Shown piece by piece: positions 1 through 64,000 of a DNA stretch of 64,000 nucleotides. How positions within the stretch are numbered: the stretch's first letter is position 1; each line of letters opens with the position of its first letter. Position numbers and translations under genes: made by a program. The stretch is from Halosimplex halophilum. GTDB taxonomy: Archaea > Halobacteriota > Halobacteria > Halobacteriales > Haloarculaceae. The stretch lies in NCBI RefSeq assembly GCF_004698125.1, contig NZ_ML214298.1, positions 496,001 through 560,000 of the forward strand, in the 5' to 3' direction. The notes beneath the pieces are model-generated. The model saw only the letters and a list, made by a program, of their open reading frames with translations, was not told where the DNA came from and did no database searches.

Positions 1-163
1 TGAAGCCGTCGACGCGCTCGTCGTGGGCGGCGACGAGCTCGCCCGACCCGCAGCGCCGGAGGTCGACCTCGACGGCGGGGAGGTGTCGGGCGGCCGCCGC
101 GACCGCCCGGGCGGTGTTCTCCGGGCCGTGGTCGGGACAGCCGCGGTGGCCGACGAGTTCCAT
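1..163 (-). CDS. Glycerophosphodiester phosphodiesterase family protein, partial (N-terminal part only)
   Basis: Only the first 54 codons lie in the window; the rest runs off the left edge. The N-terminus carries the expected GDPD active-site pattern: a His-Arg-Gly at residues 6-8, Glu15-Asn16, Glu32-x-Asp34 and His47-Asp48. Members hydrolyse glycerophosphodiesters to glycerol 3-phosphate and an alcohol with a divalent metal. The ATG at 163 is followed directly by the conserved first strand, so the start is secure, and no secretion signal is visible, which suggests a cytoplasmic enzyme. It is transcribed divergently from a carbohydrate-type ABC importer. That neighbour could import a glycerophosphodiester or glycerol phosphate, but this is inference. 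Confidence 0.85.
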   Translation of the reverse strand, partial: MELVGHRGCPDHGPENTARAVAAAARHLPAVEVDLRRCGSGELVAAHDERVDGF

Positions 164-263
164 GGGGTGTGTCGGACTGCCGTCATCAAGTCGGCGGCGA
201 CCGTTTCGACAGCGGGGCCGGCGGTAACCCCGGATTATTCCGAGCGTGTCAGCGGATGCCGGA

Positions 264-273
264 CTATACCTTA
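264..273 (+). promoter_or_regulatory. TATA-like box of the ABC importer operon
   Basis: The AT-rich stretch ctatacctta lies 27-36 bases before the ATG at 300, the spacing of a haloarchaeal leaderless promoter. It supports ATG 300 over the in-frame upstream start at 246, which would lie before the box. Confidence 0.5.
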
Positions 274-299
274 GTCTCGCAGGATCGATCGTGGGAGGT

Positions 300-1874
300 A
301 TGTCGCACGACTCATCGTCGGGAGCGGAGAGCGGGGCCGGGCCGCCGAGTTCGCGGCGGCGCTTCGTCAAGGCCGTCGGCGTGGCCGGCGCGGTCGGGCT
401 CGCCGGCTGTCAGGACGGCGCGGGGCCCGGCGGGGGAAACGGGACGAACGGCACCGGCGACGGCGGGGACGGCGGGGACGGCGCGACCGTCGAGATGGCG
501 ATGCCGTCGAACGTCACCGACCGCGCGGAGGACACCCGCCAGGCGCTGTACGACGCCGGCCTCTCCGAGGACATCGAAGTGACCTTCCTCTCGACCTCGG
601 AGATCTCCGGCGACGTGCAGGCCCAGTACCGTAGCTGGCTCAACGCCGGCCGCGAGACGCCCGACATCTTCCGGATGGACAGCGGGTGGACGATCCCGTT
701 CATCGTCCGCGACCAGCTGGTCAACCTCAGCGAGCGGCTCTCCCAGGAGGCCCAGTCGACCCTCGACGAGTACTACTTCGAGGCGCCGCTGGAGAGCGCG
801 CGCGCGCCGGCCCAGGCGGTCGGCGGCGGCGCGACCGACACCGACACCGCGACCGGCGGGGGCGGCGGCCCGCGGGGCGAACTGTACGGCGTCCCCTGGC
901 AGGTCGGCTTCCCCACGATCCAGTACCGGAAGGACCTGGTGACCGACGCCGGCTTCGACCCCGAGGGCGAGAGCTGGGCGACCGAGCCGATGACCTGGCA
1001 GCGCTTCTCGGAGGTCGTCGCCGAGACCCACGGCAACGCCGACGTGGAGTACGGCTTCAACTGGCAGGGGACCGACTACGTCGGCCTCTCGTGCTGTACG
1101 TTCAACGAGTTCATGTCCACCTGGGGCGGCGCCTACTTCGGCGGCCGCGACACGCTGTTCGGCCCGGTCGGCGACCGTCCGATCACCGTCAACGAGGAGC
1201 CCGTCCACCAGGCGCTGCGGATGGTCCGGACGCTCATCCACGGCTCCGACGACGAGCAGGCGCTCGACGGCTACCAGCAGATCTCGCCCAACGCGGTCCT
1301 GGAGTGGACGGAGGGGCCGTCGCTGTCCCCGTTCACGAACGGCAACGCCGTCGCCCTGCGCTACTGGCCCAGCGGCATCTTCGAGGCGGCGACCGCCTTC
1401 GAGGAGTCCGAGAACCTCTCGCCCGACGACCTCGGGACGATGCCGATCCCCTACGCGGTCAGCGAGGACGAGTCCGAATACGAGGGCATCGGCGGCACCG
1501 CCTCGGCGCTGGGCGGGTGGCACCTCACGGTCAACCCCAACTCGGCGAACGTCGACGCCGCGGTCCAGGTGATCGAGGCGACGATGCAGCAGAGCTTCCG
1601 GACCTTCCAGTTCAGCGAGCTGGGCTATCTCACCGGCGACCGGCGGCTGTTCGACCCGGAGAACGTCGGCGACGTGGACCCGTGGGGCCCGCACCTGGAG
1701 ACGCTCCGGGTGGCCGGCGAGAACGCCATCCCGCGGCCGGTGACGGTCGTCTGGCCGGACCAGTCGTCGCAGATCGCCAGCCGCGTCAACGCCGTGATCG
1801 CCCAGCAGCAGGAGCCCGAGTCCGCGATGTCCGCGCTCGCGGAGAGCCTCCGGGAACTCGAAGAGAGCGTCTAA
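300..1874 (+). CDS. Extracellular solute-binding protein of a carbohydrate-type ABC importer (Tat lipoprotein)
   Basis: This 524-residue protein is the substrate-capture subunit of the importer. The N-terminus has a twin-arginine signal (Arg19-Arg-Arg-Phe-Val-Lys) and a lipobox Leu-Ala-Gly-Cys with Cys37, so it should be exported folded by Tat and lipid-anchored outside the membrane. A Gly/Asn/Asp-rich linker follows, then a family-1 solute-binding fold, with a second Gly/Thr-rich insert near residues 180-195. Aromatic residues scattered through the mature domain suit a sugar-like ligand, but the ligand cannot be read from sequence. It is the first gene of an operon with two permeases and an ATPase. 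Glycerol phosphates are possible given the divergent phosphodiesterase. Confidence is high for the family and low for the substrate. Confidence 0.88.
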   Translation: MSHDSSSGAESGAGPPSSRRRFVKAVGVAGAVGLAGCQDGAGPGGGNGTNGTGDGGDGGDGATVEMAMPSNVTDRAEDTRQALYDAGLSEDIEVTFLSTSEISGDVQAQYRSWLNAGRETPDIFRMDSGWTIPFIVRDQLVNLSERLSQEAQSTLDEYYFEAPLESARAPAQAVGGGATDTDTATGGGGGPRGELYGVPWQVGFPTIQYRKDLVTDAGFDPEGESWATEPMTWQRFSEVVAETHGNADVEYGFNWQGTDYVGLSCCTFNEFMSTWGGAYFGGRDTLFGPVGDRPITVNEEPVHQALRMVRTLIHGSDDEQALDGYQQISPNAVLEWTEGPSLSPFTNGNAVALRYWPSGIFEAATAFEESENLSPDDLGTMPIPYAVSEDESEYEGIGGTASALGGWHLTVNPNSANVDAAVQVIEATMQQSFRTFQFSELGYLTGDRRLFDPENVGDVDPWGPHLETLRVAGENAIPRPVTVVWPDQSSQIASRVNAVIAQQQEPESAMSALAESLRELEESV

Positions 1875-1875
1875 C

Positions 1876-2853
1876 ATGGCGACCAGCGACGACCACTCGC
1901 GGGGCCGCCTGCGGTCGGCGGCCGTCGCGCCGGCCAACTGGACCGAGCGGCTCTCCGAGCAGGGGTTCGCGTACGTCCTGCTGGTCCCGACGCTGCTGCT
2001 CGTCTCGACGATGGCGCTGTGGCCGCTGGTCAGCACCTTCGAGATGTCGCTGCGCGCCGACGCGCTGTTCTCGGCGGAGTACGTCGGCGAGTTCGTCGGC
2101 CTCGAGAACTACGTCGAGCTGCTGACCGGCGAGCGCAACGCCGTCCTCGGTAGCCCGTTCGTCGACTTCAGCCAGCCGCTCCAGAGCGCGCTGACGGTCA
2201 CGCTCGTCTACGTCGCCATCGCCGTCACGCTGGAGACGATCATCGGCTTCGGCCAGGCGCTCGTGCTCGACCAGAGCTTCCGCGGTCGCCGGTGGGTCCG
2301 CGTGGCCATCCTCATCCCGTGGGCGGTCCCCATCGCCATCCAGGGGCTGATCTTCTGGCTGTTCTTCCAGCCGGGGATCGGGGTCGGGACCGACCTGATG
2401 CAGAGTCTGGGCGTGTTCTCGGCGAACCCGCTGATCAACACCACCGACACGCTGATCATCGTCATCGTCGCCGACGTGTGGAAGACCTCCGCGTTCATGG
2501 CGCTGCTCATCCTCGCCGGCCTCCAGAGCGTCGACCGCAGCCTCTACGACGTGGCGAAGGTCGCCGGCGCCTCGAAGGTCCAGCAGTTCCGCTACATCAC
2601 CTTCCCGCTCGTCCTGCCGGCGCTGCTCGTCGCGCTCCTCTTTCGCACCATCCAGTCGATGCGCGTCTACGGCATCATCGAGACGACCGGCGGCTGCTCG
2701 ACCCTGCCGTCGCTGACCTGTATGGTCGTCTCGACCTTCCGCGCGGGCCGGTACGCGACCTCCGCGGCCGTCGCGTTCATCACCGCCGGCATCGTCGCCC
2801 TGGTCGCGCTGGTGTACATCGTCAAGTTCGCCGACCTGGAGGTGGGCGCCTGA
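1876..2853 (+). CDS. ABC importer permease, MalF/UgpA type
   Basis: This 325-residue integral membrane protein has a cytoplasmic N-terminal tail, then about six hydrophobic helices. The EAA-like coupling loop (Val-Ala-Lys-Val-Ala-Gly-Ala near residues 225-232) contacts the ATPase. The first periplasmic-side loop, between helices 1 and 2, is long, as in MalF/UgpA proteins. It starts one base after the solute-binding protein stop and its own stop shares a base with the ATG of the second permease, so the genes are tightly coupled. A Cys-Ser-Thr-Leu-Pro-Ser-Leu-Thr-Cys insert near residue 275 is unusual for the family. Together with the next gene it forms the heterodimeric channel. Confidence 0.88.
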   Translation: MATSDDHSRGRLRSAAVAPANWTERLSEQGFAYVLLVPTLLLVSTMALWPLVSTFEMSLRADALFSAEYVGEFVGLENYVELLTGERNAVLGSPFVDFSQPLQSALTVTLVYVAIAVTLETIIGFGQALVLDQSFRGRRWVRVAILIPWAVPIAIQGLIFWLFFQPGIGVGTDLMQSLGVFSANPLINTTDTLIIVIVADVWKTSAFMALLILAGLQSVDRSLYDVAKVAGASKVQQFRYITFPLVLPALLVALLFRTIQSMRVYGIIETTGGCSTLPSLTCMVVSTFRAGRYATSAAVAFITAGIVALVALVYIVKFADLEVGA

Positions 2854-3803
2854 TGGCCTCCACCACCGTCGAGGAGGGCGACGGCGACGACGACGGGCCG
2901 ATCGCCAACCGGGCCCAGGAGGCGATCCGCAACCCCGGCGACGCCTACCAGTTCCTCTTCTACGTCGTCACCGCCTTCTTCCTCGTGACCACCCTCTTCC
3001 CGTTCTACTGGCTGCTGGTGCTGGCGCTGACGCCCGGCGACCGGATGACCGACATCGGCCTGCTCCCTAACGGGTTCAACCCCGCGTCGTTCGTCGAGAT
3101 GTTCCAGCGGCTGCCCTTCCACGTCTACATGTTCAACAGCATCGTCATCGCGCTGACGACGACGGTCATCGTCCTGCTGGTCGCGAGCTTCGCCGGCTAC
3201 GCCTTCGGCCGCCTGGAGTTCCGCGGCAAGACGGCGCTGCTGCTCGTCCTGCTCGCCATCTCGTATTTCCCGCCCGCGGCGTTCATCATCCCCCTGTTCC
3301 AGTTCTTCACGGGCAACGTCGAGATCCTCACGCTGCCCGCCGTCGGGACGATATCGAGCCCGAACTGGTTCAACACGCCCGGCGCGATGGTGACGCCGTT
3401 CAGCGCGCTCTTTCTCCCCCTGTCGATCTTCATCCTCACCACCTTCTACAGCCAGATCCCGGACGGGCTGGAGGACGCCGCCCGCGTCGAGGGCGCGACC
3501 CGCATCGGCGCGCTGTTCAGGGTTATCATCCCGCTGTCGGCGCCGGGCGTGGCGACGGCGGGCGTGCTGACGTTCATCGGCGTCTACAACGAGTTCTTCA
3601 TCTCCTTTCTGATGACCGACGGCCAGGCCCAGAACTGGGCGCCCATCGTCTGGGGCGTCGTCAACTACCAGGGCCAGTACCAGGCGTTCTACAACCTGAT
3701 GGCGGCCGCGAGTATCGTCGGCGTCCTCCCCGTGGTGATCCTCGTCGTGATCGCCCAGGAGCGCATCGTCAGCGGGCTGACTGCGGGCGCACTCAAGGAG
3801 TGA
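2853..3803 (+). CDS. ABC importer permease, MalG/UgpE type
   Basis: The second channel subunit has 316 residues. An acidic N-terminal tail of about 40 residues precedes six predicted membrane helices. The EAA loop reads Leu-Glu-Asp-Ala-Ala-Arg-Val-Glu-Gly-Ala near residues 206-215, a good match to MalG-type permeases. The ATG at 2853 shares its A with the TGA of the upstream permease, which fixes the start and indicates coupled translation. An extracellular loop with Phe-Thr-Gly-Asn between helices 3 and 4 is longer than in typical bacterial homologues. The partner permease, solute-binding protein and ATPase flank it on the same strand. Confidence 0.88.
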   Translation: MASTTVEEGDGDDDGPIANRAQEAIRNPGDAYQFLFYVVTAFFLVTTLFPFYWLLVLALTPGDRMTDIGLLPNGFNPASFVEMFQRLPFHVYMFNSIVIALTTTVIVLLVASFAGYAFGRLEFRGKTALLLVLLAISYFPPAAFIIPLFQFFTGNVEILTLPAVGTISSPNWFNTPGAMVTPFSALFLPLSIFILTTFYSQIPDGLEDAARVEGATRIGALFRVIIPLSAPGVATAGVLTFIGVYNEFFISFLMTDGQAQNWAPIVWGVVNYQGQYQAFYNLMAAASIVGVLPVVILVVIAQERIVSGLTAGALKE

Positions 3804-3806
3804 ACA

Positions 3807-5008
<1,202 letters not shown>

Positions 5009-5009
<1 letters not shown>

Positions 5010-5212
5010 TGGTCTCGACCGCCGCGCTCCTGTACTTCGGGATGGGCACGCTCCTGTTTTTCTTCTGGGTCTACGGCATCTACGCCTTCGCCCGCGACTG
5101 CCGCCGGACGTACGTCCCCGGCTTCAAGGGTTGGCTCGCCCGCCGCCGGGAGTCGAAGGCCGAGCAGGAACGCGAACAGGAGCGCGAGGAGCGGGAGAAA
5201 CAGCTGTACTGA
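5009..5212 (+). CDS. Small single-span membrane protein at the end of the ABC importer operon
   Basis: This 67-residue protein has one strong hydrophobic helix (about residues 5-27, rich in Leu, Phe and Tyr) followed by a basic then strongly charged Glu/Arg/Lys tail. The tail is probably cytoplasmic and likely helical or coiled-coil. The ATG shares its A with the stop codon of the ATPase gene, so the pair looks translationally coupled, and this is the best evidence that the small ORF is real. It could be an accessory subunit of the transporter. I do not recognise a named family. Confidence 0.7.
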
Positions 5213-5239
5213 CGGCCGATCCGTTCCGGCCGCGCCCGG

Positions 5240-5872
5240 TCACGCGGGCGGATCGACGGGCTCGGGCGGGTCCGCCCCCGCTTTCTCCGCCAGGAACTCG
5301 CGTTCGGCCGCCGAGAGGTCCGGACCGCCGCCGGACCGGTCGCGCTCGCGATACACGTCGAGTCCCGCCTGGTAGGTCGCCCGCGAGCGGTCGCCGCGCG
5401 GTCCGTCGGGTCCGCCGGTGTCGTCCCCGTCGCCGAGCGGTCGGTCGAGGACGAGTTCGGCGACGCCGGTCTCCTCGCCGGTGAAGCGGAAGCCGGCGCG
5501 GTACAGCGCCTGGTAGGCGAAGGGGTTGTTGACGGCGATGCGGGCGCGCTCGTAGCCGCGGTCGGCGGCGCGGGCGGCGACGAACGCGGCCAGGTCCGGG
5601 CCGATCCCCTCGCCCCGGCGGTCCTCGCGGACGGTGATGTAGCGGATCCAGCAGACGCCCGGGTCGGTGCGGTCCTCGTTGAACGCCGCGGCGGCGACCA
5701 CGTCGGCGGCCGCTTCCCCGTCGTCGGTCACCGGCGGGCCGGACCCCTCGCCGGTCCGGACGACGGCCTTCCCCGTGTTGGACATCACGAACTTCCCGGC
5801 GTAGCTGAACGCCCGCCAGTCAAGCGTCAGCGTCGGGCCGTCCTCGGGCCACCCCAGCAGGACGTGCTCCAT
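5240..5872 (-). CDS. GNAT family N-acetyltransferase
   Basis: This 210-residue protein contains one GNAT fold. The acetyl-CoA pyrophosphate loop is Arg-Arg-Gly-Glu-Gly-Ile-Gly, close to the canonical Q/R-x-x-G-x-G/A, at about residues 86-92. It is followed by the usual helix and then by Asn-Pro-x-Ala-Tyr-x-x-Leu-Tyr-x-x-Ala-Gly-Phe, the classic C-terminal GNAT motif. A C-terminal tail of about 60 residues, acidic and Gly/Arg rich, extends beyond the fold. The substrate cannot be inferred. It is convergent with the ABC operon, only 27 bases from its end, so it is a separate transcription unit. Confidence 0.85.
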   Translation of the reverse strand: MEHVLLGWPEDGPTLTLDWRAFSYAGKFVMSNTGKAVVRTGEGSGPPVTDDGEAAADVVAAAAFNEDRTDPGVCWIRYITVREDRRGEGIGPDLAAFVAARAADRGYERARIAVNNPFAYQALYRAGFRFTGEETGVAELVLDRPLGDGDDTGGPDGPRGDRSRATYQAGLDVYRERDRSGGGPDLSAAEREFLAEKAGADPPEPVDPPA

Positions 5873-5995
5873 CGGCCGGGGCTACCGGCCGCTGCCCCTT
5901 GTAGGGCGCGGTCGCCCCGACCGGTCGCGGACACTCCCCCGGCGGCCACCGTGCCGACGCCCACCGTTATCCCGCGGGCACCCGTAGCCGGCGGT

Positions 5996-6625
5996 ATGGC
6001 ACTCGGCGACGTGGGCGTCTTCCACCGGTTCGCGCGCCTCTACGACCGGGCGATGTACGCGGCCGACCCCGAGACGCTGGAAGCCGGCCTGGACCTGGCC
6101 GAGCGGCCGGTCGAGCGGGTCCTCGACGTGGGCGGCGGGACGGGGCGAGCCTCGCGGGCGCTGGACGCGCCGCGGCCGGTCGTCGTCGACGCGGCCCGGG
6201 GGATGCTCCGGGCGGCGCGCGGTCACGGGCTCGAAACCGTGCAGGGCGACGCGGCCCGGCTCCCGGTCGGCGACGCGTCGGTCGACGCGGTACTCGTGGT
6301 CGACGCCCTGCACCATATGGCCGACGTCGACGGGGTCGTCGCCGCAGCGTACCGCGCGCTCCGGCCGGGCGGCGTCCTCGTGGTCCGGGAGTTCGACCCG
6401 ACGACGCTCCGGGGACGGGGGCTGGTCGCGGCCGAGCACCTCGTGGGCTTCGACTCGCGGTTTCTCGCCGCCGACGCGCTGGCCGACCGCGTGGAGTCGG
6501 GCGGCTTCCGGGCGTCGGTCCCCGACCGCGGGTTCGGGTACACGGTCGCGGGCGTGAAACCCGCGGCTGCGACGGCGGGACCGGGGGACCGAACCGCGGA
6601 CGCCGCCGACTCATCGAACCAGTGA
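5996..6625 (+). CDS. Class I SAM-dependent methyltransferase
   Basis: This 209-residue protein has the SAM-binding motif I Val-Leu-Asp-Val-Gly-Gly-Gly-Thr-Gly near residues 40-48, the acidic end of strand 2 (Val-Val-Asp), motif II around Asp-Ala-Val-Leu-Val-Val-Asp-Ala-Leu-His-His, and the post-motif Leu-Arg-Pro-Gly-Gly-Val-Leu-Val. This is the Methyltransf_11 / UbiE-like arrangement. The ATG at 5996 was chosen over an upstream in-frame start because a TATA-like box (cgttatcc) sits about 28 bases before it. The methyl acceptor is unknown. The DUF3054-like membrane gene begins 27 bases after its stop. Confidence 0.85.
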   Translation: MALGDVGVFHRFARLYDRAMYAADPETLEAGLDLAERPVERVLDVGGGTGRASRALDAPRPVVVDAARGMLRAARGHGLETVQGDAARLPVGDASVDAVLVVDALHHMADVDGVVAAAYRALRPGGVLVVREFDPTTLRGRGLVAAEHLVGFDSRFLAADALADRVESGGFRASVPDRGFGYTVAGVKPAAATAGPGDRTADAADSSNQ

Positions 6626-6652
6626 AGGGGCAACGGCCCCTCGCTCCGGGTG

Positions 6653-7078
6653 ATGACATCCGTCCGCACGGCGCTCGCCCACCGCGTCGAGCCCGCGCCG
6701 TTCACGGCGCTGGTCGCCGCTGGGGATCTAGCCTGCATCACCGCGTTCGTCCTGCTGGGCGTGACGGTCGGCCACGGGGGCGGCGACCCGGGGGTCGACC
6801 CCGGTCACGTCGCGGTCACGGTCCTGCCGTTCGCCGTCGGCTGGGCGGTCACGTCGCTGCTGGCCGGCGTCTACGCGAGGAGCACGTACGCCTCGGCGAA
6901 GCGGGCGGTCGTGCGGACGGTACCCGCCTGGGTCGGCGCGGCCCTGGTCGCGCAGGCGCTCCGCGCGACCGCCGCCGTCCCGGGCGGGGCCGCGGTCACG
7001 TTCTTCGCCGTCTCCGTGCTCGTCACGCTCGCGCTGTTGCTCCCGTGGCGCGTCGCAGTGAGCGTACTCGCGTCGTAG
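6653..7078 (+). CDS. DUF3054-like four-helix membrane protein
   Basis: This 141-residue protein is hydrophobic throughout, with about four predicted membrane helices separated by short loops. The short length, the overall layout and the Ala-Gly-Asp-Leu pattern in helix 1 match the family I know as DUF3054, whose function is not established. The start could be GTG 6650 or ATG 6653; I chose the ATG. It follows the methyltransferase gene closely and may share its transcript. A perfect GC hairpin lies 25 bases after its stop. Confidence 0.7.
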   Translation: MTSVRTALAHRVEPAPFTALVAAGDLACITAFVLLGVTVGHGGGDPGVDPGHVAVTVLPFAVGWAVTSLLAGVYARSTYASAKRAVVRTVPAWVGAALVAQALRATAAVPGGAAVTFFAVSVLVTLALLLPWRVAVSVLAS

Positions 7079-7102
7079 GTGGTCGTTCGACGCGACAGAA
7101 AC

Positions 7103-7125
7103 GGGCGCGGCGAAGGGCCGCGCCC
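7103..7125 (+). terminator. GC hairpin after the DUF3054-like gene
   Basis: A perfect 9-base-pair stem (7103-7111 with 7117-7125) closes a 5-base loop just after the stop codon at 7078. There is no T-tract after it, so it is a 3'-UTR hairpin candidate rather than a classical terminator. Confidence 0.35.
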
Positions 7126-7189
7126 GACAGTACCGCAGAGCGCAGCGCGGTGGGGGTACGCCCGCTGTGGTGAGTGGGGCAGTGGGGGG

Positions 7190-7258
7190 TCAGTCCGTCT
7201 CGCGATACCGGAGGGAGACGCGGGCGCCGGGCGAGGCCCCGTCGGGACCCGCCGTCAT
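7190..7258 (-). CDS. Possible 22-residue micro-protein coupled to the upstream small gene
   Basis: A 22-codon ORF begins at an ATG whose ATGA overlaps the stop of the DUF7331-like gene, the same junction used by confirmed operon pairs in this window. The product would be Gly/Arg-rich and polar, ending Arg-Tyr-Arg-Glu-Thr-Asp. Length alone gives no coding evidence, so the overlap is the only support. Confidence 0.2.
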   Translation of the reverse strand: MTAGPDGASPGARVSLRYRETD

Positions 7259-7425
7259 AGCGACTCCTCGACCGGAACGGCGACTGTCGACTGGATCCAC
7301 GCCTCGTGGTTGTCCCGGTCGTAGATGACGAACTCCTCGCCGCCGATGTCGAGCTCGGCGTAGCGTCGCCGCTCCTCGTCCGATCCGGTCCGTCCCTGGG
7401 GGTCGTCCGTTGCGTCTGGCGTCAT
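7255..7425 (-). CDS. Small conserved haloarchaeal protein, DUF7331-like
   Basis: This 56-residue protein has a polar, acidic N-terminus and a compact C-terminal half: Tyr-Ala-Glu-Leu-Asp-Ile-Gly-Gly-Glu-Glu-Phe-Val-Ile-Tyr-Asp, then Asn-His-Glu-Ala-Trp-Ile-Gln-Ser. I recall this motif from small haloarchaeal proteins grouped as DUF7331, of unknown function. The start is uncertain. ATG 7425 is the first Met, but a GTG at 7464 in the same frame sits 20-27 bases after a TATA-like tatttatga on this strand and would add 13 residues as a leaderless start. Confidence 0.6.
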   Translation of the reverse strand: MTPDATDDPQGRTGSDEERRRYAELDIGGEEFVIYDRDNHEAWIQSTVAVPVEESL

Positions 7426-7863
7426 TGTGTCCTGAGCCGGCGCGTGCCGTCCCTCCGTCCACACCTTGCCGATACCCCATCATAAATACACGTGTCGGAT
7501 TATCACGAGGGATAACGTATAGTAGGGTCCGTCTGGCGGGGGATACCGACGGATCGACCGCGATCGAAGTCGGCGCACTCGCGATCGCGCGCCACTCCGG
7601 TTCTCAGCTGTGATACCTCTCGGCGGTTCCGCCCGCCCCGAGCGGAGTCGCCGACCCGGTCTCGACCTCGCAGTTTCGCCGCGATCGGACGAAAATAGCG
7701 GCCTCGGTTGTCGCGCACGTCCGATATCGGATTATTGGATTTGAATAAGTTATGAATTGGTTTCTCAGTGGCGACAGAGCAAATACACAGGTGTCACACC
7801 GAATGGTACCCGCACATTCTGGAGAACACTTATGTATTACCAATCTGTAGTTGAAGATAGATT
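7426..7863. other. AT-rich intergenic region with divergent promoters
   Basis: About 440 bases separate the DUF7331-like gene (minus strand) from the small membrane protein at 7864. AT content is well above the neighbouring sequence, especially 7700-7860. It holds the minus-strand TATA-like element near 7483-7491 and the plus-strand one at 7828-7838. Short ORFs here have no recognisable motif and an amino-acid make-up unlike haloarchaeal proteins, so I see no gene. Confidence 0.5.
7828..7838 (+). promoter_or_regulatory. TATA-like box for the small membrane protein gene
   Basis: The sequence cacttatgtat lies 26-36 bases before the ATG at 7864, the usual leaderless spacing. Confidence 0.5.
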
Positions 7864-8082
7864 ATGGCTGGATACTACGACCTCGTTCTCGGTCTCATCC
7901 CGCTCGCACTCGGAGGAATCGCGGCCCTGCTCGCCGCGTTCGGGTTCGCGCTCACGACGGCGATCACGCTGGCCTCCGTCGTGGCCGTCGGCCTCATCGG
8001 GCACGCGATGTTCGTCAACGGTCCCGTCGACGGCGCCCCGCGTTCGTCGACCGACGACGGCGGCTTCCAGCCCGCCGACTGA
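7864..8082 (+). CDS. Small two-helix membrane protein, DUF7470-like
   Basis: This 72-residue protein consists of two hydrophobic helices (about residues 6-27 and 30-50) joined by a very short turn, then a polar Gly/Ser/Asp tail. The opening Met-Ala-Gly-Tyr-Tyr-Asp and the Leu-Ile-Pro-Leu-Ala-Leu-Gly-Gly-Ile segment recall a conserved haloarchaeal small-membrane-protein family that I know as DUF7470, with no assigned function. The promoter just upstream and a pyrimidine-rich tract just downstream suggest a monocistronic unit. Confidence 0.65.
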   Translation: MAGYYDLVLGLIPLALGGIAALLAAFGFALTTAITLASVVAVGLIGHAMFVNGPVDGAPRSSTDDGGFQPAD

Positions 8083-8090
8083 CCGCCGGA

Positions 8091-8168
8091 TTCTCCCTTT
8101 CCGTTCTCTCGCCGCCTTCCCGTTCCTCTCCCCGTCTCGCCCTCCTCTCGTCGCCTTCCCGTTCCCAC
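8091..8168 (+). terminator. Pyrimidine-rich tract, possible terminator
   Basis: A long C/T-rich run with several TTCTC and CCTTTCC clusters begins nine bases after the stop at 8082. Archaeal termination often occurs at T-rich stretches without a hairpin. The run is C-rich rather than T-rich, so the call is weak. Confidence 0.3.
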
Positions 8169-8201
8169 ACCCCTAAGCCGCGGCTGGCCCTACGGTGGGA
8201 T

Positions 8202-9203
8202 ATGACCGACGACAGGGCGCTGTTCCTGACCAGCGACGACGTGCGCGGACTCGCGACGCCGGCCGAGTACGTCGACGCGGTCCGCGAGGGGTACCGCGAG
8301 CGCGGCGAGGGCGCCCCCGCTCGTCCGAGAACCCGTCTCACCGGCGGCGACCCGCCGGGGATGCTCACCGGGTACTCGGCGATCCTCCCCGAGACGGGCG
8401 CGATGGGCGGGTACATGTACACCGGCGGGTTCGGCTCCGGCGACGCACACTTCGTCCTCCCGCTGTTCGACGCCGAGACGGGCGCGCCGCTGGCGGTCTT
8501 CGACGGCGCGAGCCTCAACCCGTTCAAGACGGGCGCGACCGGCGCGGTCGGGCTCGACGCGCTCGCCCGCGAGGACGCGACGGAACTGGCGGTGATCGGC
8601 AGCGGCTCGCAGGCCCGCGGCCAGCTCCGCGCGGCCGTCACCGTCCGCGAGTTCGACGCCGTCCGCGTCTACTCGCCGACCCGCGAGCACCGCGAGGCGT
8701 TCGCCGCGGCGATGGACGACGAACTCGACCCGACGGTCCGCGCGGTCGACTCCAGTAGCGCCGCGGTCGCCGGCGCCGACGCGGTCGTCACCGCCACGAC
8801 GGCCGCGGAGCCGGTGTTCGACGGCGCGGACCTGGCCGACGGCGCCCACGTCACCTGCATGGGGCAGTACCACCCCGAGAAGCGCGAGGTCGACGCCGAG
8901 ACGGTCGCCCGCGCGACGTACGTCCCGGACCTCCGCGAGCGCGTCGAGCGCGACGCGGGCGCGTTCCTGCTCGCCCGCGAGGAGGGCGCGGTCGACGACG
9001 ACCACGTCCACGCCGAACTCGGCGAGGTCGTCGCCGGCGTCGAACCGGGGCGGACCGACCCCGACGAGGTGACGCTGTTCGACAGCGGCGGCACGGCCAT
9101 CGAGACGGTCGCCGCCGCCCACATGCTCTACGAGCGGGCCGTCGACGCCGGCCTCGGCCGGGAGATCGAGTTCCTGCCCGCCAGTCGAGCCTTCGAGGAG
9201 TAG
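8202..9203 (+). CDS. Ornithine cyclodeaminase / mu-crystallin family NAD(P)-dependent enzyme
   Basis: This 333-residue protein has the family layout. A catalytic N-terminal half contains Pro-Arg-Thr-Arg-Leu, Gly-Gly-Tyr-Met-Tyr and Lys174-type elements (Asn-Pro-Phe-Lys-Thr-Gly-Ala). A Rossmann domain starts at Ile-Gly-Ser-Gly-Ser-Gln-Ala-Arg-Gly (about residues 131-139), and a late Asp-Ser-Gly-Gly-Thr-Ala-Ile-Glu segment follows. Relatives include ornithine cyclodeaminase, archaeal alanine dehydrogenase and ketimine reductases; the sequence does not choose among them. The ATG at 8202 precedes the conserved Leu-Thr-Ser-Asp-Asp-Val start. No neighbouring amino-acid gene supplies a substrate hint. 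Confidence 0.85.
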   Translation: MTDDRALFLTSDDVRGLATPAEYVDAVREGYRERGEGAPARPRTRLTGGDPPGMLTGYSAILPETGAMGGYMYTGGFGSGDAHFVLPLFDAETGAPLAVFDGASLNPFKTGATGAVGLDALAREDATELAVIGSGSQARGQLRAAVTVREFDAVRVYSPTREHREAFAAAMDDELDPTVRAVDSSSAAVAGADAVVTATTAAEPVFDGADLADGAHVTCMGQYHPEKREVDAETVARATYVPDLRERVERDAGAFLLAREEGAVDDDHVHAELGEVVAGVEPGRTDPDEVTLFDSGGTAIETVAAAHMLYERAVDAGLGREIEFLPASRAFEE

Positions 9204-9228
9204 CCTGCTCGACCCGAAGCGGCCCCGG

Positions 9229-9399
9229 TCAGTTCGCCTCGCCGCACGCGCGACAGCGTGCGCGACCGGTCCCCGGGTCGAACGCCAGCGCGACTTCCCC
9301 GCAGTTCGGACAGCCGCGGTCGCCCTCCCCGCGGAACGTGAGGCTGGCGCCCGCGGTCCGTTCCACCCCGCTCGTGGTCGATCGTTCGGTCTCACCCAT
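9229..9399 (-). CDS. Small zinc-ribbon protein
   Basis: This 56-residue protein ends in a zinc ribbon: Cys-Pro-Asn-Cys-Gly, about fifteen residues, then Cys-Arg-Ala-Cys-Gly. Haloarchaea encode many such short zinc-ribbon proteins, often thought to bind nucleic acid or protein, and this one cannot be placed further. The ATG at 9399 was preferred to a GTG 12 bases earlier because a minus-strand TATA-like cttatcc near 9426-9432 lies about 28 bases before it. The Ser/Thr-rich N-terminal half is probably disordered. Confidence 0.65.
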   Translation of the reverse strand: MGETERSTTSGVERTAGASLTFRGEGDRGCPNCGEVALAFDPGTGRARCRACGEAN

Positions 9400-9549
9400 C
9401 GTATGGCACACTGAGTGACACTTCGGGATAAGCGTTGTGTCTATACGACACCTGAGACCCTAATACACTGGATATTCATACCCGAACGTACGCGAATACC
9501 GAACTATTGATCGGTAATATACCTCCGAAGTACACGGAGCGGGCGACGG

Positions 9550-10686
9550 TCAGAGGTACGGCGCGATCCCGGTCGCCTGGGCGAGCGAGAGGCCGCTTGC
9601 GACGGCGCCGAGGAGGTAGCCGGCGATGGTACCGCCGTTGAGCAGGGGGAGCCCGGCGTGGGCGCGACCCTTGAGCACCATCCACAGCAGGACGACCAGG
9701 CCGGCGGTCGTCCCGACCATGGCGGTGACCGCCGGGAGCGTCGCCGGGATCCCCAGCAGGTCGACCGTCGGGACGCCCGCCGGCGCGAAAAACGCCGCGC
9801 TCGCTACCAGCACGGTCGGGATGACGGCGTCGCCGAGACCGATGAACAGCGCCTCGCGGTCGAGTTCGAACTCGTCGTCTCCGTCGCCGTCAGCGGGGGC
9901 CTCGCCGGCCTCGCCGTCCGCGTCCGCGTCGCTCGCCGACCCGTCGGCGGCTCCGCCGTTCGGGGTCGCCGTCCCGGACCCGGCGTCGGTCGTTTCGGCC
10001 CCGGTCGCCGTCCGTTCGGCGTCCGCCTCGCCGGCGTCGCTCTCCTCGCTGACGGCGGCGGGCGTCCCGGCGTCGAGGTAGGAATAGGACAGCGACAGCG
10101 GGACGACGAGGACGATGGGCACCTTGAGCTCCATGACGCCGGAGGCCAGCGTCAGCATGTGTTCGGTGCCGTAGACGCTGATGGCGTCGTAGACGGCGAG
10201 CACGGTCAGGAGGACGAGCGCCGGGAGGATCCCGAAGCTGATGCCGAACAGGCCGGCGGCGCCGGCGCCCATCACGATCCCCGCCGCGTCGATGACGTAC
10301 CACTCCGGGTGGACCCACAGCGCGACCCCCAGGAGGAGTCCCCCCGCCCACGCGAGGGCGTTGAGCGAGAAGCCGCCGACGGGTATCGTCAGGACGGGCG
10401 GGACGAGCACCCGGAGGACGAACAGGCCGATGTACGCGCCGGTCCCCACGAGCAGCAATCGGAGCAGCCAGTCGACGCCGAACCGGATGATCGCCAGCAT
10501 GACGCCGGTCATCACCAGTATGAACCCGATGTAGACGAGGCTGTTCGCCGGGTCCTGCGGGTCGGCGGTGGCCTGGTAGCCGGCCGACTGGAACGGCTCG
10601 ACCAGCGCGAGCGCCCCCAGCTGGACGAGCAGGAAGATCCCGACGATGGCCCCCGAAGCGACGTACGCGCGCGACCGCTGGTCCAT
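9550..10686 (-). CDS. Presenilin-like A22 family intramembrane aspartyl protease (PSH)
   Basis: This 378-residue polytopic protein has about nine hydrophobic helices. The two catalytic aspartates are present in family context: Tyr166-Asp167 in a helix and Gly-Leu-Gly-Asp at 283-286, with a Leu-Pro-Leu-Leu segment in place of the classical Pro-Ala-Leu motif near residue 345. Archaeal PSH proteins cleave membrane proteins within the bilayer. A long acidic, Ala/Asp/Gly-rich loop (about residues 205-275) separates the two active-site helices, as in the cytosolic loop of presenilins. It lies in a minus-strand cluster with PAP2, Gar1 and SRP19 but appears to have its own promoter. Substrates are unknown. 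Confidence 0.88.
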   Translation of the reverse strand: MDQRSRAYVASGAIVGIFLLVQLGALALVEPFQSAGYQATADPQDPANSLVYIGFILVMTGVMLAIIRFGVDWLLRLLLVGTGAYIGLFVLRVLVPPVLTIPVGGFSLNALAWAGGLLLGVALWVHPEWYVIDAAGIVMGAGAAGLFGISFGILPALVLLTVLAVYDAISVYGTEHMLTLASGVMELKVPIVLVVPLSLSYSYLDAGTPAAVSEESDAGEADAERTATGAETTDAGSGTATPNGGAADGSASDADADGEAGEAPADGDGDDEFELDREALFIGLGDAVIPTVLVASAAFFAPAGVPTVDLLGIPATLPAVTAMVGTTAGLVVLLWMVLKGRAHAGLPLLNGGTIAGYLLGAVASGLSLAQATGIAPYL

Positions 10687-10728
10687 GCCGATCCCTCGGC
10701 GACGACGCGTTTGAGGGTTACGCTGTCC

Positions 10729-11634
10729 TCAGACGAGCCGCTCGCCCAGTAGCGGCGCGCCGACGGCGCCTCCCACGGCCAGCGCCGTCCCGACGAACGC
10801 CAGCGCCAGCGCCGGTTCGAACGCCTCGAGCGCGGCGAACAGGAGTCCCGCGGCCAGGAGGACGCCGAACCCGGCGAAGATCTCCCGGCGGTGGGTCGGG
10901 TGGGCCGGTGTCGAGTCGGCGACGCCCCGCCAGACCGCCCAGCCGCCGAGGGCGCCGCCGATGGCCGCCACGCTGTCGAACGTCAGCCCGTTGAGCAGGC
11001 CGACGAGGCCGACCGCGACTGCGACCCCGAGGACGCGTCCGGGGTCGGTCCCCTCGTCGGCGAACCGGTAGAGCGCACCGAGCAGGGCCACGCCGACCGC
11101 GGCCCCGGCGACCACGTCGACGAGGTAGTGGACGCCCAGGACGAGTCGCGAGAGCGCGACGAGCACGATCACCCCGGCGGCGGCGCCGAACCGCTGGCGC
11201 GCCGTCCCCCAGTCGACGACCAGCGCCAGCCCGCCCCAGACCATCGTCGTCCCGAGCGCGTGACCGCTCGGGAACCCGGGGCCGTCGGCCGTCGTCGCCC
11301 GCTCCAGCAGGGCGGACAGCGCCCCCGGTGCCCACGCCAGCGCCGGCGGGTCGGCCGCGCCCGGCGGGCGGCCGAGCCCGAAGAACCCCTTCAGCGCGCC
11401 GATGACGGCGACGTAGGTCAGCGCGAGGGCGAAGACGAACAGCGCGCGCCGGCGGTCGACGCCCAGGACGGGGAACTCCTCGCCGGCGACGAACAGCGTC
11501 CCGCCGAGCAGAAAGAGGAACCAGCCGTCGCCGAGCTGGGTGACCAGCCCGAACAGCACCACGACCGGCCACTCGGCCAGCCCGTGGAGCGTCTCGGTGA
11601 CCCCGACGCCGCGTCCGTTCGGAAACAACTGCAT
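10729..11634 (-). CDS. PAP2 superfamily membrane phosphatase
   Basis: This 301-residue protein has the three phosphatase motifs of the PAP2 fold: Lys-x6-Arg-Pro (Lys-Gly-Phe-Phe-Gly-Leu-Gly-Arg-Pro), Pro-Ser-Gly-His, and Ser-Arg-x5-His-Tyr-x2-Asp. They are arranged between membrane helices, with further hydrophobic helices to the C-terminus. Family members remove phosphate from lipid phosphates or isoprenoid pyrophosphates, with the active site on the outer face. A likely role is in lipid or dolichol-phosphate recycling, but the substrate is inferred. The ATG at 11634 has a TATA-like cttacacg about 30-38 bases upstream. Confidence 0.88.
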   Translation of the reverse strand: MQLFPNGRGVGVTETLHGLAEWPVVVLFGLVTQLGDGWFLFLLGGTLFVAGEEFPVLGVDRRRALFVFALALTYVAVIGALKGFFGLGRPPGAADPPALAWAPGALSALLERATTADGPGFPSGHALGTTMVWGGLALVVDWGTARQRFGAAAGVIVLVALSRLVLGVHYLVDVVAGAAVGVALLGALYRFADEGTDPGRVLGVAVAVGLVGLLNGLTFDSVAAIGGALGGWAVWRGVADSTPAHPTHRREIFAGFGVLLAAGLLFAALEAFEPALALAFVGTALAVGGAVGAPLLGERLV

Positions 11635-11701
11635 TCGCCACGCCGATTGAATCTCGAGGCGTGTAAGCTATCGGGCTTCGGAGTCGTGGACGGGTTCCGG
11701 G

Positions 11702-11929
11702 TCAGCGCGCGTACAGGGCCGATCCCACCAGCCCGGGCAGGTGCACGTCGTCGTCGGTCGTCACCGCCAGGTACGGCCGCTCGACGGGGCCGAACACGTC
11801 GACCACCCGGCCCAGGTCCTCGAGGTTCTCGTCGACGACCGGCGTGCCGATGTCGACGTGGTCGGCGTCCGGCGCGCGGACGACCGCGAGGTGCTGGGCG
11901 ATCCGGACGACCTCGCCGACGCGTCTCAC
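11702..11929 (-). CDS. H/ACA ribonucleoprotein subunit Gar1-like
   Basis: This 75-residue protein is a single small beta-barrel of the Gar1/Naf1 type. It begins with a Gly-Glu-Val-Val-Arg-Ile-Ala strand, has the central Val-Asp-Glu-Asn-Leu-Glu-Asp-Leu-Gly-Arg-Val-Val-Asp-Val-Phe-Gly-Pro-Val segment, and continues Pro-Tyr-Leu-Ala-Val. That central motif is diagnostic. In archaea Gar1 joins Cbf5, Nop10 and L7Ae in guide-RNA-directed pseudouridylation of rRNA. The gene starts 20 bases after the srp19 stop, so the two are probably one transcript, an arrangement I recall from other haloarchaea. Confidence 0.85.
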   Translation of the reverse strand: MRRVGEVVRIAQHLAVVRAPDADHVDIGTPVVDENLEDLGRVVDVFGPVERPYLAVTTDDDVHLPGLVGSALYAR

Positions 11930-11948
11930 CGCGATCCCCCCACCGCGG

Positions 11949-12227
11949 TCACTCCCGGATGACGCCGAGGTAGGCGGCGACGGCCCCCAGCAGGTCGGTC
12001 TTGCTCGCGTCGTCGGCGTCCTTGACGAGGACGCGCCCGCGGGGTTCGTACTCCCGGGGGTAGGTCTTCTCGCGCTCGATGACGGCGTCGTAGCCCACCT
12101 GCTGGACGGCCTGTGCGATCTCGTCGACCGTCGGCTCCGGCACGGCGAGGTCCTCCGAGACCCGACGCCCCTCGCTGCGCGTGCAGGTGGCGTCGAGCGC
12201 CGCCGGCCAGATGACGTTCTCGACCAT
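11949..12227 (-). CDS. srp19: Signal recognition particle subunit SRP19
   Basis: This 92-residue protein fits SRP19, which binds 7S RNA and prepares it for SRP54 in co-translational membrane targeting. Recognisable parts are the N-terminal Val-Ile-Trp-Pro-Ala-x-Leu-Asp, the Arg-Ser-Glu-Gly-Arg-Arg-Val-Ser segment, and the later Arg-Gly-Arg-Val-Leu-Val strand. The length matches archaeal members. The ATG at 12227 follows a TATA-like ccttacg about 25 bases upstream on this strand. It heads a cluster with Gar1 and PAP2. Confidence 0.9.
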
Positions 12228-12352
12228 ACCCGTCGGTGAGCACCCGGCTACGTAAGGGTCTTTCCGGTCGCCGCGAACGAGTCGTGTGATGGGGATCGCC
12301 TGTGACTGCTTCAGGAGTAGCGTGCTCGACCGCAGCTGAACGGGATCCCGCC

Positions 12353-12530
12353 ACCGCGAACAGCGTGAAAGCCCCGACGCGCTCGACTCGGGGGCTTCGC
12401 TGCGCTCCTCGGGCTTCGCCCTGCGGTGCTTGCGTCAGCCACCGTCGTCGAGCGCGTCGCCCCTTTCATTCCCACCCGCGTAGACTGACCATCCGGTTGG
12501 CACGGCCGGGGCTTTCACGCTGTCTGCGGT
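12353..12530. repeat. Palindromic intergenic repeat, family A, copy 1
   Basis: This 178-base element fills most of the 383-base gap between srp19 and btuF. Its 23-base ends (12353-12375 and 12508-12530) are inverted repeats with two mismatches. Inside, a 13-base perfect inverted repeat (12375-12387 with 12447-12459) forms a second stem. The second copy is at 42145-42343. Between copies the fifth pair of the inner stem changes from G:C to T:A, so pairing is kept. Apparent ORFs here are by-products of the repeat. The remaining bases of the gap show no gene. Confidence 0.8.
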
Positions 12531-12610
12531 TGCGGTGGTTCACCCGCTAGTCGCACCGATCCTTCGCGTCACCTGCATGCCGTCGAAAAATCGGAAGCGG
12601 TGTCGAACCG

Positions 12611-13840
12611 TTACCGGCGGCGAGCGACGAGCGCGCCGGCAAGCAGGGCGACGAGCGCCGTCGCCGCGCCGAAGCCGGCGCCGTCGCCGCTGGCGGTCGT
12701 CTCGACGGGCGAGGCCGCGCCGTCCTCGGATTCGGCGGTCGGGGTCGCGGTCTCGTCCATCGACGACGTGGCCGTCGCGTCACCGCCGTCCATCGCGGCG
12801 GTCGCCGTCGCGGTCGGCGTCGGCGTCGCACACGTCGCGGGCTCGGGCGTCTCCACGGCCGAGAAGTCGATGCTCTCGTAGGCCTCGGGGTGGAGCGCCT
12901 GCGCGATCGTCTTCAGTGCCTCGACGTTCTTCGGCCCGTTCTGGGTCATGAAGTTCCGGTTCACGCGGACGACGTTGCCCTCCTGGACGGCCGTGGTCTC
13001 GTTGAACGTCGGGGTCTTCGGGACCGAGCCGAACTGGCCGTTCTGGACGATCCACTCGGGGTCGCGCTCGGTGATGATCTCGTTGCTGAGCGTGCCGTAG
13101 TTGTTGCTGGTGTTGATCTCGCCGGCGGCGATGTTGTCCCCGCCCGCCGCGGCGACGATCTGGCCGACGAACGTCTCCTCGCCCGCGGTCCAGCCGCCGC
13201 CGAGGTGGAAGAACACGCGGGGGTTGTCCTCGCCGCTCACCGCGTCGCGAACGGCCTGCACCTCGCCCTGCATCCGGGCGCTGACCTGGCCGGCGGTCTC
13301 GTAGTTCCCGGTCAGCTGGCCGTACAGTTCGACCTTCTGGTACACGTCCTCCAGGGAGGCCGCGTCTTCGAACTTGTAGACCGTCAGGCCGCTGGAGCGC
13401 AGCGTCTCGACGGTCTCGTTGGGGACGACGTTCGGCGCGAGCACCAGGTCGGGCTCGGCGCCGACCACGGCCTCGGTGATGACCGACCCGTCGTCGTTGA
13501 CCACGTCGGTCTTGCCCTCGGTGTCGTTCAGGTAGTCGATGTAGTAGTCCTGCGGGATGGCGACCGTCTCCTCGTCGGCCCCGATGCTCCAGAGGATCTG
13601 GGCGGCGCTCGGCGCAAGCCCGACCAGCCGGTCGGGGTCCTCGTCGATCTCTACCTCCGTTCCCGTCGCGTCGGTGACGGTCATCGGATACGTGCAGTGG
13701 GTGTCCGCGAGCGAACTCCCGCTCGCGGCGCCCGCACCCGATGCACCCGCGGCGGCGCCGGCGCCGGCGGCGGCGGGCACCGCGCCCACCGCCGCCAGCA
13801 CGACCAGCGCCGCACCGACGACTGCCGTCGCGTCTCTCAT
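12611..13840 (-). CDS. btuF: Cobalamin-type ABC transporter substrate-binding protein with PGF-CTERM-like anchor
   Basis: This 409-residue exported protein has an Ala-rich signal segment (residues 1-30), a periplasmic-binding fold of the BtuF/FecB class ([10 protein letters not shown] near the start, then Glu-Pro-Asp-Leu-Val-Leu-Ala), and a Thr/Ala/Asp-rich stalk. The C-terminal helix ends Ala-Arg-Arg-Arg, the archaeosortase-type anchor, although the usual Pro-Gly-Phe reads Ala-Gly-Phe. It should capture a corrinoid (or possibly a siderophore) outside the cell and pass it to the btuC/btuD genes transcribed divergently. ATG 13840 was chosen because the shared TATA box is 33 bases away and upstream in-frame sequence would run into btuC. 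Confidence 0.85.
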
Positions 13841-13861
13841 GGCGTCCGGCGGTGCGGGCCT

Positions 13862-13887
13862 TTGCAATAAATATTTACCTACTGCAA
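13862..13887. promoter_or_regulatory. Shared near-palindromic promoter/operator between btuF and btuC
   Basis: A 26-base stretch has 18 of 26 positions matching its own reverse complement. TTGCA at 13862-13866 pairs with TGCAA at 13883-13887, and TA dinucleotides are spaced evenly between. Its core taaatattta (13868-13877) is itself AT palindromic and lies about 32 bases before both ATG 13905 and ATG 13840. One element may therefore serve as the TATA box of both genes and as the binding site of a dimeric regulator. Confidence 0.6.
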
Positions 13888-13904
13888 CCAGACTTGAGGG
13901 CAGC

Positions 13905-15008
13905 ATGGCAGTCCGGACGCGGACCGCGGGGTGGTCGGCGGGACTGGCCGGACTGTTGGTGGCCGTCGCGCTCGTCAGCGCCACCGTCGGCCCGGTGAGC
14001 GTCCCGCTCCCGACCGTCGCGAGGGCCGCGCTCAACGCCGTCGGCGTCCCGACGGGCGTCTCCGTCGGCAGCGGCACGGTCGCGCTGTTCGGCGCCACGG
14101 CCACGGTCCCGATCCCGGACCCCTCCTACACCTACCTGTTCTCGTTCCCGGTCGACTCGACCAGCGAGACGATCGTCCGGCGGATCCGCCTGCCGCGGAT
14201 CGCGCTGGCGGCGACCGTCGGCTTCTCGCTGGCCGCCGCGGGGGCCGTGATGCAGGGCTTCTTCCGCAACCCGATGGCCGACCCCTCGATCATCGGCGTC
14301 TCCTCGGGCGCCGCCGTCGGCGCCGTCGCGACCATCGCCCTCTCCTTCTCGGGACCGTACGCCCTCCAGACGGCCGCGTTCGTCGGGGCCGTCGTCAGCG
14401 CGTTCGTCGTCTACCTCATCGCCACGGAGGGCGGGCGGACGCCGACGGCGACGCTCCTGTTGGCGGGCGTCGCGGTCCAGACGCTGCTCGGCGCGGTCGT
14501 CTCCTATCTCCTCCTGCGGGCCGGCGAGAGCCTCGAACAGGCGCTGTACTGGCTGATGGGCGGGCTGCTCCGCAACGCCGTCTGGACCGACGTGGCCGTC
14601 ACCGTCCCCGTCGCGGCGGCCTGCTTCGGCCTCCTGGTCGCCTACGGCCGTGACCTGAACGTCCTCCTGCTCGGCGAGGCCGACGCCCACACGCTGGGCA
14701 TCGAGGTCGAGCGCACCAAGCGGGTCCTGCTGGCGGTCTCCAGCGTCCTCACGGCGGCGGCCGTTGCGGTCGCCGGCGCCATCGGCTTCGTCGGCCTCGT
14801 CGTCCCGCACATGATGCGGCTGCTCGTCGGCCCGGACCACCGGATCCTGTTGCCGACGAGCGCCGTCGCCGGCGGCGCCTTCCTCGTCGCCACGGACACA
14901 GTCGCCCGCTCGGGGGGCGTCGAGGTCCCCGTCGGCATCGTCACCGCCGCGCTGGGCGCGCCCTTCTTCCTCTATCTCCTCCGGACCCGGGAGGTGCACT
15001 CGCTGTGA
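13905..15008 (+). CDS. btuC: Cobalamin-type ABC transporter permease (FecCD family)
   Basis: This 367-residue protein has the many-helix architecture of BtuC/FecCD permeases. Family signatures include Arg-Leu-Pro-Arg-Ile near residue 95, [15 protein letters not shown], the Gly-x-Ser-Ser-Gly-Ala segment, and the late [12 protein letters not shown] coupling region. An insert of about 35 residues with Tyr-Thr-Tyr-Leu lies near the N-terminus. The GTG of the ATPase overlaps its stop codon. It probably forms a homodimeric channel for corrinoids; Fe-siderophore transport is the alternative. Confidence 0.88.
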
Positions 15009-16477
15009 CGCCCGACCTGCCGGACGCGCTGGACGGCCTCGTCGGCGGCGAGGAGGGCGACCGGTCGAGAGACGAGTCCACACCGGCCGCCGACCCGGCG
15101 GCGGCCGCCGACGGCCCGCTCCTCGAAGTCGAGGACGTGTCGCTGTCCTACGGCGACCTGTCGGTCCTCTCCGGGGTGTCGCTGTCGGTCGCGTCGGGCG
15201 AGTTCGTCGGGCTCGTCGGCCCGAACGGCGCCGGCAAGACCACGCTCCTGAAGGCGATCAACGGCGTGCTCGCGCCGGATTCGGGGCGGGTCCGGGTCGG
15301 CGGGGAGACGGTCGCCGACCTCTCCTCGCGGGCGGCGAGCCGGCTGGTCGCGACGGTCCCCCAGGACACGACGGTCGCCTTCGACTTCGCCGCCGAGGAC
15401 ATCGTCGAGATGGGGCGGACGCCCTATCACGGGCGGTTCAGCGGCGACCCCGACGCCGCCGAAGCGGTCGACCGCGCGCTCGAACGGACCGACACCGAGC
15501 GCTTCCGCGACCGGTCGGTCGCCTCGCTCAGCGGCGGCGAGCGCCAGCGCGTCGTGCTCGCCCGCGCGCTGGCACAGGAGACGCCCGCCTTAGTCCTCGA
15601 CGAGCCGACGGCGAGCCTCGACGTGAACCACCAGGTCCGGACGCTGGAACTCGTCGCCGACCTCGTCGACGCGGAGGGCAAGGCGGCGCTGGCGGCGATC
15701 CACGACCTCGACCTGGCGGCTCGCTTCTGCGACCGGCTGGCCGTCCTCGCCGACGGCGACCTGCTGGCGGTCGGGCCGCCCGAGGACGTGCTGACCGCCG
15801 AGAACGTGGGGGCCGCCTTCGACACCGACGCCGCCGTCCTGTCGAACCCCGTAACCGGGACGCCGGCGGTGACGGCGCTGCCGGAGCCGGGCGAGCTGGA
15901 CCGGCGGGTGCACGTCCTCGGGACCGGCCCGCGGACCGCCCGCGTGGTCTCGGCGCTCGCGACCGCCGGCGCGACGGTGACCGTCGGCGCCCTTCCGCCC
16001 GGCGACGTGGCCGCCGAGACGGCCCGCGAACTCGCGGCGGAGGCGGTGACCGCGCCCCCCTTCGACGGGCTCGACGGCGCGGCGGCGGCCGCGACCCGCG
16101 ACTGCCTGGCGGCGGCCGACGCGGTCGTGGTCGTCGAGCCGCTGCCCGACGCGCTCCGGGCGCTCGCCCGCGACCGCGACCCGGTGGTCCGCGTCGCGGC
16201 CGACGACGACCCCGCGAGCGCGACGGCCGAACTCGGCGGTCCGGGACGGGCGACGGGGACCGGACGCGAGGAGGGCGCCCGCTCCGACGGCGTGGCCGGG
16301 CGCGACGGGCGACCCGGCGATGTCGGCGAGCGCGACGACGGGGCGACGCCTGTCGGTCGTAGCGGGGGGGTCGACGGCGACCGGTCGCCCGTCGAGGCCG
16401 CCGCGCGGGCGACCCCGGAGACGGTCGCGGCCGGCGTCCGGCGCGCGCTCGACCGGTCCGTCTCGGCCGACGACTGA
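15005..16477 (+). CDS. btuD: Cobalamin-type ABC transporter ATPase with C-terminal extension
   Basis: This protein has 490 residues; a normal BtuD ATPase has about 250. The ATPase domain runs from about residue 38 to 290, with Walker A GPNGAGKT at 72-79, the signature LSGGE, and Walker B Leu-Val-Leu-Asp-Glu-Pro. The C-terminal 190 residues form a Rossmann-like unit (His-Val-Leu-Gly-Thr-Gly near residue 302) followed by a Gly/Asp/Arg-rich tail. I recall this extra domain from other haloarchaeal btuD genes. It might sense a cofactor state, but its function is unknown. The GTG start overlaps the btuC stop by four bases. Confidence 0.85.
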
Positions 16478-16516
16478 GTGGCGGGGAGGGCTCCCCGACC
16501 GCCGGGGCGACCGACA

Positions 16517-16600
16517 ACCGAGGCGGCGGGCGGCCGTCGCGGCCGGTCACCGAGGCGGCGGGCGGCCGTCGCGGCCGGTCACCGAGGCGGCGGGCGGCCG
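16517..16600. repeat. 32-base GC-rich tandem repeat
   Basis: Two full identical units (16517-16548 and 16549-16580) and the first 20 bases of a third occur in the gap after btuD. The unit is almost all G and C, with short internal inversions (ggccg/cggcc). It is not a CRISPR: the units abut with no spacers. Confidence 0.85.
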
Positions 16601-16696
16601 TGGCCGCCGACCGCCGGTCGCCGGAGCGGGGACGGCGGCCGTGCGCCCCCGTCTCGTGGACACAACAGTTAATGGGGGCCGTACAGACTCCCGACT

Positions 16697-17527
16697 ATGG
16701 TGGACGTAGACGTGAACAAGCCGACGCTGCTGGTCGCGGGGGGCGGCGCGGTCGCGCTGGTCGTCGTCGCGGTGCTCGTCGGCGCCGCCTTGAGCCAGCC
16801 GAACGCGCCGGTGACGGGGGAGCCGGACACGGCGACGGCCGTCGAGGCGACGGACCTGCCGACGCTGGCCCCGACGACGACCGGGACGGCGGCCGCCGGG
16901 ACGGGGACGGCGACGGCGGCGGCCACGCCGACCGCGACGCCGACGCCGTATCCGACGCTCACGCCGACGCCCACGCCGACGCCCACGCCGACCGCGACGC
17001 CCGCGCTGACGGACATCCCCGCCGAGGCGTTCGACGAGCGGGAGATCGAGCGGCTGGTCGGGGAGTACATCAACGAGCGCCGGGCGGCGGCGGGGCTGGA
17101 CCCGCTCGACAACGAGGGCAAGGGGGTCGACCGGCTCACCGAGATGGCCAGGGGACACAGCGTCCGGATGGCCGACATCGGCGAGACGATCCACCGGATC
17201 GACGGCGTGACCAGCGTCGAGCGCTACCGCGAGCACGAGCTCTACGACCGCTGCAAGTGGTCGTCGCCGGACGGCACCACGCTCCGGACCGCCGACGGCA
17301 ACGCCCTGGAGGCGGTCGGGCGGACCGTCGCCGGCGAGCCCTACTACGACAACGGGACACGCGAGTTCAACGGCAACGAGACCGCCGTCGCTCGGGCCGT
17401 CGTCGACGCGTGGTGGAAGACGGACACCTACCGACCGCGGCTGACCTACCCGAACGCCGACGAGGTCGGCGTCGGCGTCGAGATCACCCGGCGCAACGAC
17501 GTGTTCGTCACCGCGAACGTCTGCTGA
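16697..17527 (+). CDS. Membrane-anchored CAP-domain protein
   Basis: This 276-residue protein has a short cytoplasmic start, one membrane helix (about residues 10-34), a long Thr/Pro/Ala-rich linker (35-110) and an extracellular CAP (SCP/PR-1) domain. Domain marks are the Glu-Tyr-Ile-Asn-Glu-Arg-Arg-x-Ala-Ala-Gly-Leu start, Met-Ala-Arg-Gly-His-Ser-x-Arg-Met, and the terminal Phe-Val-Thr-x-Asn-x-Cys strand. The second CAP signature after Glu-Thr-Ile-His is less standard than in bacterial YkwD proteins. Surface CAP proteins are widespread in haloarchaea, with no settled role. The linker is encoded by CCGACG-type tandem repeats and may vary in length between strains. Confidence 0.82.
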   Translation: MVDVDVNKPTLLVAGGGAVALVVVAVLVGAALSQPNAPVTGEPDTATAVEATDLPTLAPTTTGTAAAGTGTATAAATPTATPTPYPTLTPTPTPTPTPTATPALTDIPAEAFDEREIERLVGEYINERRAAAGLDPLDNEGKGVDRLTEMARGHSVRMADIGETIHRIDGVTSVERYREHELYDRCKWSSPDGTTLRTADGNALEAVGRTVAGEPYYDNGTREFNGNETAVARAVVDAWWKTDTYRPRLTYPNADEVGVGVEITRRNDVFVTANVC

Positions 17528-17617
17528 GCGGGAACCGTCCACAGCCCCGGGTCCGTCGACCGTCGACGGGGAACCCGGGCAGTCCGGGAGTCACGGAGCG
17601 GGCGGCGAGAACGGGAG

Positions 17618-18193
17618 TCACTCGGCGTGGCGGCTGATCTCGTTGAACGCGGCCTGGAAGTCGTCGAACTCGGCGAGCGCGTCGTCCATCTCGTCGCGCA
17701 GCCGGTCGGCGCGCTCGCGGAGCCCGGCGACCTCGTCGCTGTCGTCGAGTTCCGCCTCCGTCTTCTCGGCCTCCAGCAGGGCGATCTTCGAGGTGACCTC
17801 CAGGTACTCGGTGAGGCGGTCGTCGTAGCGGCTGGCGGTGAGCTGCTGCTCGATGGCGGCGACCAGGTCGTCCTTCTGGACGGGCTTGCAGAGGTAGTCG
17901 TCGAACGGCATGTCGACGATGTCGAAGTCGGGGTCGACCGCGGTGATCATGACGACCCGGGTGTCCAGGCCCCGGTCGCGGATCGCCGACAGCACCTCGT
18001 CGCCCGACACCTGGGGCATCCGCCGGTCGAGCAGGACCACGTCGACCGACTCGTCGACGGCTTCCAGGGCCTCCTCGCCGCCGTAGGCCGTCTCGGTGTC
18101 GTACTCGTCGCGGAGGCGCAGCGCGTACACGTCGGCGACCTCGGCCTCGTCGTCGACGATGAGCACCCGCGGCTCGGTACTCGTCTCGTTCAC
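17618..18193 (-). CDS. Response regulator with HalX domain
   Basis: This 191-residue protein begins with a receiver domain: acidic pair Asp14-Asp15, phospho-acceptor Asp56, Thr84 and Lys103. The C-terminal part (about residues 120-191) is the HalX domain, a charged helical module known from haloarchaeal response regulators, in place of a DNA-binding domain. It probably relays a histidine-kinase signal through protein contacts. The GTG start at 18193 is supported by a TATA-like cttacata 22-31 bases upstream on the minus strand. A longer in-frame extension would cross that box. No kinase gene is adjacent, so the partner is unknown. Confidence 0.88.
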   Translation of the reverse strand: MNETSTEPRVLIVDDEAEVADVYALRLRDEYDTETAYGGEEALEAVDESVDVVLLDRRMPQVSGDEVLSAIRDRGLDTRVVMITAVDPDFDIVDMPFDDYLCKPVQKDDLVAAIEQQLTASRYDDRLTEYLEVTSKIALLEAEKTEAELDDSDEVAGLRERADRLRDEMDDALAEFDDFQAAFNEISRHAE

Positions 18194-18432
18194 GGCCCGA
18201 TCTGATGCGGCGATCCTATGTAAGTGCGTGGGTGCCGGCCAACGGGCACCGATCGTCAGGCGGTCTGTCGCCCGTCCGCGGGGACGAACTGGTTCGGGCG
18301 GCCGCCCGAACTCGCGGTCGACGAGCGCCGGTCGCCCGAGGCCGGCACGGGCGACGCCGTCGGCGTGCGGTTCGGCCCCGGTAGGGTGGACCAAACACAA
18401 TCCCTTTGCCGGTACCCTCCCAAGAGCGGGTA

Positions 18433-19371
18433 ATGTCGAGGTGCGACGAGTGCGGCAAGCAGGAGAACATGCCGTACCAGTGTCGCCACTGCGGCGGCAC
18501 GTTCTGTGCGGAACACCGCCTCCCCGAGAACCACGGCTGTCCGGGGCTGGACAACTGGGAAGACCCAGGCGGGGTCTTCGACAGCGGCTTCGACGACAGC
18601 GTCGCCACCGACTCGGAGAGCGGCGGCCTGAGCGACCGCCTGGGGATCGACACCGGCCCCGGCGGCCCGCTGGCGTACTTCCGCGGGAACATGACCTACG
18701 CCTTCCTCGGGCTGATGTGGATCACCTTCCTGCTCCAGCACGTCGTCCTCCTGTTCGGGCCCGCCGGGCTCCACGAGGCCATCTTCGTCCTCTCGCCCGC
18801 CAACCCCGAGTACGTCTGGACCTGGTTCACGTCGGTCTTCGCCCACGCGCCGGGACGGCTGGGCCACATCGGGATCAACAGCATCGTGATCTACTTCTTC
18901 GGCCGGCTCGTCGAGGACTACGTCGGGTCCCGCGACTTCGCGGTCCTGTTCCTCGGGAGCGGCGCGCTCGCCGGCCTCGGCCAGGTCGGCTTCCAGATCT
19001 ACCAGTACGGCGGGATCCCCCAGCCGGGCGTCGCCGCGGGCGTGCTCGGCGCCAGCGGCGCGGGCCTGGCCATCATGGCCGTGCTCACCGTCCTCAACCC
19101 CAACCTCACGGTGTACCTGTACTTCCTGCTCCCGGTGCCGCTGTGGCTGCTGACCGTCGGCTACACCGGCTACACCGTCTTCCTGATCCTGTCGACCGGC
19201 ATCGGCGCCGGCGGCACCGCACAGCTCGCCCACCTCCTCGGGCTCGGGATCGGCCTGCTGTACGGCCAGCACGTCAAGGGCCGCCACCGGATCCCCGACC
19301 AGCTGCAGTTCGGCGCCGGCGGCCGCGGCCCCGGCGGTCCGGGTGGCCCCGGCGGCCGCGGCCCGTTCTGA
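18433..19371 (+). CDS. Rhomboid intramembrane protease with N-terminal AN1 zinc finger
   Basis: In this 312-residue protein the first 40 residues form an AN1-type finger with ligands Cys4, Cys7, Cys17, Cys20, Cys25, His28, His34 and Cys36. After an acidic linker come about six membrane helices. The rhomboid catalytic serine lies in Gly-Ala-Ser-Gly-Ala-Gly (helix 4), and a His in Ala-His-Leu-Leu-Gly-Leu completes the dyad. The C-terminal tail is Gly/Pro rich. AN1-rhomboid fusions are typical of haloarchaea and have been linked to surface glycosylation phenotypes in Haloferax; the substrates here are unknown. The ATG at 18433 directly precedes the first Cys of the finger. Confidence 0.9.
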   Translation: MSRCDECGKQENMPYQCRHCGGTFCAEHRLPENHGCPGLDNWEDPGGVFDSGFDDSVATDSESGGLSDRLGIDTGPGGPLAYFRGNMTYAFLGLMWITFLLQHVVLLFGPAGLHEAIFVLSPANPEYVWTWFTSVFAHAPGRLGHIGINSIVIYFFGRLVEDYVGSRDFAVLFLGSGALAGLGQVGFQIYQYGGIPQPGVAAGVLGASGAGLAIMAVLTVLNPNLTVYLYFLLPVPLWLLTVGYTGYTVFLILSTGIGAGGTAQLAHLLGLGIGLLYGQHVKGRHRIPDQLQFGAGGRGPGGPGGPGGRGPF

Positions 19372-19399
19372 TGGGGGTCGTCCCGATGGAGGCCCGCTG

Positions 19400-20233
19400 A
19401 TGGAGGTCGTCCGCCCCGAGTTCGTCCCCGACGCCTCGCTCTCCCGGGAAGACATGGAGGCGCTCCAGCGCGAGATCGCCGGGAGCGCCGTCTTCGAAGA
19501 CGACCTCCCGTTCGACGCCGCGAGCGTCTGCGGCGGGGACGCCGCGACCGAGGCCGACCAGACCAGTCTCGCCGACGCGGGGGAGAGCGGCGAACCGGCG
19601 GCGGCGGATCCGCCGCTGGTCGCCGGCGTCGACCAGGCGTTCGTCGACGACCACGCCGTCAGCGCTATCGTCCTCCTGCGAGACGGCGAGGTGGTCGAGC
19701 GCGTCCACGCCGTCGAACCCGTCGAGATCCCCTACATCCCGGGCCTGCTGAGCTTCCGGGAGGGGAGGGCCATTCTCTCGGCGTTCGCGGCGCTGGAACG
19801 GGACCCCGACGTCGCCCTCGTGGACGGCAGCGGCCGCATCCACTTCCGGGAGGCCGGCATCGCGACCCACATTGGGGTCACGCTCGACCTGCCCACCGTG
19901 GGCGTCGCGAAGAACCTGCTCTGTGGCACCCCACGGGAGTCGCTCGACCGGAAGCTCCCCCAGGGGGCCCGCGTCGCCATCGAGGCCGACGCGGACGTGG
20001 AGACCGCCGAGCCCGGGACGCACATCGGCGACGCCGTCCAGACTCGCCAGTTCGAGAACTCGGATCGGTACGTCAACCCCCTCGTCGTCAGCCCCGGCCA
20101 CCGCGTGAGCGCCGACACCGCAGCGGACATCGTGCTCGCCTGTGCGGCGGGGTACAAGCTGCCCGAGCCGACCCGGCTGGCCGACAGTTACGCCGACGAA
20201 GTGAAGGCCGAAGTCCGCGAGCAACTGGAGTAG
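19400..20233 (+). CDS. nfi: Endonuclease V
   Basis: This 277-residue enzyme nicks DNA near deoxyinosine. Metal-binding residues are present: Asp78 in Gly-Val-Asp, Glu121 in Leu-Leu-Ser-Phe-Arg-Glu-Gly, and Asp142 in Val-Asp-Gly-Ser-Gly-Arg. The wedge motif Pro-Tyr-Ile-Pro-Gly and the Gly-Val-Ala-Lys-Asn-Leu-Leu-Cys-Gly segment are also there. An insert of about 30 polar residues (about 42-72) before the first catalytic Asp makes it longer than the usual 220-230. The ATG at 19400 was chosen because homologues begin with the same Arg-Pro-Glu-Phe-Val-Pro motif. It follows the rhomboid gene by 28 bases. Confidence 0.92.
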   Translation: MEVVRPEFVPDASLSREDMEALQREIAGSAVFEDDLPFDAASVCGGDAATEADQTSLADAGESGEPAAADPPLVAGVDQAFVDDHAVSAIVLLRDGEVVERVHAVEPVEIPYIPGLLSFREGRAILSAFAALERDPDVALVDGSGRIHFREAGIATHIGVTLDLPTVGVAKNLLCGTPRESLDRKLPQGARVAIEADADVETAEPGTHIGDAVQTRQFENSDRYVNPLVVSPGHRVSADTAADIVLACAAGYKLPEPTRLADSYADEVKAEVREQLE

Positions 20234-20242
20234 CGCGCTCGG

Positions 20243-20806
20243 TCACTCCCCGCCGAGCGTCGCGGCGAGCAGGAACGTCTCCGAGCGGGTCGCCCGGAAG
20301 TCGACAGTGAATCCGGCCGCCTCGAACGCCGCGGCGGCGTGGTCGGCGTCGTAGCGCTCTCCGGGCGGCGGGCCGCGCTCGCCCGGACCCTCGGCGGTCC
20401 AGTCGACGACTGCGACGCGGCCGCCCGGTCGGAGGACGCGGGCGAGTTCCTCGACCGCCTCGCTCGGGAGTTCGTGGTAGGTCATCGTCGCGAACGCGCC
20501 GTCCAGCGCGCCGTCGTCGAACGGCAGGTCGTCGGCGCCGCTCGTGACGAGTTCGACGTTCTCCGGGACGCCCTTCTCGCGGTAGCGGTCGTGCATCGCC
20601 GCCTGCACGTCGAGGGCGTAGACCGTGCCCGCGTGAGGCGCCACGTCGTCGGTGAAAAAGCCCGTGCCGCTGCCCACGTCGACGACCGCGTCGTCGGGAC
20701 CGGGGTCGAGCGCCCAGAGCAGCTCCTCCGCCGAGCAGTTGCGATATCGGCGCGCGGCGTCCTCCAGTCGGTCGGCGTCGGCCGCGGGGAAGGTGTGGTG
20801 ACCCAT
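20243..20806 (-). CDS. Class I SAM-dependent methyltransferase
   Basis: This 187-residue protein has motif I Val-Val-Asp-Val-Gly-Ser-Gly-Thr-Gly near residues 40-48, then Leu-Asp-Val-Gln for strand 2, Asp-Gly-Ala-Phe-Ala-Thr-Met-Thr-Tyr-His-Glu, and Leu-Arg-Pro-Gly-Gly-Arg-Val-Ala-Val-Val-Asp-Trp. This is the UbiE/Methyltransf_11 or arsenite-methyltransferase-like layout, but the Cys set expected for an arsenite enzyme is absent. The TATA-like gctatatc about 25 bases before ATG 20806 supports the start. It converges on the endonuclease V gene with nine bases between stops. The acceptor is unknown. Confidence 0.82.
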   Translation of the reverse strand: MGHHTFPAADADRLEDAARRYRNCSAEELLWALDPGPDDAVVDVGSGTGFFTDDVAPHAGTVYALDVQAAMHDRYREKGVPENVELVTSGADDLPFDDGALDGAFATMTYHELPSEAVEELARVLRPGGRVAVVDWTAEGPGERGPPPGERYDADHAAAAFEAAGFTVDFRATRSETFLLAATLGGE

Positions 20807-20980
20807 CGCCTCGGAGTAGCGGTCCTGCGGTGATATAGCTCCCGTCCCGTTGCAGCGATGGTGATCGGCCTCCGTGTGGGCGTCTCGGCTGTTTTTGACC
20901 GCTCCGGATCGATACGAGGGTGATTGGATGTGGCCGCAGGTGACTGTGGGTGCTGAAAGCCCTCGGCCCGCTCGCTAGCA

Positions 20981-21423
20981 GTGACCGCAACCGCAGGAAA
21001 CAGTGAGCGTTGAAAGCCCTCGGCGCGCTCGCGGTCGCTGAGCGGGATATCCGCGCTCTCCGCACCGCCCGCTCACGGCACAGCCGTTCGCTTCGAGGCG
21101 CTGCGCGCCTCGCACCGCGCGGATAGTGCCCGCTCAGGCGACTAAACTGGACGCGAGCGCGCCTCGCCCTTTCAGTCCACCGGGAGAGCAAGCTCTCCCG
21201 AGCCCGCGCTCACACGTTCGCGCGGACGCCAGGAACAGCACGGCACCGCACCCGCCCCGCACAGCACCGCAGACGGCCACGGACCTCCCCAGCCGATTCG
21301 CTCCTGCCGTCGCTCATCCACCGTCGGAGCACGCTCCGACGAGCCTTCGTTCACACAGTTCACGAAGACCTCGCGCGGCTGCGTCGCGCGCACGAGAGCG
21401 CACGACGGCGCGCGCCGACCGCA
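20981..21423. repeat. Palindromic intergenic repeat, family B, copy 1
   Basis: This element occupies most of the 685-base gap between 20807 and 21491. A long imperfect hairpin pairs 21011-21056 with 21115-21174; its best stretches are TGAAAG (21011-21016) with CTTTCA (21169-21174) and the nine bases 21038-21046 with 21129-21137. The tail (about 21245-21423) also recurs in the copy at 43939-44232, including a nearly identical 45-base block around 21258-21300. An extra left arm lies at 20951-20975. No ORF here looks coding; the bases outside the element hold only the promoters of the flanking genes. Confidence 0.75.
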
Positions 21424-21491
21424 TTCGGCTGCCAAACACCGTCTGATGGCGGACCCCCACCCTTAACCCTCGCTCCGGCGAACCCGGACCC

Positions 21492-22580
21492 ATGGCGGAT
21501 ATCCTCGTCTACGGTTCGTACGGCTACACCGGGCGGCTGATCGTCGAGGAGGCGACCGACCGGGGGCTGGACGTGGTCGTCGGCGGCCGCGACCGCAACG
21601 CCGTCGAGAACCAGGCGATCCGGCAGGGCTGCGAGGAGCGCGTGTTCGCGCTGGACGAGCCGCGGCTGCTCGACCTGGCCTTGGAGGAGGTCGAGGCGGT
21701 CGTCCACTGCGCGGGACCGTTCGCGGAGACGGCCGAGCCGGTGGTCGAAGGCTGCCTGCGGACCGGCACCCACTACCTCGACATCACCGGGGAGATCGAG
21801 GTGTTCGAGCGACTCGCCGCCGCGGACGAACAGGCCGAAGAGGCGGGGATCACGGTCCTGCCCGGCGTCGGCTTCGACGTTGTCCCCACCGACTGCCTGG
21901 CGGCCCACCTCGCCGAGCGGCTGCCCGACGCCGACCGCCTCGCGCTCGGGTTCGAGGCGTCGGGCGGGGTCTCTCCGGGCACCGCGAAGACTGCCCTCCG
22001 CGGACTCGGCGAGGGCGGCGCTGTCCGGCGGAACGGGTGCATCGAATCGGTGCCCATCGGGAGCGAGACGCGGCGGATCGACTTCGGCCGGGGCGAGCGG
22101 ACCGCGATGGCGATCCCCTGGGGCGACGTGTCGACCGCCTACCACACGACCGGGATCGGGAACGTCGCCGTCTACACCGCCGTCCCGTCGTGGGCTCCGC
22201 GTGCGGCCCGGGCCGCCGGACTGTTCGGGCCCCTCGCGGGTTCCGGGGCGGTCCAGTCGCTGCTGGAACGGGTCGTCGAGGCCCGCGTCGACGGCCCCGA
22301 CGAGCGCGAGCGCCGCGAGGGCGAGAGCTACGTCTGGGGCGAGGTCGAGACCGCCGACGGGAAGCGGGCGGTCTCCCGGCTCGTCGCGCCCGAGACGTAC
22401 CGGCTGACGAAGTTGACGGCCGTGGCGATCGCCGAGCGGGTCGCCGCGGGTGAGGCGCCGGCCGGGTTCCGGACGCCCGCCGGCGCCTTCGGCCCGGACC
22501 TGATCCTCGACGTCGAGGGCGTCGAGCGGACGGACGAACCCGTCATCGAAGCGGGCGACACGACCGGCGGTCCGGACTGA
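21492..22580 (+). CDS. Saccharopine dehydrogenase-like NAD(P)-binding reductase
   Basis: This 362-residue protein starts with a Rossmann motif Val-Tyr-Gly-Ser-Tyr-Gly-Tyr-Thr-Gly (residues 6-14), followed by the Gly-Gly-Arg-Asp segment and Val-Val-His-Cys-Ala-Gly-Pro-Phe. It continues with Thr-His-Tyr-Leu-Asp-Ile-Thr-Gly-Glu and the Gly-Val-Gly-Phe-Asp-Val-Val-Pro-Thr-Asp motif. That pattern matches the saccharopine-dehydrogenase-like / trans-acting enoyl reductase group, often annotated loosely. Lysine catabolism is not implied. A TATA-like cccttaacc 22-31 bases upstream fits a leaderless start at 21492. The substrate is unknown; lipid or polyketide-type carbonyls have been suggested for relatives. 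Confidence 0.82.
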   Translation: MADILVYGSYGYTGRLIVEEATDRGLDVVVGGRDRNAVENQAIRQGCEERVFALDEPRLLDLALEEVEAVVHCAGPFAETAEPVVEGCLRTGTHYLDITGEIEVFERLAAADEQAEEAGITVLPGVGFDVVPTDCLAAHLAERLPDADRLALGFEASGGVSPGTAKTALRGLGEGGAVRRNGCIESVPIGSETRRIDFGRGERTAMAIPWGDVSTAYHTTGIGNVAVYTAVPSWAPRAARAAGLFGPLAGSGAVQSLLERVVEARVDGPDERERREGESYVWGEVETADGKRAVSRLVAPETYRLTKLTAVAIAERVAAGEAPAGFRTPAGAFGPDLILDVEGVERTDEPVIEAGDTTGGPD

Positions 22581-23603
22581 CTACCCCCCGTCGTCGGCCG
22601 CGTTCCCGTCCGCCGGGGGTTCGCCGTCGGTCGCGTCGCCGTCGGCCGGTCCCTCGCCGCCGGTTGCCCTCACGTCCTCGCTCCCGTTGCCGCCGTAGTG
22701 TTCCCGTTCGACGCGCTCGTCGAACAGCCGCGCGAGCAGCCGCGTCATCGGACCGACGCTCACGTCGATGCCGTCGACGCTCGTGACGGGGCGGACCTCC
22801 CAGGTGGAGTTGGTGAGGAAGACCTCGTCGGCGTCGCGCAGGTCGTCGAGCGTGTACCGGCTCGTCCGCACCGAGAACCCCTCCGACTCGGCCAGGTCCG
22901 TCACGACCGACCGCGTCACGCCGGGGAGGATCGGCAGGTCGGCGCTGGGGGTCTTCAGCGTCCCGCCGTCGACGAAAAAGAGGTTGCTCGCCGCGCCCTC
23001 GGCGAGGTAGTCGTCGGTCGTCCGCATCACGGCCTCGTCGGCGGCGAACTCCTCGGTCGCCGCCCGCCGGAGTTCCAGGCGGGCGAGGATCCCCGGGAGG
23101 TAGTTGTGTGTCTTCGCGTCGGCCGGGAACGACTCGGCGGGCGGGCGGCGCGTCCGGACGGTCTGGACGGTCGCCGGTTCGTCCCAGACGGGGTCGCCCT
23201 CGACGCCGCCGCGGCCCAGCGGCGCGACGTAGACGACGACCGTCGGGTCCACGTCGGGGTCGGGCGTGAGCTTCCCCGGCTGGACCCCCCGGGTCACCGA
23301 CACCTTGCAGTACGCCTCGTCGAGGTCGTTGGCGGTCAGCGTCTCCGCCACCCGCTCGCGGAGGTCGTCGGGGACGGCGTCGGCGAACCCGAGCGTCTCG
23401 GCGGTCCGCCGGAGCCGGTCGCGGTGGGCCGCCCACTCGAAGGGCTCGCCGCCGTAGACCCGCAGCGTCTCGAAGGCACCGTCGCCGTACATGAACCCCC
23501 GGTCGCGGACCGAGACGGTCGCCTCGTCGGCCGGCACGAGGTCGCCGTTCACGTGGTAGGTGAGGGGGTCGTCGGCCCCACCATCAGACCCGTCGTCGCT
23601 CAC
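22581..23603 (-). CDS. pabC: Class IV aminotransferase, probable aminodeoxychorismate lyase
   Basis: This 340-residue PLP enzyme of the branched-chain aminotransferase fold begins Tyr-His-Val-Asn-Gly and continues with Arg-Asp-Arg-Gly-Phe-Met-Tyr-Gly-Asp-Gly-Ala-Phe-Glu. It has the Schiff-base Lys in Ala-Lys-Thr-His-Asn-Tyr-Leu and the Glu-Gly-Ala-Ala-Ser-Asn-Leu-Phe-Phe phosphate-binding segment. Its place after pabA and pabB argues for 4-amino-4-deoxychorismate lyase, giving p-aminobenzoate for folate-type cofactors. On sequence alone a branched-chain or D-amino-acid aminotransferase is possible. The C-terminal 50 residues are a polar haloarchaeal tail. The GTG start at 23603 overlaps the pabA stop by four bases. 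Confidence 0.82.
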   Translation of the reverse strand: MSDDGSDGGADDPLTYHVNGDLVPADEATVSVRDRGFMYGDGAFETLRVYGGEPFEWAAHRDRLRRTAETLGFADAVPDDLRERVAETLTANDLDEAYCKVSVTRGVQPGKLTPDPDVDPTVVVYVAPLGRGGVEGDPVWDEPATVQTVRTRRPPAESFPADAKTHNYLPGILARLELRRAATEEFAADEAVMRTTDDYLAEGAASNLFFVDGGTLKTPSADLPILPGVTRSVVTDLAESEGFSVRTSRYTLDDLRDADEVFLTNSTWEVRPVTSVDGIDVSVGPMTRLLARLFDERVEREHYGGNGSEDVRATGGEGPADGDATDGEPPADGNAADDGG

Positions 23604-24331
23604 AGCGATCCCTCCAGGCTCATGCGGCAGAACGTCTCTATCATCTGCTTGCCGTGTTCGGTGAGGATGCTCTCGGGGTGGAACTGGACGCCGACGTGGG
23701 GCCGTTCGCGGTGGCGGACGGCCATCAACACGTCGGCTTCGTCGTCGGTGTGGGCCGACTCTTCGAGCACGTCCGGCAGGTCCGCGCGCTCGACGGCCAG
23801 CGAGTGGTACCGGCCGACCTCGAAGCGGTCGGGCAGCGCCCGGAAGACGCCGCGGCCGTCGTGGCCGACGGTGGAGGGCTTGCCGTGGACGACCGCCTCG
23901 GCGTGGCCGACGGGCGCGCCGGCGACCGCACACAGCGCCTGGTGGCCCAGGCAGACCCCGAGCGTGGGGTAGTCCAGGTCGCGGAAGATCGGCATCGAGA
24001 CGCCCGCCTCCTGGGGGGTGCCGGGACCGGGCGAGACCACGATAGCGTCGGGGTCAATCTCGCGGATCCCGGCCGCGTCGACGGCGTCGTTGCGGCGGAC
24101 GACCACCTCGCCGCCGGTGACCTCGGGGAGCCAGTCGGCGGTCGTGACGACCTCGCCGACGTACTGGACGAGGTTGTAGGAAAACGAGTCGTAGTTGTCG
24201 ACGACGAGGACAGTCACGTCCGACCGGCGGTCGACGGCGGTCGCGTCGGCGGCGAGGCGGTCGCCGCCGGCGGTGGCGTCGGGGTCGACGGACGGGACGC
24301 TCCCGACGCCGGGCGCGGACGGCTCAGTCAT
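23600..24331 (-). CDS. pabA: Glutamine amidotransferase, aminodeoxychorismate/anthranilate synthase component II
   Basis: This 243-residue class I amidotransferase supplies ammonia to the chorismate enzyme encoded upstream. The N-terminal 38 residues are a polar extension. The domain then begins [10 protein letters not shown], with the oxyanion region Ser-Pro-Gly-Pro-Gly-Thr-Pro, the nucleophile Cys in Gly-Val-Cys-Leu-Gly-His-Gln, and the catalytic His-Pro-Glu-Ser near the end. TrpG and PabA are hard to separate by sequence. The class IV aminotransferase next door favours PabA. It overlaps pabB by eight bases and pabC by four. Confidence 0.85.
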
Positions 24332-25868
24332 GGTCCTCCACCGTGAAGGCGGCGCGGTCGCCCAGCGCTTCGTCGACGGCGGTCACGAGCGCCCGGCCCT
24401 TGTCGAGCGTCTCCTCGAACTCCCGGTCGGGCACCGAGTCGTGGACGATCCCGGCGCCGACCCGGAGGTGGTACTCCTCGCCGTAGCGCACCAGGGTCCG
24501 GATCACGATGTTCAGCGTCGCGCGGCCGTCGAACCCGAAGATCCCGACGCTCCCGGTGTAGGGGCCCCGCCGGGTCGCCTCCACCTCGTCGATGATCTCC
24601 ATGGTCCGGGGCTTGGGCGCGCCGGTGATGGTGCCGCCGGGGAAGACCGCCGCGACGGCGTCGCCGAGGTCGAACTCGGGGCGCAGGCGGCCCTCGACGA
24701 GCGAGACGAGGTGCATCACCTCGGAGTAGCGGTCGACGCGGCGGTACTCGGTGACCTCGACGCTCCCGTACTCGCTGACCTTCCCCAGGTCGTTGCGCTC
24801 CAGGTCGACCAGCATCGCGTGCTCGGCGCGCTCCTTCTCGTCGCTCGTCAGGTCCTCCGCGAGGAACTCGTCCTCCTCGCCGGTCTCGCCGCGCGGGCGC
24901 GTGCCGGCGATTGGCTCGGTGAGCAGGCGGTCGCCTTCACGCTCCAGCAGGAGCTCGGGGCTGGCGCTCACCAGGTCGACGCCGGGGAACTCCAGCAGGG
25001 CGGAGTAGGGGGCGGGGTTGACGGCCCGCAGTGCGTCGAAGGCGGCGACCGGGTGGACCGCGGCGGGGGCGGTGAGCCGCTGGGAGACGTTGGCCTGGAA
25101 GGTGTCGCCGTCGCGGATGTACTCTTTGACCCGGCGCACGCGGTCGGCGAAGGCCGCCCGACCGCAGTCGCTCTCGAAGCGGGCCTCGTCGGCCGCGACC
25201 GGCGGGTCCCCTACCTCGGGGTCGCCCTCGACGGCCGCCCGGGCGAGGTCGAGCGCCCGCTCGCGGCCGCGGTCGTAGGGGTCGGCGGCCGTCTCGGAGG
25301 CCCCGCTGTCGTCGGTGTCGTCACCGCCGACCGCGTCGCCGTCGGCGCCATCGACCCGCGGGCAGGCGGTGACCCGGAGCGTCGTCTCCTCGCCCTCGCG
25401 GGGTTCCTCCCAGGCCGCGACCCGGTCGTAGACGCCGACCTGCAGCCGCGGCAGTTCGCGGTCGCGGTCGGCGGAGTCGGGCAGGGCCTCCAGTTCGCGG
25501 GCCACGTCGTAGGAGAGCCAGCCGACGGCGCCGCAGGGGTAGGGCACGTCGCAGTCCCCGCGGACCAGCGACTCGGCGGCGAGCCGATCCACGAGCGCGT
25601 CGACGCTCGGTGACTCGCCTGCGGGGGCGCCGGCGGCCTCGTCGGCGGTGACCGTGACGCGGTCGACGGGGTCGACGCCGAAGTACCCCCAGCCGGACTG
25701 GCCGCCGGTCGTTTCGAGGTGGAACCCGCCGGGGCCGTCGCGGGCGCGGCGGTAGGCGTCGAACGGGTCGGCGACGGTCACGCGGACCTCGACGGGGACG
25801 CGGGCGCCGGCCGGCGCCGACGCCGCGGCGCGCTCGAAGGCGGCCCGCTCGGTCACGACCCTCGGCAT
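24324..25868 (-). CDS. pabB: Chorismate-utilising enzyme, aminodeoxychorismate synthase component I
   Basis: This 514-residue member of the anthranilate synthase / PabB family aminates chorismate. The catalytic domain occupies roughly residues 230-505, with Thr-Pro-Ile-Ala-Gly-Thr-Arg-Pro, Asp-Leu-Glu-Arg-Asn-Asp-Leu-Gly, [10 protein letters not shown] and Gly-Ala-Gly-Ile-Val. The motif reads Pro-Ile-Ala-Gly-Thr, whereas E. coli PabB has Lys at the third position, so an anthranilate-synthase-like chemistry is possible. The operon with a class IV aminotransferase supports the p-aminobenzoate assignment. The ATG at 25868 precedes the first conserved segment; the upstream in-frame extension is atypical. 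It heads the three-gene pab operon. Confidence 0.83.
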
Positions 25869-25925
25869 TACTACGGGAGAAGCACGGGGGAGATAACCGG
25901 TTTTCGGTCCCCGCAAGGGGAGCGG

Positions 25926-26537
25926 TCAGTAGAGTTTCGCCTGTTCGACCCAGTTCTCGACGCGCGACTCGGCGATGTCGGTCTCCTCGGCCAGCGCCGC
26001 GGGGTCGGACTCGGCCAGGTCGCCGACGCCGTCGACGCCCGCCTCGCGCAGGCGCTCGCCGTAGGCCGGCCCGATGCCCTTGATGTCCTCCAGCTCCGCG
26101 TCGGGCGCGGGGTCGGTCGGCGCCTCGGTCGACGAGTCGTCGGCCGCGGCGGCGTCCGCGTCGCCGGTTTCGGCGGCGTCCGACTCCTCGGCCTCGACGG
26201 TTTCGCCCTCGGCTTCGGTGGCCTCCGTGTCGGCTTCGGCCTCAGTGTCGGTGGCCTCCGTGTCGCCGTCGTCCTCGGCCTCGGTCTCCGCCTCGTCGGT
26301 CGAGCCGGTCGGTCCGGTCGGCGAGTCGGTCGCGGTGTCGGTCCCTTTGACCGCGTCCTCGCTGGCGGTCGCGGGTTCGTGCTCGACGGTCACGTCGACG
26401 CCGTCGCCGGCAGCCCCGTCGCCCGCGCCGGGGTCGTCGCCCGGCGACGGGCCGTCGGTGGCGGACGCTGCCGGCTGGGAAGTCGAAGAGGACGCGCCCA
26501 GCCCGAGTGCAGACTTGATACGCTCGATGAGCCCCAT
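25926..26537 (-). CDS. Helix-hairpin-helix protein with long acidic linker
   Basis: This 203-residue protein has a short amphipathic start (Met-Gly-Leu-Ile-Glu-Arg-Ile-Lys-Ser), about 115 residues of Asp/Glu/Thr/Ala-rich low-complexity sequence, and a C-terminal domain of about 55 residues. That domain contains Ile-Lys-Gly-Ile-Gly-Pro-Ala-Tyr-Gly-Glu-Arg-Leu, a helix-hairpin-helix motif like those in Rad51 N-terminal or DUF4332-type domains. Such domains bind DNA without sequence specificity. The acidic linker is very probably disordered. ATG 26537 fits a TATA-like gttaagtg near 26560-26568. Its job is unknown. It lies between pabB and aroE but is not clearly co-transcribed. Confidence 0.75.
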   Translation of the reverse strand: MGLIERIKSALGLGASSSTSQPAASATDGPSPGDDPGAGDGAAGDGVDVTVEHEPATASEDAVKGTDTATDSPTGPTGSTDEAETEAEDDGDTEATDTEAEADTEATEAEGETVEAEESDAAETGDADAAAADDSSTEAPTDPAPDAELEDIKGIGPAYGERLREAGVDGVGDLAESDPAALAEETDIAESRVENWVEQAKLY

Positions 26538-26687
26538 GGGGAGCAATAGCGGACCCCATCACTTAACGTCTTTCTGCACTCGCTGGAGGGACAGGACCGG
26601 TCGTTTCCGCCGACGGCTCGGCGGTCGTCCGGGGCGTCGGCCGCCGCGAGAGCGCCCCGAACGGGCTCCCGAGCCGCCCGTCGCGGC

Positions 26688-27548
26688 TCAGAGCCGGTCG
26701 CGCAGCGCCTCGTTCATCGCGTCGACCGGCGCCTCGCGGCCGGTCCACCGCTCGAACGCCGCGACGCCCTGATAGAGGAGCATCCAGGCGCCGTCGACGG
26801 TGGTCGCGCCGGCGTCGGCGGCGTCCCGAAGGAGTCGCGTCTCCAGCGGCCGGTAGACGGCGTCGAGCACGCCCAGGTCGCCGTGCAGCGCGCCGGCCGG
26901 GACCGGCGTCTCGTCGGCCTCCATCCCGACGCTGGTCGCGTTGACCAGTACGTCGGCGTCGGCCAGCAGCTCGGGGAGGGCGTCGAGGCCGTGGCCCGTC
27001 GCGTCGGCGTCCACTCCGTCCGGAGCGGTCGCGTCTTCGGCGGCCCCGTCCGCGTCCGTCCCTTCGCCTCGCACGTCCGCGGCCAGGCCGCGGGCCTTCG
27101 ACTCGGTGCGGTTGGCGACCCGGACGGTCATCCCCTCGTCGGCGAGGCCGAACGCGACCGCGCGGCCGGCGCCGCCGGCGCCGACGACGACGGCCGTCCC
27201 CGACAGGTCCACGTCGTGGGCCCGCAGCGCCCGCGTGGCCCCGACGGCGTCGGTGTTGTGGCCCGTGATCCGGTCGCCCGAGAAGTCGACGGTGTTGACC
27301 GCGCCGATGCGGCGGGCGAGCGAGTCCGGTTCGACGGCCGCCAGGGCGTCCTGCTTGAACGGGATCGTGACGTTCAGCCCGGCGACGCCGAGGTCGGCGG
27401 CGCCCTCGACCGCCGCGGCGGCGCCGTCTCTCGGCGGTTCGAACGTGACGTAGCGGGCGTCGACGTCGAGCGCCTCGTAGCCCGCCTCGTGCATCGGCGG
27501 GGACAGCGAGTGGCCCACCGGGTTGCCGATGAGTCCGTAGACGTCCAT
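26688..27548 (-). CDS. aroE: Shikimate dehydrogenase
   Basis: This 286-residue enzyme reduces 3-dehydroshikimate to shikimate with NADPH. Substrate-site motifs are [10 protein letters not shown] (residues 7-16), Asn-Val-Thr-Ile-Pro-Phe-Lys with the catalytic Lys, and Gly-His-Asn-Thr-Asp. The cofactor loop Gly-Ala-Gly-Gly-Ala-Gly-Arg and Asn-Arg-Thr follow. A polar insert of about 35 residues, rich in Asp, Ala and Gly, enlarges the NADPH domain after Asn-Arg-Thr. ATG 27548 is fixed by the family start and by a TATA-like gttatgtc about 25-30 bases upstream. The nearby pab genes also use the chorismate pathway. Confidence 0.93.
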
Positions 27549-27747
27549 ACCGACCCCAGCGGGGCCGCCGACATAACGTGTTCCGTCTCGGCCCGCCGCG
27601 GACAACGGGGGCCGGGACCGCGATGGACCGGCGACGCGACCCGTCCCGGCTCGTCCGGCCCGGGCCGCGGGGGGCGACCGGGGCCGCGAGGACTGGCGGG
27701 CGCGGGATTCGCAACTGTTTCAAGCGGAGGTGTCGTGGCCCGATACA

Positions 27748-29133
27748 GTGAGTCGCCTCAGTCATCCGCTGGTGCAGGTCGCCGGCGCCCTCGCCCTGAC
27801 GGCCGGGTGGGTCGCGGCCGTCCTCACCGGCACGGACCTGGGCACCGTCCCGACCGTCGCCGTCAGCGGCGTGGCCGTCCTCGGCGCCTCGTTCCTGCTC
27901 GCGTGGGGCGCCGAGACCGCCGAGAAGGACGTGCCGCGGGCGTTCGCCATCGCCGTCCTGGCGGTGCTGGCGGTCGCCCCCGAGTACGCGGTCGACGCGC
28001 TGTACGCCTGGAGCGCCGGGTCGGGCGGCGCGACGACCGCCGCCTGCGCCGACCTCTCTACCGCCGCCGTCGAGGCCGGCGAGACCGAACTCGCGCGGGC
28101 CTGCCACGACGCCAACCTCGCGGTCGCGAACATGACCGGCGCCAACCGCATCCTCATCGGCATCGGCTGGGCCGGCATCGCCGTCTTCACCGTCTACCGG
28201 GCCGCCAAGACCCGCGACCCCGCGGTCCGCGACCGCGAGGGGTGGCTGGCCGACGCCGTCAAACTCGACCGGAGCATCGCCACGGAGGTCGCCTTCCTCT
28301 TCCTCGCGACGCTGTGGGCCTTCTTCGTCCCCCTCGGCGGCGGCATCGACGCGCTCGACACCGCCCTGCTCGTCGGCCTCTACGTCACCTACATCCTCAT
28401 CATCATCCGCGGCGACGTGGACGCCGAGGAGGAACACGTCGGCGTCCCCCAGTACTTCCAGTCGTGGTCGCTCCCCTGGCGCCCGATGGTCGTCCTCGCC
28501 CTGTTCGGCTACTCCGGCGCGATGATCTTCTCGGCCGTCGAGCCGTTCGCCCACGGTCTCGAACAGATCGGCATCAACAACGGCATCCCCGAGTTCTTCA
28601 TGATCCAGTGGATCGCGCCGCTGGCCTCCGAGAGCCCGGAGCTCATCGTCGTGGTCGTCCTCGTGAACAAGGCCCGCTCGACCGCCGGGTTCAACGCGCT
28701 GATCTCCTCGAAGCTCAACCAGTGGACGCTGCTCATCGGGACGCTGTCGGTCGTCTTCTCGCTGGCCTACGGCCAGTACGGCGTGCTCCCGTTCGACCAG
28801 AAGCAGGCCGCCGAGATCTGGATCACCGCCGCCCAGAGCTACTTCGCGCTGGCGGTGCTGGTCGACTTCGAGATCAGCGTCCGCGAGGCGCTGACCATCT
28901 TCGTCCTGTTCATCTCGCAGGTGGCCCTGGAGTTCGTCATCATCCGCGACCTGTTCGCGGTGCCGGTGTCGTCCTACGAACTCCTGCTGGTCTACACGGC
29001 CGCCTACGCGCTCATCGGGACTGCGCTGTTCGCCCTCCGCCGGGAGGCGCTGAAACGGATGCTCGGACTGGCCGCCGACGCCGGCCGCACGGCGCTCGGC
29101 CGCGAGCCCGTCCACCCGGAGTTCGCCGACTGA
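27748..29133 (+). CDS. Sodium/calcium exchanger-like membrane antiporter
   Basis: This 461-residue protein has about eleven membrane helices and two internally related alpha-repeats. The first contains Gly-Ala-Glu-Thr-Ala-Glu then Ala-Pro-Glu-Tyr-Ala-Val-Asp; the second Ala-Ser-Glu-Ser-Pro-Glu-Leu-Ile and Lys-Leu-Asn-Gln-Trp-Thr. These acidic/Pro motifs are the ion site of the Ca2+/cation antiporter superfamily. It probably exchanges Na+ or H+ for Ca2+, though the ion is inferred. An extracellular loop with two Cys (about residues 95-120) is unusual. GTG 27748 was chosen over GTG 27730 because the only TATA-like stretch (around 27712-27722) lies about 30 bases before it. Confidence 0.82.
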   Translation: MSRLSHPLVQVAGALALTAGWVAAVLTGTDLGTVPTVAVSGVAVLGASFLLAWGAETAEKDVPRAFAIAVLAVLAVAPEYAVDALYAWSAGSGGATTAACADLSTAAVEAGETELARACHDANLAVANMTGANRILIGIGWAGIAVFTVYRAAKTRDPAVRDREGWLADAVKLDRSIATEVAFLFLATLWAFFVPLGGGIDALDTALLVGLYVTYILIIIRGDVDAEEEHVGVPQYFQSWSLPWRPMVVLALFGYSGAMIFSAVEPFAHGLEQIGINNGIPEFFMIQWIAPLASESPELIVVVVLVNKARSTAGFNALISSKLNQWTLLIGTLSVVFSLAYGQYGVLPFDQKQAAEIWITAAQSYFALAVLVDFEISVREALTIFVLFISQVALEFVIIRDLFAVPVSSYELLLVYTAAYALIGTALFALRREALKRMLGLAADAGRTALGREPVHPEFAD

Positions 29134-29134
29134 G

Positions 29135-30535
29135 ATGCTCGCCGTCGCCGTCTCCCGGGACGACTCCGCCTCGGTCCACATCGGGAAGCGCCTGCGTGCC
29201 GTCACCGACTGGACGGAGCACACCGACGGCTCCCGCCCCGACGCCGCGGGCGGCGGGACCGTCTACCGCACCGGCTCGGTCGAACTGCGGGAGTTCGACG
29301 ACCTGCACCTGGAACTCGACGGCGTCGCCGACGCGTTCGGCCGCGTCGACGGCGCAGAGGGCCGGACAGAACCGGACCTGCTCGTCTTCGCCTCCCGCCA
29401 CGCCGGCGAGACGGGGCCGCTGCTGACCGCCCACCACACCGGCAACTTCGGCCCCGCCGAGTACGGCGGCGAACCCGGCGCGTTCGCCCGTGCCTGCCCG
29501 AACGCCCACCGGCGCGTCCTCGCGGCCCTGCGCGAGCACGCCCCCGAGGGTTACGAGGTCGGGATGGAGGCGACCCACCACGGCCCGACCGACGTGGGCG
29601 TCCCCTCGATGTTCGTCGAGGTCGGCAGCGACGAACCGCAGTGGGACGACCCCGACGCGGCCGAGGCGGTCGCCCGCGCCATCCTCGCGCTCCGGGAGAC
29701 CGACCCGGACGCCCCCGACGAGGACGGCACTCGTCGGCACCTCGTCGGGTTCGGCGGCGGCCACTACGCCCCCCGCTTCGAGCGGATCCTCGCCGAGACC
29801 GACTGGGCGGTCGGCCATATCGCCCCCGACTGGGGGCTCGACGCGATGGGCGACCCCGAGCGCAACCGCGACGTGGTCCGCCGCGCCTTCGAGGCGAGCG
29901 CCGCCGACTACGCCGTCGTCGAGGGCGACCGCCCCGCCCTCGAAGGAGTGGTCGACGACTTGGGTTACCGCGCCGTGAGCGAGACCTGGGTCCGCGAGAC
30001 GACCGGCGTCCCGCTGGATCTGGTGGCCGCCGTCGAGGACCGACTGGGGAGCGTCGAGGCGGGCGTCCGGTTCGGCGAGCGCGCGGCCGGCTACGAGGGG
30101 GACCCGGACGACGGGAGCCTGGAGACGGTCGCCCTCCCCGACGACCTGCTCGCCGAGGCCCAGGGGATCGACCACGAGGCGGCCCGCGAGGCCGTCGAAC
30201 GGGCGACGGTCGCCTTCGAGACGACAGAGAGCGGCACCCGCGCCGAGGGCCGGGCGCTCGTCGACGCCGACCGCGACGGGGCGGCGCTGGTCGACGAACT
30301 CGCCGCCGTCCTCGAAGCGACGTACGAGACCGTCGAGCGCGCCGACGGCGCGGTCGTCGCCCGGGAGTCGGCGTTCGACCCCGAACGCGCCCGCACGCTC
30401 GGCGTCCCCGACGGGCCGAAGCTCGGCAGGCTCGCCGAGGGCGAACCCGTGACCGTCGACGGCGAGGAGATCGACCCCGCGGTGGTCCACGTCGAGCGCG
30501 AGCGCCGCTTCCCGGTCGAGGACCCCTCGGGGTAG
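29135..30535 (+). CDS. dtdA: D-aminoacyl-tRNA deacylase (archaeal/plant GEK1 type)
   Basis: This 466-residue enzyme frees tRNA from mischarged D-amino acids. The N-terminal 270 residues form the DtdA domain, with Phe-Ala-Ser-Arg-His, Thr-Ala-His-His-Thr-Gly-Asn, Glu-Ala-Thr-His-His-Gly-Pro-Thr and Gly-Phe-Gly-Gly-Gly-His-Tyr-Ala-Pro-Arg, all hallmark zinc/substrate elements. The remaining 190 residues are an acidic extension not found in methanogen or plant DtdA, which end near residue 280. I recall the extension from other haloarchaea. It starts two bases after the antiporter stop, so the two genes probably share a transcript, and ftsZ1 follows. Confidence 0.92.
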   Translation: MLAVAVSRDDSASVHIGKRLRAVTDWTEHTDGSRPDAAGGGTVYRTGSVELREFDDLHLELDGVADAFGRVDGAEGRTEPDLLVFASRHAGETGPLLTAHHTGNFGPAEYGGEPGAFARACPNAHRRVLAALREHAPEGYEVGMEATHHGPTDVGVPSMFVEVGSDEPQWDDPDAAEAVARAILALRETDPDAPDEDGTRRHLVGFGGGHYAPRFERILAETDWAVGHIAPDWGLDAMGDPERNRDVVRRAFEASAADYAVVEGDRPALEGVVDDLGYRAVSETWVRETTGVPLDLVAAVEDRLGSVEAGVRFGERAAGYEGDPDDGSLETVALPDDLLAEAQGIDHEAAREAVERATVAFETTESGTRAEGRALVDADRDGAALVDELAAVLEATYETVERADGAVVARESAFDPERARTLGVPDGPKLGRLAEGEPVTVDGEEIDPAVVHVERERRFPVEDPSG

Positions 30536-30755
30536 CCCCCGCTCGCCGGCCGCGCCCCGTTCCGATCCCGCAACCACCGCGCACGTATCCGATCCGCAGT
30601 CGAAACGCATCCGGCGCGCGCCCCGCCGCCCCACCGTTTCACCTGGAGATCGGCCGAGACGCCCGTCCGCGGGAGTAAGGGTGGCTTACACGGGCGAACA
30701 CCGAAGTACGGGCGTGCTACCGAGCGTCAGTCAGGCGTCTGACGCGCGGGAGAAG

Positions 30756-30766
30756 CTTAATAAATG
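30756..30766 (+). promoter_or_regulatory. TATA-like box of ftsZ1
   Basis: The stretch cttaataaatg is centred 30 bases before ATG 30791, in an otherwise GC-rich gap. It implies a leader of only a few bases and rules out the in-frame start at 30764 inside the box region. Confidence 0.65.
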
Positions 30767-30790
30767 TTGCCCAGCAACGGAAACTTAAAT

Positions 30791-31963
30791 ATGGACTCTA
30801 TAATCGACGACGCGATCGACGAGGCCGAGGCCGAGCGGGAGGAGGCGGCCGAGCAGGAGCCCCGGGAACCGCAGGATACGGGGGGTTCGACGGGGACGGA
30901 CGAGATGTCCACCTCGGGGCAGATGTCCGACGAGGAACTGGCCGACGTGGTCAAGGATCTGGAGACGAAGATCACCGTCGTCGGCTGCGGGGGGGCCGGC
31001 GGCAACACCGTCACCCGGATGATGGAGGAGGGGATCCACGGGGCGAAGCTCGTCGCCGCCAACACGGACGCCCAGCACCTCGCCGACGAGGTCAAGGCCG
31101 ACACGAAGATCCTCATCGGCCGCAAGCGCACCGGCGGTCGCGGCGCCGGCTCCGTCCCGAAGATCGGCGAGGAGGCCGCCCAGGAGAACCTCGAAGACAT
31201 CCAGCAGTCCATCGACGGCTCCGACATGGTGTTCGTCACCGCCGGCCTCGGCGGCGGCACGGGGACCGGGTCGGCCCCCGTGGTCGCCCAGGCCGCCCAG
31301 GACCAGGGCGCGCTCACCATCTCCATCGTCACCATCCCCTTCACCGCGGAAGGTGAGCGTCGTCGCGCCAACGCCGACGCCGGTCTGGAGCGACTGCGAG
31401 CGGTCTCGGACACCGTCATCGTCGTCCCGAACGACCGCCTGCTCGACTACGCGCCGTCGATGCCCCTGCAGGACGCGTTCAAGATCTGCGACCGCGTCCT
31501 GATGCGCTCGGTGAAGGGCATGACCGAGCTGATAACCAAGCCCGGCCTCGTCAACGTCGACTTCGCCGACGTTCGCACCATCATGGAGAACGGCGGCGTC
31601 GCCATGATCGGCCTCGGCGAGTCCGACTCCGAGAACAAGGCCCAGGACTCCATCCGCTCGGCGCTGCGCTCGCCGCTGCTGGACGTGGAGTTCGACGGCG
31701 CCAACTCCGCCCTGGTCAACGTCGTCGGCGGCCCCGACATGTCCATCGAGGAGGCCGAGGGCGTCGTCGAGGAGATCTACGACCGCATCGACCCCGACGC
31801 CCGCATCATCTGGGGCGCGAGCGTCAACCAGCAGTTCGAGGGCAAGATGGAGACGATGATCGTGGTGACGGGCGTCGAGAGCCCCCAGATCTACGGCAAG
31901 AGCGAAGCCGAGCAGGAACGCGCCTCCAAGGAACTCGGCGACGACATCGACTACGTCGAGTAA
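30791..31963 (+). CDS. ftsZ1: Cell division protein FtsZ1
   Basis: This 390-residue tubulin homologue polymerises with GTP at midcell. The tubulin signature Gly-Gly-Gly-Thr-Gly-Thr-Gly is at residues 154-160, the nucleotide loop Gly-Cys-Gly-Gly-Ala-Gly-Gly-Asn at 65-72, and the T7 loop Asn-Val-Asp-Phe-Ala-Asp-Val-Arg near residue 258. The N-terminus Met-Asp-Ser-Ile-Ile-Asp-Asp-Ala and the segment [10 protein letters not shown] match haloarchaeal FtsZ1 rather than FtsZ2. Haloferax FtsZ1 is known to organise the division site and recruit FtsZ2. The preceding dtdA, aroE and pab genes form a neighbourhood I recall from other haloarchaea. Confidence 0.95.
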
Positions 31964-32066
31964 TCCGTTCCGGATCCTCCGGGGTCTCTCCTCTCGTCAG
32001 CGCGAGCGTTCGTTCGAGATTTGATCACCACAAAACACTTTTGAGCGGATAGTGAACCCGGCGCGT

Positions 32067-33728
32067 ATGACAGCGACGCCCTCCCGCGGTGCGGTCGCGA
32101 CCGTCGTCACCGTCGCCCTGGTCGCGGCGGCGCTCGCGGCCGGTTCTGCCGCCGCGCCCGGTGGCGACGGTCCCGCTGGGGAGACCGACCGCCCCGGCGC
32201 CGACAGGGCCGTAGCGGAACACCCTCCGAACGGCACGAACGCGACCGTCATGGTCGCTCCGCGCGGCTCGGTCGATCGCCTCACGTCCGTCGCGGCGATC
32301 GACCGGGGGCGCGAGGCCGGATGGGTGACGCGGTCGCCCGTCGTCGCCGACGGGGACACGGTCGTGTTCCGACTGCGACTGCCGGGGATGGCCGACAGGG
32401 TGGCGAACGCGACCGGCGACACCGCCGGTGCGCGGTTCCAGTCGGTGCTGGCGGGCGAGCACGTCTCGCTCCGACTCGTCCAGCGGCACGTGAGCCCGCA
32501 CGGAGACCGGCGGGTCTTCTACCTGAACGGCTCGCGCGGCCAGGCGGTCGCCGCCGACACCGCCAACGACACCTACTACGTGGCTGCCGACCTCGCGGTC
32601 GTCCCCCGCGCCACGGGGGGCCCGGGGATCGACGACCACTTCTCCGAGGCCGAGTTCGTCCCGCGGCTCCTCGTCGATGGGGACCACCGGTTGAATCCCG
32701 GATCGGTCGACGAGCCGAACCGGACCGGGCGCTTCGTGCTCCTCGACCGCGCGGCGTCGCTCTCGGGCGCCGACCTCGACGGGGATCTGGCCCCCGGCTT
32801 CGCCGCGGCGCCGAACCAGACCGTCACCGGTTACACGCCGCTCGCGCCCGGGTCGACGGTCACCGTCACGGTGACCGACGCCACGGGGATCGACCCGCCG
32901 CGGACCGCAACAGCTCGCGTCACGCGTGAGACGGTCGATCCCGGCGAGTTCCAGCCGCCGAAGTTCGTCTTCGAAACCGCGCTGAACCTCAGCGGCGTCG
33001 AACCCGGAACCGAGATCGGGCTCCACGTTCGGCCGGAGAGAGCGTCCGCCGACAGCGATTACGAGCGCAGCGAGTACCGAGCGCCCGTCGATTCGCCCGC
33101 CGCCGCGGTCGATCTCGCGACCGATCCGTTCGCCGACGGCGTCGTCCGCGTCGCGAACGCGACCCTGCCCGCGGGCGGTTTCGTCGCCGTCGAGCGCGTG
33201 GACGGCGGCACGGTCGTCGGTAGCAGCGACTACTTCGACCCCGGTACCCACGAGGGGGTGCAGGTGAACGTCAGCGATGCGGCGGCGGCCGGCGACGCGG
33301 ACCTCCGCGTCTACCTCGCGCACGACTCCGACGGCGACGGGAGCTACTTCCGTTCGGTCGACCGGCCGTACGCCGACTCGATGCGGGCCGTCGCCGCGAC
33401 GGTCCCGCGGACGAGTCCGACGACCGACTCGCCGCCGACCGGGACGGCCACGGCCACACCGACCCCGTTCCAGCCGTCGGTGACGACGGAATCGCCGACA
33501 GCGACGCCGAGTGACCCGTCGACCGTCCCACCGTCGTCGACGGCCACCGTCCACGTCGATACCGGCGTGACACCCACGCCCCCGTCGACCACGGACACGT
33601 CGGGGACTGACGGGAGGACCGGGGTGACAGCCGAGGACGGCTCCGGGTTCGGGTCGGTGGCCGCCCTCGCCGCGACGATGCTCGTCGCGCTGCTGGGAAT
33701 CGCCCGCGCTCGGAGGCGGGGCCGATGA
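32067..33728 (+). CDS. Secreted surface glycoprotein with PGF-CTERM-like anchor (paralogue 1)
   Basis: This 553-residue protein has a signal peptide (about residues 1-30), many Asn-x-Thr/Ser sites, a Thr/Pro/Ser-rich stalk (about 450-520) and a C-terminal helix ending in Arg-rich residues. Ser-Gly-Phe-Gly takes the place of Pro-Gly-Phe. The central part shares Asn-Ala-Thr-Val-Met-Val-Ala-Pro and Asn-Asp-Thr-Tyr-Tyr-Val-Ala-Ala-Asp-Leu blocks with the next gene. The later segment around Val-Arg-Val-Ala-Asn-Ala-Thr-Leu-Pro-Ala-Gly-Gly-Phe-Val-Ala-Val resembles the haloarchaeal DUF7282 module. It is probably a cell-surface protein of unknown role. A TATA-like aaacactttt 25-34 bases upstream supports ATG 32067 over GTG 32052. 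Confidence 0.78.
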   Translation: MTATPSRGAVATVVTVALVAAALAAGSAAAPGGDGPAGETDRPGADRAVAEHPPNGTNATVMVAPRGSVDRLTSVAAIDRGREAGWVTRSPVVADGDTVVFRLRLPGMADRVANATGDTAGARFQSVLAGEHVSLRLVQRHVSPHGDRRVFYLNGSRGQAVAADTANDTYYVAADLAVVPRATGGPGIDDHFSEAEFVPRLLVDGDHRLNPGSVDEPNRTGRFVLLDRAASLSGADLDGDLAPGFAAAPNQTVTGYTPLAPGSTVTVTVTDATGIDPPRTATARVTRETVDPGEFQPPKFVFETALNLSGVEPGTEIGLHVRPERASADSDYERSEYRAPVDSPAAAVDLATDPFADGVVRVANATLPAGGFVAVERVDGGTVVGSSDYFDPGTHEGVQVNVSDAAAAGDADLRVYLAHDSDGDGSYFRSVDRPYADSMRAVAATVPRTSPTTDSPPTGTATATPTPFQPSVTTESPTATPSDPSTVPPSSTATVHVDTGVTPTPPSTTDTSGTDGRTGVTAEDGSGFGSVAALAATMLVALLGIARARRRGR

Positions 33729-35380
33729 CCGGAGCCGGCCGTCCGTTCCGGCGGGTAGCCGCCGTCGCGTTCGCCGCCGCGCTCTGCCTCCCGGGAGTCG
33801 CCCTCGGGGCGCCCGTCGCCCCGGGCGACACGGCCGCCGACTCCCACGTCGCCATCGAGGAGGACGCGGTCGAACAGGCCGACGGCGACGTGGCCGAGTT
33901 CACGCTCGCGGTCCCGCGGGGGGAGTCGGTCGCCGTCGTCGTGACTGGTCCAGGCGGTGACCGCCGGCTGACCCTCACGGACGCGAGCGGCGACGGGCGG
34001 GTCGCGCTCGCGCTGAACTCGTACGTGGCCGGACCGGGCGTGACCGCCGCCGAGGTGTACGACATCGGGGAGGGCGACCGGCTGTCGGCCGACGACGCCA
34101 CCGGTCGACTGCCGGCCGGGACGTATCGCGTCGCGGCGTACGCGAACGACACCGGCGGCGAGCCGGCCGACACCGCCGGGCTCACGCTGGCCGACCCCGG
34201 GCTCGGCAACGCGACGGTGATGGTCGCGCCGAACGGGTCGCGCGAGCGCCTCGACTCGCCGGCGGCGATCCGGCGAGCGCAGGACCGGCGGTGGCTCACC
34301 CCCGCGGACGAGGTCGCTGTGGGCGACACGTTCGTCCTGCGACTGACCGTGCCCGGCGTCGCCGGCGCGGTCGCGAACGAGTCGGGAGCGACCGACGAGG
34401 CGCGCTTCCGGCGGTTGCTCGCGGGGCCGAACGCGTCGCTCCTGCTCAGCGAGCGGATGCCCGGACCGTCGCGCCTGCGCCAGCACCTCTCGCTCGCCGC
34501 GGCGAACGTGACGACGGTCGCCGCCGAGCCCGCCAACGACACCTACTACGTCGCGGCCGACCTGACGGCGCTGCCGCGAGACTACGGCGAGCTCCACGAA
34601 GTCGGGGGGTGGACGTTCGGCGAGCCCCACCTGATCGACGGGAACGACTACGTCCCCCGGTTTGTCGTCGACGACGAACATCGGCTGAACCCGAGCGACC
34701 TCTACGAGGGATGGCGGACGGGACGGTTCTTCGTGGTTCAACCGGACGCGACCGTCACGTTCCCGACGGAGGAGGACGGAACGGTCGCGGTCGCACCGGC
34801 ACCGAACCGGACCGTAGCCGGGTGGACGAACCTCGCTCCGGGGTCGACGGTCACGATCAGGCTGTCGAACGCCGAGAGCGACCCGTTCCCGCTCACCGAG
34901 ACGGTCCGCGTCGCACGGGAGCGACCGCCCGGCGCCGAGGGGGCGGTCTACCGGTTCCGCGCCGAGTTCGACCTCGGCGGGGTCGCGCCGGGTACGACCT
35001 TCGACATCGAGATCCGGTCGAACGGGACGCGACTCGACCCGCGGGACTCGTGGGACGATGGGTACCGGGGGTACGTCGACCCCGCTCTCGTGGTCGCGGA
35101 CCGCTCGACGCCGACGGCGTCGCCGACCACATCCGCGACGCCGACCGACACCGCCGCATCGGCCTCGCCGACCGCGTCACCGACGCCGACCGCTCCGTCG
35201 ACCACGACGGCGTCCGGGACGCCCCCGGGTGATCCGGCGACGACCCCGACGCGAACAGCGTCCCCGACGGCCGAGACGACCGCCGTCGACGGCCCCGGGT
35301 TCGGCGCGGTCGGGGCACTGCTCGGCGCGCTGGCGCTCGCGGCGCTCGGCGCCCGCCGCTCCGGCCGTCGGAGCCCGTAA
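33725..35380 (+). CDS. Secreted surface glycoprotein with PGF-CTERM anchor (paralogue 2)
   Basis: This 551-residue protein is a paralogue of the upstream gene. A signal peptide ends near residue 29. A beta-rich domain unique to this copy (about 35-160) comes next, followed by the shared core with Gly-Asn-Ala-Thr-Val-Met-Val-Ala-Pro, Asn-Asp-Thr-Tyr-Tyr-Val-Ala-Ala-Asp-Leu and Ala-Pro-Asn-Arg-Thr-Val. The protein ends in a Thr/Pro/Ser stalk and a clear Pro-Gly-Phe-Gly motif before the last helix and Arg-rich tail, the substrate signal for archaeosortase. The ATG overlaps the previous stop (ATGA), so the pair is co-translated. The DUF7282-like segment of paralogue 1 is missing here. Confidence 0.8.
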   Translation: MTGAGRPFRRVAAVAFAAALCLPGVALGAPVAPGDTAADSHVAIEEDAVEQADGDVAEFTLAVPRGESVAVVVTGPGGDRRLTLTDASGDGRVALALNSYVAGPGVTAAEVYDIGEGDRLSADDATGRLPAGTYRVAAYANDTGGEPADTAGLTLADPGLGNATVMVAPNGSRERLDSPAAIRRAQDRRWLTPADEVAVGDTFVLRLTVPGVAGAVANESGATDEARFRRLLAGPNASLLLSERMPGPSRLRQHLSLAAANVTTVAAEPANDTYYVAADLTALPRDYGELHEVGGWTFGEPHLIDGNDYVPRFVVDDEHRLNPSDLYEGWRTGRFFVVQPDATVTFPTEEDGTVAVAPAPNRTVAGWTNLAPGSTVTIRLSNAESDPFPLTETVRVARERPPGAEGAVYRFRAEFDLGGVAPGTTFDIEIRSNGTRLDPRDSWDDGYRGYVDPALVVADRSTPTASPTTSATPTDTAASASPTASPTPTAPSTTTASGTPPGDPATTPTRTASPTAETTAVDGPGFGAVGALLGALALAALGARRSGRRSP

Positions 35381-35420
35381 CTCGGGTTCCGGACGTGCCC
35401 CGCGGCGCCCCCCTCGGAAG

Positions 35421-35428
35421 GTTTACCC
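35421..35428 (+). promoter_or_regulatory. TATA-like box upstream of the short ORF at 35451
   Basis: The sequence gtttaccc is 23-30 bases before ATG 35451 but about 65 before the main start at 35492, so the transcript probably begins at the short ORF. Confidence 0.4.
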
Positions 35429-35450
35429 GCACCCCGCGGGACCGGTACGC

Positions 35451-35495
35451 ATGGACCGCAGAGGCCCCGACGCGCGCCGGCGGGTGACCCGATGA
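35451..35495 (+). CDS. Possible 14-residue arginine-rich leader peptide
   Basis: Fourteen codons begin at an ATG placed like a leaderless start and end in a TGA that overlaps the ATG of the hydrolase gene (ATGA at 35492-35495). Six of the fourteen residues are Arg. The arrangement suggests an upstream ORF that couples or tunes translation of the next gene. Its short length gives no independent coding evidence. Confidence 0.35.
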   Translation: MDRRGPDARRRVTR

Positions 35496-36343
35496 CGATA
35501 ACCAGCGACTGGGGCCGGTGGTGGGCCCGCGAGGAGCTGTTCGGCTCCGGGGTGGAGGGCGTGTCGCTGTGGTTCCTGGGCGTGACCGGGTGGGCGGTCC
35601 GGACGCCCGAGACGACCCTGTTCGTCGACCCCTACTTCAGCACCGAGCGGGACCGCGAGTACGTCGCGCGGATGCCGCCGGTGCCGATGGAGCCGGGGTG
35701 GGCCGAGGCCTGCGACGCCGTCTTCTGCACGCACGACCACCGCGACCACTTCTGGCCGCCCTCCTTTGGCCCGCTGCTCGACCGCGACGGCGCCGCGGTC
35801 CACGCGCCCGCGGCGTGCTACGAGAATCACGACGTGAGCGCGGTCGCCGACGAGGACCGGGAAGTCGTCGAACCGGGCGACAGCTACGAGGTGGGCGACC
35901 TCACCGTCCACGTCCGGGGCGGGCGCGACCCCGACGCCGACGGCAGCGTCACGTACGTTCTCGAACACGAGGCGGGGACGATCTTCCACGGCGGCGACAA
36001 CCGCCCGTGCGAGGCGTTCGAGGCGGTCGGCGAGGCGTTCGACGTGGACGTGGGGATGCTCTCCTACGGGACGAGCGCCCGCCTGCGACAGGACGGCGAG
36101 GTCGTCCGGCGGAAGCTGTACAACGACGCCCAAGACGTGGTCGACGCGGCGAACATGGTCGGGATCGAGCGGCTGGTCCCGACCCACTGGCGGCGCTGGC
36201 GGTCGATCCAGGCCGACCCCGGCGCGCTCGCGAAGGCGGCGACGACCTTCGAGTACCCGCGGGTCGTCGAGGAGGTCGAGGTGGGCGACCGCCTGCGACT
36301 GGACCGGCCCGGGGTCGAGGTGCCGACCTACCTCGACGAGTGA
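35492..36343 (+). CDS. MBL-fold metal-dependent hydrolase, UlaG-like
   Basis: This 283-residue protein has the metallo-beta-lactamase signature Thr-His-Asp-His-Arg-Asp-His near residue 79, an early Phe-Leu-Gly-Val-Thr-Gly-Trp strand, Asp-Pro-Tyr-Phe, a Gly-Gly-Asp-Asn metal Asp near residue 168, and Pro-Thr-His-Trp with the last His. This resembles UlaG (L-ascorbate 6-phosphate lactonase) and its many cytoplasmic relatives. An actual lactonase role cannot be claimed without neighbouring ascorbate genes. ATG 35492 overlaps the stop of the short upstream ORF, which may control its translation. Later residues contain Trp-Arg-Arg-Trp-Arg, possibly a phosphate-binding patch. Confidence 0.83.
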   Translation: MTITSDWGRWWAREELFGSGVEGVSLWFLGVTGWAVRTPETTLFVDPYFSTERDREYVARMPPVPMEPGWAEACDAVFCTHDHRDHFWPPSFGPLLDRDGAAVHAPAACYENHDVSAVADEDREVVEPGDSYEVGDLTVHVRGGRDPDADGSVTYVLEHEAGTIFHGGDNRPCEAFEAVGEAFDVDVGMLSYGTSARLRQDGEVVRRKLYNDAQDVVDAANMVGIERLVPTHWRRWRSIQADPGALAKAATTFEYPRVVEEVEVGDRLRLDRPGVEVPTYLDE

Positions 36344-36374
36344 ACGCGGCGACTCGACCCACGATGGCGGCCCG

Positions 36375-38009
36375 TCAGCCGAACACTTCGGAGAAGCGGT
36401 TGGTGGCCTCGTCGGGGCCGGCGACGACGAGTTCGTCGCCGCTGCGGGCGCGGAATTCGGGGCCCAGATCCGTCACCACCTCGCCGTCGCGTTCGACGGC
36501 GACGACGGTGACGCCGGTGCGGGCGCGCACGTCGGCGTCGCCGAGCGTGGTGCCGACGAGCCCCGGCGCGCGCGTGCGGACGACTTCGACCTGGGTGTCC
36601 AGCGAGATCACGTCCTCGTCTTCGAGGACGGCGGAGGCGACCATCCGCCCCGTCACGGTCCCCAGCGCGAGGACGTAGTCGGCGCCGGCGCGGTACATCT
36701 TCCGGGCCGCCTCGGCCTCCTCGGCGCGGGCGACGATCTCGACCCGCCGGCTCTCGTCGCGGACGACCAGCGTCGCGAACTCGGCGGCGGTGTCGTCGGG
36801 GATGGCGAGGATGACCGACCGCGCGTCCCCGAGGCCGGCCCGCTCCAGCACTGCGGGGTCGGTCGCGTCGCCGACCACGTCGACGCCCGCTCCGTCCTCC
36901 TTGTCGACGACGGTGTAGGGCAGGTCGGCGTCGTCGAGGACGTTCGTGACCGTGCGACCCACCTCGCCGTAGCCGACGACGACCGTCTCGCCGGTGGTGT
37001 GGCGGCGCACCTCCGAGCGGGTGCGGTCGGCCAGCGCCTCGAGCTGGTCGTCGCGGCCGGTCATCAGCAGGACGGTCCCGGGTTCGATGACGGAGTCGGG
37101 CGAGGGCGGGCTCTCGAACTCGCCGTCGAACCAGGCGCCGATGACGTTGACGCCGGCCCGCTCGCGGAGCCCGCTCTCGGCGAGAGTCCGTCCGGCCACG
37201 TCGGCGCCCCTGTGGACCGGGAGTTCGACGATGTCGAAGTCCTCGCCGAGTTCGACCTTGCTGCCCAGGTCCGTCGAGACGCTGGCGGTGACCTTCCGGG
37301 CGAGGCTCTCGCCCAGGAGCGGGCGCGGCGACAGCACCGCGTCGGCGCCGGCCAGGTCGTGGTAGCGGGCGCGGTCGGGCTCCTCGACGACGCTGACGAC
37401 GCGCACCGACTCGTCGATCTCCTTGGCGGTGAGGACGATGCTGGCGTCGACCTGGTCGGACACGTCGGCGACCAGCGCCCGCGCGTCCGAGAAGTTCGCG
37501 GCGGCGAGCCCGTCGGCGGAGTCGGGGTCGTTGTGGATCACCTCGTAGCCCTCCTCGTAGAGGTCCGTCGCGCGGTCGCGGTCCGGTTCGACGATCACCC
37601 AGTCGACGCCGCGGGCGTCGAGTTCGGCGATGAGCGTCTCGACGCGCGGGGTGTACGTGGCGACGACGACGTGGTCCTCGTGGCCGTTCTCGACCGCCGT
37701 GGGCACGGTCGTCGACAGCGCCTCCTCGAAGGCCGGGAACGCGACCACCGGGAGCGCCAGGAAGATCATCACGGTCCCGGTCACGTCCATGACGATGACG
37801 AGCACGAGCATCGCCGCCGACTCCCAGCCCGCCTGGGAGCCGTAGCCGGTCGTCGTGAACGTCTCGACGACGAACTGCAGCGCCTCCAGGAACGTCTTGG
37901 GGTCGCCCTCGAAGGCCGCCATCCCGTACTGGTAGACGACCGTGAAGGCGTACATCGAGAGGGCGAGCACGCCGGTGTAGATGACCGACCGGCGCTGCCA
38001 CGTGTTCAT
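36375..38009 (-). CDS. Potassium channel-type protein with two RCK (TrkA-N/C) units
   Basis: This 544-residue protein has two membrane helices flanking a pore loop whose selectivity filter reads Thr-Thr-Thr-Gly-Tyr-Gly. Two cytoplasmic RCK units follow: TrkA-N (His-Val-Val-Val-Ala-Thr-Tyr, lacking the standard Gly-x-Gly), TrkA-C, then a second TrkA-N with Val-Val-Gly-Tyr-Gly-Glu-Val-Gly-Arg and a final TrkA-C. The layout resembles MthK- or GsuK-type K+ channels gated by nucleotides or ions. The first nucleotide-binding loop looks degenerate. ATG 38009 has a TATA-like gttttacg 25-32 bases upstream. It is divergent from the halogenase-like gene. Confidence 0.88.
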   Translation of the reverse strand: MNTWQRRSVIYTGVLALSMYAFTVVYQYGMAAFEGDPKTFLEALQFVVETFTTTGYGSQAGWESAAMLVLVIVMDVTGTVMIFLALPVVAFPAFEEALSTTVPTAVENGHEDHVVVATYTPRVETLIAELDARGVDWVIVEPDRDRATDLYEEGYEVIHNDPDSADGLAAANFSDARALVADVSDQVDASIVLTAKEIDESVRVVSVVEEPDRARYHDLAGADAVLSPRPLLGESLARKVTASVSTDLGSKVELGEDFDIVELPVHRGADVAGRTLAESGLRERAGVNVIGAWFDGEFESPPSPDSVIEPGTVLLMTGRDDQLEALADRTRSEVRRHTTGETVVVGYGEVGRTVTNVLDDADLPYTVVDKEDGAGVDVVGDATDPAVLERAGLGDARSVILAIPDDTAAEFATLVVRDESRRVEIVARAEEAEAARKMYRAGADYVLALGTVTGRMVASAVLEDEDVISLDTQVEVVRTRAPGLVGTTLGDADVRARTGVTVVAVERDGEVVTDLGPEFRARSGDELVVAGPDEATNRFSEVFG

Positions 38010-38051
38010 ACCCGTGTGGTTACCGCTGGCCCGTAAAACGGTTCTGGGAGA

Positions 38052-38090
38052 CGGATCCGCCGGACCGAGCGGCGAACGGCGGCGGATCCG
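38052..38090. promoter_or_regulatory. Inverted repeat between the divergent channel and halogenase-like genes
   Basis: CGGATCCGCC at 38052-38061 is exactly inverted at 38081-38090 with a 19-base gap. It lies about 43 bases before the channel start and 137 before the halogenase-like start. It could bind a regulator or form a stem; nothing else supports either role. Confidence 0.35.
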
Positions 38091-38226
38091 GACGGGGCGA
38101 TGACCACGAACAGTCACCGGCCGACTCCCAACCCGTCCGCCGACGTTCGAGCGGGCGGCGGTGTCGGGCGGACCTGTCCCTCGCGCTGAAATAGATTCAT
38201 TAGGCCGACTCTCCCGTAGGGGAACG

Positions 38227-39744
38227 ATGAGCGAGCGCATCGAGGACGTGACCGTGGTGGGCGGCGGGGACTCGGGGCTGCTCGCGGCGCTGGCGCTGCA
38301 GCGGATGAACCCCGGGCTGGACGTATCGGTCGTCGACGACTTCGGCCAGCCGGTCCCGCAGGTCGGCAAGAGCACCTTCCTGGCGATCCAGCAGATCCTC
38401 CACGACAGCCTCGGTATCGACGAGCGATCGTTCGTCGAGGCGGTCAAGCCGGTGTGGAAGGCGTCGGTGTACTTCCGCGACTGGTGCGGGAACGAGCCGT
38501 TCCACTACCCGTTCGACCAGAGCCGGAAGTTCCCGAACCCGGAGGAGCGGGACACCAACGAGGCCTTCTACTTCTACTACTCGGAGCTGCACGACAGCGA
38601 GGCCCACCAGTCCAAGTGCGAGCAGCTGGTCGCCCAGGGGAAGTCGCCGTGGTACTTCTCGCCCCGCGAGGGGGGCGCCCGCAAGTACGACAACGTCGCC
38701 TACCACCTCAACACGGAGCGGTTCAACGAGTTCCTCCGGGACCTGTGTCTCGACAGGGGGATCAGGCTGATCGACGACGAGGTCGTGACCGTCGACGTGG
38801 CCGACGACCGGATCAGGCGGCTCCGGAGTCGCAACCGGGCCTACGAGGCCGACCTGTACGTCGACGCGACGGGCTTCTCGCGCGTGCTCAGGGGCGAGCA
38901 GACCGACGACTTCCGCGAGTTCGACCTGCCGCTGGACGCGGCCCTGAACGCCCGGTCGGAGATCGACCTGGCGGACGTGGTGCCGGCGACGGTCGTCGAG
39001 ACGGGCGAGGCGGGCTGGTTCTGGCAGATCGACACCTACGACAACCGCGACCGCGGCTACGTCTACGCCTCGGACTACGTCTCGGAGGCCGCGGCCCGCG
39101 AGGAGTTCGTCGCTCACTGCGAGGGGATCGACGCCGACGACGTGGTCAAATACGAGTTCGACTCGGGGTATCACGAGCGGGCGTGGGTGGAGAACTGCGT
39201 GGCGGTCGGCAACGCCGAGGGGTTCGTCGAGCCGCTGCAGTCGACGGGGCTGACGGCCAACGCGAAGGCGTCGGTCACGCTCGCGACGCTGCTGTCCGGC
39301 CACGGTCGCGTCGCGGACGACGCGGTCCGCGAGCGGTACAACGCCTGGGTCCGGGAGACCTGGGAGTCCATCTACGACTTCATCAGCGTCCACTACGCCT
39401 ACGCCGACGGCGACACCGAGTTCTGGGAGGACGCTCAGTCGGTCGAGCTCAGCCGGCGGACGGAGCTGCTGATCGAGGCGTTCGACCGCACCGGCTTCGA
39501 CGCCCACGTCGACCCGACGATGGGCCATCCCGAGATCGACGACCCACTCTTCTTCCAGCCGCTGGACTTCTACGCGCTGATCCACCACATGGGCGCGACC
39601 TCGGCGTTCTACGAGTCCCACGACTTCGAGATCGACGACGAGACGCGCCGGGCGGTCGAGCGGAACTACGGGTCGATCCGCGAGGACGTGGCCGACCACT
39701 ACGACCACCGGGAGTTCTACCACGGCGCGCTCGGCCAGCACTGA
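38227..39744 (+). CDS. Flavin-dependent halogenase-like protein (tryptophan halogenase family)
   Basis: This 505-residue protein has the FAD-binding start Val-Val-Gly-Gly-Gly-Asp-Ser-Gly (residues 10-17). The catalytic Lys of halogenases (Lys79 in PrnA) aligns with Lys78 in Val-Trp-Lys-Ala-Ser. The catalytic Glu (Glu346 in PrnA) aligns with Glu335 in Phe-Val-Glu-Pro-Leu-Gln-Ser-Thr-Gly, next to the halide-binding Ser-Thr-Gly. The Trp-x-Trp-x-Ile-Pro motif reads Trp-Phe-Trp-Gln-Ile-Asp (264-269), so the Pro is lost. The Gly-Glu-Ala-Thr of known enzymes is Gly-Lys-Ser-Thr here. It probably halogenates or oxidises an aromatic compound with FADH2; the substrate is unknown. A flavin reductase is not adjacent. 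Confidence 0.82.
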   Translation: MSERIEDVTVVGGGDSGLLAALALQRMNPGLDVSVVDDFGQPVPQVGKSTFLAIQQILHDSLGIDERSFVEAVKPVWKASVYFRDWCGNEPFHYPFDQSRKFPNPEERDTNEAFYFYYSELHDSEAHQSKCEQLVAQGKSPWYFSPREGGARKYDNVAYHLNTERFNEFLRDLCLDRGIRLIDDEVVTVDVADDRIRRLRSRNRAYEADLYVDATGFSRVLRGEQTDDFREFDLPLDAALNARSEIDLADVVPATVVETGEAGWFWQIDTYDNRDRGYVYASDYVSEAAAREEFVAHCEGIDADDVVKYEFDSGYHERAWVENCVAVGNAEGFVEPLQSTGLTANAKASVTLATLLSGHGRVADDAVRERYNAWVRETWESIYDFISVHYAYADGDTEFWEDAQSVELSRRTELLIEAFDRTGFDAHVDPTMGHPEIDDPLFFQPLDFYALIHHMGATSAFYESHDFEIDDETRRAVERNYGSIREDVADHYDHREFYHGALGQH

Positions 39745-39777
39745 GTGCCCGTCGGCGACTTGTCCGACGACGGCACG

Positions 39778-42036
39778 TCAGCCGACGGTGACCGTCGCCC
39801 GAACACGCCCCCCGCGCGCGGACCGGCCGACGACGACCGCGTACTCGCCGGGGTCGACCGTCCAGCCCGCACCGGGGTCGTACCGGGCGAGCGCCCGGCG
39901 CGGGACCGACAGCGGGACGGCCCGCCGCTCGCCGGGATCCAGCGCGACCGACACGAAGCCGCCGAGTTCGCGCCCGGGGCGAGCGGTCGCACCCGGCGGG
40001 TCGGGCGGCTCGACGTACGCCTGGACGACCTCCCGCCCCGGGCGGCCGGCGCGGTTCGCGACGGTGACGGTGACATCGATGGCCGGAGCGTCGAGGTCGC
40101 CACCGTCCGTCCCGCCGCCGTCCGTCCCGTCGCCGTCAGTCCCACCGGCGGCCGCGGCGCGCTCGACGGCCAGGTCCGCGTACGCGAAGTCGGCGTACGA
40201 GCGGCCGTGACCGAAGGGGTAGCGGGGGGCGACGCCGTCGCGGTCGAAGCCGCGGTAGCCGACGAAGATGCCCTCGTCGTAGTGCACGTGTTCGTTGACG
40301 CCCGGGTACCGGCGCTGGTCGCCGGCGACGGTGTAGTCCTCGAACCGGCGGCCGACCGTCAGGGGGAGCCGTCCGCCGGGGTCGGCGCCGAAGAGCACGT
40401 CCGCGAGCGCCGCGCCGTCCGCCTGCCCGGGGTACCACGTCTGCACGACGGCGGCGACTTCGCTCGCCCACGGCATCTCGACCGGGCCGCTCGACCGGCA
40501 GACGACGACGGTACGGGGGTTCTCCGCGGCGACGGCGCGGACGAGCCGGTCCTGTTCCCCGGGCAGGGCCATCGACGTGCGGTCTTCGCTCTCGGTCGCG
40601 CCGTCCTGGACGACGACGATCGCGGCGTCGGCGTCGGCCGCCGCCCGTACCGCGGCGTCGAAGTCCGGTCCGGCGCGCAGTCGCCGCCGGAGTCCCGACC
40701 CCGGCAGGTCGAACATCGACGGGTTCGCCACCCGCTTGACCCCGCGCTCGAACGTGACCCGGGACGCTCCCGCCCTGAGGCCCTCGACGGGGCTGACGGT
40801 CCGCGTCGGGGTGACCTCCGAACTCCCGCCGCCGCCGACCTTCGCCTCGTCGGCGTTCGGCCCGACGACGGCGAGGGAGTCGTCCTCCCCGAGCGGGAGG
40901 GTCCCGTCGTTGGCCAGCAGGACGGTCCCGCGGCGGGCCACCTCGCGGGCGAGGTCGTGGTGGGCGTCCCAGTCGACGGACGGCGCAGTGTCGCCCGCTC
41001 TGCCCCACCGCGCCGACCCCTCCGACCGTCCGTCGAGCAGCCCGGCCCGCTCGTACAGTCCGAGGACGTGCCGGACCTTCCGGTCGAGCGTCGCTTCGGC
41101 GACCAGTCCGTCGTCGATGGCCCGGCGGAGCGGGTCGCCGAAGAAGTCGAAGGGGTAGGGGTCGGGCTGGCCCTCGTCGGCCAATCGGTCGGTGAGTCGC
41201 CACAGCAGCGGCGGATCGAGGTCCAGTCGATCGGACAGTCGGAGGCGGAGCATCGCGCGCAGCCAGCGGCTGTGGGGCGCGAACAGTTCGACCGCGGAGG
41301 CGCCGGGCATCTCCAGGTCGAGCCCGCCCTCGGCGGCCGCGGCTGCGTCGTGAGTCCCCCACCAGTCGCTCATCACCACGCCGTCGAAGCCCCACTCCCC
41401 GCGGAGGACGCCCTCCAGCAGCCGTCGGTTCTCGCTCATGTAGTGGCCGTTGACGCGGTTGTACGCGGCCATCACCGCCGAGGCGTCCGCGTCGACCGCC
41501 GCGCGGAAGCCCGGGAGGTAGATCTCCCGCAGCGCCCGCTCGGGGACGACGGCGTCGACCGTGTCGCGGCGGTGCTCCTGGTTGTTCGCGACGAAGTGTT
41601 TGGCCGTCGCGCCGACGCCCCCCGTTTCGACTCCGTCGACGTAGGCGGCGCCAACGGCGCTCGTGAGTACGGGATCCTCGCTCAGGTACTCGAAGTTGCG
41701 GCCGCCGGTGGGGACGCGCACGATGTTCAGCCCGGGCGCGAGCAACACGTCGTGGCCCCGTGCTCGGGTTTCCGCGGCGAGCGCGCGGCCGAGGCGCCGC
41801 GCCAGGTCGGGGTCCCAGGACGCCCCCAGGGCGATGGTCGCCGGGAACGCCGTCGCCTCGCGGTCGCGGACCCCCAGCGGTCCGTCGACGAGCCGCAGCG
41901 GCGGGATGTCGAGGCGTTCGACGCCCGGGACGTAGCCGGTGGCGCGGCCCTCGGGGTCGGGCCGGCCGCGGACCAGCCGCAGTTTCTCGTCGAGCGTCAG
42001 ATCTGATAGGAGGCCGTCGACTCGGCCGTCGCTCAT
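39778..42036 (-). CDS. Glycoside hydrolase family 3 beta-glucosidase-like enzyme
   Basis: This 752-residue protein has the full GH3 layout: a TIM-barrel domain with Arg-Val-Pro-x-Gly-Gly-Arg-Asn-Phe-Glu-Tyr (residues 108-117), Lys146-His147, and nucleophile Asp224 in Val-Met-Ser-Asp-Trp-Trp-Gly. An alpha/beta sandwich domain follows, then a C-terminal fibronectin-III-like domain (Tyr-Pro-Phe-Gly-His-Gly near residue 607). An acidic Gly/Asp/Thr-rich insert sits at about 630-655. No signal peptide is seen, so it is probably cytoplasmic and acts on imported oligosaccharides. Specificity (beta-glucoside, xyloside or other) is unresolved. Its end converges on the halogenase-like gene with 33 bases between. 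Confidence 0.92.
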   Translation of the reverse strand: MSDGRVDGLLSDLTLDEKLRLVRGRPDPEGRATGYVPGVERLDIPPLRLVDGPLGVRDREATAFPATIALGASWDPDLARRLGRALAAETRARGHDVLLAPGLNIVRVPTGGRNFEYLSEDPVLTSAVGAAYVDGVETGGVGATAKHFVANNQEHRRDTVDAVVPERALREIYLPGFRAAVDADASAVMAAYNRVNGHYMSENRRLLEGVLRGEWGFDGVVMSDWWGTHDAAAAAEGGLDLEMPGASAVELFAPHSRWLRAMLRLRLSDRLDLDPPLLWRLTDRLADEGQPDPYPFDFFGDPLRRAIDDGLVAEATLDRKVRHVLGLYERAGLLDGRSEGSARWGRAGDTAPSVDWDAHHDLAREVARRGTVLLANDGTLPLGEDDSLAVVGPNADEAKVGGGGSSEVTPTRTVSPVEGLRAGASRVTFERGVKRVANPSMFDLPGSGLRRRLRAGPDFDAAVRAAADADAAIVVVQDGATESEDRTSMALPGEQDRLVRAVAAENPRTVVVCRSSGPVEMPWASEVAAVVQTWYPGQADGAALADVLFGADPGGRLPLTVGRRFEDYTVAGDQRRYPGVNEHVHYDEGIFVGYRGFDRDGVAPRYPFGHGRSYADFAYADLAVERAAAAGGTDGDGTDGGGTDGGDLDAPAIDVTVTVANRAGRPGREVVQAYVEPPDPPGATARPGRELGGFVSVALDPGERRAVPLSVPRRALARYDPGAGWTVDPGEYAVVVGRSARGGRVRATVTVG

Positions 42037-42144
42037 CTCTCGGTACGAGGGGCGGTGCCCGGATATTCGTTGTGCCGGGTTCGATCAGTTCGGAGCGGGT
42101 CTCCCGGAGTGATACCCGCTACCGCAACCGCGAACGGACCCGTG

Positions 42145-42343
42145 ACCGCGAACAGCGTGAAAGCCCCGACTCGCTCGACTCGGGCGCCTCGCTGCGCGCT
42201 TCACTCGCTTCGCTCGTTGCAGTGCCCGCGTCGTCGGCCTTCGTCGAGCGAGTCGCCCCTTTCATTCCCGCCCGCCCAGACTGGTCGGCGAGCCGATACG
42301 GGCGGGAATGGAAGCGGACGGGGGCTTTCACGCTGTCTGCGGT
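42145..42343. repeat. Palindromic intergenic repeat, family A, copy 2
   Basis: This copy occupies much of the 405-base gap 42037-42441. The 23-base ends (42145-42167, 42321-42343) are identical to those at 12353-12530. The inner 13-base stem is 42167-42179 with 42243-42255, carrying T42171:A42251 where copy 1 has G:C. This copy also has an extra 12-base perfect inverted repeat (42263-42274 with 42299-42310) that copy 1 lacks. Short ORFs across it share peptide similarity with those of copy 1 only because the DNA is repeated. No gene was found in the rest of the gap. Confidence 0.8.
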
Positions 42344-42394
42344 TGCTGTCGAGTTCGTGGTTGCTGTCGAGTTCGTGGTTGCTGTCGAGTTCGC
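42341..42394. repeat. 18-base tandem repeat at the edge of repeat A copy 2
   Basis: Three units of 18 bases (42341-42358, 42359-42376, 42377-42394; the last has one change) run directly from the right end of the family A element. They begin with the element's terminal bases, so they may have arisen by slippage there. The units abut, so this is not a CRISPR. Confidence 0.85.
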
Positions 42395-42441
42395 GGTCGC
42401 TGTTGCGGCGATCTCCGATTTCCCGTCGGTAGACCCCACTG

Positions 42442-43734
42442 TCACCCCTCCTTCTCGACGCGGAACCACTCGCCGCGCCAGGAGATGGGGTACTCGACGA
42501 TCCCCTTGATGGCGGCGAGACTGTACAGGGGGAGGACGAACGGGACGAGCAGCCAGCCGAGGCCCACCGAGTCGACGACGCCGACGCGGCGGTCGAGCAG
42601 GCGAACGCCGAGACAGACCCCCGCCAGCGCCCCGACCGTCACGCCGAGGACGACCCCTGCGCCGGTCGCGCCGAGGACGACGGCCTGGGGGACCAGCGAG
42701 AGGACGACGAAGTTGCCCAGGATGGCGCCGCCGCAGACGGCCAGCGAGGCGACGCTGCGCGGGCGACCAAGCGGGTCGAGGCGGCCGAGCCGGCGGTGGA
42801 ACACCTGCGCGTAGCCGGTCATCCAGCGCTTGCGCTGGCCCCACCAGTCACGGAGAGTGTGAGCGCCCTCGATCTCCGAGGGGTAGGCGAACGACGACTG
42901 GACGGAGACGCCGTCCTCGTAACAGCGGAAGGCGAAGTCGAAGTCCTCGGTGAGCATCCGCGGGTCGTAGCCGCCGACGCGCTCGTAGGTGTCGCGGCGC
43001 AGGACGAGCGCGTTGCTCGCGACCATGTCGAAGTCCGTCAGCAGCGCGACCAGCCGGTGGCTCAGGTAGCCCAGCACGACCGACTCGTAGTAGGTGACCG
43101 TCTCAAGGAGGCCGTCCGGGCGAGGGAACGTGCGGCCCTGGACGGCCTCGTAAGCTTCGAGGCCGGCGGCCGCGGCGGGGAGGAACGTCGGGTGGACCCG
43201 CTCGTCGGCGTCGAACACGCCGACGTACGGCGCGTCGGTGCGGTCGACGGCGTAGTTGACGGCGGCGGCCTTCGACCCCGGATTACGGTCGTTGACGAGG
43301 CAGGTGACCCGCCGGCGGTCGGCCAGCGAGCGCGCGACCGACAGCGTCGACTCGTCGCCCGGCTCGCAGACGACGCAGACGGCCACGTCCGCGTAGTCGG
43401 CGGCCAGCAGGCTCTCGACGCTGCGGTGGAGCGCGCCCGCGTCGCCGTAGGAGGGGACGACGGCCGCGATCTCCGGGCCGGTCGACGGGTAGGGGCCACG
43501 GCGGCGCTCGCGGAGCACCTCGGCGAAGAAGACGGCGGCGGAACTCGACAGCGTCGCGGCGAAGCTCAGGCAGGCGACCGCCGCGTTGAGGACGGTGACG
43601 CTCCCGAGACCGAGGAAGAGCAGCGGAAGCGTGACCGTGATCCGCCCCTGGACGAACCCGACGGTGACGACGGCGAGCGCCGCGAGGGCGAAACAGGCTC
43701 TGTCGAGCCACCGGCGGAACGTGTGTGAGACCAT
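42442..43734 (-). CDS. Membrane-bound family 2 glycosyltransferase
   Basis: This 430-residue protein has two N-terminal membrane helices, then a GT2 domain with Val-Val-Pro-Ser-Tyr-Gly-Asp, Asp-Asp/Asp-Ala-Asp elements (Val-Phe-Asp-Ala-Asp-Glu), Thr-Glu-Asp-Phe-Asp as the catalytic base region, and Gln-Arg-Lys-Arg-Trp. It ends in three or four membrane helices. The Thr-Glu-Asp plus Gln-x-x-Arg-Trp pair is typical of processive enzymes such as cellulose, chitin or hyaluronan synthases, and also of some lipid glycosyltransferases. It may build an exported glycan. The product is unknown and no polysaccharide export genes are adjacent. Confidence 0.87.
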   Translation of the reverse strand: MVSHTFRRWLDRACFALAALAVVTVGFVQGRITVTLPLLFLGLGSVTVLNAAVACLSFAATLSSSAAVFFAEVLRERRRGPYPSTGPEIAAVVPSYGDAGALHRSVESLLAADYADVAVCVVCEPGDESTLSVARSLADRRRVTCLVNDRNPGSKAAAVNYAVDRTDAPYVGVFDADERVHPTFLPAAAAGLEAYEAVQGRTFPRPDGLLETVTYYESVVLGYLSHRLVALLTDFDMVASNALVLRRDTYERVGGYDPRMLTEDFDFAFRCYEDGVSVQSSFAYPSEIEGAHTLRDWWGQRKRWMTGYAQVFHRRLGRLDPLGRPRSVASLAVCGGAILGNFVVLSLVPQAVVLGATGAGVVLGVTVGALAGVCLGVRLLDRRVGVVDSVGLGWLLVPFVLPLYSLAAIKGIVEYPISWRGEWFRVEKEG

Positions 43735-43938
43735 CGGGGCGGGGACCGAGACGGGTGTGTCCGCGGGGAGCGCGGGCGCGAGCGGGACTCCCGTGGCGGA
43801 TCGCCCAGTTCGGGTACTGTTCCGGCCGATACTCCCGGCTCCCCGGTAAGTATTGGGGGCCGTACACGGCGTGTCGTTCGCGTTGTGGGTTGAACGGTTG
43901 TTTCTGGTTGATCTGGTGTGGCACGAAGTCGTGCGAGA

Positions 43939-44232
43939 GTGACCGCAGCCGACAGCGAGCGCTGAACGCCCTCGTCGCGCTCGCGGTCGCTGAGCGACAT
44001 ACCCTCGCGGCCTCGCGGCCGCCTCGGGTAGGGGTCGCTCAGGCGACTGAACTGCACGCGAGCGTGCCTCGCCCGTTCAGTCCGCCAGGACAGCACCGCC
44101 CCGCACAGCACCGCAGACGGCCACGAACCTCCCCAGCCGATTGCGCTCCGCGCGCCTCCGGCGTGCGGTGCTCATCCCTCGCGCGGCTACGGTCGCGCGC
44201 ATGAACGCGCGCTCCAGCGCGCGCCGACCGCA
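43939..44232. repeat. Palindromic intergenic repeat, family B, copy 2
   Basis: This copy lies in the 625-base gap 43735-44359. Hairpin arms are 43963-44004 and 44028-44079. TGAACG (43963-43968) pairs with CGTTCA (44074-44079), and the nine bases 43990-43998 pair with 44034-44042. Compared with copy 1 at 20981-21423 the paired bases differ but remain complementary. A small perfect palindrome (43921-43934) precedes the left edge. The shared downstream block is around 44093-44142. The rest of the gap shows only promoter-like sequence near 44327-44337 and no gene. Confidence 0.75.
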
Positions 44233-44359
44233 CCGCAACCGTTCACCGCAACAGCGCTCGCCTATACTGAACGCTCCGCACGACCCACTGTGCAGTCCGA
44301 TATCTTACAAAAACGTCGTTCAGGGAACGGTTTAGGCGTCGGCGCCCGCCGGATCGGGT

Positions 44360-45484
44360 ATGACCGACGAGCGGCCGAGCGACGGGACCGACTGGCGGAC
44401 GGCGGGGCCGGACGTTCGACTGACCGACGCCGACGCGGCCGAACCGCCTCGCGAGACCACTCCCGCGGACGCGCAGACGGGGGCGAACTTCGTCGTGTTC
44501 GAGCCGGGGTGGCTCCCCGGTGACTGCGCGATACGCGAGACGACGATCCGGCCCGAACAGCCGCCGGGGCGGCCCGACGGGCTGGACGCCGAAGACATCG
44601 GACAGACGCCGTACAGCGAGGGGAACCCGGCCGCGGTCCGGACCGTCGTGGCCGGGGAAGGCCGCGAGCTGCGGATGAAGCAGTTCCTGTACGACTGGGC
44701 GCCGCCGGCCGCCAGCGTCGCGCCGCTGTGGGGCACCGAGGAGCCGACGCCGGTCGAGGCGGGCGACGCCGTCGGCTTCCTCGGCACCGACTACAAGGGC
44801 AACCGGGGCGCCTGCGTCCAGCGGGCGCGCACGCAGGTCGAGGTGTCCGTCCTCGACGGCGAGTTCGACGACGCCGAACTCGAAGGGCTCCTCGACGGGC
44901 TGGTGCCGGCGGCGGACGCGGACCCGGCGGACGGTGAGTCGCCCGCCGTCTGGCAGGTCCCGTTCCACCGGCTGAACTACTGGTGCCGCTACCGGTGCGA
45001 GGCGGTCGGGGTCCCCCACGGGCTGTGGACCCACGGGATCGCCCGTCCGTACGACGAGAGCGTCCCCTGTTCGCCGGTGGCGCTCGGCGACGTGACTCCC
45101 GAGCTACTGGTCCCCAGTGACAATGGCGTCGGGGCGGCCTACGGTCTCGATTCGGCCGCGACGTTCCCCGACAGCGGGGCCGTCGAGGCCGTCTACCGCC
45201 GCGCGGACAATGGGAGCGACCACCTGTGGATCACCGCGGCGGCGCCCGACAGCGAACTCGGACCCGACGTGCCGCCGGAGCCGGCCGACCAGCCCGCCGA
45301 GACCAGGGAGACGGTCGCGTTGCGCGGCGAGCGCGTCCACTACGCGGCGCTGACGGAGGAGTCGGGGGCCTGGGAGGCGGTCTGGACCGAGGACGGCGTC
45401 ACCTACGTCGTCGTCGCGGGCGCGTCGCGGTACCTCGACGGCGACACCTTCCGCCGGCTGGTCGACGGGCTGGAGCCCGCCTGA
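44360..45484 (+). CDS. Unrecognised acidic two-domain protein
   Basis: I do not recognise this 374-residue protein. It appears to be two related halves. Each has a beta-rich stretch, a Glu/Val-rich strand pair near its end and a closing Leu-Xaa-Gly-Leu helix (Glu-Gly-Leu-Leu-Asp-Gly-Leu-Val-Pro-Ala about residues 176-185; Arg-Leu-Val-Asp-Gly-Leu-Glu-Pro-Ala at the end). The halves recall DUF4367-like sensor domains, whose ends look similar. There is no signal peptide or membrane helix, so it should be cytoplasmic. A pair of Cys near residues 212-216 (Cys-Arg-Tyr-Arg-Cys) could bind metal. A TATA-like cggtttagg lies 23-33 bases before the ATG. Confidence 0.65.
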   Translation: MTDERPSDGTDWRTAGPDVRLTDADAAEPPRETTPADAQTGANFVVFEPGWLPGDCAIRETTIRPEQPPGRPDGLDAEDIGQTPYSEGNPAAVRTVVAGEGRELRMKQFLYDWAPPAASVAPLWGTEEPTPVEAGDAVGFLGTDYKGNRGACVQRARTQVEVSVLDGEFDDAELEGLLDGLVPAADADPADGESPAVWQVPFHRLNYWCRYRCEAVGVPHGLWTHGIARPYDESVPCSPVALGDVTPELLVPSDNGVGAAYGLDSAATFPDSGAVEAVYRRADNGSDHLWITAAAPDSELGPDVPPEPADQPAETRETVALRGERVHYAALTEESGAWEAVWTEDGVTYVVVAGASRYLDGDTFRRLVDGLEPA

Positions 45485-45513
45485 CCCGCACCCGCAACAC
45501 ATCCGCGGCGGCC

Positions 45514-46527
45514 TCAGAACAGACCGTCCTCTTCCAGCTCTGCGACGACCTCACGGACCCGCTGGGCCTGGTCCCTGGGGACGACGAGGGTGCGGTCGCC
45601 GTAGGCGGCGACGACGAGGTCGGAGACGCCGACGACGCTGGCGTGGCCGTCGGTGGCGACGACGGTGTTCTCCGCGTCGACGGTGAGCGCGTCCCCGAGG
45701 ACCGCGTTCCCGTCCTCGTCGGTGTCCGCCACGCGGGCGACGGCGTCCCACGCACCGAGGTCGTCCCACTCGAAGGTCGCGGGGACGAGGGCAGCGTCGT
45801 CGGTCGCCTCCATGACCGCGTAGTCGACGCTGACCGGGTCGACGGCGTCGAACCCGCGCGCCGGGTCGCCCGCGTCGAGCGCGTCGACGAGGGGGGCCAG
45901 TTCCGTGTCGGCGGCCTCCCGGAGGAAGGCGTCGGGCGTCCAGGCGAACATCCCGGCGTTCCAGTAGTAGCCGTGGTGGCGGTAGCGCATCGCCGCGCCC
46001 TGGTCCGGTTTCTCCGTGAACTTATCGACGGGGTAGTACGTGCGGCCGCTGTCGGTCTCGGCCTCGTCGTCCGGCTTGATGTAGCCGTAGCCGGTCTCCG
46101 GTCGGCTGGGCTCGACGCCGACGGTCACGAGCGAGTCGGTCTCGGCGGCGACGGCGGCGGCGTCGGTCATCGTCCCGGCGAAGTCGCCCTCGATGTGGTG
46201 GTCGCTCGGGAGACAGACCAGCGTACAGTCGCCGACCTGTTCGCGGACGCGGTGGGCGGCGTAGGCGAGCGCGGGGCCGGTGTCCTTCGGCTCGGGTTCG
46301 GTGAGCACGGCCGCCGAGGGGGCGTGCTCGCGGACCTCGTCGGCCAGGTCCGGTCGGGTGAGGACGTACACCTCGTCGGCGAAGCCGGCGCGGTCGACGG
46401 TCTCGGCCAGCAGCGAGCGGTCGCCGCCGAGCGAGCGGAACTGCTTCGGGCGGTCGCTGCGGCTGGCGGGGTAGAGGCGCGTGCCGGTCCCGCCCGCGAG
46501 GACGACCGCGACGATGGGGTCGGTCAT
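45514..46527 (-). CDS. Mannose-1-phosphate guanylyltransferase-type sugar nucleotide pyrophosphorylase
   Basis: This 337-residue protein has the nucleotidyltransferase signature Leu-Ala-Gly-Gly-Thr-Gly-Thr-Arg-Leu-Tyr-Pro then Arg-Pro-Lys-Gln-Phe (residues 10-30). It also has Pro-Ser-Asp-His-His with the metal-binding Asp, Glu-Thr-Gly-Tyr-Gly-Tyr-Ile, Phe-Thr-Glu-Lys-Pro, and Trp-Asn-Ala-Gly-Met-Phe. This set is typical of GDP-mannose pyrophosphorylase of the ManC/long type, without the isomerase domain. It makes GDP-mannose or a similar activated sugar for surface glycans. A nearby GT2 (42442-43734) might use such a donor, but that is speculative. A TATA-like ctatttct lies about 25-32 bases upstream of ATG 46527. 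Confidence 0.87.
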   Translation of the reverse strand: MTDPIVAVVLAGGTGTRLYPASRSDRPKQFRSLGGDRSLLAETVDRAGFADEVYVLTRPDLADEVREHAPSAAVLTEPEPKDTGPALAYAAHRVREQVGDCTLVCLPSDHHIEGDFAGTMTDAAAVAAETDSLVTVGVEPSRPETGYGYIKPDDEAETDSGRTYYPVDKFTEKPDQGAAMRYRHHGYYWNAGMFAWTPDAFLREAADTELAPLVDALDAGDPARGFDAVDPVSVDYAVMEATDDAALVPATFEWDDLGAWDAVARVADTDEDGNAVLGDALTVDAENTVVATDGHASVVGVSDLVVAAYGDRTLVVPRDQAQRVREVVAELEEDGLF

Positions 46528-46591
46528 GTGCCTGGGGTCGACCGGCTCGGAGAAATAGCCGGCGGCTTCCCGGCCCGGCGGTGGGTCGCCG

Positions 46592-47428
46592 TCAGCGGGC
46601 GTCGAGGAACGCCCGAACCTCGGCGGCGGTTCGCTCGGGCGCCTCCGAGGGGCCGCTGTGGCTGACGCCGTCGAACTCGACGAACCGGCTCGACGGGAGC
46701 GCGTCGTGGACCGCCCGGGCGCTCTCGCGGAGGAAGTCCGGTCCCTCGGTCCCCGCGAGGACGAGCGCGGGCGCGTCCGCGTCGAGTCGCTCGGGGAGTT
46801 CGTAGTGCTCGACCGCGTAGTTCATCCGGATCACTTCCTCGACCAAGTCGACGCAGTCGGGCCAGACCGGCCACCCGGCCAGCCAGGCGTCCAGATCCTC
46901 GACTTCGCCCGCGAGGACGACCTGCTCGACGTACAGCTTCATCGCGCCCTCGCGGTCGCCACCGTCGAGGCGGGCCGCCATTCGGTCGGCCAGGTCGGCG
47001 TGCTCGGCGAACGCCTCGGGGAGGATCGCGGGTTCGTAGGCGACGACGGCTTCGATGGCATCGGATTCGCCGTCGGCGGTGAGAGCTCGCGCGGTCTCGA
47101 TGGCGGTGAGTGCGCCGAAGGAATGGCCGAGCAGGACCGGCGGTTCGTCGTTCCTTACGTCGAGGTCGTCGACGAGCGCGCGGACGTACGCGACCTCCCG
47201 CTCCAGTACCTCGTCGGGGCCGGTCTCCTGGGGGTCGTCGAGACAGGTACCGAAACCCTGGCGCTGGGGGACGACGGCACCGTATTCGTCGAAGTGGGGG
47301 ATCACGGGCTGCCAGTACTCGCGGGGCGCCATCCCGCCGTGGAGGAGGACGACGGGCCGGCCGTCGCCGTGGCGTTCGTACTCGACCTCGATACCGTCCG
47401 CTGCGGTCGTTGCGCGTGTCGTCGGCAT
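46592..47428 (-). CDS. Alpha/beta hydrolase
   Basis: This 278-residue protein has the alpha/beta hydrolase fold with the oxyanion segment His-Gly-Gly-Met, the nucleophile elbow Gly-His-Ser-Phe-Gly (Ser near residue 102), and a late catalytic His in Gly-Val-Ser-His-Ser-Gly. An acidic cap region lies between. The substrate (ester, lactone, haloalkane or other) is unknown. ATG 47428 has a minus-strand TATA-like gtataaaaac about 56-64 bases upstream, implying a leader of about 30 bases. It is divergent from the regulator/toxin-like pair at 47620. Confidence 0.83.
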   Translation of the reverse strand: MPTTRATTAADGIEVEYERHGDGRPVVLLHGGMAPREYWQPVIPHFDEYGAVVPQRQGFGTCLDDPQETGPDEVLEREVAYVRALVDDLDVRNDEPPVLLGHSFGALTAIETARALTADGESDAIEAVVAYEPAILPEAFAEHADLADRMAARLDGGDREGAMKLYVEQVVLAGEVEDLDAWLAGWPVWPDCVDLVEEVIRMNYAVEHYELPERLDADAPALVLAGTEGPDFLRESARAVHDALPSSRFVEFDGVSHSGPSEAPERTAAEVRAFLDAR

Positions 47429-47570
47429 GGGACTCCCCGTTGTGGGGTCGCGGGGCTACGTCTGACTCTCAGTCGTGCGGCCGTTTTTATACGCCGCGCC
47501 GCGACCACACCGTCCTCGGTACCGGACGATGGAAGCCATCTGTCCGAACGGACCCGGCGATACGCTCGAT

Positions 47571-47602
47571 ACATCTGATATATCGATGTGTTCAATACAT
47601 GT
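47571..47602 (+). promoter_or_regulatory. AT-rich palindromic promoter region of the toxin-antitoxin-like pair
   Basis: ACATC (47571-47575) and GATGT (47585-47589) flank a perfect GATATATC palindrome (47577-47584). A second palindrome, ACATGT, follows at 47597-47602. A TATA-like ttcaatacat (47591-47600) lies 20-29 bases before the ATG. Overlap of operator-like dyads with the promoter would suit autoregulation by the HTH protein. Confidence 0.45.
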
Positions 47603-47619
47603 GATACACAACGTCCGGT

Positions 47620-47997
47620 ATGCCGATCAGCACGGATCGATTCGAGCAACTGGGGGCCGACGGGGAGGAAGACGGCCCGACGCCGGGGACGAACGCGGCG
47701 GCGATCCTCGCCTTTCTCCGGGACAATCCGGACAAGGCGTACACACAGAGCGAGATCGCGGACGCGACGGACGTGAAAGCGGGCTCGGTCGGCCCGACGC
47801 TCGTCCGGTTGCGCGAGCGGGGCCGCGTCGACCACCGCGGGCACTACTGGCGCGTCAGCGACCACGAGCGGAGCGTGGACGCGGCGGCCGACCAGTCCGC
47901 CGCCGCGCTCGCGAGCCGCGAGGGCGACGACGAGACCCCGGAGATGGCGGCCTGGCGGGACCACGCGGTCGACCCGCGCGAACGTCGCGATGAGTGA
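47620..47997 (+). CDS. Small winged-helix protein, probable antitoxin/regulator
   Basis: This 125-residue protein has a winged-helix region at about 20-80: Ala-Ala-Ile-Leu-Ala-Phe-Leu-Arg-Asp-Asn-Pro, then Thr-Gln-Ser-Glu-Ile-Ala as helix 2 and Ser-Val-Gly-Pro-Thr-Leu-Val-Arg-Leu as the recognition helix, with a His-Tyr-Trp-Arg-Val wing. A polar acidic tail follows. It overlaps the PemK-like gene by eight bases. By analogy with toxin-antitoxin pairs it would bind both its own promoter and the toxin. Palindromic AT-rich DNA precedes the start. A MarR-like standalone regulator is the alternative. Confidence 0.72.
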   Translation: MPISTDRFEQLGADGEEDGPTPGTNAAAILAFLRDNPDKAYTQSEIADATDVKAGSVGPTLVRLRERGRVDHRGHYWRVSDHERSVDAAADQSAAALASREGDDETPEMAAWRDHAVDPRERRDE

Positions 47998-48346
47998 CCG
48001 GTTCGCGGCCGGCGACGTGTTCTGGGCGCCGGACCCCTACAACACGGGTGGGGATCCGAGACCGTGGTTAGTGCTGGCCGCCGAGGCGATCCCGTACGCG
48101 GGCGAGGAGTACCTCTGTGCGGGCCTGACGCTGAGCGACCTTCCGGACAACGTCGAGATCACCGACGAGGACTGGGTGGTCGGGTCCGACCCCGAGCGAA
48201 CGTCGTACTGTTCACCGTGGGTGCTCGTGACCGTCAAACACGACGCGGTCGCGAGCGCGCAGGGGGCCGTGACCGACGCGTTCACGCGCCGGATCGTCGA
48301 ACGGAGCGTCGCGTACCTCTCCGGTGACGTGTCGGTCGAGTTCTGA
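47990..48346 (+). CDS. PemK/MazF-like toxin-family protein
   Basis: This 118-residue protein has the MazF/PemK barrel order: an early Gly-Asp-Val-Phe-Trp-Ala-Pro-Asp-Pro strand, an Arg-Pro-Trp-Leu-Val-Leu segment, then Ser-Tyr-Cys-Ser-Pro-Trp-Val-Leu-Val-Thr-Val where bacterial toxins have Ser/Thr-x-Val. A terminal amphipathic helix follows. MazF toxins cut mRNA as ribonucleases; archaeal relatives are less studied. The eight-base overlap with an upstream HTH gene is typical of two-gene toxin-antitoxin operons. Residues equivalent to the bacterial Arg-Thr catalytic pair are not certain from inspection, so activity is unproven. Confidence 0.72.
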   Translation: MSDRFAAGDVFWAPDPYNTGGDPRPWLVLAAEAIPYAGEEYLCAGLTLSDLPDNVEITDEDWVVGSDPERTSYCSPWVLVTVKHDAVASAQGAVTDAFTRRIVERSVAYLSGDVSVEF

Positions 48347-48388
48347 GCGGTCGTATCGCCGGAAATAGACGGCAGAGCGGGAGCGAGG

Positions 48389-49117
48389 TCAGGGCGGTTG
48401 CCCGGCGAACGGCGCTTCCGATCCGACGTGTGTCTCGACGAGGTGGGTCTGGGCGCGGCGGAGTCGCTCGGAACACGACGACGCCGAGATGCCGAGTTCG
48501 GCGGCCACGTCGTCGAGCGTCGCCGTCCGCGGGATCTCGAAGTAGCCCAGTCGGTGGGCGGTCCGGATCGCCTCGCGCTGTGCGTCGGTGAGGCCGTCGC
48601 CGTCGTCGGCCTCGACGCCTGAACCGGGCCGGCCCTCGGCGTCGTCGCCGACGCGGGCGAGCTTGCGCAGTCGGAAGGTCGTGTTGCGCTGCCAGAACTC
48701 GCGGAGTTCGTCGAACGCGGCGCGGTCGGCGAACCGACCCGCCTGGACCCAGCCCGTCGCTGTCGCGCGGATGAACTCGATCTGGACGGGCGTCTCGTAG
48801 AGCGCGCGCAGGTCGTCGAGGTCGTCGAGGTGGTCGCCGAGCTGTTCGGCCATGCTCGTGCCCGGCGCGACGGTGTAGCGGCTGGTGTCGCCCTCGCGGA
48901 CGACGAGTCGGGACTCGCCGACGAACGGCGTGCGCTCGAACTCGGCCTCGACGGCCGCGGTCGTCTCCGGGCCGGCGGTCACGACCGCGGTGAAACGCGG
49001 CCGCTCCCCCTCGCCCAGCCCGATCGAGAGTTCGATCTCGGCGTCGGGTACCGCGGCGGCCACGTCCACCAGCGGGAGGGCCGCACAGCCGAGGTGGTAT
49101 TCGGCGTGGAGGGCCAT
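48389..49117 (-). CDS. HTH_10 (bacterio-opsin activator-like) regulator
   Basis: In this 242-residue protein the C-terminal 55 residues are the HTH_10 domain found in Bat-like haloarchaeal regulators, with Leu-Thr-Asp-Ala-Gln-Arg-Glu-Ala-Ile-Arg-Thr-Ala-His-Arg-Leu-Gly-Tyr-Phe and then the helix-turn-helix Val-Ala-Ala-Glu-Leu-Gly-Ile-Ser. The N-terminal 170 residues form an alpha/beta sensor-like domain without PAS or GAF motifs that I can name, as in many small regulators of this class. The regulated genes are unknown. ATG 49117 precedes the first strand of the domain; long in-frame extensions beyond it are mirror ORFs. Confidence 0.85.
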   Translation of the reverse strand: MALHAEYHLGCAALPLVDVAAAVPDAEIELSIGLGEGERPRFTAVVTAGPETTAAVEAEFERTPFVGESRLVVREGDTSRYTVAPGTSMAEQLGDHLDDLDDLRALYETPVQIEFIRATATGWVQAGRFADRAAFDELREFWQRNTTFRLRKLARVGDDAEGRPGSGVEADDGDGLTDAQREAIRTAHRLGYFEIPRTATLDDVAAELGISASSCSERLRRAQTHLVETHVGSEAPFAGQPP

Positions 49118-49178
49118 ACCACTCCCTCGAACCCGGATGTCAAATGCCCGTCGGAAGTCGCCCGTCGGTGACGGCCAC

Positions 49179-49460
49179 TCACCACGTCTCGATGTCGCCG
49201 GACCGAATGTCCTCGACGCAGCCCTGGCAGTCCTGGGACTGGGGGTCGAAACAGCCCGGTTTGTGCTCGGGGTCGAGTTCGACCGCGCGGCGCTCGGCGT
49301 ACCGGCGGCAGACGATCCGCGCGCGCCCGTCGTCGCCGTGGGGGAGGTCGGCCTCCGCCGAGCGACGGGCGTGTCTGTAGGCGCGCTTGGCCTCGCCGAT
49401 CTGGCGGCCCGCCGACCGGAGCTTCTGCCGGAGGACGCGCTCGATGCGGTCGTCTGCCAT
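49179..49460 (-). CDS. Small basic Cys-containing protein, DUF7091-like
   Basis: This 93-residue protein has a helical, Arg-rich N-terminal half (Arg-Gln-Lys-Leu-Arg-Ser, Lys-Arg-Ala-Tyr-Arg-His-Ala-Arg) and a C-terminal half with Cys-Arg-Arg-Tyr, Lys-Pro-Gly-Cys-Phe-Asp and Asp-Cys-Gln-Gly-Cys, which could bind zinc. I recall this pattern from haloarchaeal proteins listed as DUF7091; function is unknown. It is positively charged over part of its length, which is unusual for this proteome and suggests RNA or DNA contact. It lies between an HTH_10 regulator and the RPA operon on opposite strands. Confidence 0.62.
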   Translation of the reverse strand: MADDRIERVLRQKLRSAGRQIGEAKRAYRHARRSAEADLPHGDDGRARIVCRRYAERRAVELDPEHKPGCFDPQSQDCQGCVEDIRSGDIETW

Positions 49461-49620
49461 CTGATCGCGGGTTGGTCCGGGTGGCCCTTAGCCCCGTCGG
49501 CGTTCGAGCGGGTCGGGGAGCCCCAGGGGAACGCGGAAGACGGAGGATACCGCGCACCCGAAACGTCCGAACTATACCCGCCCAGTCGTGCGGTTTTCAC
49601 TTTCACTCCGCCGTACGAGA

Positions 49621-49629
49621 GTTTATATA
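49621..49629 (+). promoter_or_regulatory. TATA box of the RPA operon
   Basis: The stretch tttatatac is a strong TATA match, 62-70 bases before ATG 49691. The transcript would therefore have an untranslated leader of about 35-45 bases, unlike most genes in this window. Confidence 0.6.
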
Positions 49630-49690
49630 CGGGGGCGACCAAGAGAAGAGTGTCTCCCATCGAAACAACGCGGAGACAGGAACGACACAG

Positions 49691-50626
49691 ATGACGGATT
49701 TGCGTACCCAGGCGACAGAGATACACGAACAGTTCGAGGACCAGCTGGACCTTTCGGTCGACGACGTGGAGGAGCGTCTCGACACGCTGGTCAACGAGTA
49801 CAAGGTCCCCCTCTCGGAGGCCCGGCGGAGCGTCACCAACACCTACCTCGACGAGGCGGGGATGGAGCGCGACGAACTCGGCGGCGGCGGGTCCGGCAAC
49901 GACCGGGTTCAGGTCGCCGACATCGACGCCCCCGAGGAGTGGGTCGACATCAAGGGCGAGGTCACGGAGCTGTGGGAGGCAAACTCCGACGCCGTGGCGC
50001 AGGTCGGCCTGCTCGGCGACGAGACGGGCACGATCAAGTTCACCAAGTGGTCGAAATCGGACCTGCCCGAGCTGGAGGAGGGGAAGGTCTACGACCTCCG
50101 GAACGTCGTGACCGACGAGTACGAGGGGCGGTTCTCGGTGAAGCTCAACCGTACCACGGTGATCGAGGAGCTCGACGAGGAGATCGAGGTCGGCGACGAC
50201 GACGTGACCGTCGAGGGCGCCTTGGTCGACATCCAGTCCGGGTCCGGGCTGATCAAGCGCTGCCCGGAGGAGGACTGCACGCGCGTCCTCCAGAACGGTC
50301 GCTGCAACGAGCACGGCGAGGTCGAGGGCGAGTTCGACCTGCGGATCAAGGGCGTACTCGACGACGGCGAGGAGGTCCACGAGGTGCTGTTCGACAAGGA
50401 GGCCACGGAGAACCTGACCGGCATCACGCTGGAGGAGGCCCAGGAGATGGCGATGGACGCGCTCGACACGTCCGTCGTCGCCGACGAGATGCGCGCGGAC
50501 CTGCTGGGGAAGTACTACCGCGTCACCGGGCCGACCTTCCGGCGGTACGTGCTGGTCGACGAGGTCGAGCGGCTCTCCGAGCCGACGGATGCAGAGGCCG
50601 TGCTGATCAAAGCGAGGTCGATATAG
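49691..50626 (+). CDS. Replication protein A, single-stranded DNA-binding (RPA3-like)
   Basis: This 311-residue protein begins with a helical segment (1-60), then an OB fold (about residues 70-165, with Ile-Lys-Gly-Glu-Val-Thr-Glu-Leu-Trp-Glu and Val-Gly-Leu-Leu-Gly-Asp-Glu-Thr-Gly). Next comes a second OB-like region containing a zinc knuckle (Cys-Pro-Glu-Glu-Asp-Cys … Cys-Asn-Glu-His, about 194-213). It coats single-stranded DNA in replication and repair. Length and zinc site match Haloferax RPA3 better than three-OB RPA1, and RPA3 is likewise paired with an associated protein. ATG 49691 was chosen because homologues begin near the same Thr-Asp-Leu-Arg; the upstream extension lacks similarity. 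Confidence 0.87.
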   Translation: MTDLRTQATEIHEQFEDQLDLSVDDVEERLDTLVNEYKVPLSEARRSVTNTYLDEAGMERDELGGGGSGNDRVQVADIDAPEEWVDIKGEVTELWEANSDAVAQVGLLGDETGTIKFTKWSKSDLPELEEGKVYDLRNVVTDEYEGRFSVKLNRTTVIEELDEEIEVGDDDVTVEGALVDIQSGSGLIKRCPEEDCTRVLQNGRCNEHGEVEGEFDLRIKGVLDDGEEVHEVLFDKEATENLTGITLEEAQEMAMDALDTSVVADEMRADLLGKYYRVTGPTFRRYVLVDEVERLSEPTDAEAVLIKARSI

Positions 50627-51256
50627 ATGGCGACGACACCCACCCGCGAGGTCGCCCGCCGCGTGTTCGCGGGCGAGTTCAACGACGCGACGTACACGTT
50701 CAAGGAGAGCGACGACGAGCGGGCGCCGGTCTACCTGCTGCTCCCGACGGGCGAGCGGGCCAACCGCGTGTTCCTCGTCGGGACGCTCATGGAGACCGAG
50801 GACGTGGGCGACGACAGCGAGTACTGGCAGGGGCAGGTCATCGACCCCAACGGCGACCGCTACTACATGTACGCGGGCCAGTACCAGCCCGACGCGGCCT
50901 CGATGCTGCGGGAGCTGGAGCCGCCGGCCTACGTCTCGGTCGTCGGCAAGCCCCGCACCTACGAGACCGACGACGGCGAGGTGAACGTCTCCATCCGGCC
51001 GGAGTCGATCACCGAGGTCGACGCCGCGACCCGGGATCGGTGGGTCGTCGAGACGGCCGAGCGCACGCTCGAACGGATCCGCCGCTACGAGGACGAGACC
51101 GGCGAGGACGGCGACGGCGCCGCCGTCGACGAGTACGTCGCGATGGCCGCCGAGGAGTACGACCTCCCGATCGAGAACTACCGCCGGCAGGTCGTCGAGG
51201 CCCTGGAGAGCCTCGAAGACGAGGAGGCCGTCGCCGCCGAAGCCGGCGACGCCTGA
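50627..51256 (+). CDS. RPA-associated protein (COG3390 type)
   Basis: This 209-residue protein starts with Arg-Glu-Val-Ala-Arg-Arg-Val-Phe-Ala-Gly-Glu-Phe-Asn and has an OB-like domain with Val-Tyr-Leu-Leu-Leu-Pro-Thr-Gly-Glu-Arg-Ala-Asn-Arg-Val and Gly-Gln-Tyr-Gln-Pro-Asp-Ala. The last 70 residues are acidic and helical. This is the haloarchaeal RPA-associated protein family, which associates with its partner RPA. The ATG follows the RPA stop with no gap. The exact number (RPAP3 if the partner is RPA3) rests on that assignment. Confidence 0.87.
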   Translation: MATTPTREVARRVFAGEFNDATYTFKESDDERAPVYLLLPTGERANRVFLVGTLMETEDVGDDSEYWQGQVIDPNGDRYYMYAGQYQPDAASMLRELEPPAYVSVVGKPRTYETDDGEVNVSIRPESITEVDAATRDRWVVETAERTLERIRRYEDETGEDGDGAAVDEYVAMAAEEYDLPIENYRRQVVEALESLEDEEAVAAEAGDA

Positions 51257-51277
51257 CCCGGGCCGGCCGTTCGCGCG

Positions 51278-51288
51278 TTCTTTCTTTC
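51278..51288 (+). terminator. T-rich tract after the RPA operon
   Basis: The sequence ttctttctttc lies 22 bases after the stop at 51256 in otherwise GC-rich DNA, the kind of T-rich site at which archaeal RNA polymerase stops. Confidence 0.4.
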
Positions 51289-51486
51289 GATATAACACGA
51301 CAGGCGGACGAACCCGCCGAGCGGCGCCCGTGTACCTCCTGCCGAGCCGCCGAATATCAGAATTGATACCGCCAGAGAGGGCGAGATCGGTCCGTAGCGC
51401 GCCCGTGGCGGTTTCTTTCACGGTGCCCGACGCTCGTGCCAGCGTCTGACAAACGATTAAGTGGGCCGAGAACGGACTGCGGAGTA

Positions 51487-51924
51487 ATGAGCAAGAACAA
51501 GACGATCTCCTTTCGCGTGAGCGAGGACAAGTTCGAGACGCTCCGCGAGATCGCCGACGAGCGGGATCTCTCGCTGTCGGCGGTGTTCAGGGACTACGTC
51601 GACATGCTCGTCGCCCACGACGGGCAGGTGGAGGTGGTCCCGGAACATCAGCTCAACGAGTCGAGCGCCTCGACGAGCGACACCGAGAGCTTCCCGCCGA
51701 AGGTCGAGGTGCCCAAGAGCTTCGTCCGCGAGCACGAGCGGCTCGAACTCGAGGCGGAACACCTCCGCGAGCAGCTCGAAGAGCACAAGCGCTACGTGAC
51801 GAAGCTGCGCCAGCAGCTCGACGAGCACGACCAGGAGGACGTGGTCCAGCTCGAGGACCTCGACGGCAGCGAGGACGACGAGGAGGCCTCCTACCGCCTG
51901 GGCAACTTCGAAGAGTCGATCTAG
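51487..51924 (+). CDS. Ribbon-helix-helix protein with coiled-coil tail
   Basis: This 145-residue protein begins with a ribbon-helix-helix DNA-binding unit (Lys-Thr-Ile-Ser-Phe-Arg-Val-Ser as the strand, then two helices to about residue 45). A polar linker and a heptad-rich segment of about 50 residues (about 78-125, with Leu/Glu repeats) follow, predicting a coiled coil, then an acidic tail. The arrangement resembles the long CdrL-type haloarchaeal RHH proteins tied to cell division, but ftsZ2 is not adjacent, so I leave it unnamed. A TATA-like cgattaagtg sits 25-34 bases upstream of ATG 51487. Confidence 0.75.
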   Translation: MSKNKTISFRVSEDKFETLREIADERDLSLSAVFRDYVDMLVAHDGQVEVVPEHQLNESSASTSDTESFPPKVEVPKSFVREHERLELEAEHLREQLEEHKRYVTKLRQQLDEHDQEDVVQLEDLDGSEDDEEASYRLGNFEESI

Positions 51925-51937
51925 CCGTCTCCCCCTC

Positions 51938-51947
51938 GGTTTTCTCT
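51938..51947 (+). terminator. T-rich tract after the RHH gene
   Basis: The sequence ggttttctct begins 14 bases after the stop at 51924 and is followed by a second T run near 51954-51962. Both are candidate archaeal stop sites. Confidence 0.4.
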
Positions 51948-52061
51948 GCGCGCGTTCTTTCCGGCCTACTTCGCGGCACGCTCCCGTCTCGGCCCGTTGT
52001 CCTCGCGTTCGACACCCCCAGGCGAGCCGTTATGTGACCGGCCGTCGTGGTGTGCTACCGT

Positions 52062-52745
52062 ATGACGTTTGACCCCGACCGCGCGTCAGCGCTGCTGTTC
52101 GACTCGTACAGTACGCTCGTGGACGTGGAAGCGGCCGAGCGGGCGCTGGCGGAGCGGGTCGACGAGCCAGAGCCCGTCTCGGACCTGTGGCGGGCGCGGT
52201 CGCTGGAGTACACGATGGTCGCCAACCACGTCGACGCCTACCAGCCGTTCTACGAGATGAACCGCGACGCGCTCCAGTACGCGCTTGACGCGACGGACGC
52301 CGACATTTCCGCCGACGAGCGCGACGAGATCCTCGCCGTCTACCACGAACTCGACGTGTTCGACGACGTGCGGGAGGGCCTCGAAGCGCTCATCGAGGCG
52401 GGCTACGACTGTTACGTCCTCTCGAACGGCAATCCCGAGATGTTGGAATCGCTGGTGGACCACGCCGACATCGGGGACCTGGTCGCGGACACGATCAGCG
52501 CCGACGAAGTGGAGACGTTCAAACCACACGTCGACCTGTACCGCCACGCCGCCGAGCGCGTCGGGGAGCCGGTCGAGCAGCTGGCCCACGTCACGGCGCT
52601 GTGGTTCGACGTGATGGGCGCCCAGCACGCCGGGATGCAGGGGGTGTGGGTCGACCGGAAGGGCGACCCGCCAGAGACGTTCGGGCCGGAGCCGGACCTG
52701 ACCATCGAGACGTTTCACGATCTGGTCACAGCGCTCGAAGCGTGA
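52062..52745 (+). CDS. Haloacid dehalogenase type II-like HAD hydrolase
   Basis: This 227-residue protein has the HAD nucleophile in Leu-Phe-Asp-Ser-Tyr-Ser-Thr-Leu (Asp14; type II enzymes read Phe-Asp-Ala-Tyr-Gly-Thr-Leu). A cap domain follows, then Leu-Ser-Asn-Gly-Asn with the motif-II Ser, Lys in Phe-Lys-Pro-His, and Trp-Phe-Asp-Val-Met-Gly-Ala near motif III. L-2-haloacid dehalogenase is the closest named group. Several of its substrate residues differ, so a phosphatase role is possible. ATG 52062 has a TATA-like gttatgtga 25-33 bases upstream, favouring it over the in-frame ATG 52047. Confidence 0.83.
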   Translation: MTFDPDRASALLFDSYSTLVDVEAAERALAERVDEPEPVSDLWRARSLEYTMVANHVDAYQPFYEMNRDALQYALDATDADISADERDEILAVYHELDVFDDVREGLEALIEAGYDCYVLSNGNPEMLESLVDHADIGDLVADTISADEVETFKPHVDLYRHAAERVGEPVEQLAHVTALWFDVMGAQHAGMQGVWVDRKGDPPETFGPEPDLTIETFHDLVTALEA

Positions 52746-52766
52746 GAACGCGGAGACGGCGAAGCG

Positions 52767-53219
52767 CTACAGCAGTTCCTCGCGCTTCCGCCGCGCGTCG
52801 CTCGCGAAGTCGGAGCGGCCGTCCACGTCGGCGAGCGTCTCGACGGCTTCGAGCGTGCGGACGGCGCCGTCGAGGAACGAAAGCACGTCGCCGGGGTAGG
52901 CGTACAGCATGTAGTCGTCGCCCATCACGTCGACGATGGCGTCGGGCCCCATCCCCTGGGCGCGGAGGTCGAGGAGATACCGGACGAACTTCTCCTCGGG
53001 GTGGCCGCAGTGGGGATTGGCCTCGCAGTCGCAGTCCATGAAGTCCTGGGCGAAGTCGAGCACCCGGTCCTGGGTGGCGTCGTCGAGCTTCGCGAGGTTC
53101 TCCCCCTGGTAGAGGATGTCCAGCGTCGCCCCCTTGAACGCCCCCTTCGGGAAGGATGTCTCTAGCTGGGAGGCGATCTGCTGGTGGTTCTTGACGTAGA
53201 TCTTGTCCGTGATGGCCAC
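52767..53219 (-). CDS. Conserved protein, DUF5814-like
   Basis: This 150-residue protein starts Val-Ala-Ile-Thr-Asp-Lys-Ile-Tyr-Val-Lys-Asn-His. In the middle it carries Cys-Asp-Cys-Glu-Ala-Asn-Pro-His-Cys-Gly-His-Pro-Glu, a Cys/His cluster that probably binds zinc. The helical C-terminus contains Gly-Pro-Asp-Ala-Ile-Val-Asp-Val-Met. I recall this as the haloarchaeal DUF5814 family. The same domain occurs at the end of some haloarchaeal DEAD-box helicases, which hints at a nucleic-acid role. The GTG start at 53219 has a TATA-like gcttttgcc 27-35 bases upstream; the in-frame extension beyond it looks non-coding. Confidence 0.75.
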   Translation of the reverse strand: MAITDKIYVKNHQQIASQLETSFPKGAFKGATLDILYQGENLAKLDDATQDRVLDFAQDFMDCDCEANPHCGHPEEKFVRYLLDLRAQGMGPDAIVDVMGDDYMLYAYPGDVLSFLDGAVRTLEAVETLADVDGRSDFASDARRKREELL

Positions 53220-53328
53220 GGCTACCAGACAGGAGCGGCCGCGGGGGCAAAAGCGTCTCGGACGAACGCCGGGGAGCCACCGGTCCGCACACGAAACGTC
53301 GAAGTAGGGAGGGTTCGAACGTTCCGGT

Positions 53329-53550
53329 ATGGTGACCCTCACGGAGTCGGCGGTGGAACTCGTCAACAGCGTCGTCGAGATGCCCGGGAAGTTCGCGGAG
53401 GTCGCGGCCCACGACCCGCTCAACTACGTCCTGATCGCCTTCGGCGCCCTGTTCGTCCTCGGCGCCTCGGCGGTGTTCGGCGTCCTGTCGCTGGGCGCCT
53501 TCTTCTCGCTGTTCACCGGCGCGAGTTCGCCGCCGCCGGAAGCGCGATAG
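53329..53550 (+). CDS. Small single-span membrane protein
   Basis: This 73-residue protein has an amphipathic start (Ser-Ala-Val-Glu-Leu-Val-Asn-Ser-Val-Val), one hydrophobic helix (about residues 33-60, Leu/Phe/Ala/Gly-rich) and a short polar tail with Ser-Pro-Pro-Pro. I cannot name a family. The gene lies between two minus-strand genes with its own start. Coding support is the hydrophobic profile and a haloarchaeal codon bias at third positions. It might be a small membrane-associated regulator, but this is not shown. Confidence 0.5.
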   Translation: MVTLTESAVELVNSVVEMPGKFAEVAAHDPLNYVLIAFGALFVLGASAVFGVLSLGAFFSLFTGASSPPPEAR

Positions 53551-53580
53551 CCCGCGGGACCGCCCGCCGCTTCTCGCAAC

Positions 53581-54543
53581 TCACTCCAGCTCGCCGAGCA
53601 ACTCGATAGCCCGTTCGGCGTCGGGGCCGAGCGGCGACGCGGCGACGAAGCTGTCGGCGTACTCCAGCACGGCGTCGATCTCAGCCGCGACCTCCGCCGG
53701 GGAGCCCGCGATGCAGAAGGCGTCGAGCATCGCGTCGGTGACCAGCCCGGCGGCCTCGCGGAACTCGCCGGCCGACACCGCCGACCCGACCTCGTCGGCG
53801 GCCTCGCGGTCGATGTCGTGCCGTTCCAGCACCGGCGGGGGCGCCCCGCCGGCGACGAACGCGACCGGGAAGCGGGCAGCCTCGCGGGCCGCCTCGCCGT
53901 CCTCGGCGACGCTGACGGCTGCGTAGGCGGCGAAGTCGAACTCACCGCGGTCGTCCGGCCGTTCGTCCAGTCCCTCGGCGACCCGCTCGCTGGCCCACGC
54001 GTAGTCGCGGGGGTGGGCGCCGTTGTAGAGGACCCCATCGGCGTGTTTGGCGGCCATGCGGGTCATGTGCGGCCCCTGGGCGCCGACGTAGACCGGGATG
54101 TCGCCGGCGTCGTAGTTGAGGCCGGCGTCCGCCGCCTCGAAGGTGCCGTCGTGGTCGACGCGCTCGCCGTCCCACAGGCGCCGGGCGACTCTGAACGTCT
54201 CCAGCACCCGCCGTAGCGGGCTGTCGGGGTCGATGCCGAGGTTCGCGAGCGTCGAGGCGTCGCCGGGGCCGACGCCGAAGACGCCGCGGCCGCCGCTGTA
54301 CTCGTCGAGGGTGGCCATCCGCGAGGCCAGCGTCACGGGGTGGGTCTCGTAGGGGTTGGCGACGCCCGGTCCCACGTCGATATCGCTGGTCTCACCGGCG
54401 ATGGCCGTGAGCGCGCCGAACTGGTCGCGGTTGTTGTAGTGGTGGCTGACGAACGCGGCGTCGAAGCCGACCCGCTCCGCGGTCGCGCCCAGCTGTGCTA
54501 TCGTCGAGACCGGCCGCTCCGGCGTGAGTTCGATCGCTCTCAT
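53581..54543 (-). CDS. F420-dependent LLM-class oxidoreductase, Mer-like
   Basis: This 320-residue protein is a TIM-barrel luciferase-like monooxygenase-fold enzyme. It begins Met-Arg-Ala-Ile-Glu-Leu-Thr-Pro-Glu, then has Ser-His-His-Tyr-Asn-Asn-Arg-Asp, Gly-Pro-Gly-Val-Ala-Asn-Pro-Tyr and Phe-Gly-Val-Gly-Pro-Gly-Asp. These resemble 5,10-methylenetetrahydromethanopterin reductase (Mer), which uses reduced F420. Haloarchaeal Mer homologues probably act in C1/folate metabolism instead of methanogenesis. Its ATG overlaps the stop of cofE, so the enzyme and a step of its cofactor's synthesis are made from one transcript. The exact substrate is inferred. Confidence 0.85.
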   Translation of the reverse strand: MRAIELTPERPVSTIAQLGATAERVGFDAAFVSHHYNNRDQFGALTAIAGETSDIDVGPGVANPYETHPVTLASRMATLDEYSGGRGVFGVGPGDASTLANLGIDPDSPLRRVLETFRVARRLWDGERVDHDGTFEAADAGLNYDAGDIPVYVGAQGPHMTRMAAKHADGVLYNGAHPRDYAWASERVAEGLDERPDDRGEFDFAAYAAVSVAEDGEAAREAARFPVAFVAGGAPPPVLERHDIDREAADEVGSAVSAGEFREAAGLVTDAMLDAFCIAGSPAEVAAEIDAVLEYADSFVAASPLGPDAERAIELLGELE

Positions 54544-55361
54544 TCCGTGTCTCCTCCGTCATCCGCGCCGCCGTCGTCGTCCGCCCGGTCGCCGCCCTCG
54601 CGCAACCGCTCCCTGTCGTACTCCCACTCCCGCAGCGCGTCGCGGACGTAGTCGCCCTCCGGCGAGCGGAAGAGCCCGTCGTGGGGCTCGTGGTCGCCGA
54701 ACTCGAAGCCCCGGACCACGACGACGGGGAGGCCGTCGTCGCCCTCGCCGGTCAGGAGGTTGGCGGCGGCGGCGAGTTCGTCGACGACCGCCTCGACGGT
54801 GACGCCGAGTTCGCGGCCGTCGCGGTCGGTCTCGCCGCGCCAGTCGCGGGCCGCGGGCAGCCCCGCCCAGCCGATGGCGACGCCCCGTTGACCCTGGCGG
54901 AAGGGCCGCCCCGAGGTGTCGGTGACGACCACTGGCGCGTCCAGCGTCTCCGCGATCCGTTCGGCGCTGGCCGAGGGGTCCTCGGGAAGCAGGAGCAGAT
55001 CGGAGTCGGGGACGTTCGAGCGGTCGATACCCGCGTTGACGGAGATGTGGCCGAACCGGGTGACCGCGAGCATGAGCGGCTCCTCGGTGAGCAGTTCCGC
55101 GCTCTCGTCGAGGACCGCCTGGGCGAAGCGGGGGTCTTTCTCCTCGCCGGCGAGGTCGCCGATGCGCTCGGCGATGCGTTCGGCCCGCGGTCCGGGGTCG
55201 AACTCGCCGAGGTCGGCGCCCCGGCCCTCGGCCTTCGAGACGATAGAGTGGGAGACACAGACCACGTCGCCCTCGCGGAGGTCGACGGCGTCGGCGACGA
55301 GCTCGCCCACGTCGTCGCCGGGGCGGACCTCCGGGATGCCCTCGACCGCGAACAGTTCCAT
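54540..55361 (-). CDS. cofE: Coenzyme F420-0:L-glutamate ligase
   Basis: This 273-residue enzyme adds glutamates to F420-0 with GTP. Family motifs are Ile-Pro-Glu-Val-Arg-Pro-Gly-Asp-Asp, Val-Val-Cys-Val-Ser-His-Ser-Ile-Val-Ser-Lys, Asn-Ala-Gly-Ile-Asp-Arg-Ser-Asn, and Asp-Thr-Ser-Gly-Arg-Pro-Phe-Arg-x-Gly-Gln. The Lys, Asp and Ser residues of the nucleotide site are all present. The acidic C-terminal tail is a haloarchaeal feature. It is the first gene of a two-gene unit with the Mer-like oxidoreductase. Its N-terminus and the TGA of the next gene overlap as ATGA at 54540-54543. Confidence 0.92.
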   Translation of the reverse strand: MELFAVEGIPEVRPGDDVGELVADAVDLREGDVVCVSHSIVSKAEGRGADLGEFDPGPRAERIAERIGDLAGEEKDPRFAQAVLDESAELLTEEPLMLAVTRFGHISVNAGIDRSNVPDSDLLLLPEDPSASAERIAETLDAPVVVTDTSGRPFRQGQRGVAIGWAGLPAARDWRGETDRDGRELGVTVEAVVDELAAAANLLTGEGDDGLPVVVVRGFEFGDHEPHDGLFRSPEGDYVRDALREWEYDRERLREGGDRADDDGGADDGGDTE

Positions 55362-55538
55362 ACCCGCACTGGGTCGTGCCCCGTCAAAAGCGCCCCGTTA
55401 CGAGCAGGGATCGCCCGGGTCGGTGACGGCCGGCCTGCCGGTACGGCGCGGCCACGGGTCACCGCGACGCCGCGCGAGACCGACGCCGACAGGCGCCGAT
55501 CCGAAACGCTCGTAGGGTGGCGGTCCACACGCCAGGCT

Positions 55539-56417
55539 ATGCCCGACGACTCCGCAGGCGCCGACGCAGGTGCCGACAGCGCCGGCACTCCCCGGTTCGG
55601 TGCGGCCGACGACGTCGACGCCGACGCGCTGGCCGACACCGCCCGCCGCGCGGTCGAGGCCGGCGGCGACTACCTCCGCGAGGCCTTCGCGAACGGCGGC
55701 ACGCCGGCCGACTACACGGCCAAGGACGTGAAAGCCGAGGCCGACCGGGAAGCCGAGCGGCGCGTCCTCGACGCCATCACCGACGCCCACCCCGACCACC
55801 GGATCTCGGCCGAGGAGTCCGGCGACCACGACGGCGACGGGGCGTACCGCTGGGTGGTCGACGCCCTCGACGGCACGAACAACTTCGCCGCCGGCATCCC
55901 CACGTTCGGCGTCGCCGCGACGGCCTGCGACCGGGCCGGCCCGGACGGCCCGGAGAACCGACCCGTCGCCACCGCGGTCCACGTCCCCGTCCTCGACGAC
56001 ACCTACGTCGCGACCCGTGGCGGCGGCGTCGAGTACAACGGGACGCCGGTCGAGGTGACCGACGGGACGACCCTCCCGCCGGAGAAGGCGACCGTCGGCA
56101 TGATAATCGGCCCCGAGGTGGTCTCCGGCGGCGCCGAGCGCCGCGAGTGGGACGCTGTCACCGACGCCGTCGAGGAAGTCCCCAAGCGGGCCATCCAGAC
56201 GTGGGCGCCCGTGGTCTACTGGGGGCTGCTCGCCCGCGGGAAGCTGGAGGGGTTCGTCTGTTACTACCCCGCCGAGCGCGAGCAGGTCGCCGGGTCGCTG
56301 CTCGCCGGCGAGGCCGGCGCCGTCGCGCGCTCGGAGGGGCCGCTCACCGTCTTCGGCGCCGACCGTGAGATCCGCGACGCCCTGTTCGACGCCGCGACGA
56401 GCGCGCTGTCCGAGTGA
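55539..56417 (+). CDS. Inositol monophosphatase / archaeal FBPase family protein
   Basis: This 292-residue protein belongs to the Mg2+-dependent IMPase superfamily: Ala-Glu-Glu-Ser (first Glu pair), then Val-Val-Asp-Ala-Leu-Asp-Gly-Thr-Asn-Asn-Phe, the core metal motif. The downstream Trp-Asp-x-x-Ala-Gly motif is replaced by Arg-Glu-Gln-Val-Ala-Gly, so the last metal Asp is a Glu. In archaea such proteins may hydrolyse inositol 1-phosphate, fructose 1,6-bisphosphate or 3'-phosphoadenosine phosphate. The first 30 residues are a polar extension. ATG 55539 starts just before them. The changed metal motif makes the substrate uncertain. Confidence 0.83.
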   Translation: MPDDSAGADAGADSAGTPRFGAADDVDADALADTARRAVEAGGDYLREAFANGGTPADYTAKDVKAEADREAERRVLDAITDAHPDHRISAEESGDHDGDGAYRWVVDALDGTNNFAAGIPTFGVAATACDRAGPDGPENRPVATAVHVPVLDDTYVATRGGGVEYNGTPVEVTDGTTLPPEKATVGMIIGPEVVSGGAERREWDAVTDAVEEVPKRAIQTWAPVVYWGLLARGKLEGFVCYYPAEREQVAGSLLAGEAGAVARSEGPLTVFGADREIRDALFDAATSALSE

Positions 56418-56447
56418 CCGGCGACCGCTCCACCCGTTCGGTCCCGC

Positions 56448-56936
56448 TCAGACCTCGTGGACGGTCACGTCCAGGTCGCCGTCGGCCGCGTCGACGGTCA
56501 TCATCGTCGCCCGGTCGGCCGGCGCGGCGCCGGTCGCGCTCCCGGGGTTCAGGAGCCGGACGCCGCCGACCTCCCGGTCGAACACCTCGTGGGTGTGGCC
56601 GGCGACGCCGACCCGCGGTTCGTCGGCCTCCTCGCGGACCGCGGCGGCGACCCGGTCCTCCCAGCCGCGTTTGGAGCCAGCGCCGTGGAGGACGACGAAG
56701 GTGACGCCGCCGAGTTCGACGGTCGCCCGTTCGGGCAGCCCGACGCGGGGGTCGGTGTTGCCGGCGACGGCGGTCAGTTCCGGCGCCAGGTCCTCCACGT
56801 CGGCGAGCGTCCCCTTCGAGTCGAAGTCGCCGGCGTGGACGACGTGGCCGGCCGCGCGGATCCGCTCGCGGAACGCGTCGGGGATCCGGCTGGCGCGCGA
56901 GGGGATGTGCGTGTCGCTGACGAGGGCGATCTCCAT
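56448..56936 (-). CDS. Metallophosphoesterase, YfcE/MJ0936 type
   Basis: This 162-residue single-domain protein has all five metallophosphoesterase motifs: Ser-Asp-Thr-His (residues 7-10), Gly-Asp-Phe-Asp (about 38-41), Gly-Asn-Thr-Asp, Leu-His-Gly, and Gly-His-Thr-His near residue 112. The length and layout match MJ0936/YfcE phosphodiesterases, which cleave phosphodiesters such as cyclic nucleotides in vitro with Mn2+ or Ni2+. The in vivo substrate is unknown. ATG 56936 directly precedes the first strand; in-frame sequence upstream is not conserved. It faces the NUDIX-eIF2B gene head to head. Confidence 0.88.
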   Translation of the reverse strand: MEIALVSDTHIPSRASRIPDAFRERIRAAGHVVHAGDFDSKGTLADVEDLAPELTAVAGNTDPRVGLPERATVELGGVTFVVLHGAGSKRGWEDRVAAAVREEADEPRVGVAGHTHEVFDREVGGVRLLNPGSATGAAPADRATMMTVDAADGDLDVTVHEV

Positions 56937-57078
56937 ACGGCGGCGTTCGGCCGGGACGCCCAAGTCGGTTCCCCCTCGCGGACCCGCGGGTCGCGCTCGG
57001 AGCCCGCCGCGGCGCCGCCGTCGGTCACGCGGACGACGACCCCGGCGCTGATAGGGTCGGCGGGCGAACCTGCGAGCG

Positions 57079-58464
57079 ATGACCGACGAGCGCGACGGGG
57101 ACACCGATGGGACTCCAGGGGACGACCTCGACGAGACCCATGTCGTGACGGTGTTCCTCCGCAACGACGGGGAGGTGTTGCTCCTGCGCCGGAGCGACGC
57201 GGTCGGCTCCTACACCGGGCGGTGGGGCGCCGTGGCGGGTCACGCCGAGAGCGACCCCGACGCCGCCGCCCGCGAGGAGACCCGCGAGGAGACGGGTATC
57301 GACCCCGACAGCGAGACCGCGCTGGTCCGGCGGGGCGACCCCTTCCCGGTCGTCGACGACGAACTCGGTCGCCGGTGGGTCGTCCACCCCTATCTGTTCG
57401 ACTGCGAGGTGCGGACCGTCGAACCGAACGAGGAGACCGACGAGTTCGAGTGGACGGCGCCGGCGGCGATCCTGCGACGCGAAACGGTGCCCGAACTCTG
57501 GACATCCTACGACCGGGTGCGGCCGACGGTCCAGACTGTCGCCGAAGACGCCCAGCACGGGTCGGCCTGGATATCGCTGCGCGCGCTGGAAGTTCTGCGG
57601 GACGAGGCCGCGCTGGCGGTCGAAGGAGTGGGCTGTGGTGGGGCGAGCGCGGACGGTGACGGTACGGACGCCGACGGTACCCCCGCGGACTGGACGGACC
57701 TCGTCGCCGTCGCCCGCGCCCTGCTGGACGCCCACCCGTCGATGGCCGTCGTCGCCAACCGCGTCAACCGGGCGATGGACGCGGCGAGCGAGGAAGCCAC
57801 CCCGGCCGCACTCGAAGCTGCTTCCTTCGAAGGTATCGAACGCGCGAGCGCCGCTGACGCCGACGCCGCCGCCCTCGCGGCGGACCGGCTCCCCGGTCGG
57901 ATCGCCACCCTCTCGCGGTCGGGGACGGTCGCGGCGGCGGTCGAGCGGGCCGACCCGGACGCGGTGCTGATCGCCGAGTCCCGACCGGGCCGGGAGGGCG
58001 TCGGGACCGCCGAGCGATTCGCCGAAGCGACCGACGCCGCGGTGACGCTGACGACCGACGCGGCGCTGGCCGACCGGCTGGCGGCGACGGATATCGGCGC
58101 GGTCGTCGTCGGCGCCGACACGGTGCTGCCGGACGGACGGGTCGTCAACAAGGTCGGGACCCGGGGCGCGGCCGCCGCGGCGGCCGCCGAGGGGATCGAC
58201 TGCTACGTCGTCGCCGCGAGCGACAAGATTGCGGCCGCGAGCGGTGAGGACCGGGCAGGGACGGCCGACGACGTGGACCGCGAGGAGCGCGACCCCCGCG
58301 AGGTGTACGACGGCGACGCTCCCGTGAGTGTTGAGAACCCGACCTTCGACGTGACCCCGCCGGAACTGGTCGACGCGGTCCTGACCGAGCGCGGCGCGCT
58401 GGACGCCGACGGGATCCGCGCCGTCGCCGACGAACACCGCGCGCTGGCCGGGTGGGACGACTAG
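57079..58464 (+). CDS. Fusion of a NUDIX hydrolase to an eIF2B-like domain
   Basis: In this 461-residue protein, residues 20-150 form a NUDIX fold. The box is imperfect: the Glu-x-x-Glu-Glu metal core is kept (Glu-Glu-Thr-Arg-Glu-Glu-Thr-Gly-Ile), but the leading Gly and first Glu of the consensus are not in register. After a linker, residues 210-455 resemble eIF2B-alpha/ribose-1,5-bisphosphate isomerase, with Val-Val-Gly-Ala-Asp-Thr-Val-Leu-Pro-Asp-Gly and Asn-Lys-Val-Gly-Thr. The loop that carries the catalytic Cys in isomerases reads Leu-Ser-Arg-Ser-Gly-Thr, without Cys, so isomerase activity looks unlikely. The fusion suggests nucleotide-sugar handling or signalling. The exact role is unknown. 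Confidence 0.85.
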   Translation: MTDERDGDTDGTPGDDLDETHVVTVFLRNDGEVLLLRRSDAVGSYTGRWGAVAGHAESDPDAAAREETREETGIDPDSETALVRRGDPFPVVDDELGRRWVVHPYLFDCEVRTVEPNEETDEFEWTAPAAILRRETVPELWTSYDRVRPTVQTVAEDAQHGSAWISLRALEVLRDEAALAVEGVGCGGASADGDGTDADGTPADWTDLVAVARALLDAHPSMAVVANRVNRAMDAASEEATPAALEAASFEGIERASAADADAAALAADRLPGRIATLSRSGTVAAAVERADPDAVLIAESRPGREGVGTAERFAEATDAAVTLTTDAALADRLAATDIGAVVVGADTVLPDGRVVNKVGTRGAAAAAAAEGIDCYVVAASDKIAAASGEDRAGTADDVDREERDPREVYDGDAPVSVENPTFDVTPPELVDAVLTERGALDADGIRAVADEHRALAGWDD

Positions 58465-58547
58465 ATCGGGCCGGCGGCGACTCGTTCGGCCGGTCGGCGC
58501 GGCGGACCGCACAACCGTTTTCACCGAGACCCACATCGGATCGACCA

Positions 58548-58859
58548 GTGACAGCCGACGCCACCGCCGAGGAGGTCGCCGAACGGGTCGTCGTCCGGTA
58601 CGCGCCGGTCAGCGACCGGATCGCCGAGGAGCTCTCGAAGTCACAGTACCATGCCTACCTCCGGCGTACGGAGTCGGGGCCGGTCGCCGCCGGCGACGAG
58701 TGGGCGGAGTTCGTCAGCCGCGGCTGCGGCGCCACCGCGGACGTGACGCTCACCGTCGAAGCCGTCGAGGGCGGCGACCGCGTGGGCGACGGGACGGCGT
58801 TCACGTTCGTCCCGGCCGGGAGCGACGAGCGCGAGTCCGAAACCGGGGACGGCGACTGA
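58548..58859 (+). CDS. Hypothetical acidic protein of unknown family
   Basis: This 103-residue protein has a helical N-terminal part (Glu-Glu-Val-Ala-Glu-Arg-Val-Val-Val-Arg-Tyr), a central Gln-Tyr-His-Ala-Tyr-Leu-Arg-Arg segment and a beta-rich end with Thr-Phe-Val-Pro-Ala-Gly before an acidic tail. No family is recognised. The GTG start at 58548 is supported by a TATA-like aaccgttttcac 26-37 bases upstream, a typical leaderless layout. It is convergent with the MBL-fold gene (12 bases between stops) and only 83 bases after the NUDIX-eIF2B gene. Confidence 0.58.
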   Translation: MTADATAEEVAERVVVRYAPVSDRIAEELSKSQYHAYLRRTESGPVAAGDEWAEFVSRGCGATADVTLTVEAVEGGDRVGDGTAFTFVPAGSDERESETGDGD

Positions 58860-58871
58860 TCGAGTCGGCGC

Positions 58872-59618
58872 TCAGCGCTCGTCGAGCGCGACGGGAACCC
58901 CGGCCTCGGCCACGTCGGCGGCGAAGCCTCGCGAGTCCGTTTCGAGCGTCGAGAAGGTGTTGTAGTGGACCGGGACGACGAGTTCGGGCTCCATCGCGGC
59001 GGCGAGCGCGGCGGCCTCGTGGCGGTCCATCGTGAACCGCGGGCCGATGGGCGGGCAGAACACCGACACCTCGACGTTCTGGTGGGGGCCGAGCGCGTCC
59101 GTGTCGCCGGGGTAGAGCACCCGTTTGCCCTCCACGTCGACGACGAACCCGCAGCCGAACCCCTCCGGGTGGAAGGGGGTGCCGTCCGGGCGGGTGTGGG
59201 GGCCGTTCTCCTCGTTGTACGCCGGGACCGTCCAGACCGGGACGCCGTCGACGGTCAGCGACTCCCTGTCGCCGACGGTCACCACGTCGTACGGCAGCGA
59301 GTCGAGCGGCGGGAGTTCGCGGTCCTCGACGCCCTCCTCGATGGCCTCGAACGCGACGATGGTGGTGTCCGGCCCCGCGACTCGTTCGACGCCGTCGGGG
59401 TCGTAGTGGTGGACGTGGGTGAGACAGACCACGTCGGCGTCCTCCGGACGGTAATCCTGCGCCGGCGGGTGGCCGACCCCCTCCGAGTCGGGTTCCCACT
59501 CGCCGGTGAGCACGCCGTATCGCCCGGGATCGGTGTAGACGACGGTGTCATCGCCGGCGAACCGCAGCGTGGCGTAGCCCAGCCACTCGACGGTGATCCC
59601 GTCGTGGCGCACGGTCAT
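58872..59618 (-). CDS. MBL-fold metal-dependent hydrolase
   Basis: This 248-residue protein has a metallo-beta-lactamase fold: Trp-Leu-Gly-Tyr-Ala-Thr-Leu start, Tyr-Thr-Asp-Pro-Gly, metal motif Thr-His-Val-His-His-Tyr-Asp near residue 67, Tyr-Pro-Gly-Asp-Thr-Asp for the bridging Asp, and Val-Pro-Val-His-Tyr for the last His. This is the UlaG/YtnP-like subgroup, often annotated as Zn-dependent hydrolase of unknown substrate. It is not the close twin of the protein at 35492. ATG 59618 has a TATA-like cttatgtgg 24-32 bases upstream. No operon partner is visible. Confidence 0.85.
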   Translation of the reverse strand: MTVRHDGITVEWLGYATLRFAGDDTVVYTDPGRYGVLTGEWEPDSEGVGHPPAQDYRPEDADVVCLTHVHHYDPDGVERVAGPDTTIVAFEAIEEGVEDRELPPLDSLPYDVVTVGDRESLTVDGVPVWTVPAYNEENGPHTRPDGTPFHPEGFGCGFVVDVEGKRVLYPGDTDALGPHQNVEVSVFCPPIGPRFTMDRHEAAALAAAMEPELVVPVHYNTFSTLETDSRGFAADVAEAGVPVALDER

Positions 59619-59716
59619 TGCTCCCCCTACGCGACCGAGCCCACATAAGTCGGGTGCTTGTCGACCGAACGTGTGTGTATGCGCTGTCCTCTGTCGTATA
59701 CGATCCGTCTCCGAGT

Positions 59717-60274
59717 TCACGGCGAATCGATCTCGATATCGGACATCAGACCGCCGACGAATCCCATGCGCTCCACGGAGCGTTTCGCGCTCTCGGCGTC
59801 CTCGGCCTTCTCCTCCGGGAGTCCGTCGGCCAGGTCTTCGAGCGCCTCGACCAGCGCCGCCCGCTCGGCGTCGAGTCCCGCCGCGTCGAGCGCGACGCCG
59901 AGCGTCTCGAAACCGTCGACGGCGGCCGTCCGGACTCTGCCGTCGTCGTCTTCGAGCCCTTCGAGGAGGAGTTCGACGAGAGAACTCCTGATCTCGGCGA
60001 GGTCGTCGGTCGCGTACCCGTCGACGCGGTCGCCCTCGACGGCGGCGATCTGGAGTTCGAGCATCGGGTAGGCGTCCCGCAGGAAGCGGACGACCGCCTG
60101 CCTGACGTAGCCGTCGTCGCTGTCGTAGACCGGGTAACACGCGTCGAACAGCGCCGGGTACTGCTCGACGCGCTCGGTCGCGTCGACGGCCTCGACCTCG
60201 TCGATCGCCCCGTTCACGCGGTCGGTGTTGCCCGAGGCGAGCGCCTCGGCGAACGACTCGGGAGCGCGGCCCAT
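59717..60274 (-). CDS. Helical HEAT-like repeat protein
   Basis: This 185-residue protein is almost entirely helical, with repeated paired-helix units such as Asp-Gly-Tyr-Val-Arg-Gln-Ala-Val-Val-Arg-Phe-Leu and Asp-Gly-Arg-Val-Arg-Thr-Ala-Ala-Val-Asp-Gly-Phe-Glu. This pattern is typical of HEAT or PBS-lyase-like repeats used for protein contacts. No catalytic motif is seen and I cannot name the family. The end is acidic with Asp-Ile-Glu-Ile-Asp. It stands alone on the minus strand between an MBL-fold gene and the rhodanese, which are on the same strand but more than 90 bases away. Confidence 0.68.
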   Translation of the reverse strand: MGRAPESFAEALASGNTDRVNGAIDEVEAVDATERVEQYPALFDACYPVYDSDDGYVRQAVVRFLRDAYPMLELQIAAVEGDRVDGYATDDLAEIRSSLVELLLEGLEDDDGRVRTAAVDGFETLGVALDAAGLDAERAALVEALEDLADGLPEEKAEDAESAKRSVERMGFVGGLMSDIEIDSP

Positions 60275-60533
60275 AGTCGCGATACACGGGCAGGTCCTCT
60301 GTCAGTTTCGGTCGGTGCGACGGGAGACCGACGCTCCCGGTTTCGCAGTCCGGCCGAAACCCGATCGAATACCCTTTTCACCGGCGCCGGACTACCCACG
60401 CACGGTGGCGATGACGAGCAGTTACCCCCACTGAGCCCCTTGTGACGAGGACCTTCACCGAGCCACCGTCTCGCGCCCGCGAGCGGCGGCGCTGGGGTGG
60501 ATCGAGGACAGTGACCGAGGCACAGCGACAGCG

Positions 60534-60902
60534 TCAGAACGGCGCCGCGGACTCGTCGCCGTGGTCGGACGTGTCGGCGGCATCCAGCGGACCGTCCCAC
60601 TCGCTGAGCCCGCCGGCGAGGCTCTCGACCGGGCCGTCGACGCCCTCGTAGGAGCCAACCAGGCGGGCGGCCTGGACGCTGGATTTGCCCTTCGGACAGA
60701 CCGTCACGACGCGGTCGGCGCCGTCGAGTTCCTCGACGCGGTCCGTGAGTTCGTTCGCCGGGATGTTCTCGCTGCCGGGGATGTGCCCGCGCTCGAACGA
60801 CCCCGGGTTCCGGATGTCGACGATCCGGAGGTCCTCGGGCGGTTCCTCCCCGTTCTCGTCCAGTAGCGCCTGCAGTTCGTCGCAGGAGATCTCGCCGTCC
60901 AT
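60534..60902 (-). CDS. Rhodanese-like sulfurtransferase domain protein
   Basis: This 122-residue single rhodanese domain has Val-Asp-Ile-Arg-Asn-Pro-Gly-Ser-Phe-Glu-Arg-Gly-His-Ile-Pro-Gly-Ser-Glu-Asn-Ile-Pro (CH2A-like signature; the strand then continues) and an active-site Cys in Thr-Val-Cys-Pro-Lys-Gly-Lys-Ser-Ser near residue 69. The six-residue loop after Cys is typical of thiosulfate:sulfur transferases. It may move sulfane sulfur to tRNA thiolation or cofactor synthesis, but no such gene is adjacent. The C-terminal 20 residues are an acidic tail. Confidence 0.87.
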   Translation of the reverse strand: MDGEISCDELQALLDENGEEPPEDLRIVDIRNPGSFERGHIPGSENIPANELTDRVEELDGADRVVTVCPKGKSSVQAARLVGSYEGVDGPVESLAGGLSEWDGPLDAADTSDHGDESAAPF

Positions 60903-60970
60903 CGGTGGATCGGGATCGGGGATCGGACGGCATAGGTTCGTCGGAGTCCGACGGGTGTGCGCGACGGTCC

Positions 60971-61573
60971 CTACAGCAGGCCCTCGTCGCGGGCGACGAG
61001 CAGCGAAACGAGCGAGGCGGCGAACGGGACCTCGCGCGACCGGACCGCAGCGATCGCGTCCTCGCGTGGGACCGTGTACACCTCGATGTCCTCGCCGCCC
61101 TCGCGCTCGGGAGCCCCGGGTTCCAGGTCGGACGCGTAGACGACCGCCTGGGTCATCCGGGTCCAGGCGGTGGGCTCGAACGCCTCCAGCAACTCGGTCT
61201 CGCCGGCGCGAAAGCCCGTCTCCTCGCGGAGTTCGCGGACGCCGGCGTCGACGAACGACTCGCCGTCGTCGACGGCGCCGCCGGGGACGGTCAGCAGCGA
61301 CCGGTCCAGCCGGGCGTCGTACTGTTCGAGCAGGACGACCTCGCCGTCGGCCGTCTCGGCGACGACCGCCACGAAGTCGCCCGGGTCGATCCAGTAGTAG
61401 CGGCTCACGTCGCCGTCGGGCTGGCGGTACTCGTCGTAGCCGGCCTCGAAGTAGGGGTTCTCCCAGACGACCTCGGTGTCGAGGCGGGTCCAGTCGGCGC
61501 CGGCGTCGGCGGGCGGCTCCGCGAGGTCGGCAGCGCTCGCGGCGGTCGGCTCGGCGGGTTCGCCGTCGGTCAC
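60971..61573 (-). CDS. NUDIX hydrolase, copy 4 of a tandem array
   Basis: This 200-residue protein is the most downstream of four NUDIX paralogues read toward lower coordinates. The canonical box Gly-x5-Glu-x7-Arg-Glu-Leu-x-Glu-Glu-x-Gly-Phe is intact (Gly-Ala-Val-Asp-Asp-Gly-Glu … Arg-Glu-Leu-Arg-Glu-Glu-Thr-Gly-Phe). A shared Tyr-Tyr-Trp motif precedes the fold and the end Ala-Arg-Asp-Glu-Gly-Leu-Leu matches its siblings. An Ala/Glu-rich N-terminal extension of about 35 residues is specific to this copy. The GTG start at 61573 overlaps the stop of copy 3 by four bases. Likely substrates are nucleoside diphosphate derivatives such as ADP-ribose, but specificity cannot be read. Confidence 0.88.
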   Translation of the reverse strand: MTDGEPAEPTAASAADLAEPPADAGADWTRLDTEVVWENPYFEAGYDEYRQPDGDVSRYYWIDPGDFVAVVAETADGEVVLLEQYDARLDRSLLTVPGGAVDDGESFVDAGVRELREETGFRAGETELLEAFEPTAWTRMTQAVVYASDLEPGAPEREGGEDIEVYTVPREDAIAAVRSREVPFAASLVSLLVARDEGLL

Positions 61574-62103
61574 AGTCCCTCCGCGAGCGCGAGCAGCAGC
61601 GGCGTCAGCTGCGCGCCGTGGACGACCTCCGCGTCGAGGACGGCGTCGAGCGCGTCGGCGACCGGGACCGTGTGGACGGTGACGAACTCCCCCTCGTCGG
61701 GGTCGCGCTCGACCCGGTCGAGGGCGTCGGCGAGGAAGACCGTACACTCCATCCGGACCCACTGCTCGGGCCGGTAGGTGAGCAGCGCCGTCGGGTCGGC
61801 CGCGAGATACCCCGTCTCCTCGCGCAGCTCGCGGACCGCGGCGTCGGCGGGCGACTCGTCGGGGTGGACGCCGCCGGCCGGGCAGCCGAGGACGGTCCCG
61901 CCGAGCTGGGGTTCGTACTCCTCGACGAGGACGACCTCGCCGTCGTCGGTGACGGGCACGACCGCGACCACGTCGGCGGGGTCGATCCAGTAGTAGCGGG
62001 CGGTCGTGCCGTCGGGTCGCCGGACGACGTCGTAGCCCGCGGCGAAGTACTCGTTCTCGTACTCGACGACCGACGACTCGACGCGCCAGTCGCCGCCGGT
62101 CAC
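61570..62103 (-). CDS. NUDIX hydrolase, copy 3 of a tandem array
   Basis: This 177-residue protein has the full NUDIX box (Gly-Gly-Val-His-Pro-Asp-Glu … Arg-Glu-Leu-Arg-Glu-Glu-Thr-Gly-Tyr). The Tyr-Tyr-Trp-Ile-Asp-Pro motif before the fold is shared with copy 4, to which it is closest. It ends Ala-Leu-Ala-Glu-Gly-Leu, one residue shorter than the others. GTG 62103 overlaps the stop of copy 2 (GTGA). Metal residues are intact, so an active pyrophosphohydrolase is expected. The substrate loops differ between copies, suggesting divided specificity. Confidence 0.88.
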   Translation of the reverse strand: MTGGDWRVESSVVEYENEYFAAGYDVVRRPDGTTARYYWIDPADVVAVVPVTDDGEVVLVEEYEPQLGGTVLGCPAGGVHPDESPADAAVRELREETGYLAADPTALLTYRPEQWVRMECTVFLADALDRVERDPDEGEFVTVHTVPVADALDAVLDAEVVHGAQLTPLLLALAEGL

Positions 62104-62666
62104 AGCAGACCCTCCTCGCGGGCGAGCAACAGGCCGGTGAGGGTGATGCCCTCCGACACTCCCTCGCGGCCTCGCAGGCGGTCGACCGCCTCGTCGGCCG
62201 GGACCGTCTCCACGTCGACGTACTCGCCGTCGTCGAGGTCGCGCTCGCCGCGGTCGAGGCCGGTGGCGACGTACAGGTGGCGGACGTACCGCGTCCACGG
62301 CGACAGCGTGTGGGTTTCGAGGTGCGAGAGGTCGTCGGCGACGAACCCCGTCTCCTCGCGGAGTTCCCGCGCGGCCGCAGCCTCGGGGTCCTCGCCGTCC
62401 TCGACGAACCCGGCGGGGAGCCCGAGCGACCGCCGGCGGTAGCGCGGCCGGTACTGCTCGACGAGGACGAGTTCGTCGTCGTCGGTCACCGCGACCGCGG
62501 CCGCGGCGTCGGCCGAGGCGAGCCAGTAGTACTCGCCCTCGGTCCCGTCGGGGCGTTCGACCACGTCGTAGCCCGCCTCGCAGAACGGCGTCTCCCAGGC
62601 GACGACCTCCTCGCGGACCGGCCACTCGGCGTCGTCGTCCGTCCAGGGCGGGTCGGGCGGGGTCAC
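62100..62666 (-). CDS. NUDIX hydrolase, copy 2 of a tandem array
   Basis: This 188-residue protein has the canonical NUDIX box Gly-Phe-Val-Glu-Asp-Gly-Glu … Arg-Glu-Leu-Arg-Glu-Glu-Thr-Gly-Phe. Before it stands Tyr-Tyr-Trp-Leu-Ala-Ser in place of the Ile-Asp-Pro of copies 3 and 4. The terminal Ala-Arg-Glu-Glu-Gly-Leu-Leu is kept. The GTG start at 62666 overlaps the stop of copy 1. It follows the Val-Glu-Gln-Tyr-Arg-Pro motif typical of ADP-sugar pyrophosphatases, which makes ADP-ribose or a similar compound a reasonable candidate. No substrate is proven. Confidence 0.88.
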   Translation of the reverse strand: MTPPDPPWTDDDAEWPVREEVVAWETPFCEAGYDVVERPDGTEGEYYWLASADAAAAVAVTDDDELVLVEQYRPRYRRRSLGLPAGFVEDGEDPEAAAARELREETGFVADDLSHLETHTLSPWTRYVRHLYVATGLDRGERDLDDGEYVDVETVPADEAVDRLRGREGVSEGITLTGLLLAREEGLL

Positions 62667-63301
62667 AGCAGCCCGTCCTCCTTCGCGAGCAGTATTCCCT
62701 CGATGGTGGCGTCGTTGGCGGGCTGGCGCCGCGCCACGGTCAGCGCGTCGTCGACTGGTACCGTGGTCACCGAGAGGAACTCGTTGCCGTCCAGATCGCG
62801 CTCGACCGGTTCGAGCCCCTCGGCGAAGACGATGCCCCGCCTGTGTCGCAGGACGCCGGTCGAACACCAGAACTCCTCCAGCAGGGAGACGCCGGCGGGG
62901 TCGAAGCCCGTCTCCTCGCGCAGTTCGCGGGCGCCGGCGGTCGTGAACGACTCGCCGTCCTCGACGATGCCCGCTGGGAGTTCGAGGCACTGCTCGCGGA
63001 TGACAGGCCGGTACTGGTCGACGAGGACGAGTTCGTCGCCGGTCCGGGCGACGACGACCACCGCGTCGGGGAGCTCCGCCCAGTAGTAGTCCTTCTCGGT
63101 GCCGTCGGGCTGCTCGACGCGGTCGTAGCCGCCGGTGTACCAGCCGGTCTCGTACTCCGCCTCGCGCTCGGTGACCCGCCACTCGTGGCCGGGTTCTCGG
63201 GTCCGTCCGTCCGCCGCGGGGTCGGCCGCCTCGCGGTCGCCGCCGTCGGTCCGCTCGTCGTCGCGGTCGCCGCGGTCGTCCGCGTCGTCGCGGTCGCTCA
63301 T
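62663..63301 (-). CDS. NUDIX hydrolase, copy 1 of a tandem array
   Basis: This 212-residue protein is the first of the four paralogues in transcription order. A strongly acidic Asp/Arg-rich N-terminal region (about 40 residues) precedes the fold. The box is canonical: Gly-Ile-Val-Glu-Asp-Gly-Glu … Arg-Glu-Leu-Arg-Glu-Glu-Thr-Gly-Phe. Tyr-Tyr-Trp-Ala and Val-Asp-Gln-Tyr-Arg-Pro precede it, and the end is Lys-Glu-Asp-Gly-Leu-Leu. ATG 63301 overlaps the stop of the small membrane-anchored protein upstream (ATGA). It resembles ADP-ribose pyrophosphatase-type NUDIX enzymes; specificity is inferred. Confidence 0.88.
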   Translation of the reverse strand: MSDRDDADDRGDRDDERTDGGDREAADPAADGRTREPGHEWRVTEREAEYETGWYTGGYDRVEQPDGTEKDYYWAELPDAVVVVARTGDELVLVDQYRPVIREQCLELPAGIVEDGESFTTAGARELREETGFDPAGVSLLEEFWCSTGVLRHRRGIVFAEGLEPVERDLDGNEFLSVTTVPVDDALTVARRQPANDATIEGILLAKEDGLL

Positions 63302-63717
63302 GGTCGCTGTCCGACCGCGACCCGGTAAAGCGTGCCGTTGTACGAGACGAGCACGCCCGACTCGGAGACGGCCGTCGCGTTGCGCGCCGCCAGCGCCGAC
63401 CGCTCGTCGAACGGCGAGTGGGTGAACGACTCCTTCAGCCCCCACGGCCCCTTCCGGTAGGGGTCCGAGGTGCCGTTGCGGAGCGCCTGAGTAGTGTAGG
63501 GGTAGCGCCGCTCCGAGAGCGCCGAGCCGTTGACGGCGGCGCTCTCGTTGACGGCCGCCGCGCCGGAGCCGTCGGCCGACTCGTTTCCGTCGACGGGTTC
63601 GGCGGTGACGTAGTAGGGGTCGCCGCTGGCGAGCAGCGACGGGAGGGCACCGAGCGCGAGCAGCGCGACCACGACTCCGAGGATCAACAGGACGGCGTTG
63701 CGAGTGACCCGACGCAT
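63298..63717 (-). CDS. Small membrane-anchored exported protein at the head of the NUDIX operon
   Basis: This 139-residue protein has a hydrophobic N-terminal helix (about residues 8-30) with two Arg before it, which could be a signal anchor. The remainder is extracellular-looking, with several Asn-x-Ser/Thr sites (Asn-Glu-Ser, Asn-Gly-Ser, Asn-Gly-Thr) and Tyr/Ser-rich sequence. I recognise no family. Its last four bases overlap the ATG of the first NUDIX gene, so it is co-transcribed with the array. Why an exported protein should lead four cytoplasmic NUDIX genes is unclear. Confidence 0.6.
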   Translation of the reverse strand: MRRVTRNAVLLILGVVVALLALGALPSLLASGDPYYVTAEPVDGNESADGSGAAAVNESAAVNGSALSERRYPYTTQALRNGTSDPYRKGPWGLKESFTHSPFDERSALAARNATAVSESGVLVSYNGTLYRVAVGQRP

Positions 63718-63772
63718 ACCCCTCGCTACGGCCGAGCGCGTGAAAACGACACGGATACGCGACGGCGACGCG

Positions 63773-64000
63773 CTACTCGCCGTTCGACTCGTCGGCTGCC
63801 GCTTCCCCTCCCTCGGCGGTCTCGCCGCTCTCGCCGGCGCGTTCGTCGCCCTCGGCCACCAGACCGCGGTATATCCGGCCGAACGCCTGGCGGCGGAGGG
63901 TCCCGACTGCGGCCTCGCGCTCCTCCTGGAACGTGGCTGCGACGACCGTCTCGGCGGCCGGCGCGGCGTGCCAGACGACGCGGTCGACGTTCTCGCTGCC
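63773..64000 (-). CDS. C-terminal part of a DUF5809-like protein, partial
   Basis: Seventy-five residues up to the stop lie in the window; the N-terminus is beyond the right edge. The visible part has Gly-Ser-Glu-Asn-Val-Asp-Arg-Val-Val-Trp-His-Ala-Ala-Pro, Thr-Val-Val-Ala-Ala-Thr-Phe-Gln-Glu-Glu-Arg-Glu and Gly-Thr-Leu-Arg-Arg-Gln-Ala-Phe-Gly-Arg-Ile-Tyr-Arg, followed by an acidic Gly/Glu-rich tail. I recall the pattern from haloarchaeal proteins grouped as DUF5809, of unknown function. The gene is read toward the NUDIX operon and its stop is 56 bases before that operon's first start. Confidence 0.65.
   Translation of the reverse strand, partial: GSENVDRVVWHAAPAAETVVAATFQEEREAAVGTLRRQAFGRIYRGLVAEGDERAGESGETAEGGEAAADESNGE

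Follow-up and report, generated by a model that had tools for sequence, protein, structure and literature searches.

We propose that the two palindromic repeats found in the window, the whole 64,000-nucleotide stretch of Halosimplex halophilum DNA analysed here, belong to a haloarchaeal family of non-coding, non-autonomous DNA elements whose arm is able to fold as a hairpin or cruciform, and which would have spread in the past through a function supplied in trans and been reshaped by gene conversion, a reading to which we assign a probability of roughly 0.6. Stem pairing is preserved across the family while stem sequence turns over, and the family is class-wide within Halobacteria and intergenic. 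The two window copies are truncated and decayed members of a double-hairpin element family. The first-pass annotation had described 23-base inverted ends, an inner 13-base stem and a pair change between the copies that leaves pairing intact, all of which the sequence bears out: the ends match at 21 of 23 positions in each copy, both stems are perfect, and G12379:C12455 of copy 1 is replaced by T42171:A42251 in copy 2 (Table 1). As a single pair change proves little, the evidence rests on hundreds of further arms. Within the 64-kb window CGTGAAAGCCCC occurs 4 times against 0.3 expected (at most one mismatch), and GTCGCCCCTTTCATTCCC twice against 0.00 expected.

Table 1. Features of the family in the window. 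Fold z compares the single-stranded DNA fold of the + strand with shuffles, negative values marking the better fold of the arm.
Feature	Position	Strand	Basis
Copy 1, left outer inverted end, ACCGCGAACAGCGTGAAAGCCCC	12353..12375	+	sequence; 21/23 to inverted 12508-12530
Copy 1, arm 1	12363..12478	+	model R1 121 bits, E 1.2e-26; fold z -6.3
Copy 1 arm 1, P1	GAAAG 12367-12371 / CTTTC 12463-12467	+	
Copy 1 arm 1, fixed CCC/CCC	12372-12374 / 12460-12462	+	
Copy 1 arm 1, 13-bp stem	12375-12387 / 12447-12459	+	all paired
Conserved core GCCCCTTTCATTCCCACCCG	12459..12478	+	word counts and 20-mer search
Central dyad, degenerate remnant; arm 2 deleted	12479..12507	.	alignment with orthologues, one with intact arm 2
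Copy 1, right outer inverted end	12508..12530	-	sequence
Copy 2, left outer inverted end	42145..42167	+	sequence; 21/23 to inverted 42321-42343
Copy 2, arm 1	42155..42274	+	model R1 128.5 bits, E 2.1e-28; fold z -2.7
Copy 2 arm 1, P1	42159-42163 / 42259-42263	+	
Copy 2 arm 1, CCC/CCC	42164-42166 / 42256-42258	+	
Copy 2 arm 1, 13-bp stem	42167-42179 / 42243-42255	+	all paired
Copy 2, opposite half of central dyad, remnant (GGGCGGGAATGGAAGCGG); rest of arm 2 gone	42300..42320	-	
Copy 2, right outer inverted end	42321..42343	-	sequence
Type-II arm, GAAAGCCC..CCCTTTCANTCC ends as in main family, interior different	21005..21178	+	sequence
Second type-II arm, GAACGCCC..CCCGTTCAGTCC	43950..44083	+	sequence

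A genome search placed at least 14 dispersed sites of the family in the host Halosimplex genome. The intact form is a double hairpin of ~290 bp made up of the outer motif ACAGCGTGAAAGCCCC, arm 1, a central GCCCCTTTCATTCCCRCCCG dyad, arm 2 and the inverted outer motif. It is complete at 10 of the 14 sites, with its palindromes paired head-to-head and with near-constant spacing (outer motif, ~104 nt, core CCCCTTTCATTCCC, 48 nt, inverted core, ~104 nt, inverted outer motif), and both window copies have retained arm 1 and the outer ends and lost most of arm 2. The repeat unit is the arm of ~105-130 bp with its 13-bp stem, and the hairpin-bearing elements, ~290 bp or ~340 bp long, have no gene called inside any of them. 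Recent segmental duplication of one locus, which the first-pass annotation had named as an explanation should only two copies exist, draws on the window holding just two; it is refuted by the 14 host-genome sites, the unrelated flanks and the class-wide range.

The two type-II arms are, to judge from their common ends, probably related to the main family. A CCTCCCCAGCCG module comes after the first, at 21284; after the second come CCTCCCCAGCCG (44128) and CTCATCCCTCGC (44171). Both (21005-21190 and 43950-44090 of the window) have an interior GGTCGCTGAGCGACAT.. and precede the CCTCCCCAGCCG..CTCATCCCTCGC module, and the same module trails the arms of genus g20, which is probably Halorubrum. Additional hairpins, short and perfectly paired and closed by TTCG-like loops (e.g. 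GAGAGAGCTTCGCTCTCTC), lie inside the arm loops of L009, L011, L018, L035 and L048, at times several in succession and at times common to different loci. Degenerate ACCGC/GCGGT runs are found directly outside the ends of the Halosimplex copies (e.g. window 42340-42410), and an 18-bp unit, TGTCGAGTTCGTGGTTGC, stands in tandem in the flank of copy 2. Elsewhere the window carries a 32-bp GC-rich repeat in three tandem copies (16501-16616) and at least four NUDIX-domain genes by Pfam (57079-58464 and 60971-63445); three of these form a tandem cluster, and one is an IF-2B domain fusion.

The arms of ~30 genomes share P1 GAAAG/CTTTC, a mismatch fixed as CCC/CCC and a 13-bp stem almost free in sequence, and their inner stems carry the fixed motifs CTGCGC and GTGCTT. 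In g20 the end pair of P1 is C-G instead of G-C, both sides having been altered to give CAAAG/CTTTG. When stem positions were taken at a fixed distance from conserved words, a reading free of any assumed structure, 58 distinct stems were 91.9% Watson-Crick, as against 46.4% (sd 2.2, maximum 53.3%) after partner shuffling, so that the changes are not the random ones that would have spoken against a selected fold. Mutual information also recovers the inner stem, around an invariant G.G mismatch (columns 32/93). With a hand-set structure 97.6% of cells are paired, compared with 37-45% in slid controls, and 219 cells changed on both sides against 1 changed on one side; this alignment (A2) admitted an arm only if 12 or more of its 13 stem positions paired, and its percentages are biased upward, the less biased figures being those of the 58 stems and of 112 arms taken without selection for pairing, in which 3105 of 3293 cells are Watson-Crick, 31 G-T, 50 A-C and 107 other. 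The covariation model that the first-pass annotation had called for has been built, and compensatory change of the kind it saw in one pair recurs across hundreds of co-varying arms.

Such pairing might also persist in arms that are functionless now, if it were kept purely by mutation, with template switching in the hairpin copying one side onto the other. The near absence of one-sided changes and the strictly Watson-Crick pairing fit this account, as do the flipped interiors described below, the extra TTCG hairpins growing in loops and the recurrence of deletions. We nevertheless consider it somewhat unlikely, since the fixed mismatches (CCC/CCC and the G.G at columns 32/93) have been left 'uncorrected', and the conservation of interior motifs across families would need either selection or recent common spread.

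Our observations favour a structure maintained in DNA over a structured RNA, transcription being possible, because there is no G-T excess, interiors flip, copies are intergenic, orientation is unbiased and Rfam holds no match. Selection on the RNA of a given strand should favour G-U over A-C; the 112 arms have 31 G-T against 50 A-C, where 13 tRNAs from the same loci, serving as a control, have 4 against 0. Read from the opposite strand the arms would show a weak G-U excess (50 vs 31). The interior is inverted between intact stems in 4 of ~218 type-I arms (L003, L036, L168 and L174), and inversion, being a DNA event, counts toward structure at the DNA level. Among g20 copies in tandem intergenic regions 5 are oriented with the genes and 4 against, and the search of Rfam returned zero matches at gathering score or E<=1. 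A non-coding RNA family, whose arm would be transcribed and selected for its fold at the RNA level, would explain the strong covariation and the fixed unpaired and internal-loop motifs. The 71 nt upstream of g20 arms are conserved and could conceivably hold a promoter, and haloarchaeal palindrome-associated transposable elements (PATEs) can be expressed as ncRNA (PMC10544981). With the pair counts weakening this explanation, short of excluding it, and with the head-to-head dyads, the unbiased orientation to genes, the flipping of interiors inside the stem and the Rfam result also set against it, we regard it as unlikely. The first-pass annotation had left a non-autonomous mobile element and a structured RNA side by side; the former has gained plausibility from copies that are many and dispersed, and the latter has lost ground.

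The covariance model finds the arm in at least 336 of 391 Halobacteria genomes (~86%) and in 76 of 86 genera, so that the further copies the first-pass annotation sought exist in abundance. A scan reaching into the rest of the phylum gives at least 38 of 43 genomes of the same order and, among the candidates scored, none of ~204 others. An exact 20-mer search badly underestimates the family (51 genomes vs 336 by the model). Its sole bacterial match, L102, lacks an arm when scored with the model and was set aside, ~1 chance match being expected at that collection size. Scanning a single g20 genome, G009, gave 95 copies; haloarchaeal plasmids carry arms, and a viral contig collection yielded 0 matches to the core. 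With genes called from codon-position composition, all 44 copies checked are intergenic and none overlaps a predicted gene.

Comparison of orthologous sites shows copies that are old and vertically kept, in which arm 2 has been lost repeatedly and whole arms have been replaced. The element of copy 1 is present at the same site in five Halosimplex species, with arm 2 complete in G275 only and the other orthologues cut differently, and one of its stem pairs is C:G in G000 and G275 and T:A in G393. Another site, in G161, is seemingly empty, yet its right end or scar remains, and because that end is kept the site represents a deletion and not a pre-insertion state. Searches for empty sites in Halosimplex and g20 found only occupied or decayed ones and no clean insertion. 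At one g20 site three genomes have an orthologous outer element and differ in arm type, and at site L008 the arm type is likewise different in G392; these switches fit an exchange of arms between copies. Two g20 elements at unrelated loci, L211 and L217, are 94.6% identical over 423 bp, have a unique ~90-bp insert in common and, with their identical sharp ends, make the best candidate for recent copying. At L272 (G171 C23:149000-150500), orthologous to g20 element L207, an HD-domain-like ORF, read by eye, is flanked by outer-end-like sequences, which could reflect gene capture or an unrelated replacement.

From the copy number and scatter we infer movement, putatively in the past. An enzyme supplied in trans may have acted on the folded DNA arm, recognising it by its fixed features, namely GAAAG/CTTTC, the CCC/CCC mismatch and the inner motifs. 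Gene conversion is established in polyploid haloarchaea, and the present-day likeness of copies would, from the comparisons made here, stem mainly from conversion between copies in such cells, with arms swapped as whole cassettes and both sides of the stem thereby changing together, and with hairpin deletions eroding the copies. The flanking target duplications and matching transposase that the first-pass annotation suggested looking for did not come to light: no duplication is visible at 14 host-genome sites or at ~25 g20 sites, and no arm is carried by the 5 tnpA/tnpB loci of the host genome (4 tnpB, 1 tnpA) or by 30 tnpB loci in 8 other genomes (best E 0.12). The host genome has one Y1_Tnp gene, with no arm adjoining. 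A classical MITE, in which a DDE transposase cuts at the terminal inverted repeats and target duplications result, would account for the inverted ends of both window copies (21/23) and for dispersed g20 copies with consistent ends, and the element is short and non-coding as MITEs are. The lack of target duplications at these sites, outer ends that vary between lineages around a constant arm structure, and the want of a cognate transposase among the tnpA/tnpB loci examined make this very unlikely.

More speculatively, Halobacteria might possess a system of mobility or recombination that is so far undescribed, whose enzyme reads the folded arm by structure over stem sequence and in which arms trade places, and interiors turn round, as cassettes, an extension of the proposed element family that we hold to be doubtful. 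Its principle would resemble that of integron attC sites or of IS605 ends. Integron attC sites themselves lie in cassette arrays, and despite a similar architecture we do not count the element among them, its sites being dispersed.

The nearest described kinds are the PATEs and small mobile repeats (SMRs) of Haloquadratum. PATEs are transposase-free, heterogeneous and present in many copies, their palindromes match the ends of IS605-type transposons, and they have no terminal inverted repeats (PMC3119063). Like them our element is haloarchaeal, transposase-free, heterogeneous, palindromic, without target duplication and in many copies, and both are too short for a transposase and have palindromes near their ends. 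It differs in having inverted ends (21/23) and in showing no link to IS605 ends (0/4 tnpB and 0/1 tnpA in the host; 0/30 tnpB elsewhere). SMR-A repeats are ~110 bp long with prominent inverted repeats, occur in tens of copies and make no target duplication, and SMR copies of one type are usually >95% identical and sit within PATE/IS605 palindromes (PMC3119063). The arms, at 105-130 bp with inverted repeats, tens of copies and target duplication absent, resemble SMR-A, yet stems differ in nearly every copy where SMRs are near-identical, and copies occupy ordinary intergenic regions with none near tnpB. As each fails a tested defining feature, we have filed the element under neither. Bacterial REP/BIMEs, which have RAYT transposases, are intergenic palindromes often in head-to-head pairs (PMC2817692, PMC3733652). 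In anatomy our copies are like them, the palindromes being intergenic and head-to-head at 10/14 sites, and the element differs in being longer, without a GTAG-type foot and free in stem sequence.

We found no earlier description of the family in a limited search of open-access papers. What is new is a class-wide, structure-conserved repeat whose stem is nearly sequence-free and which resembles known kinds of palindromic repeat. A repeat in ~86% of sampled haloarchaeal genomes that is absent from Rfam marks a large blind spot of genome annotation. Furthermore, its strict Watson-Crick covariation without G-U intermediates offers a clean case for telling structure at the DNA level from structure at the RNA level, and the orthologous series lets the loss of palindromes and the exchange of arms be measured in polyploid archaea. 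Finally, a hairpin-recognising enzyme, if the proposed system is real, would be new in archaea.
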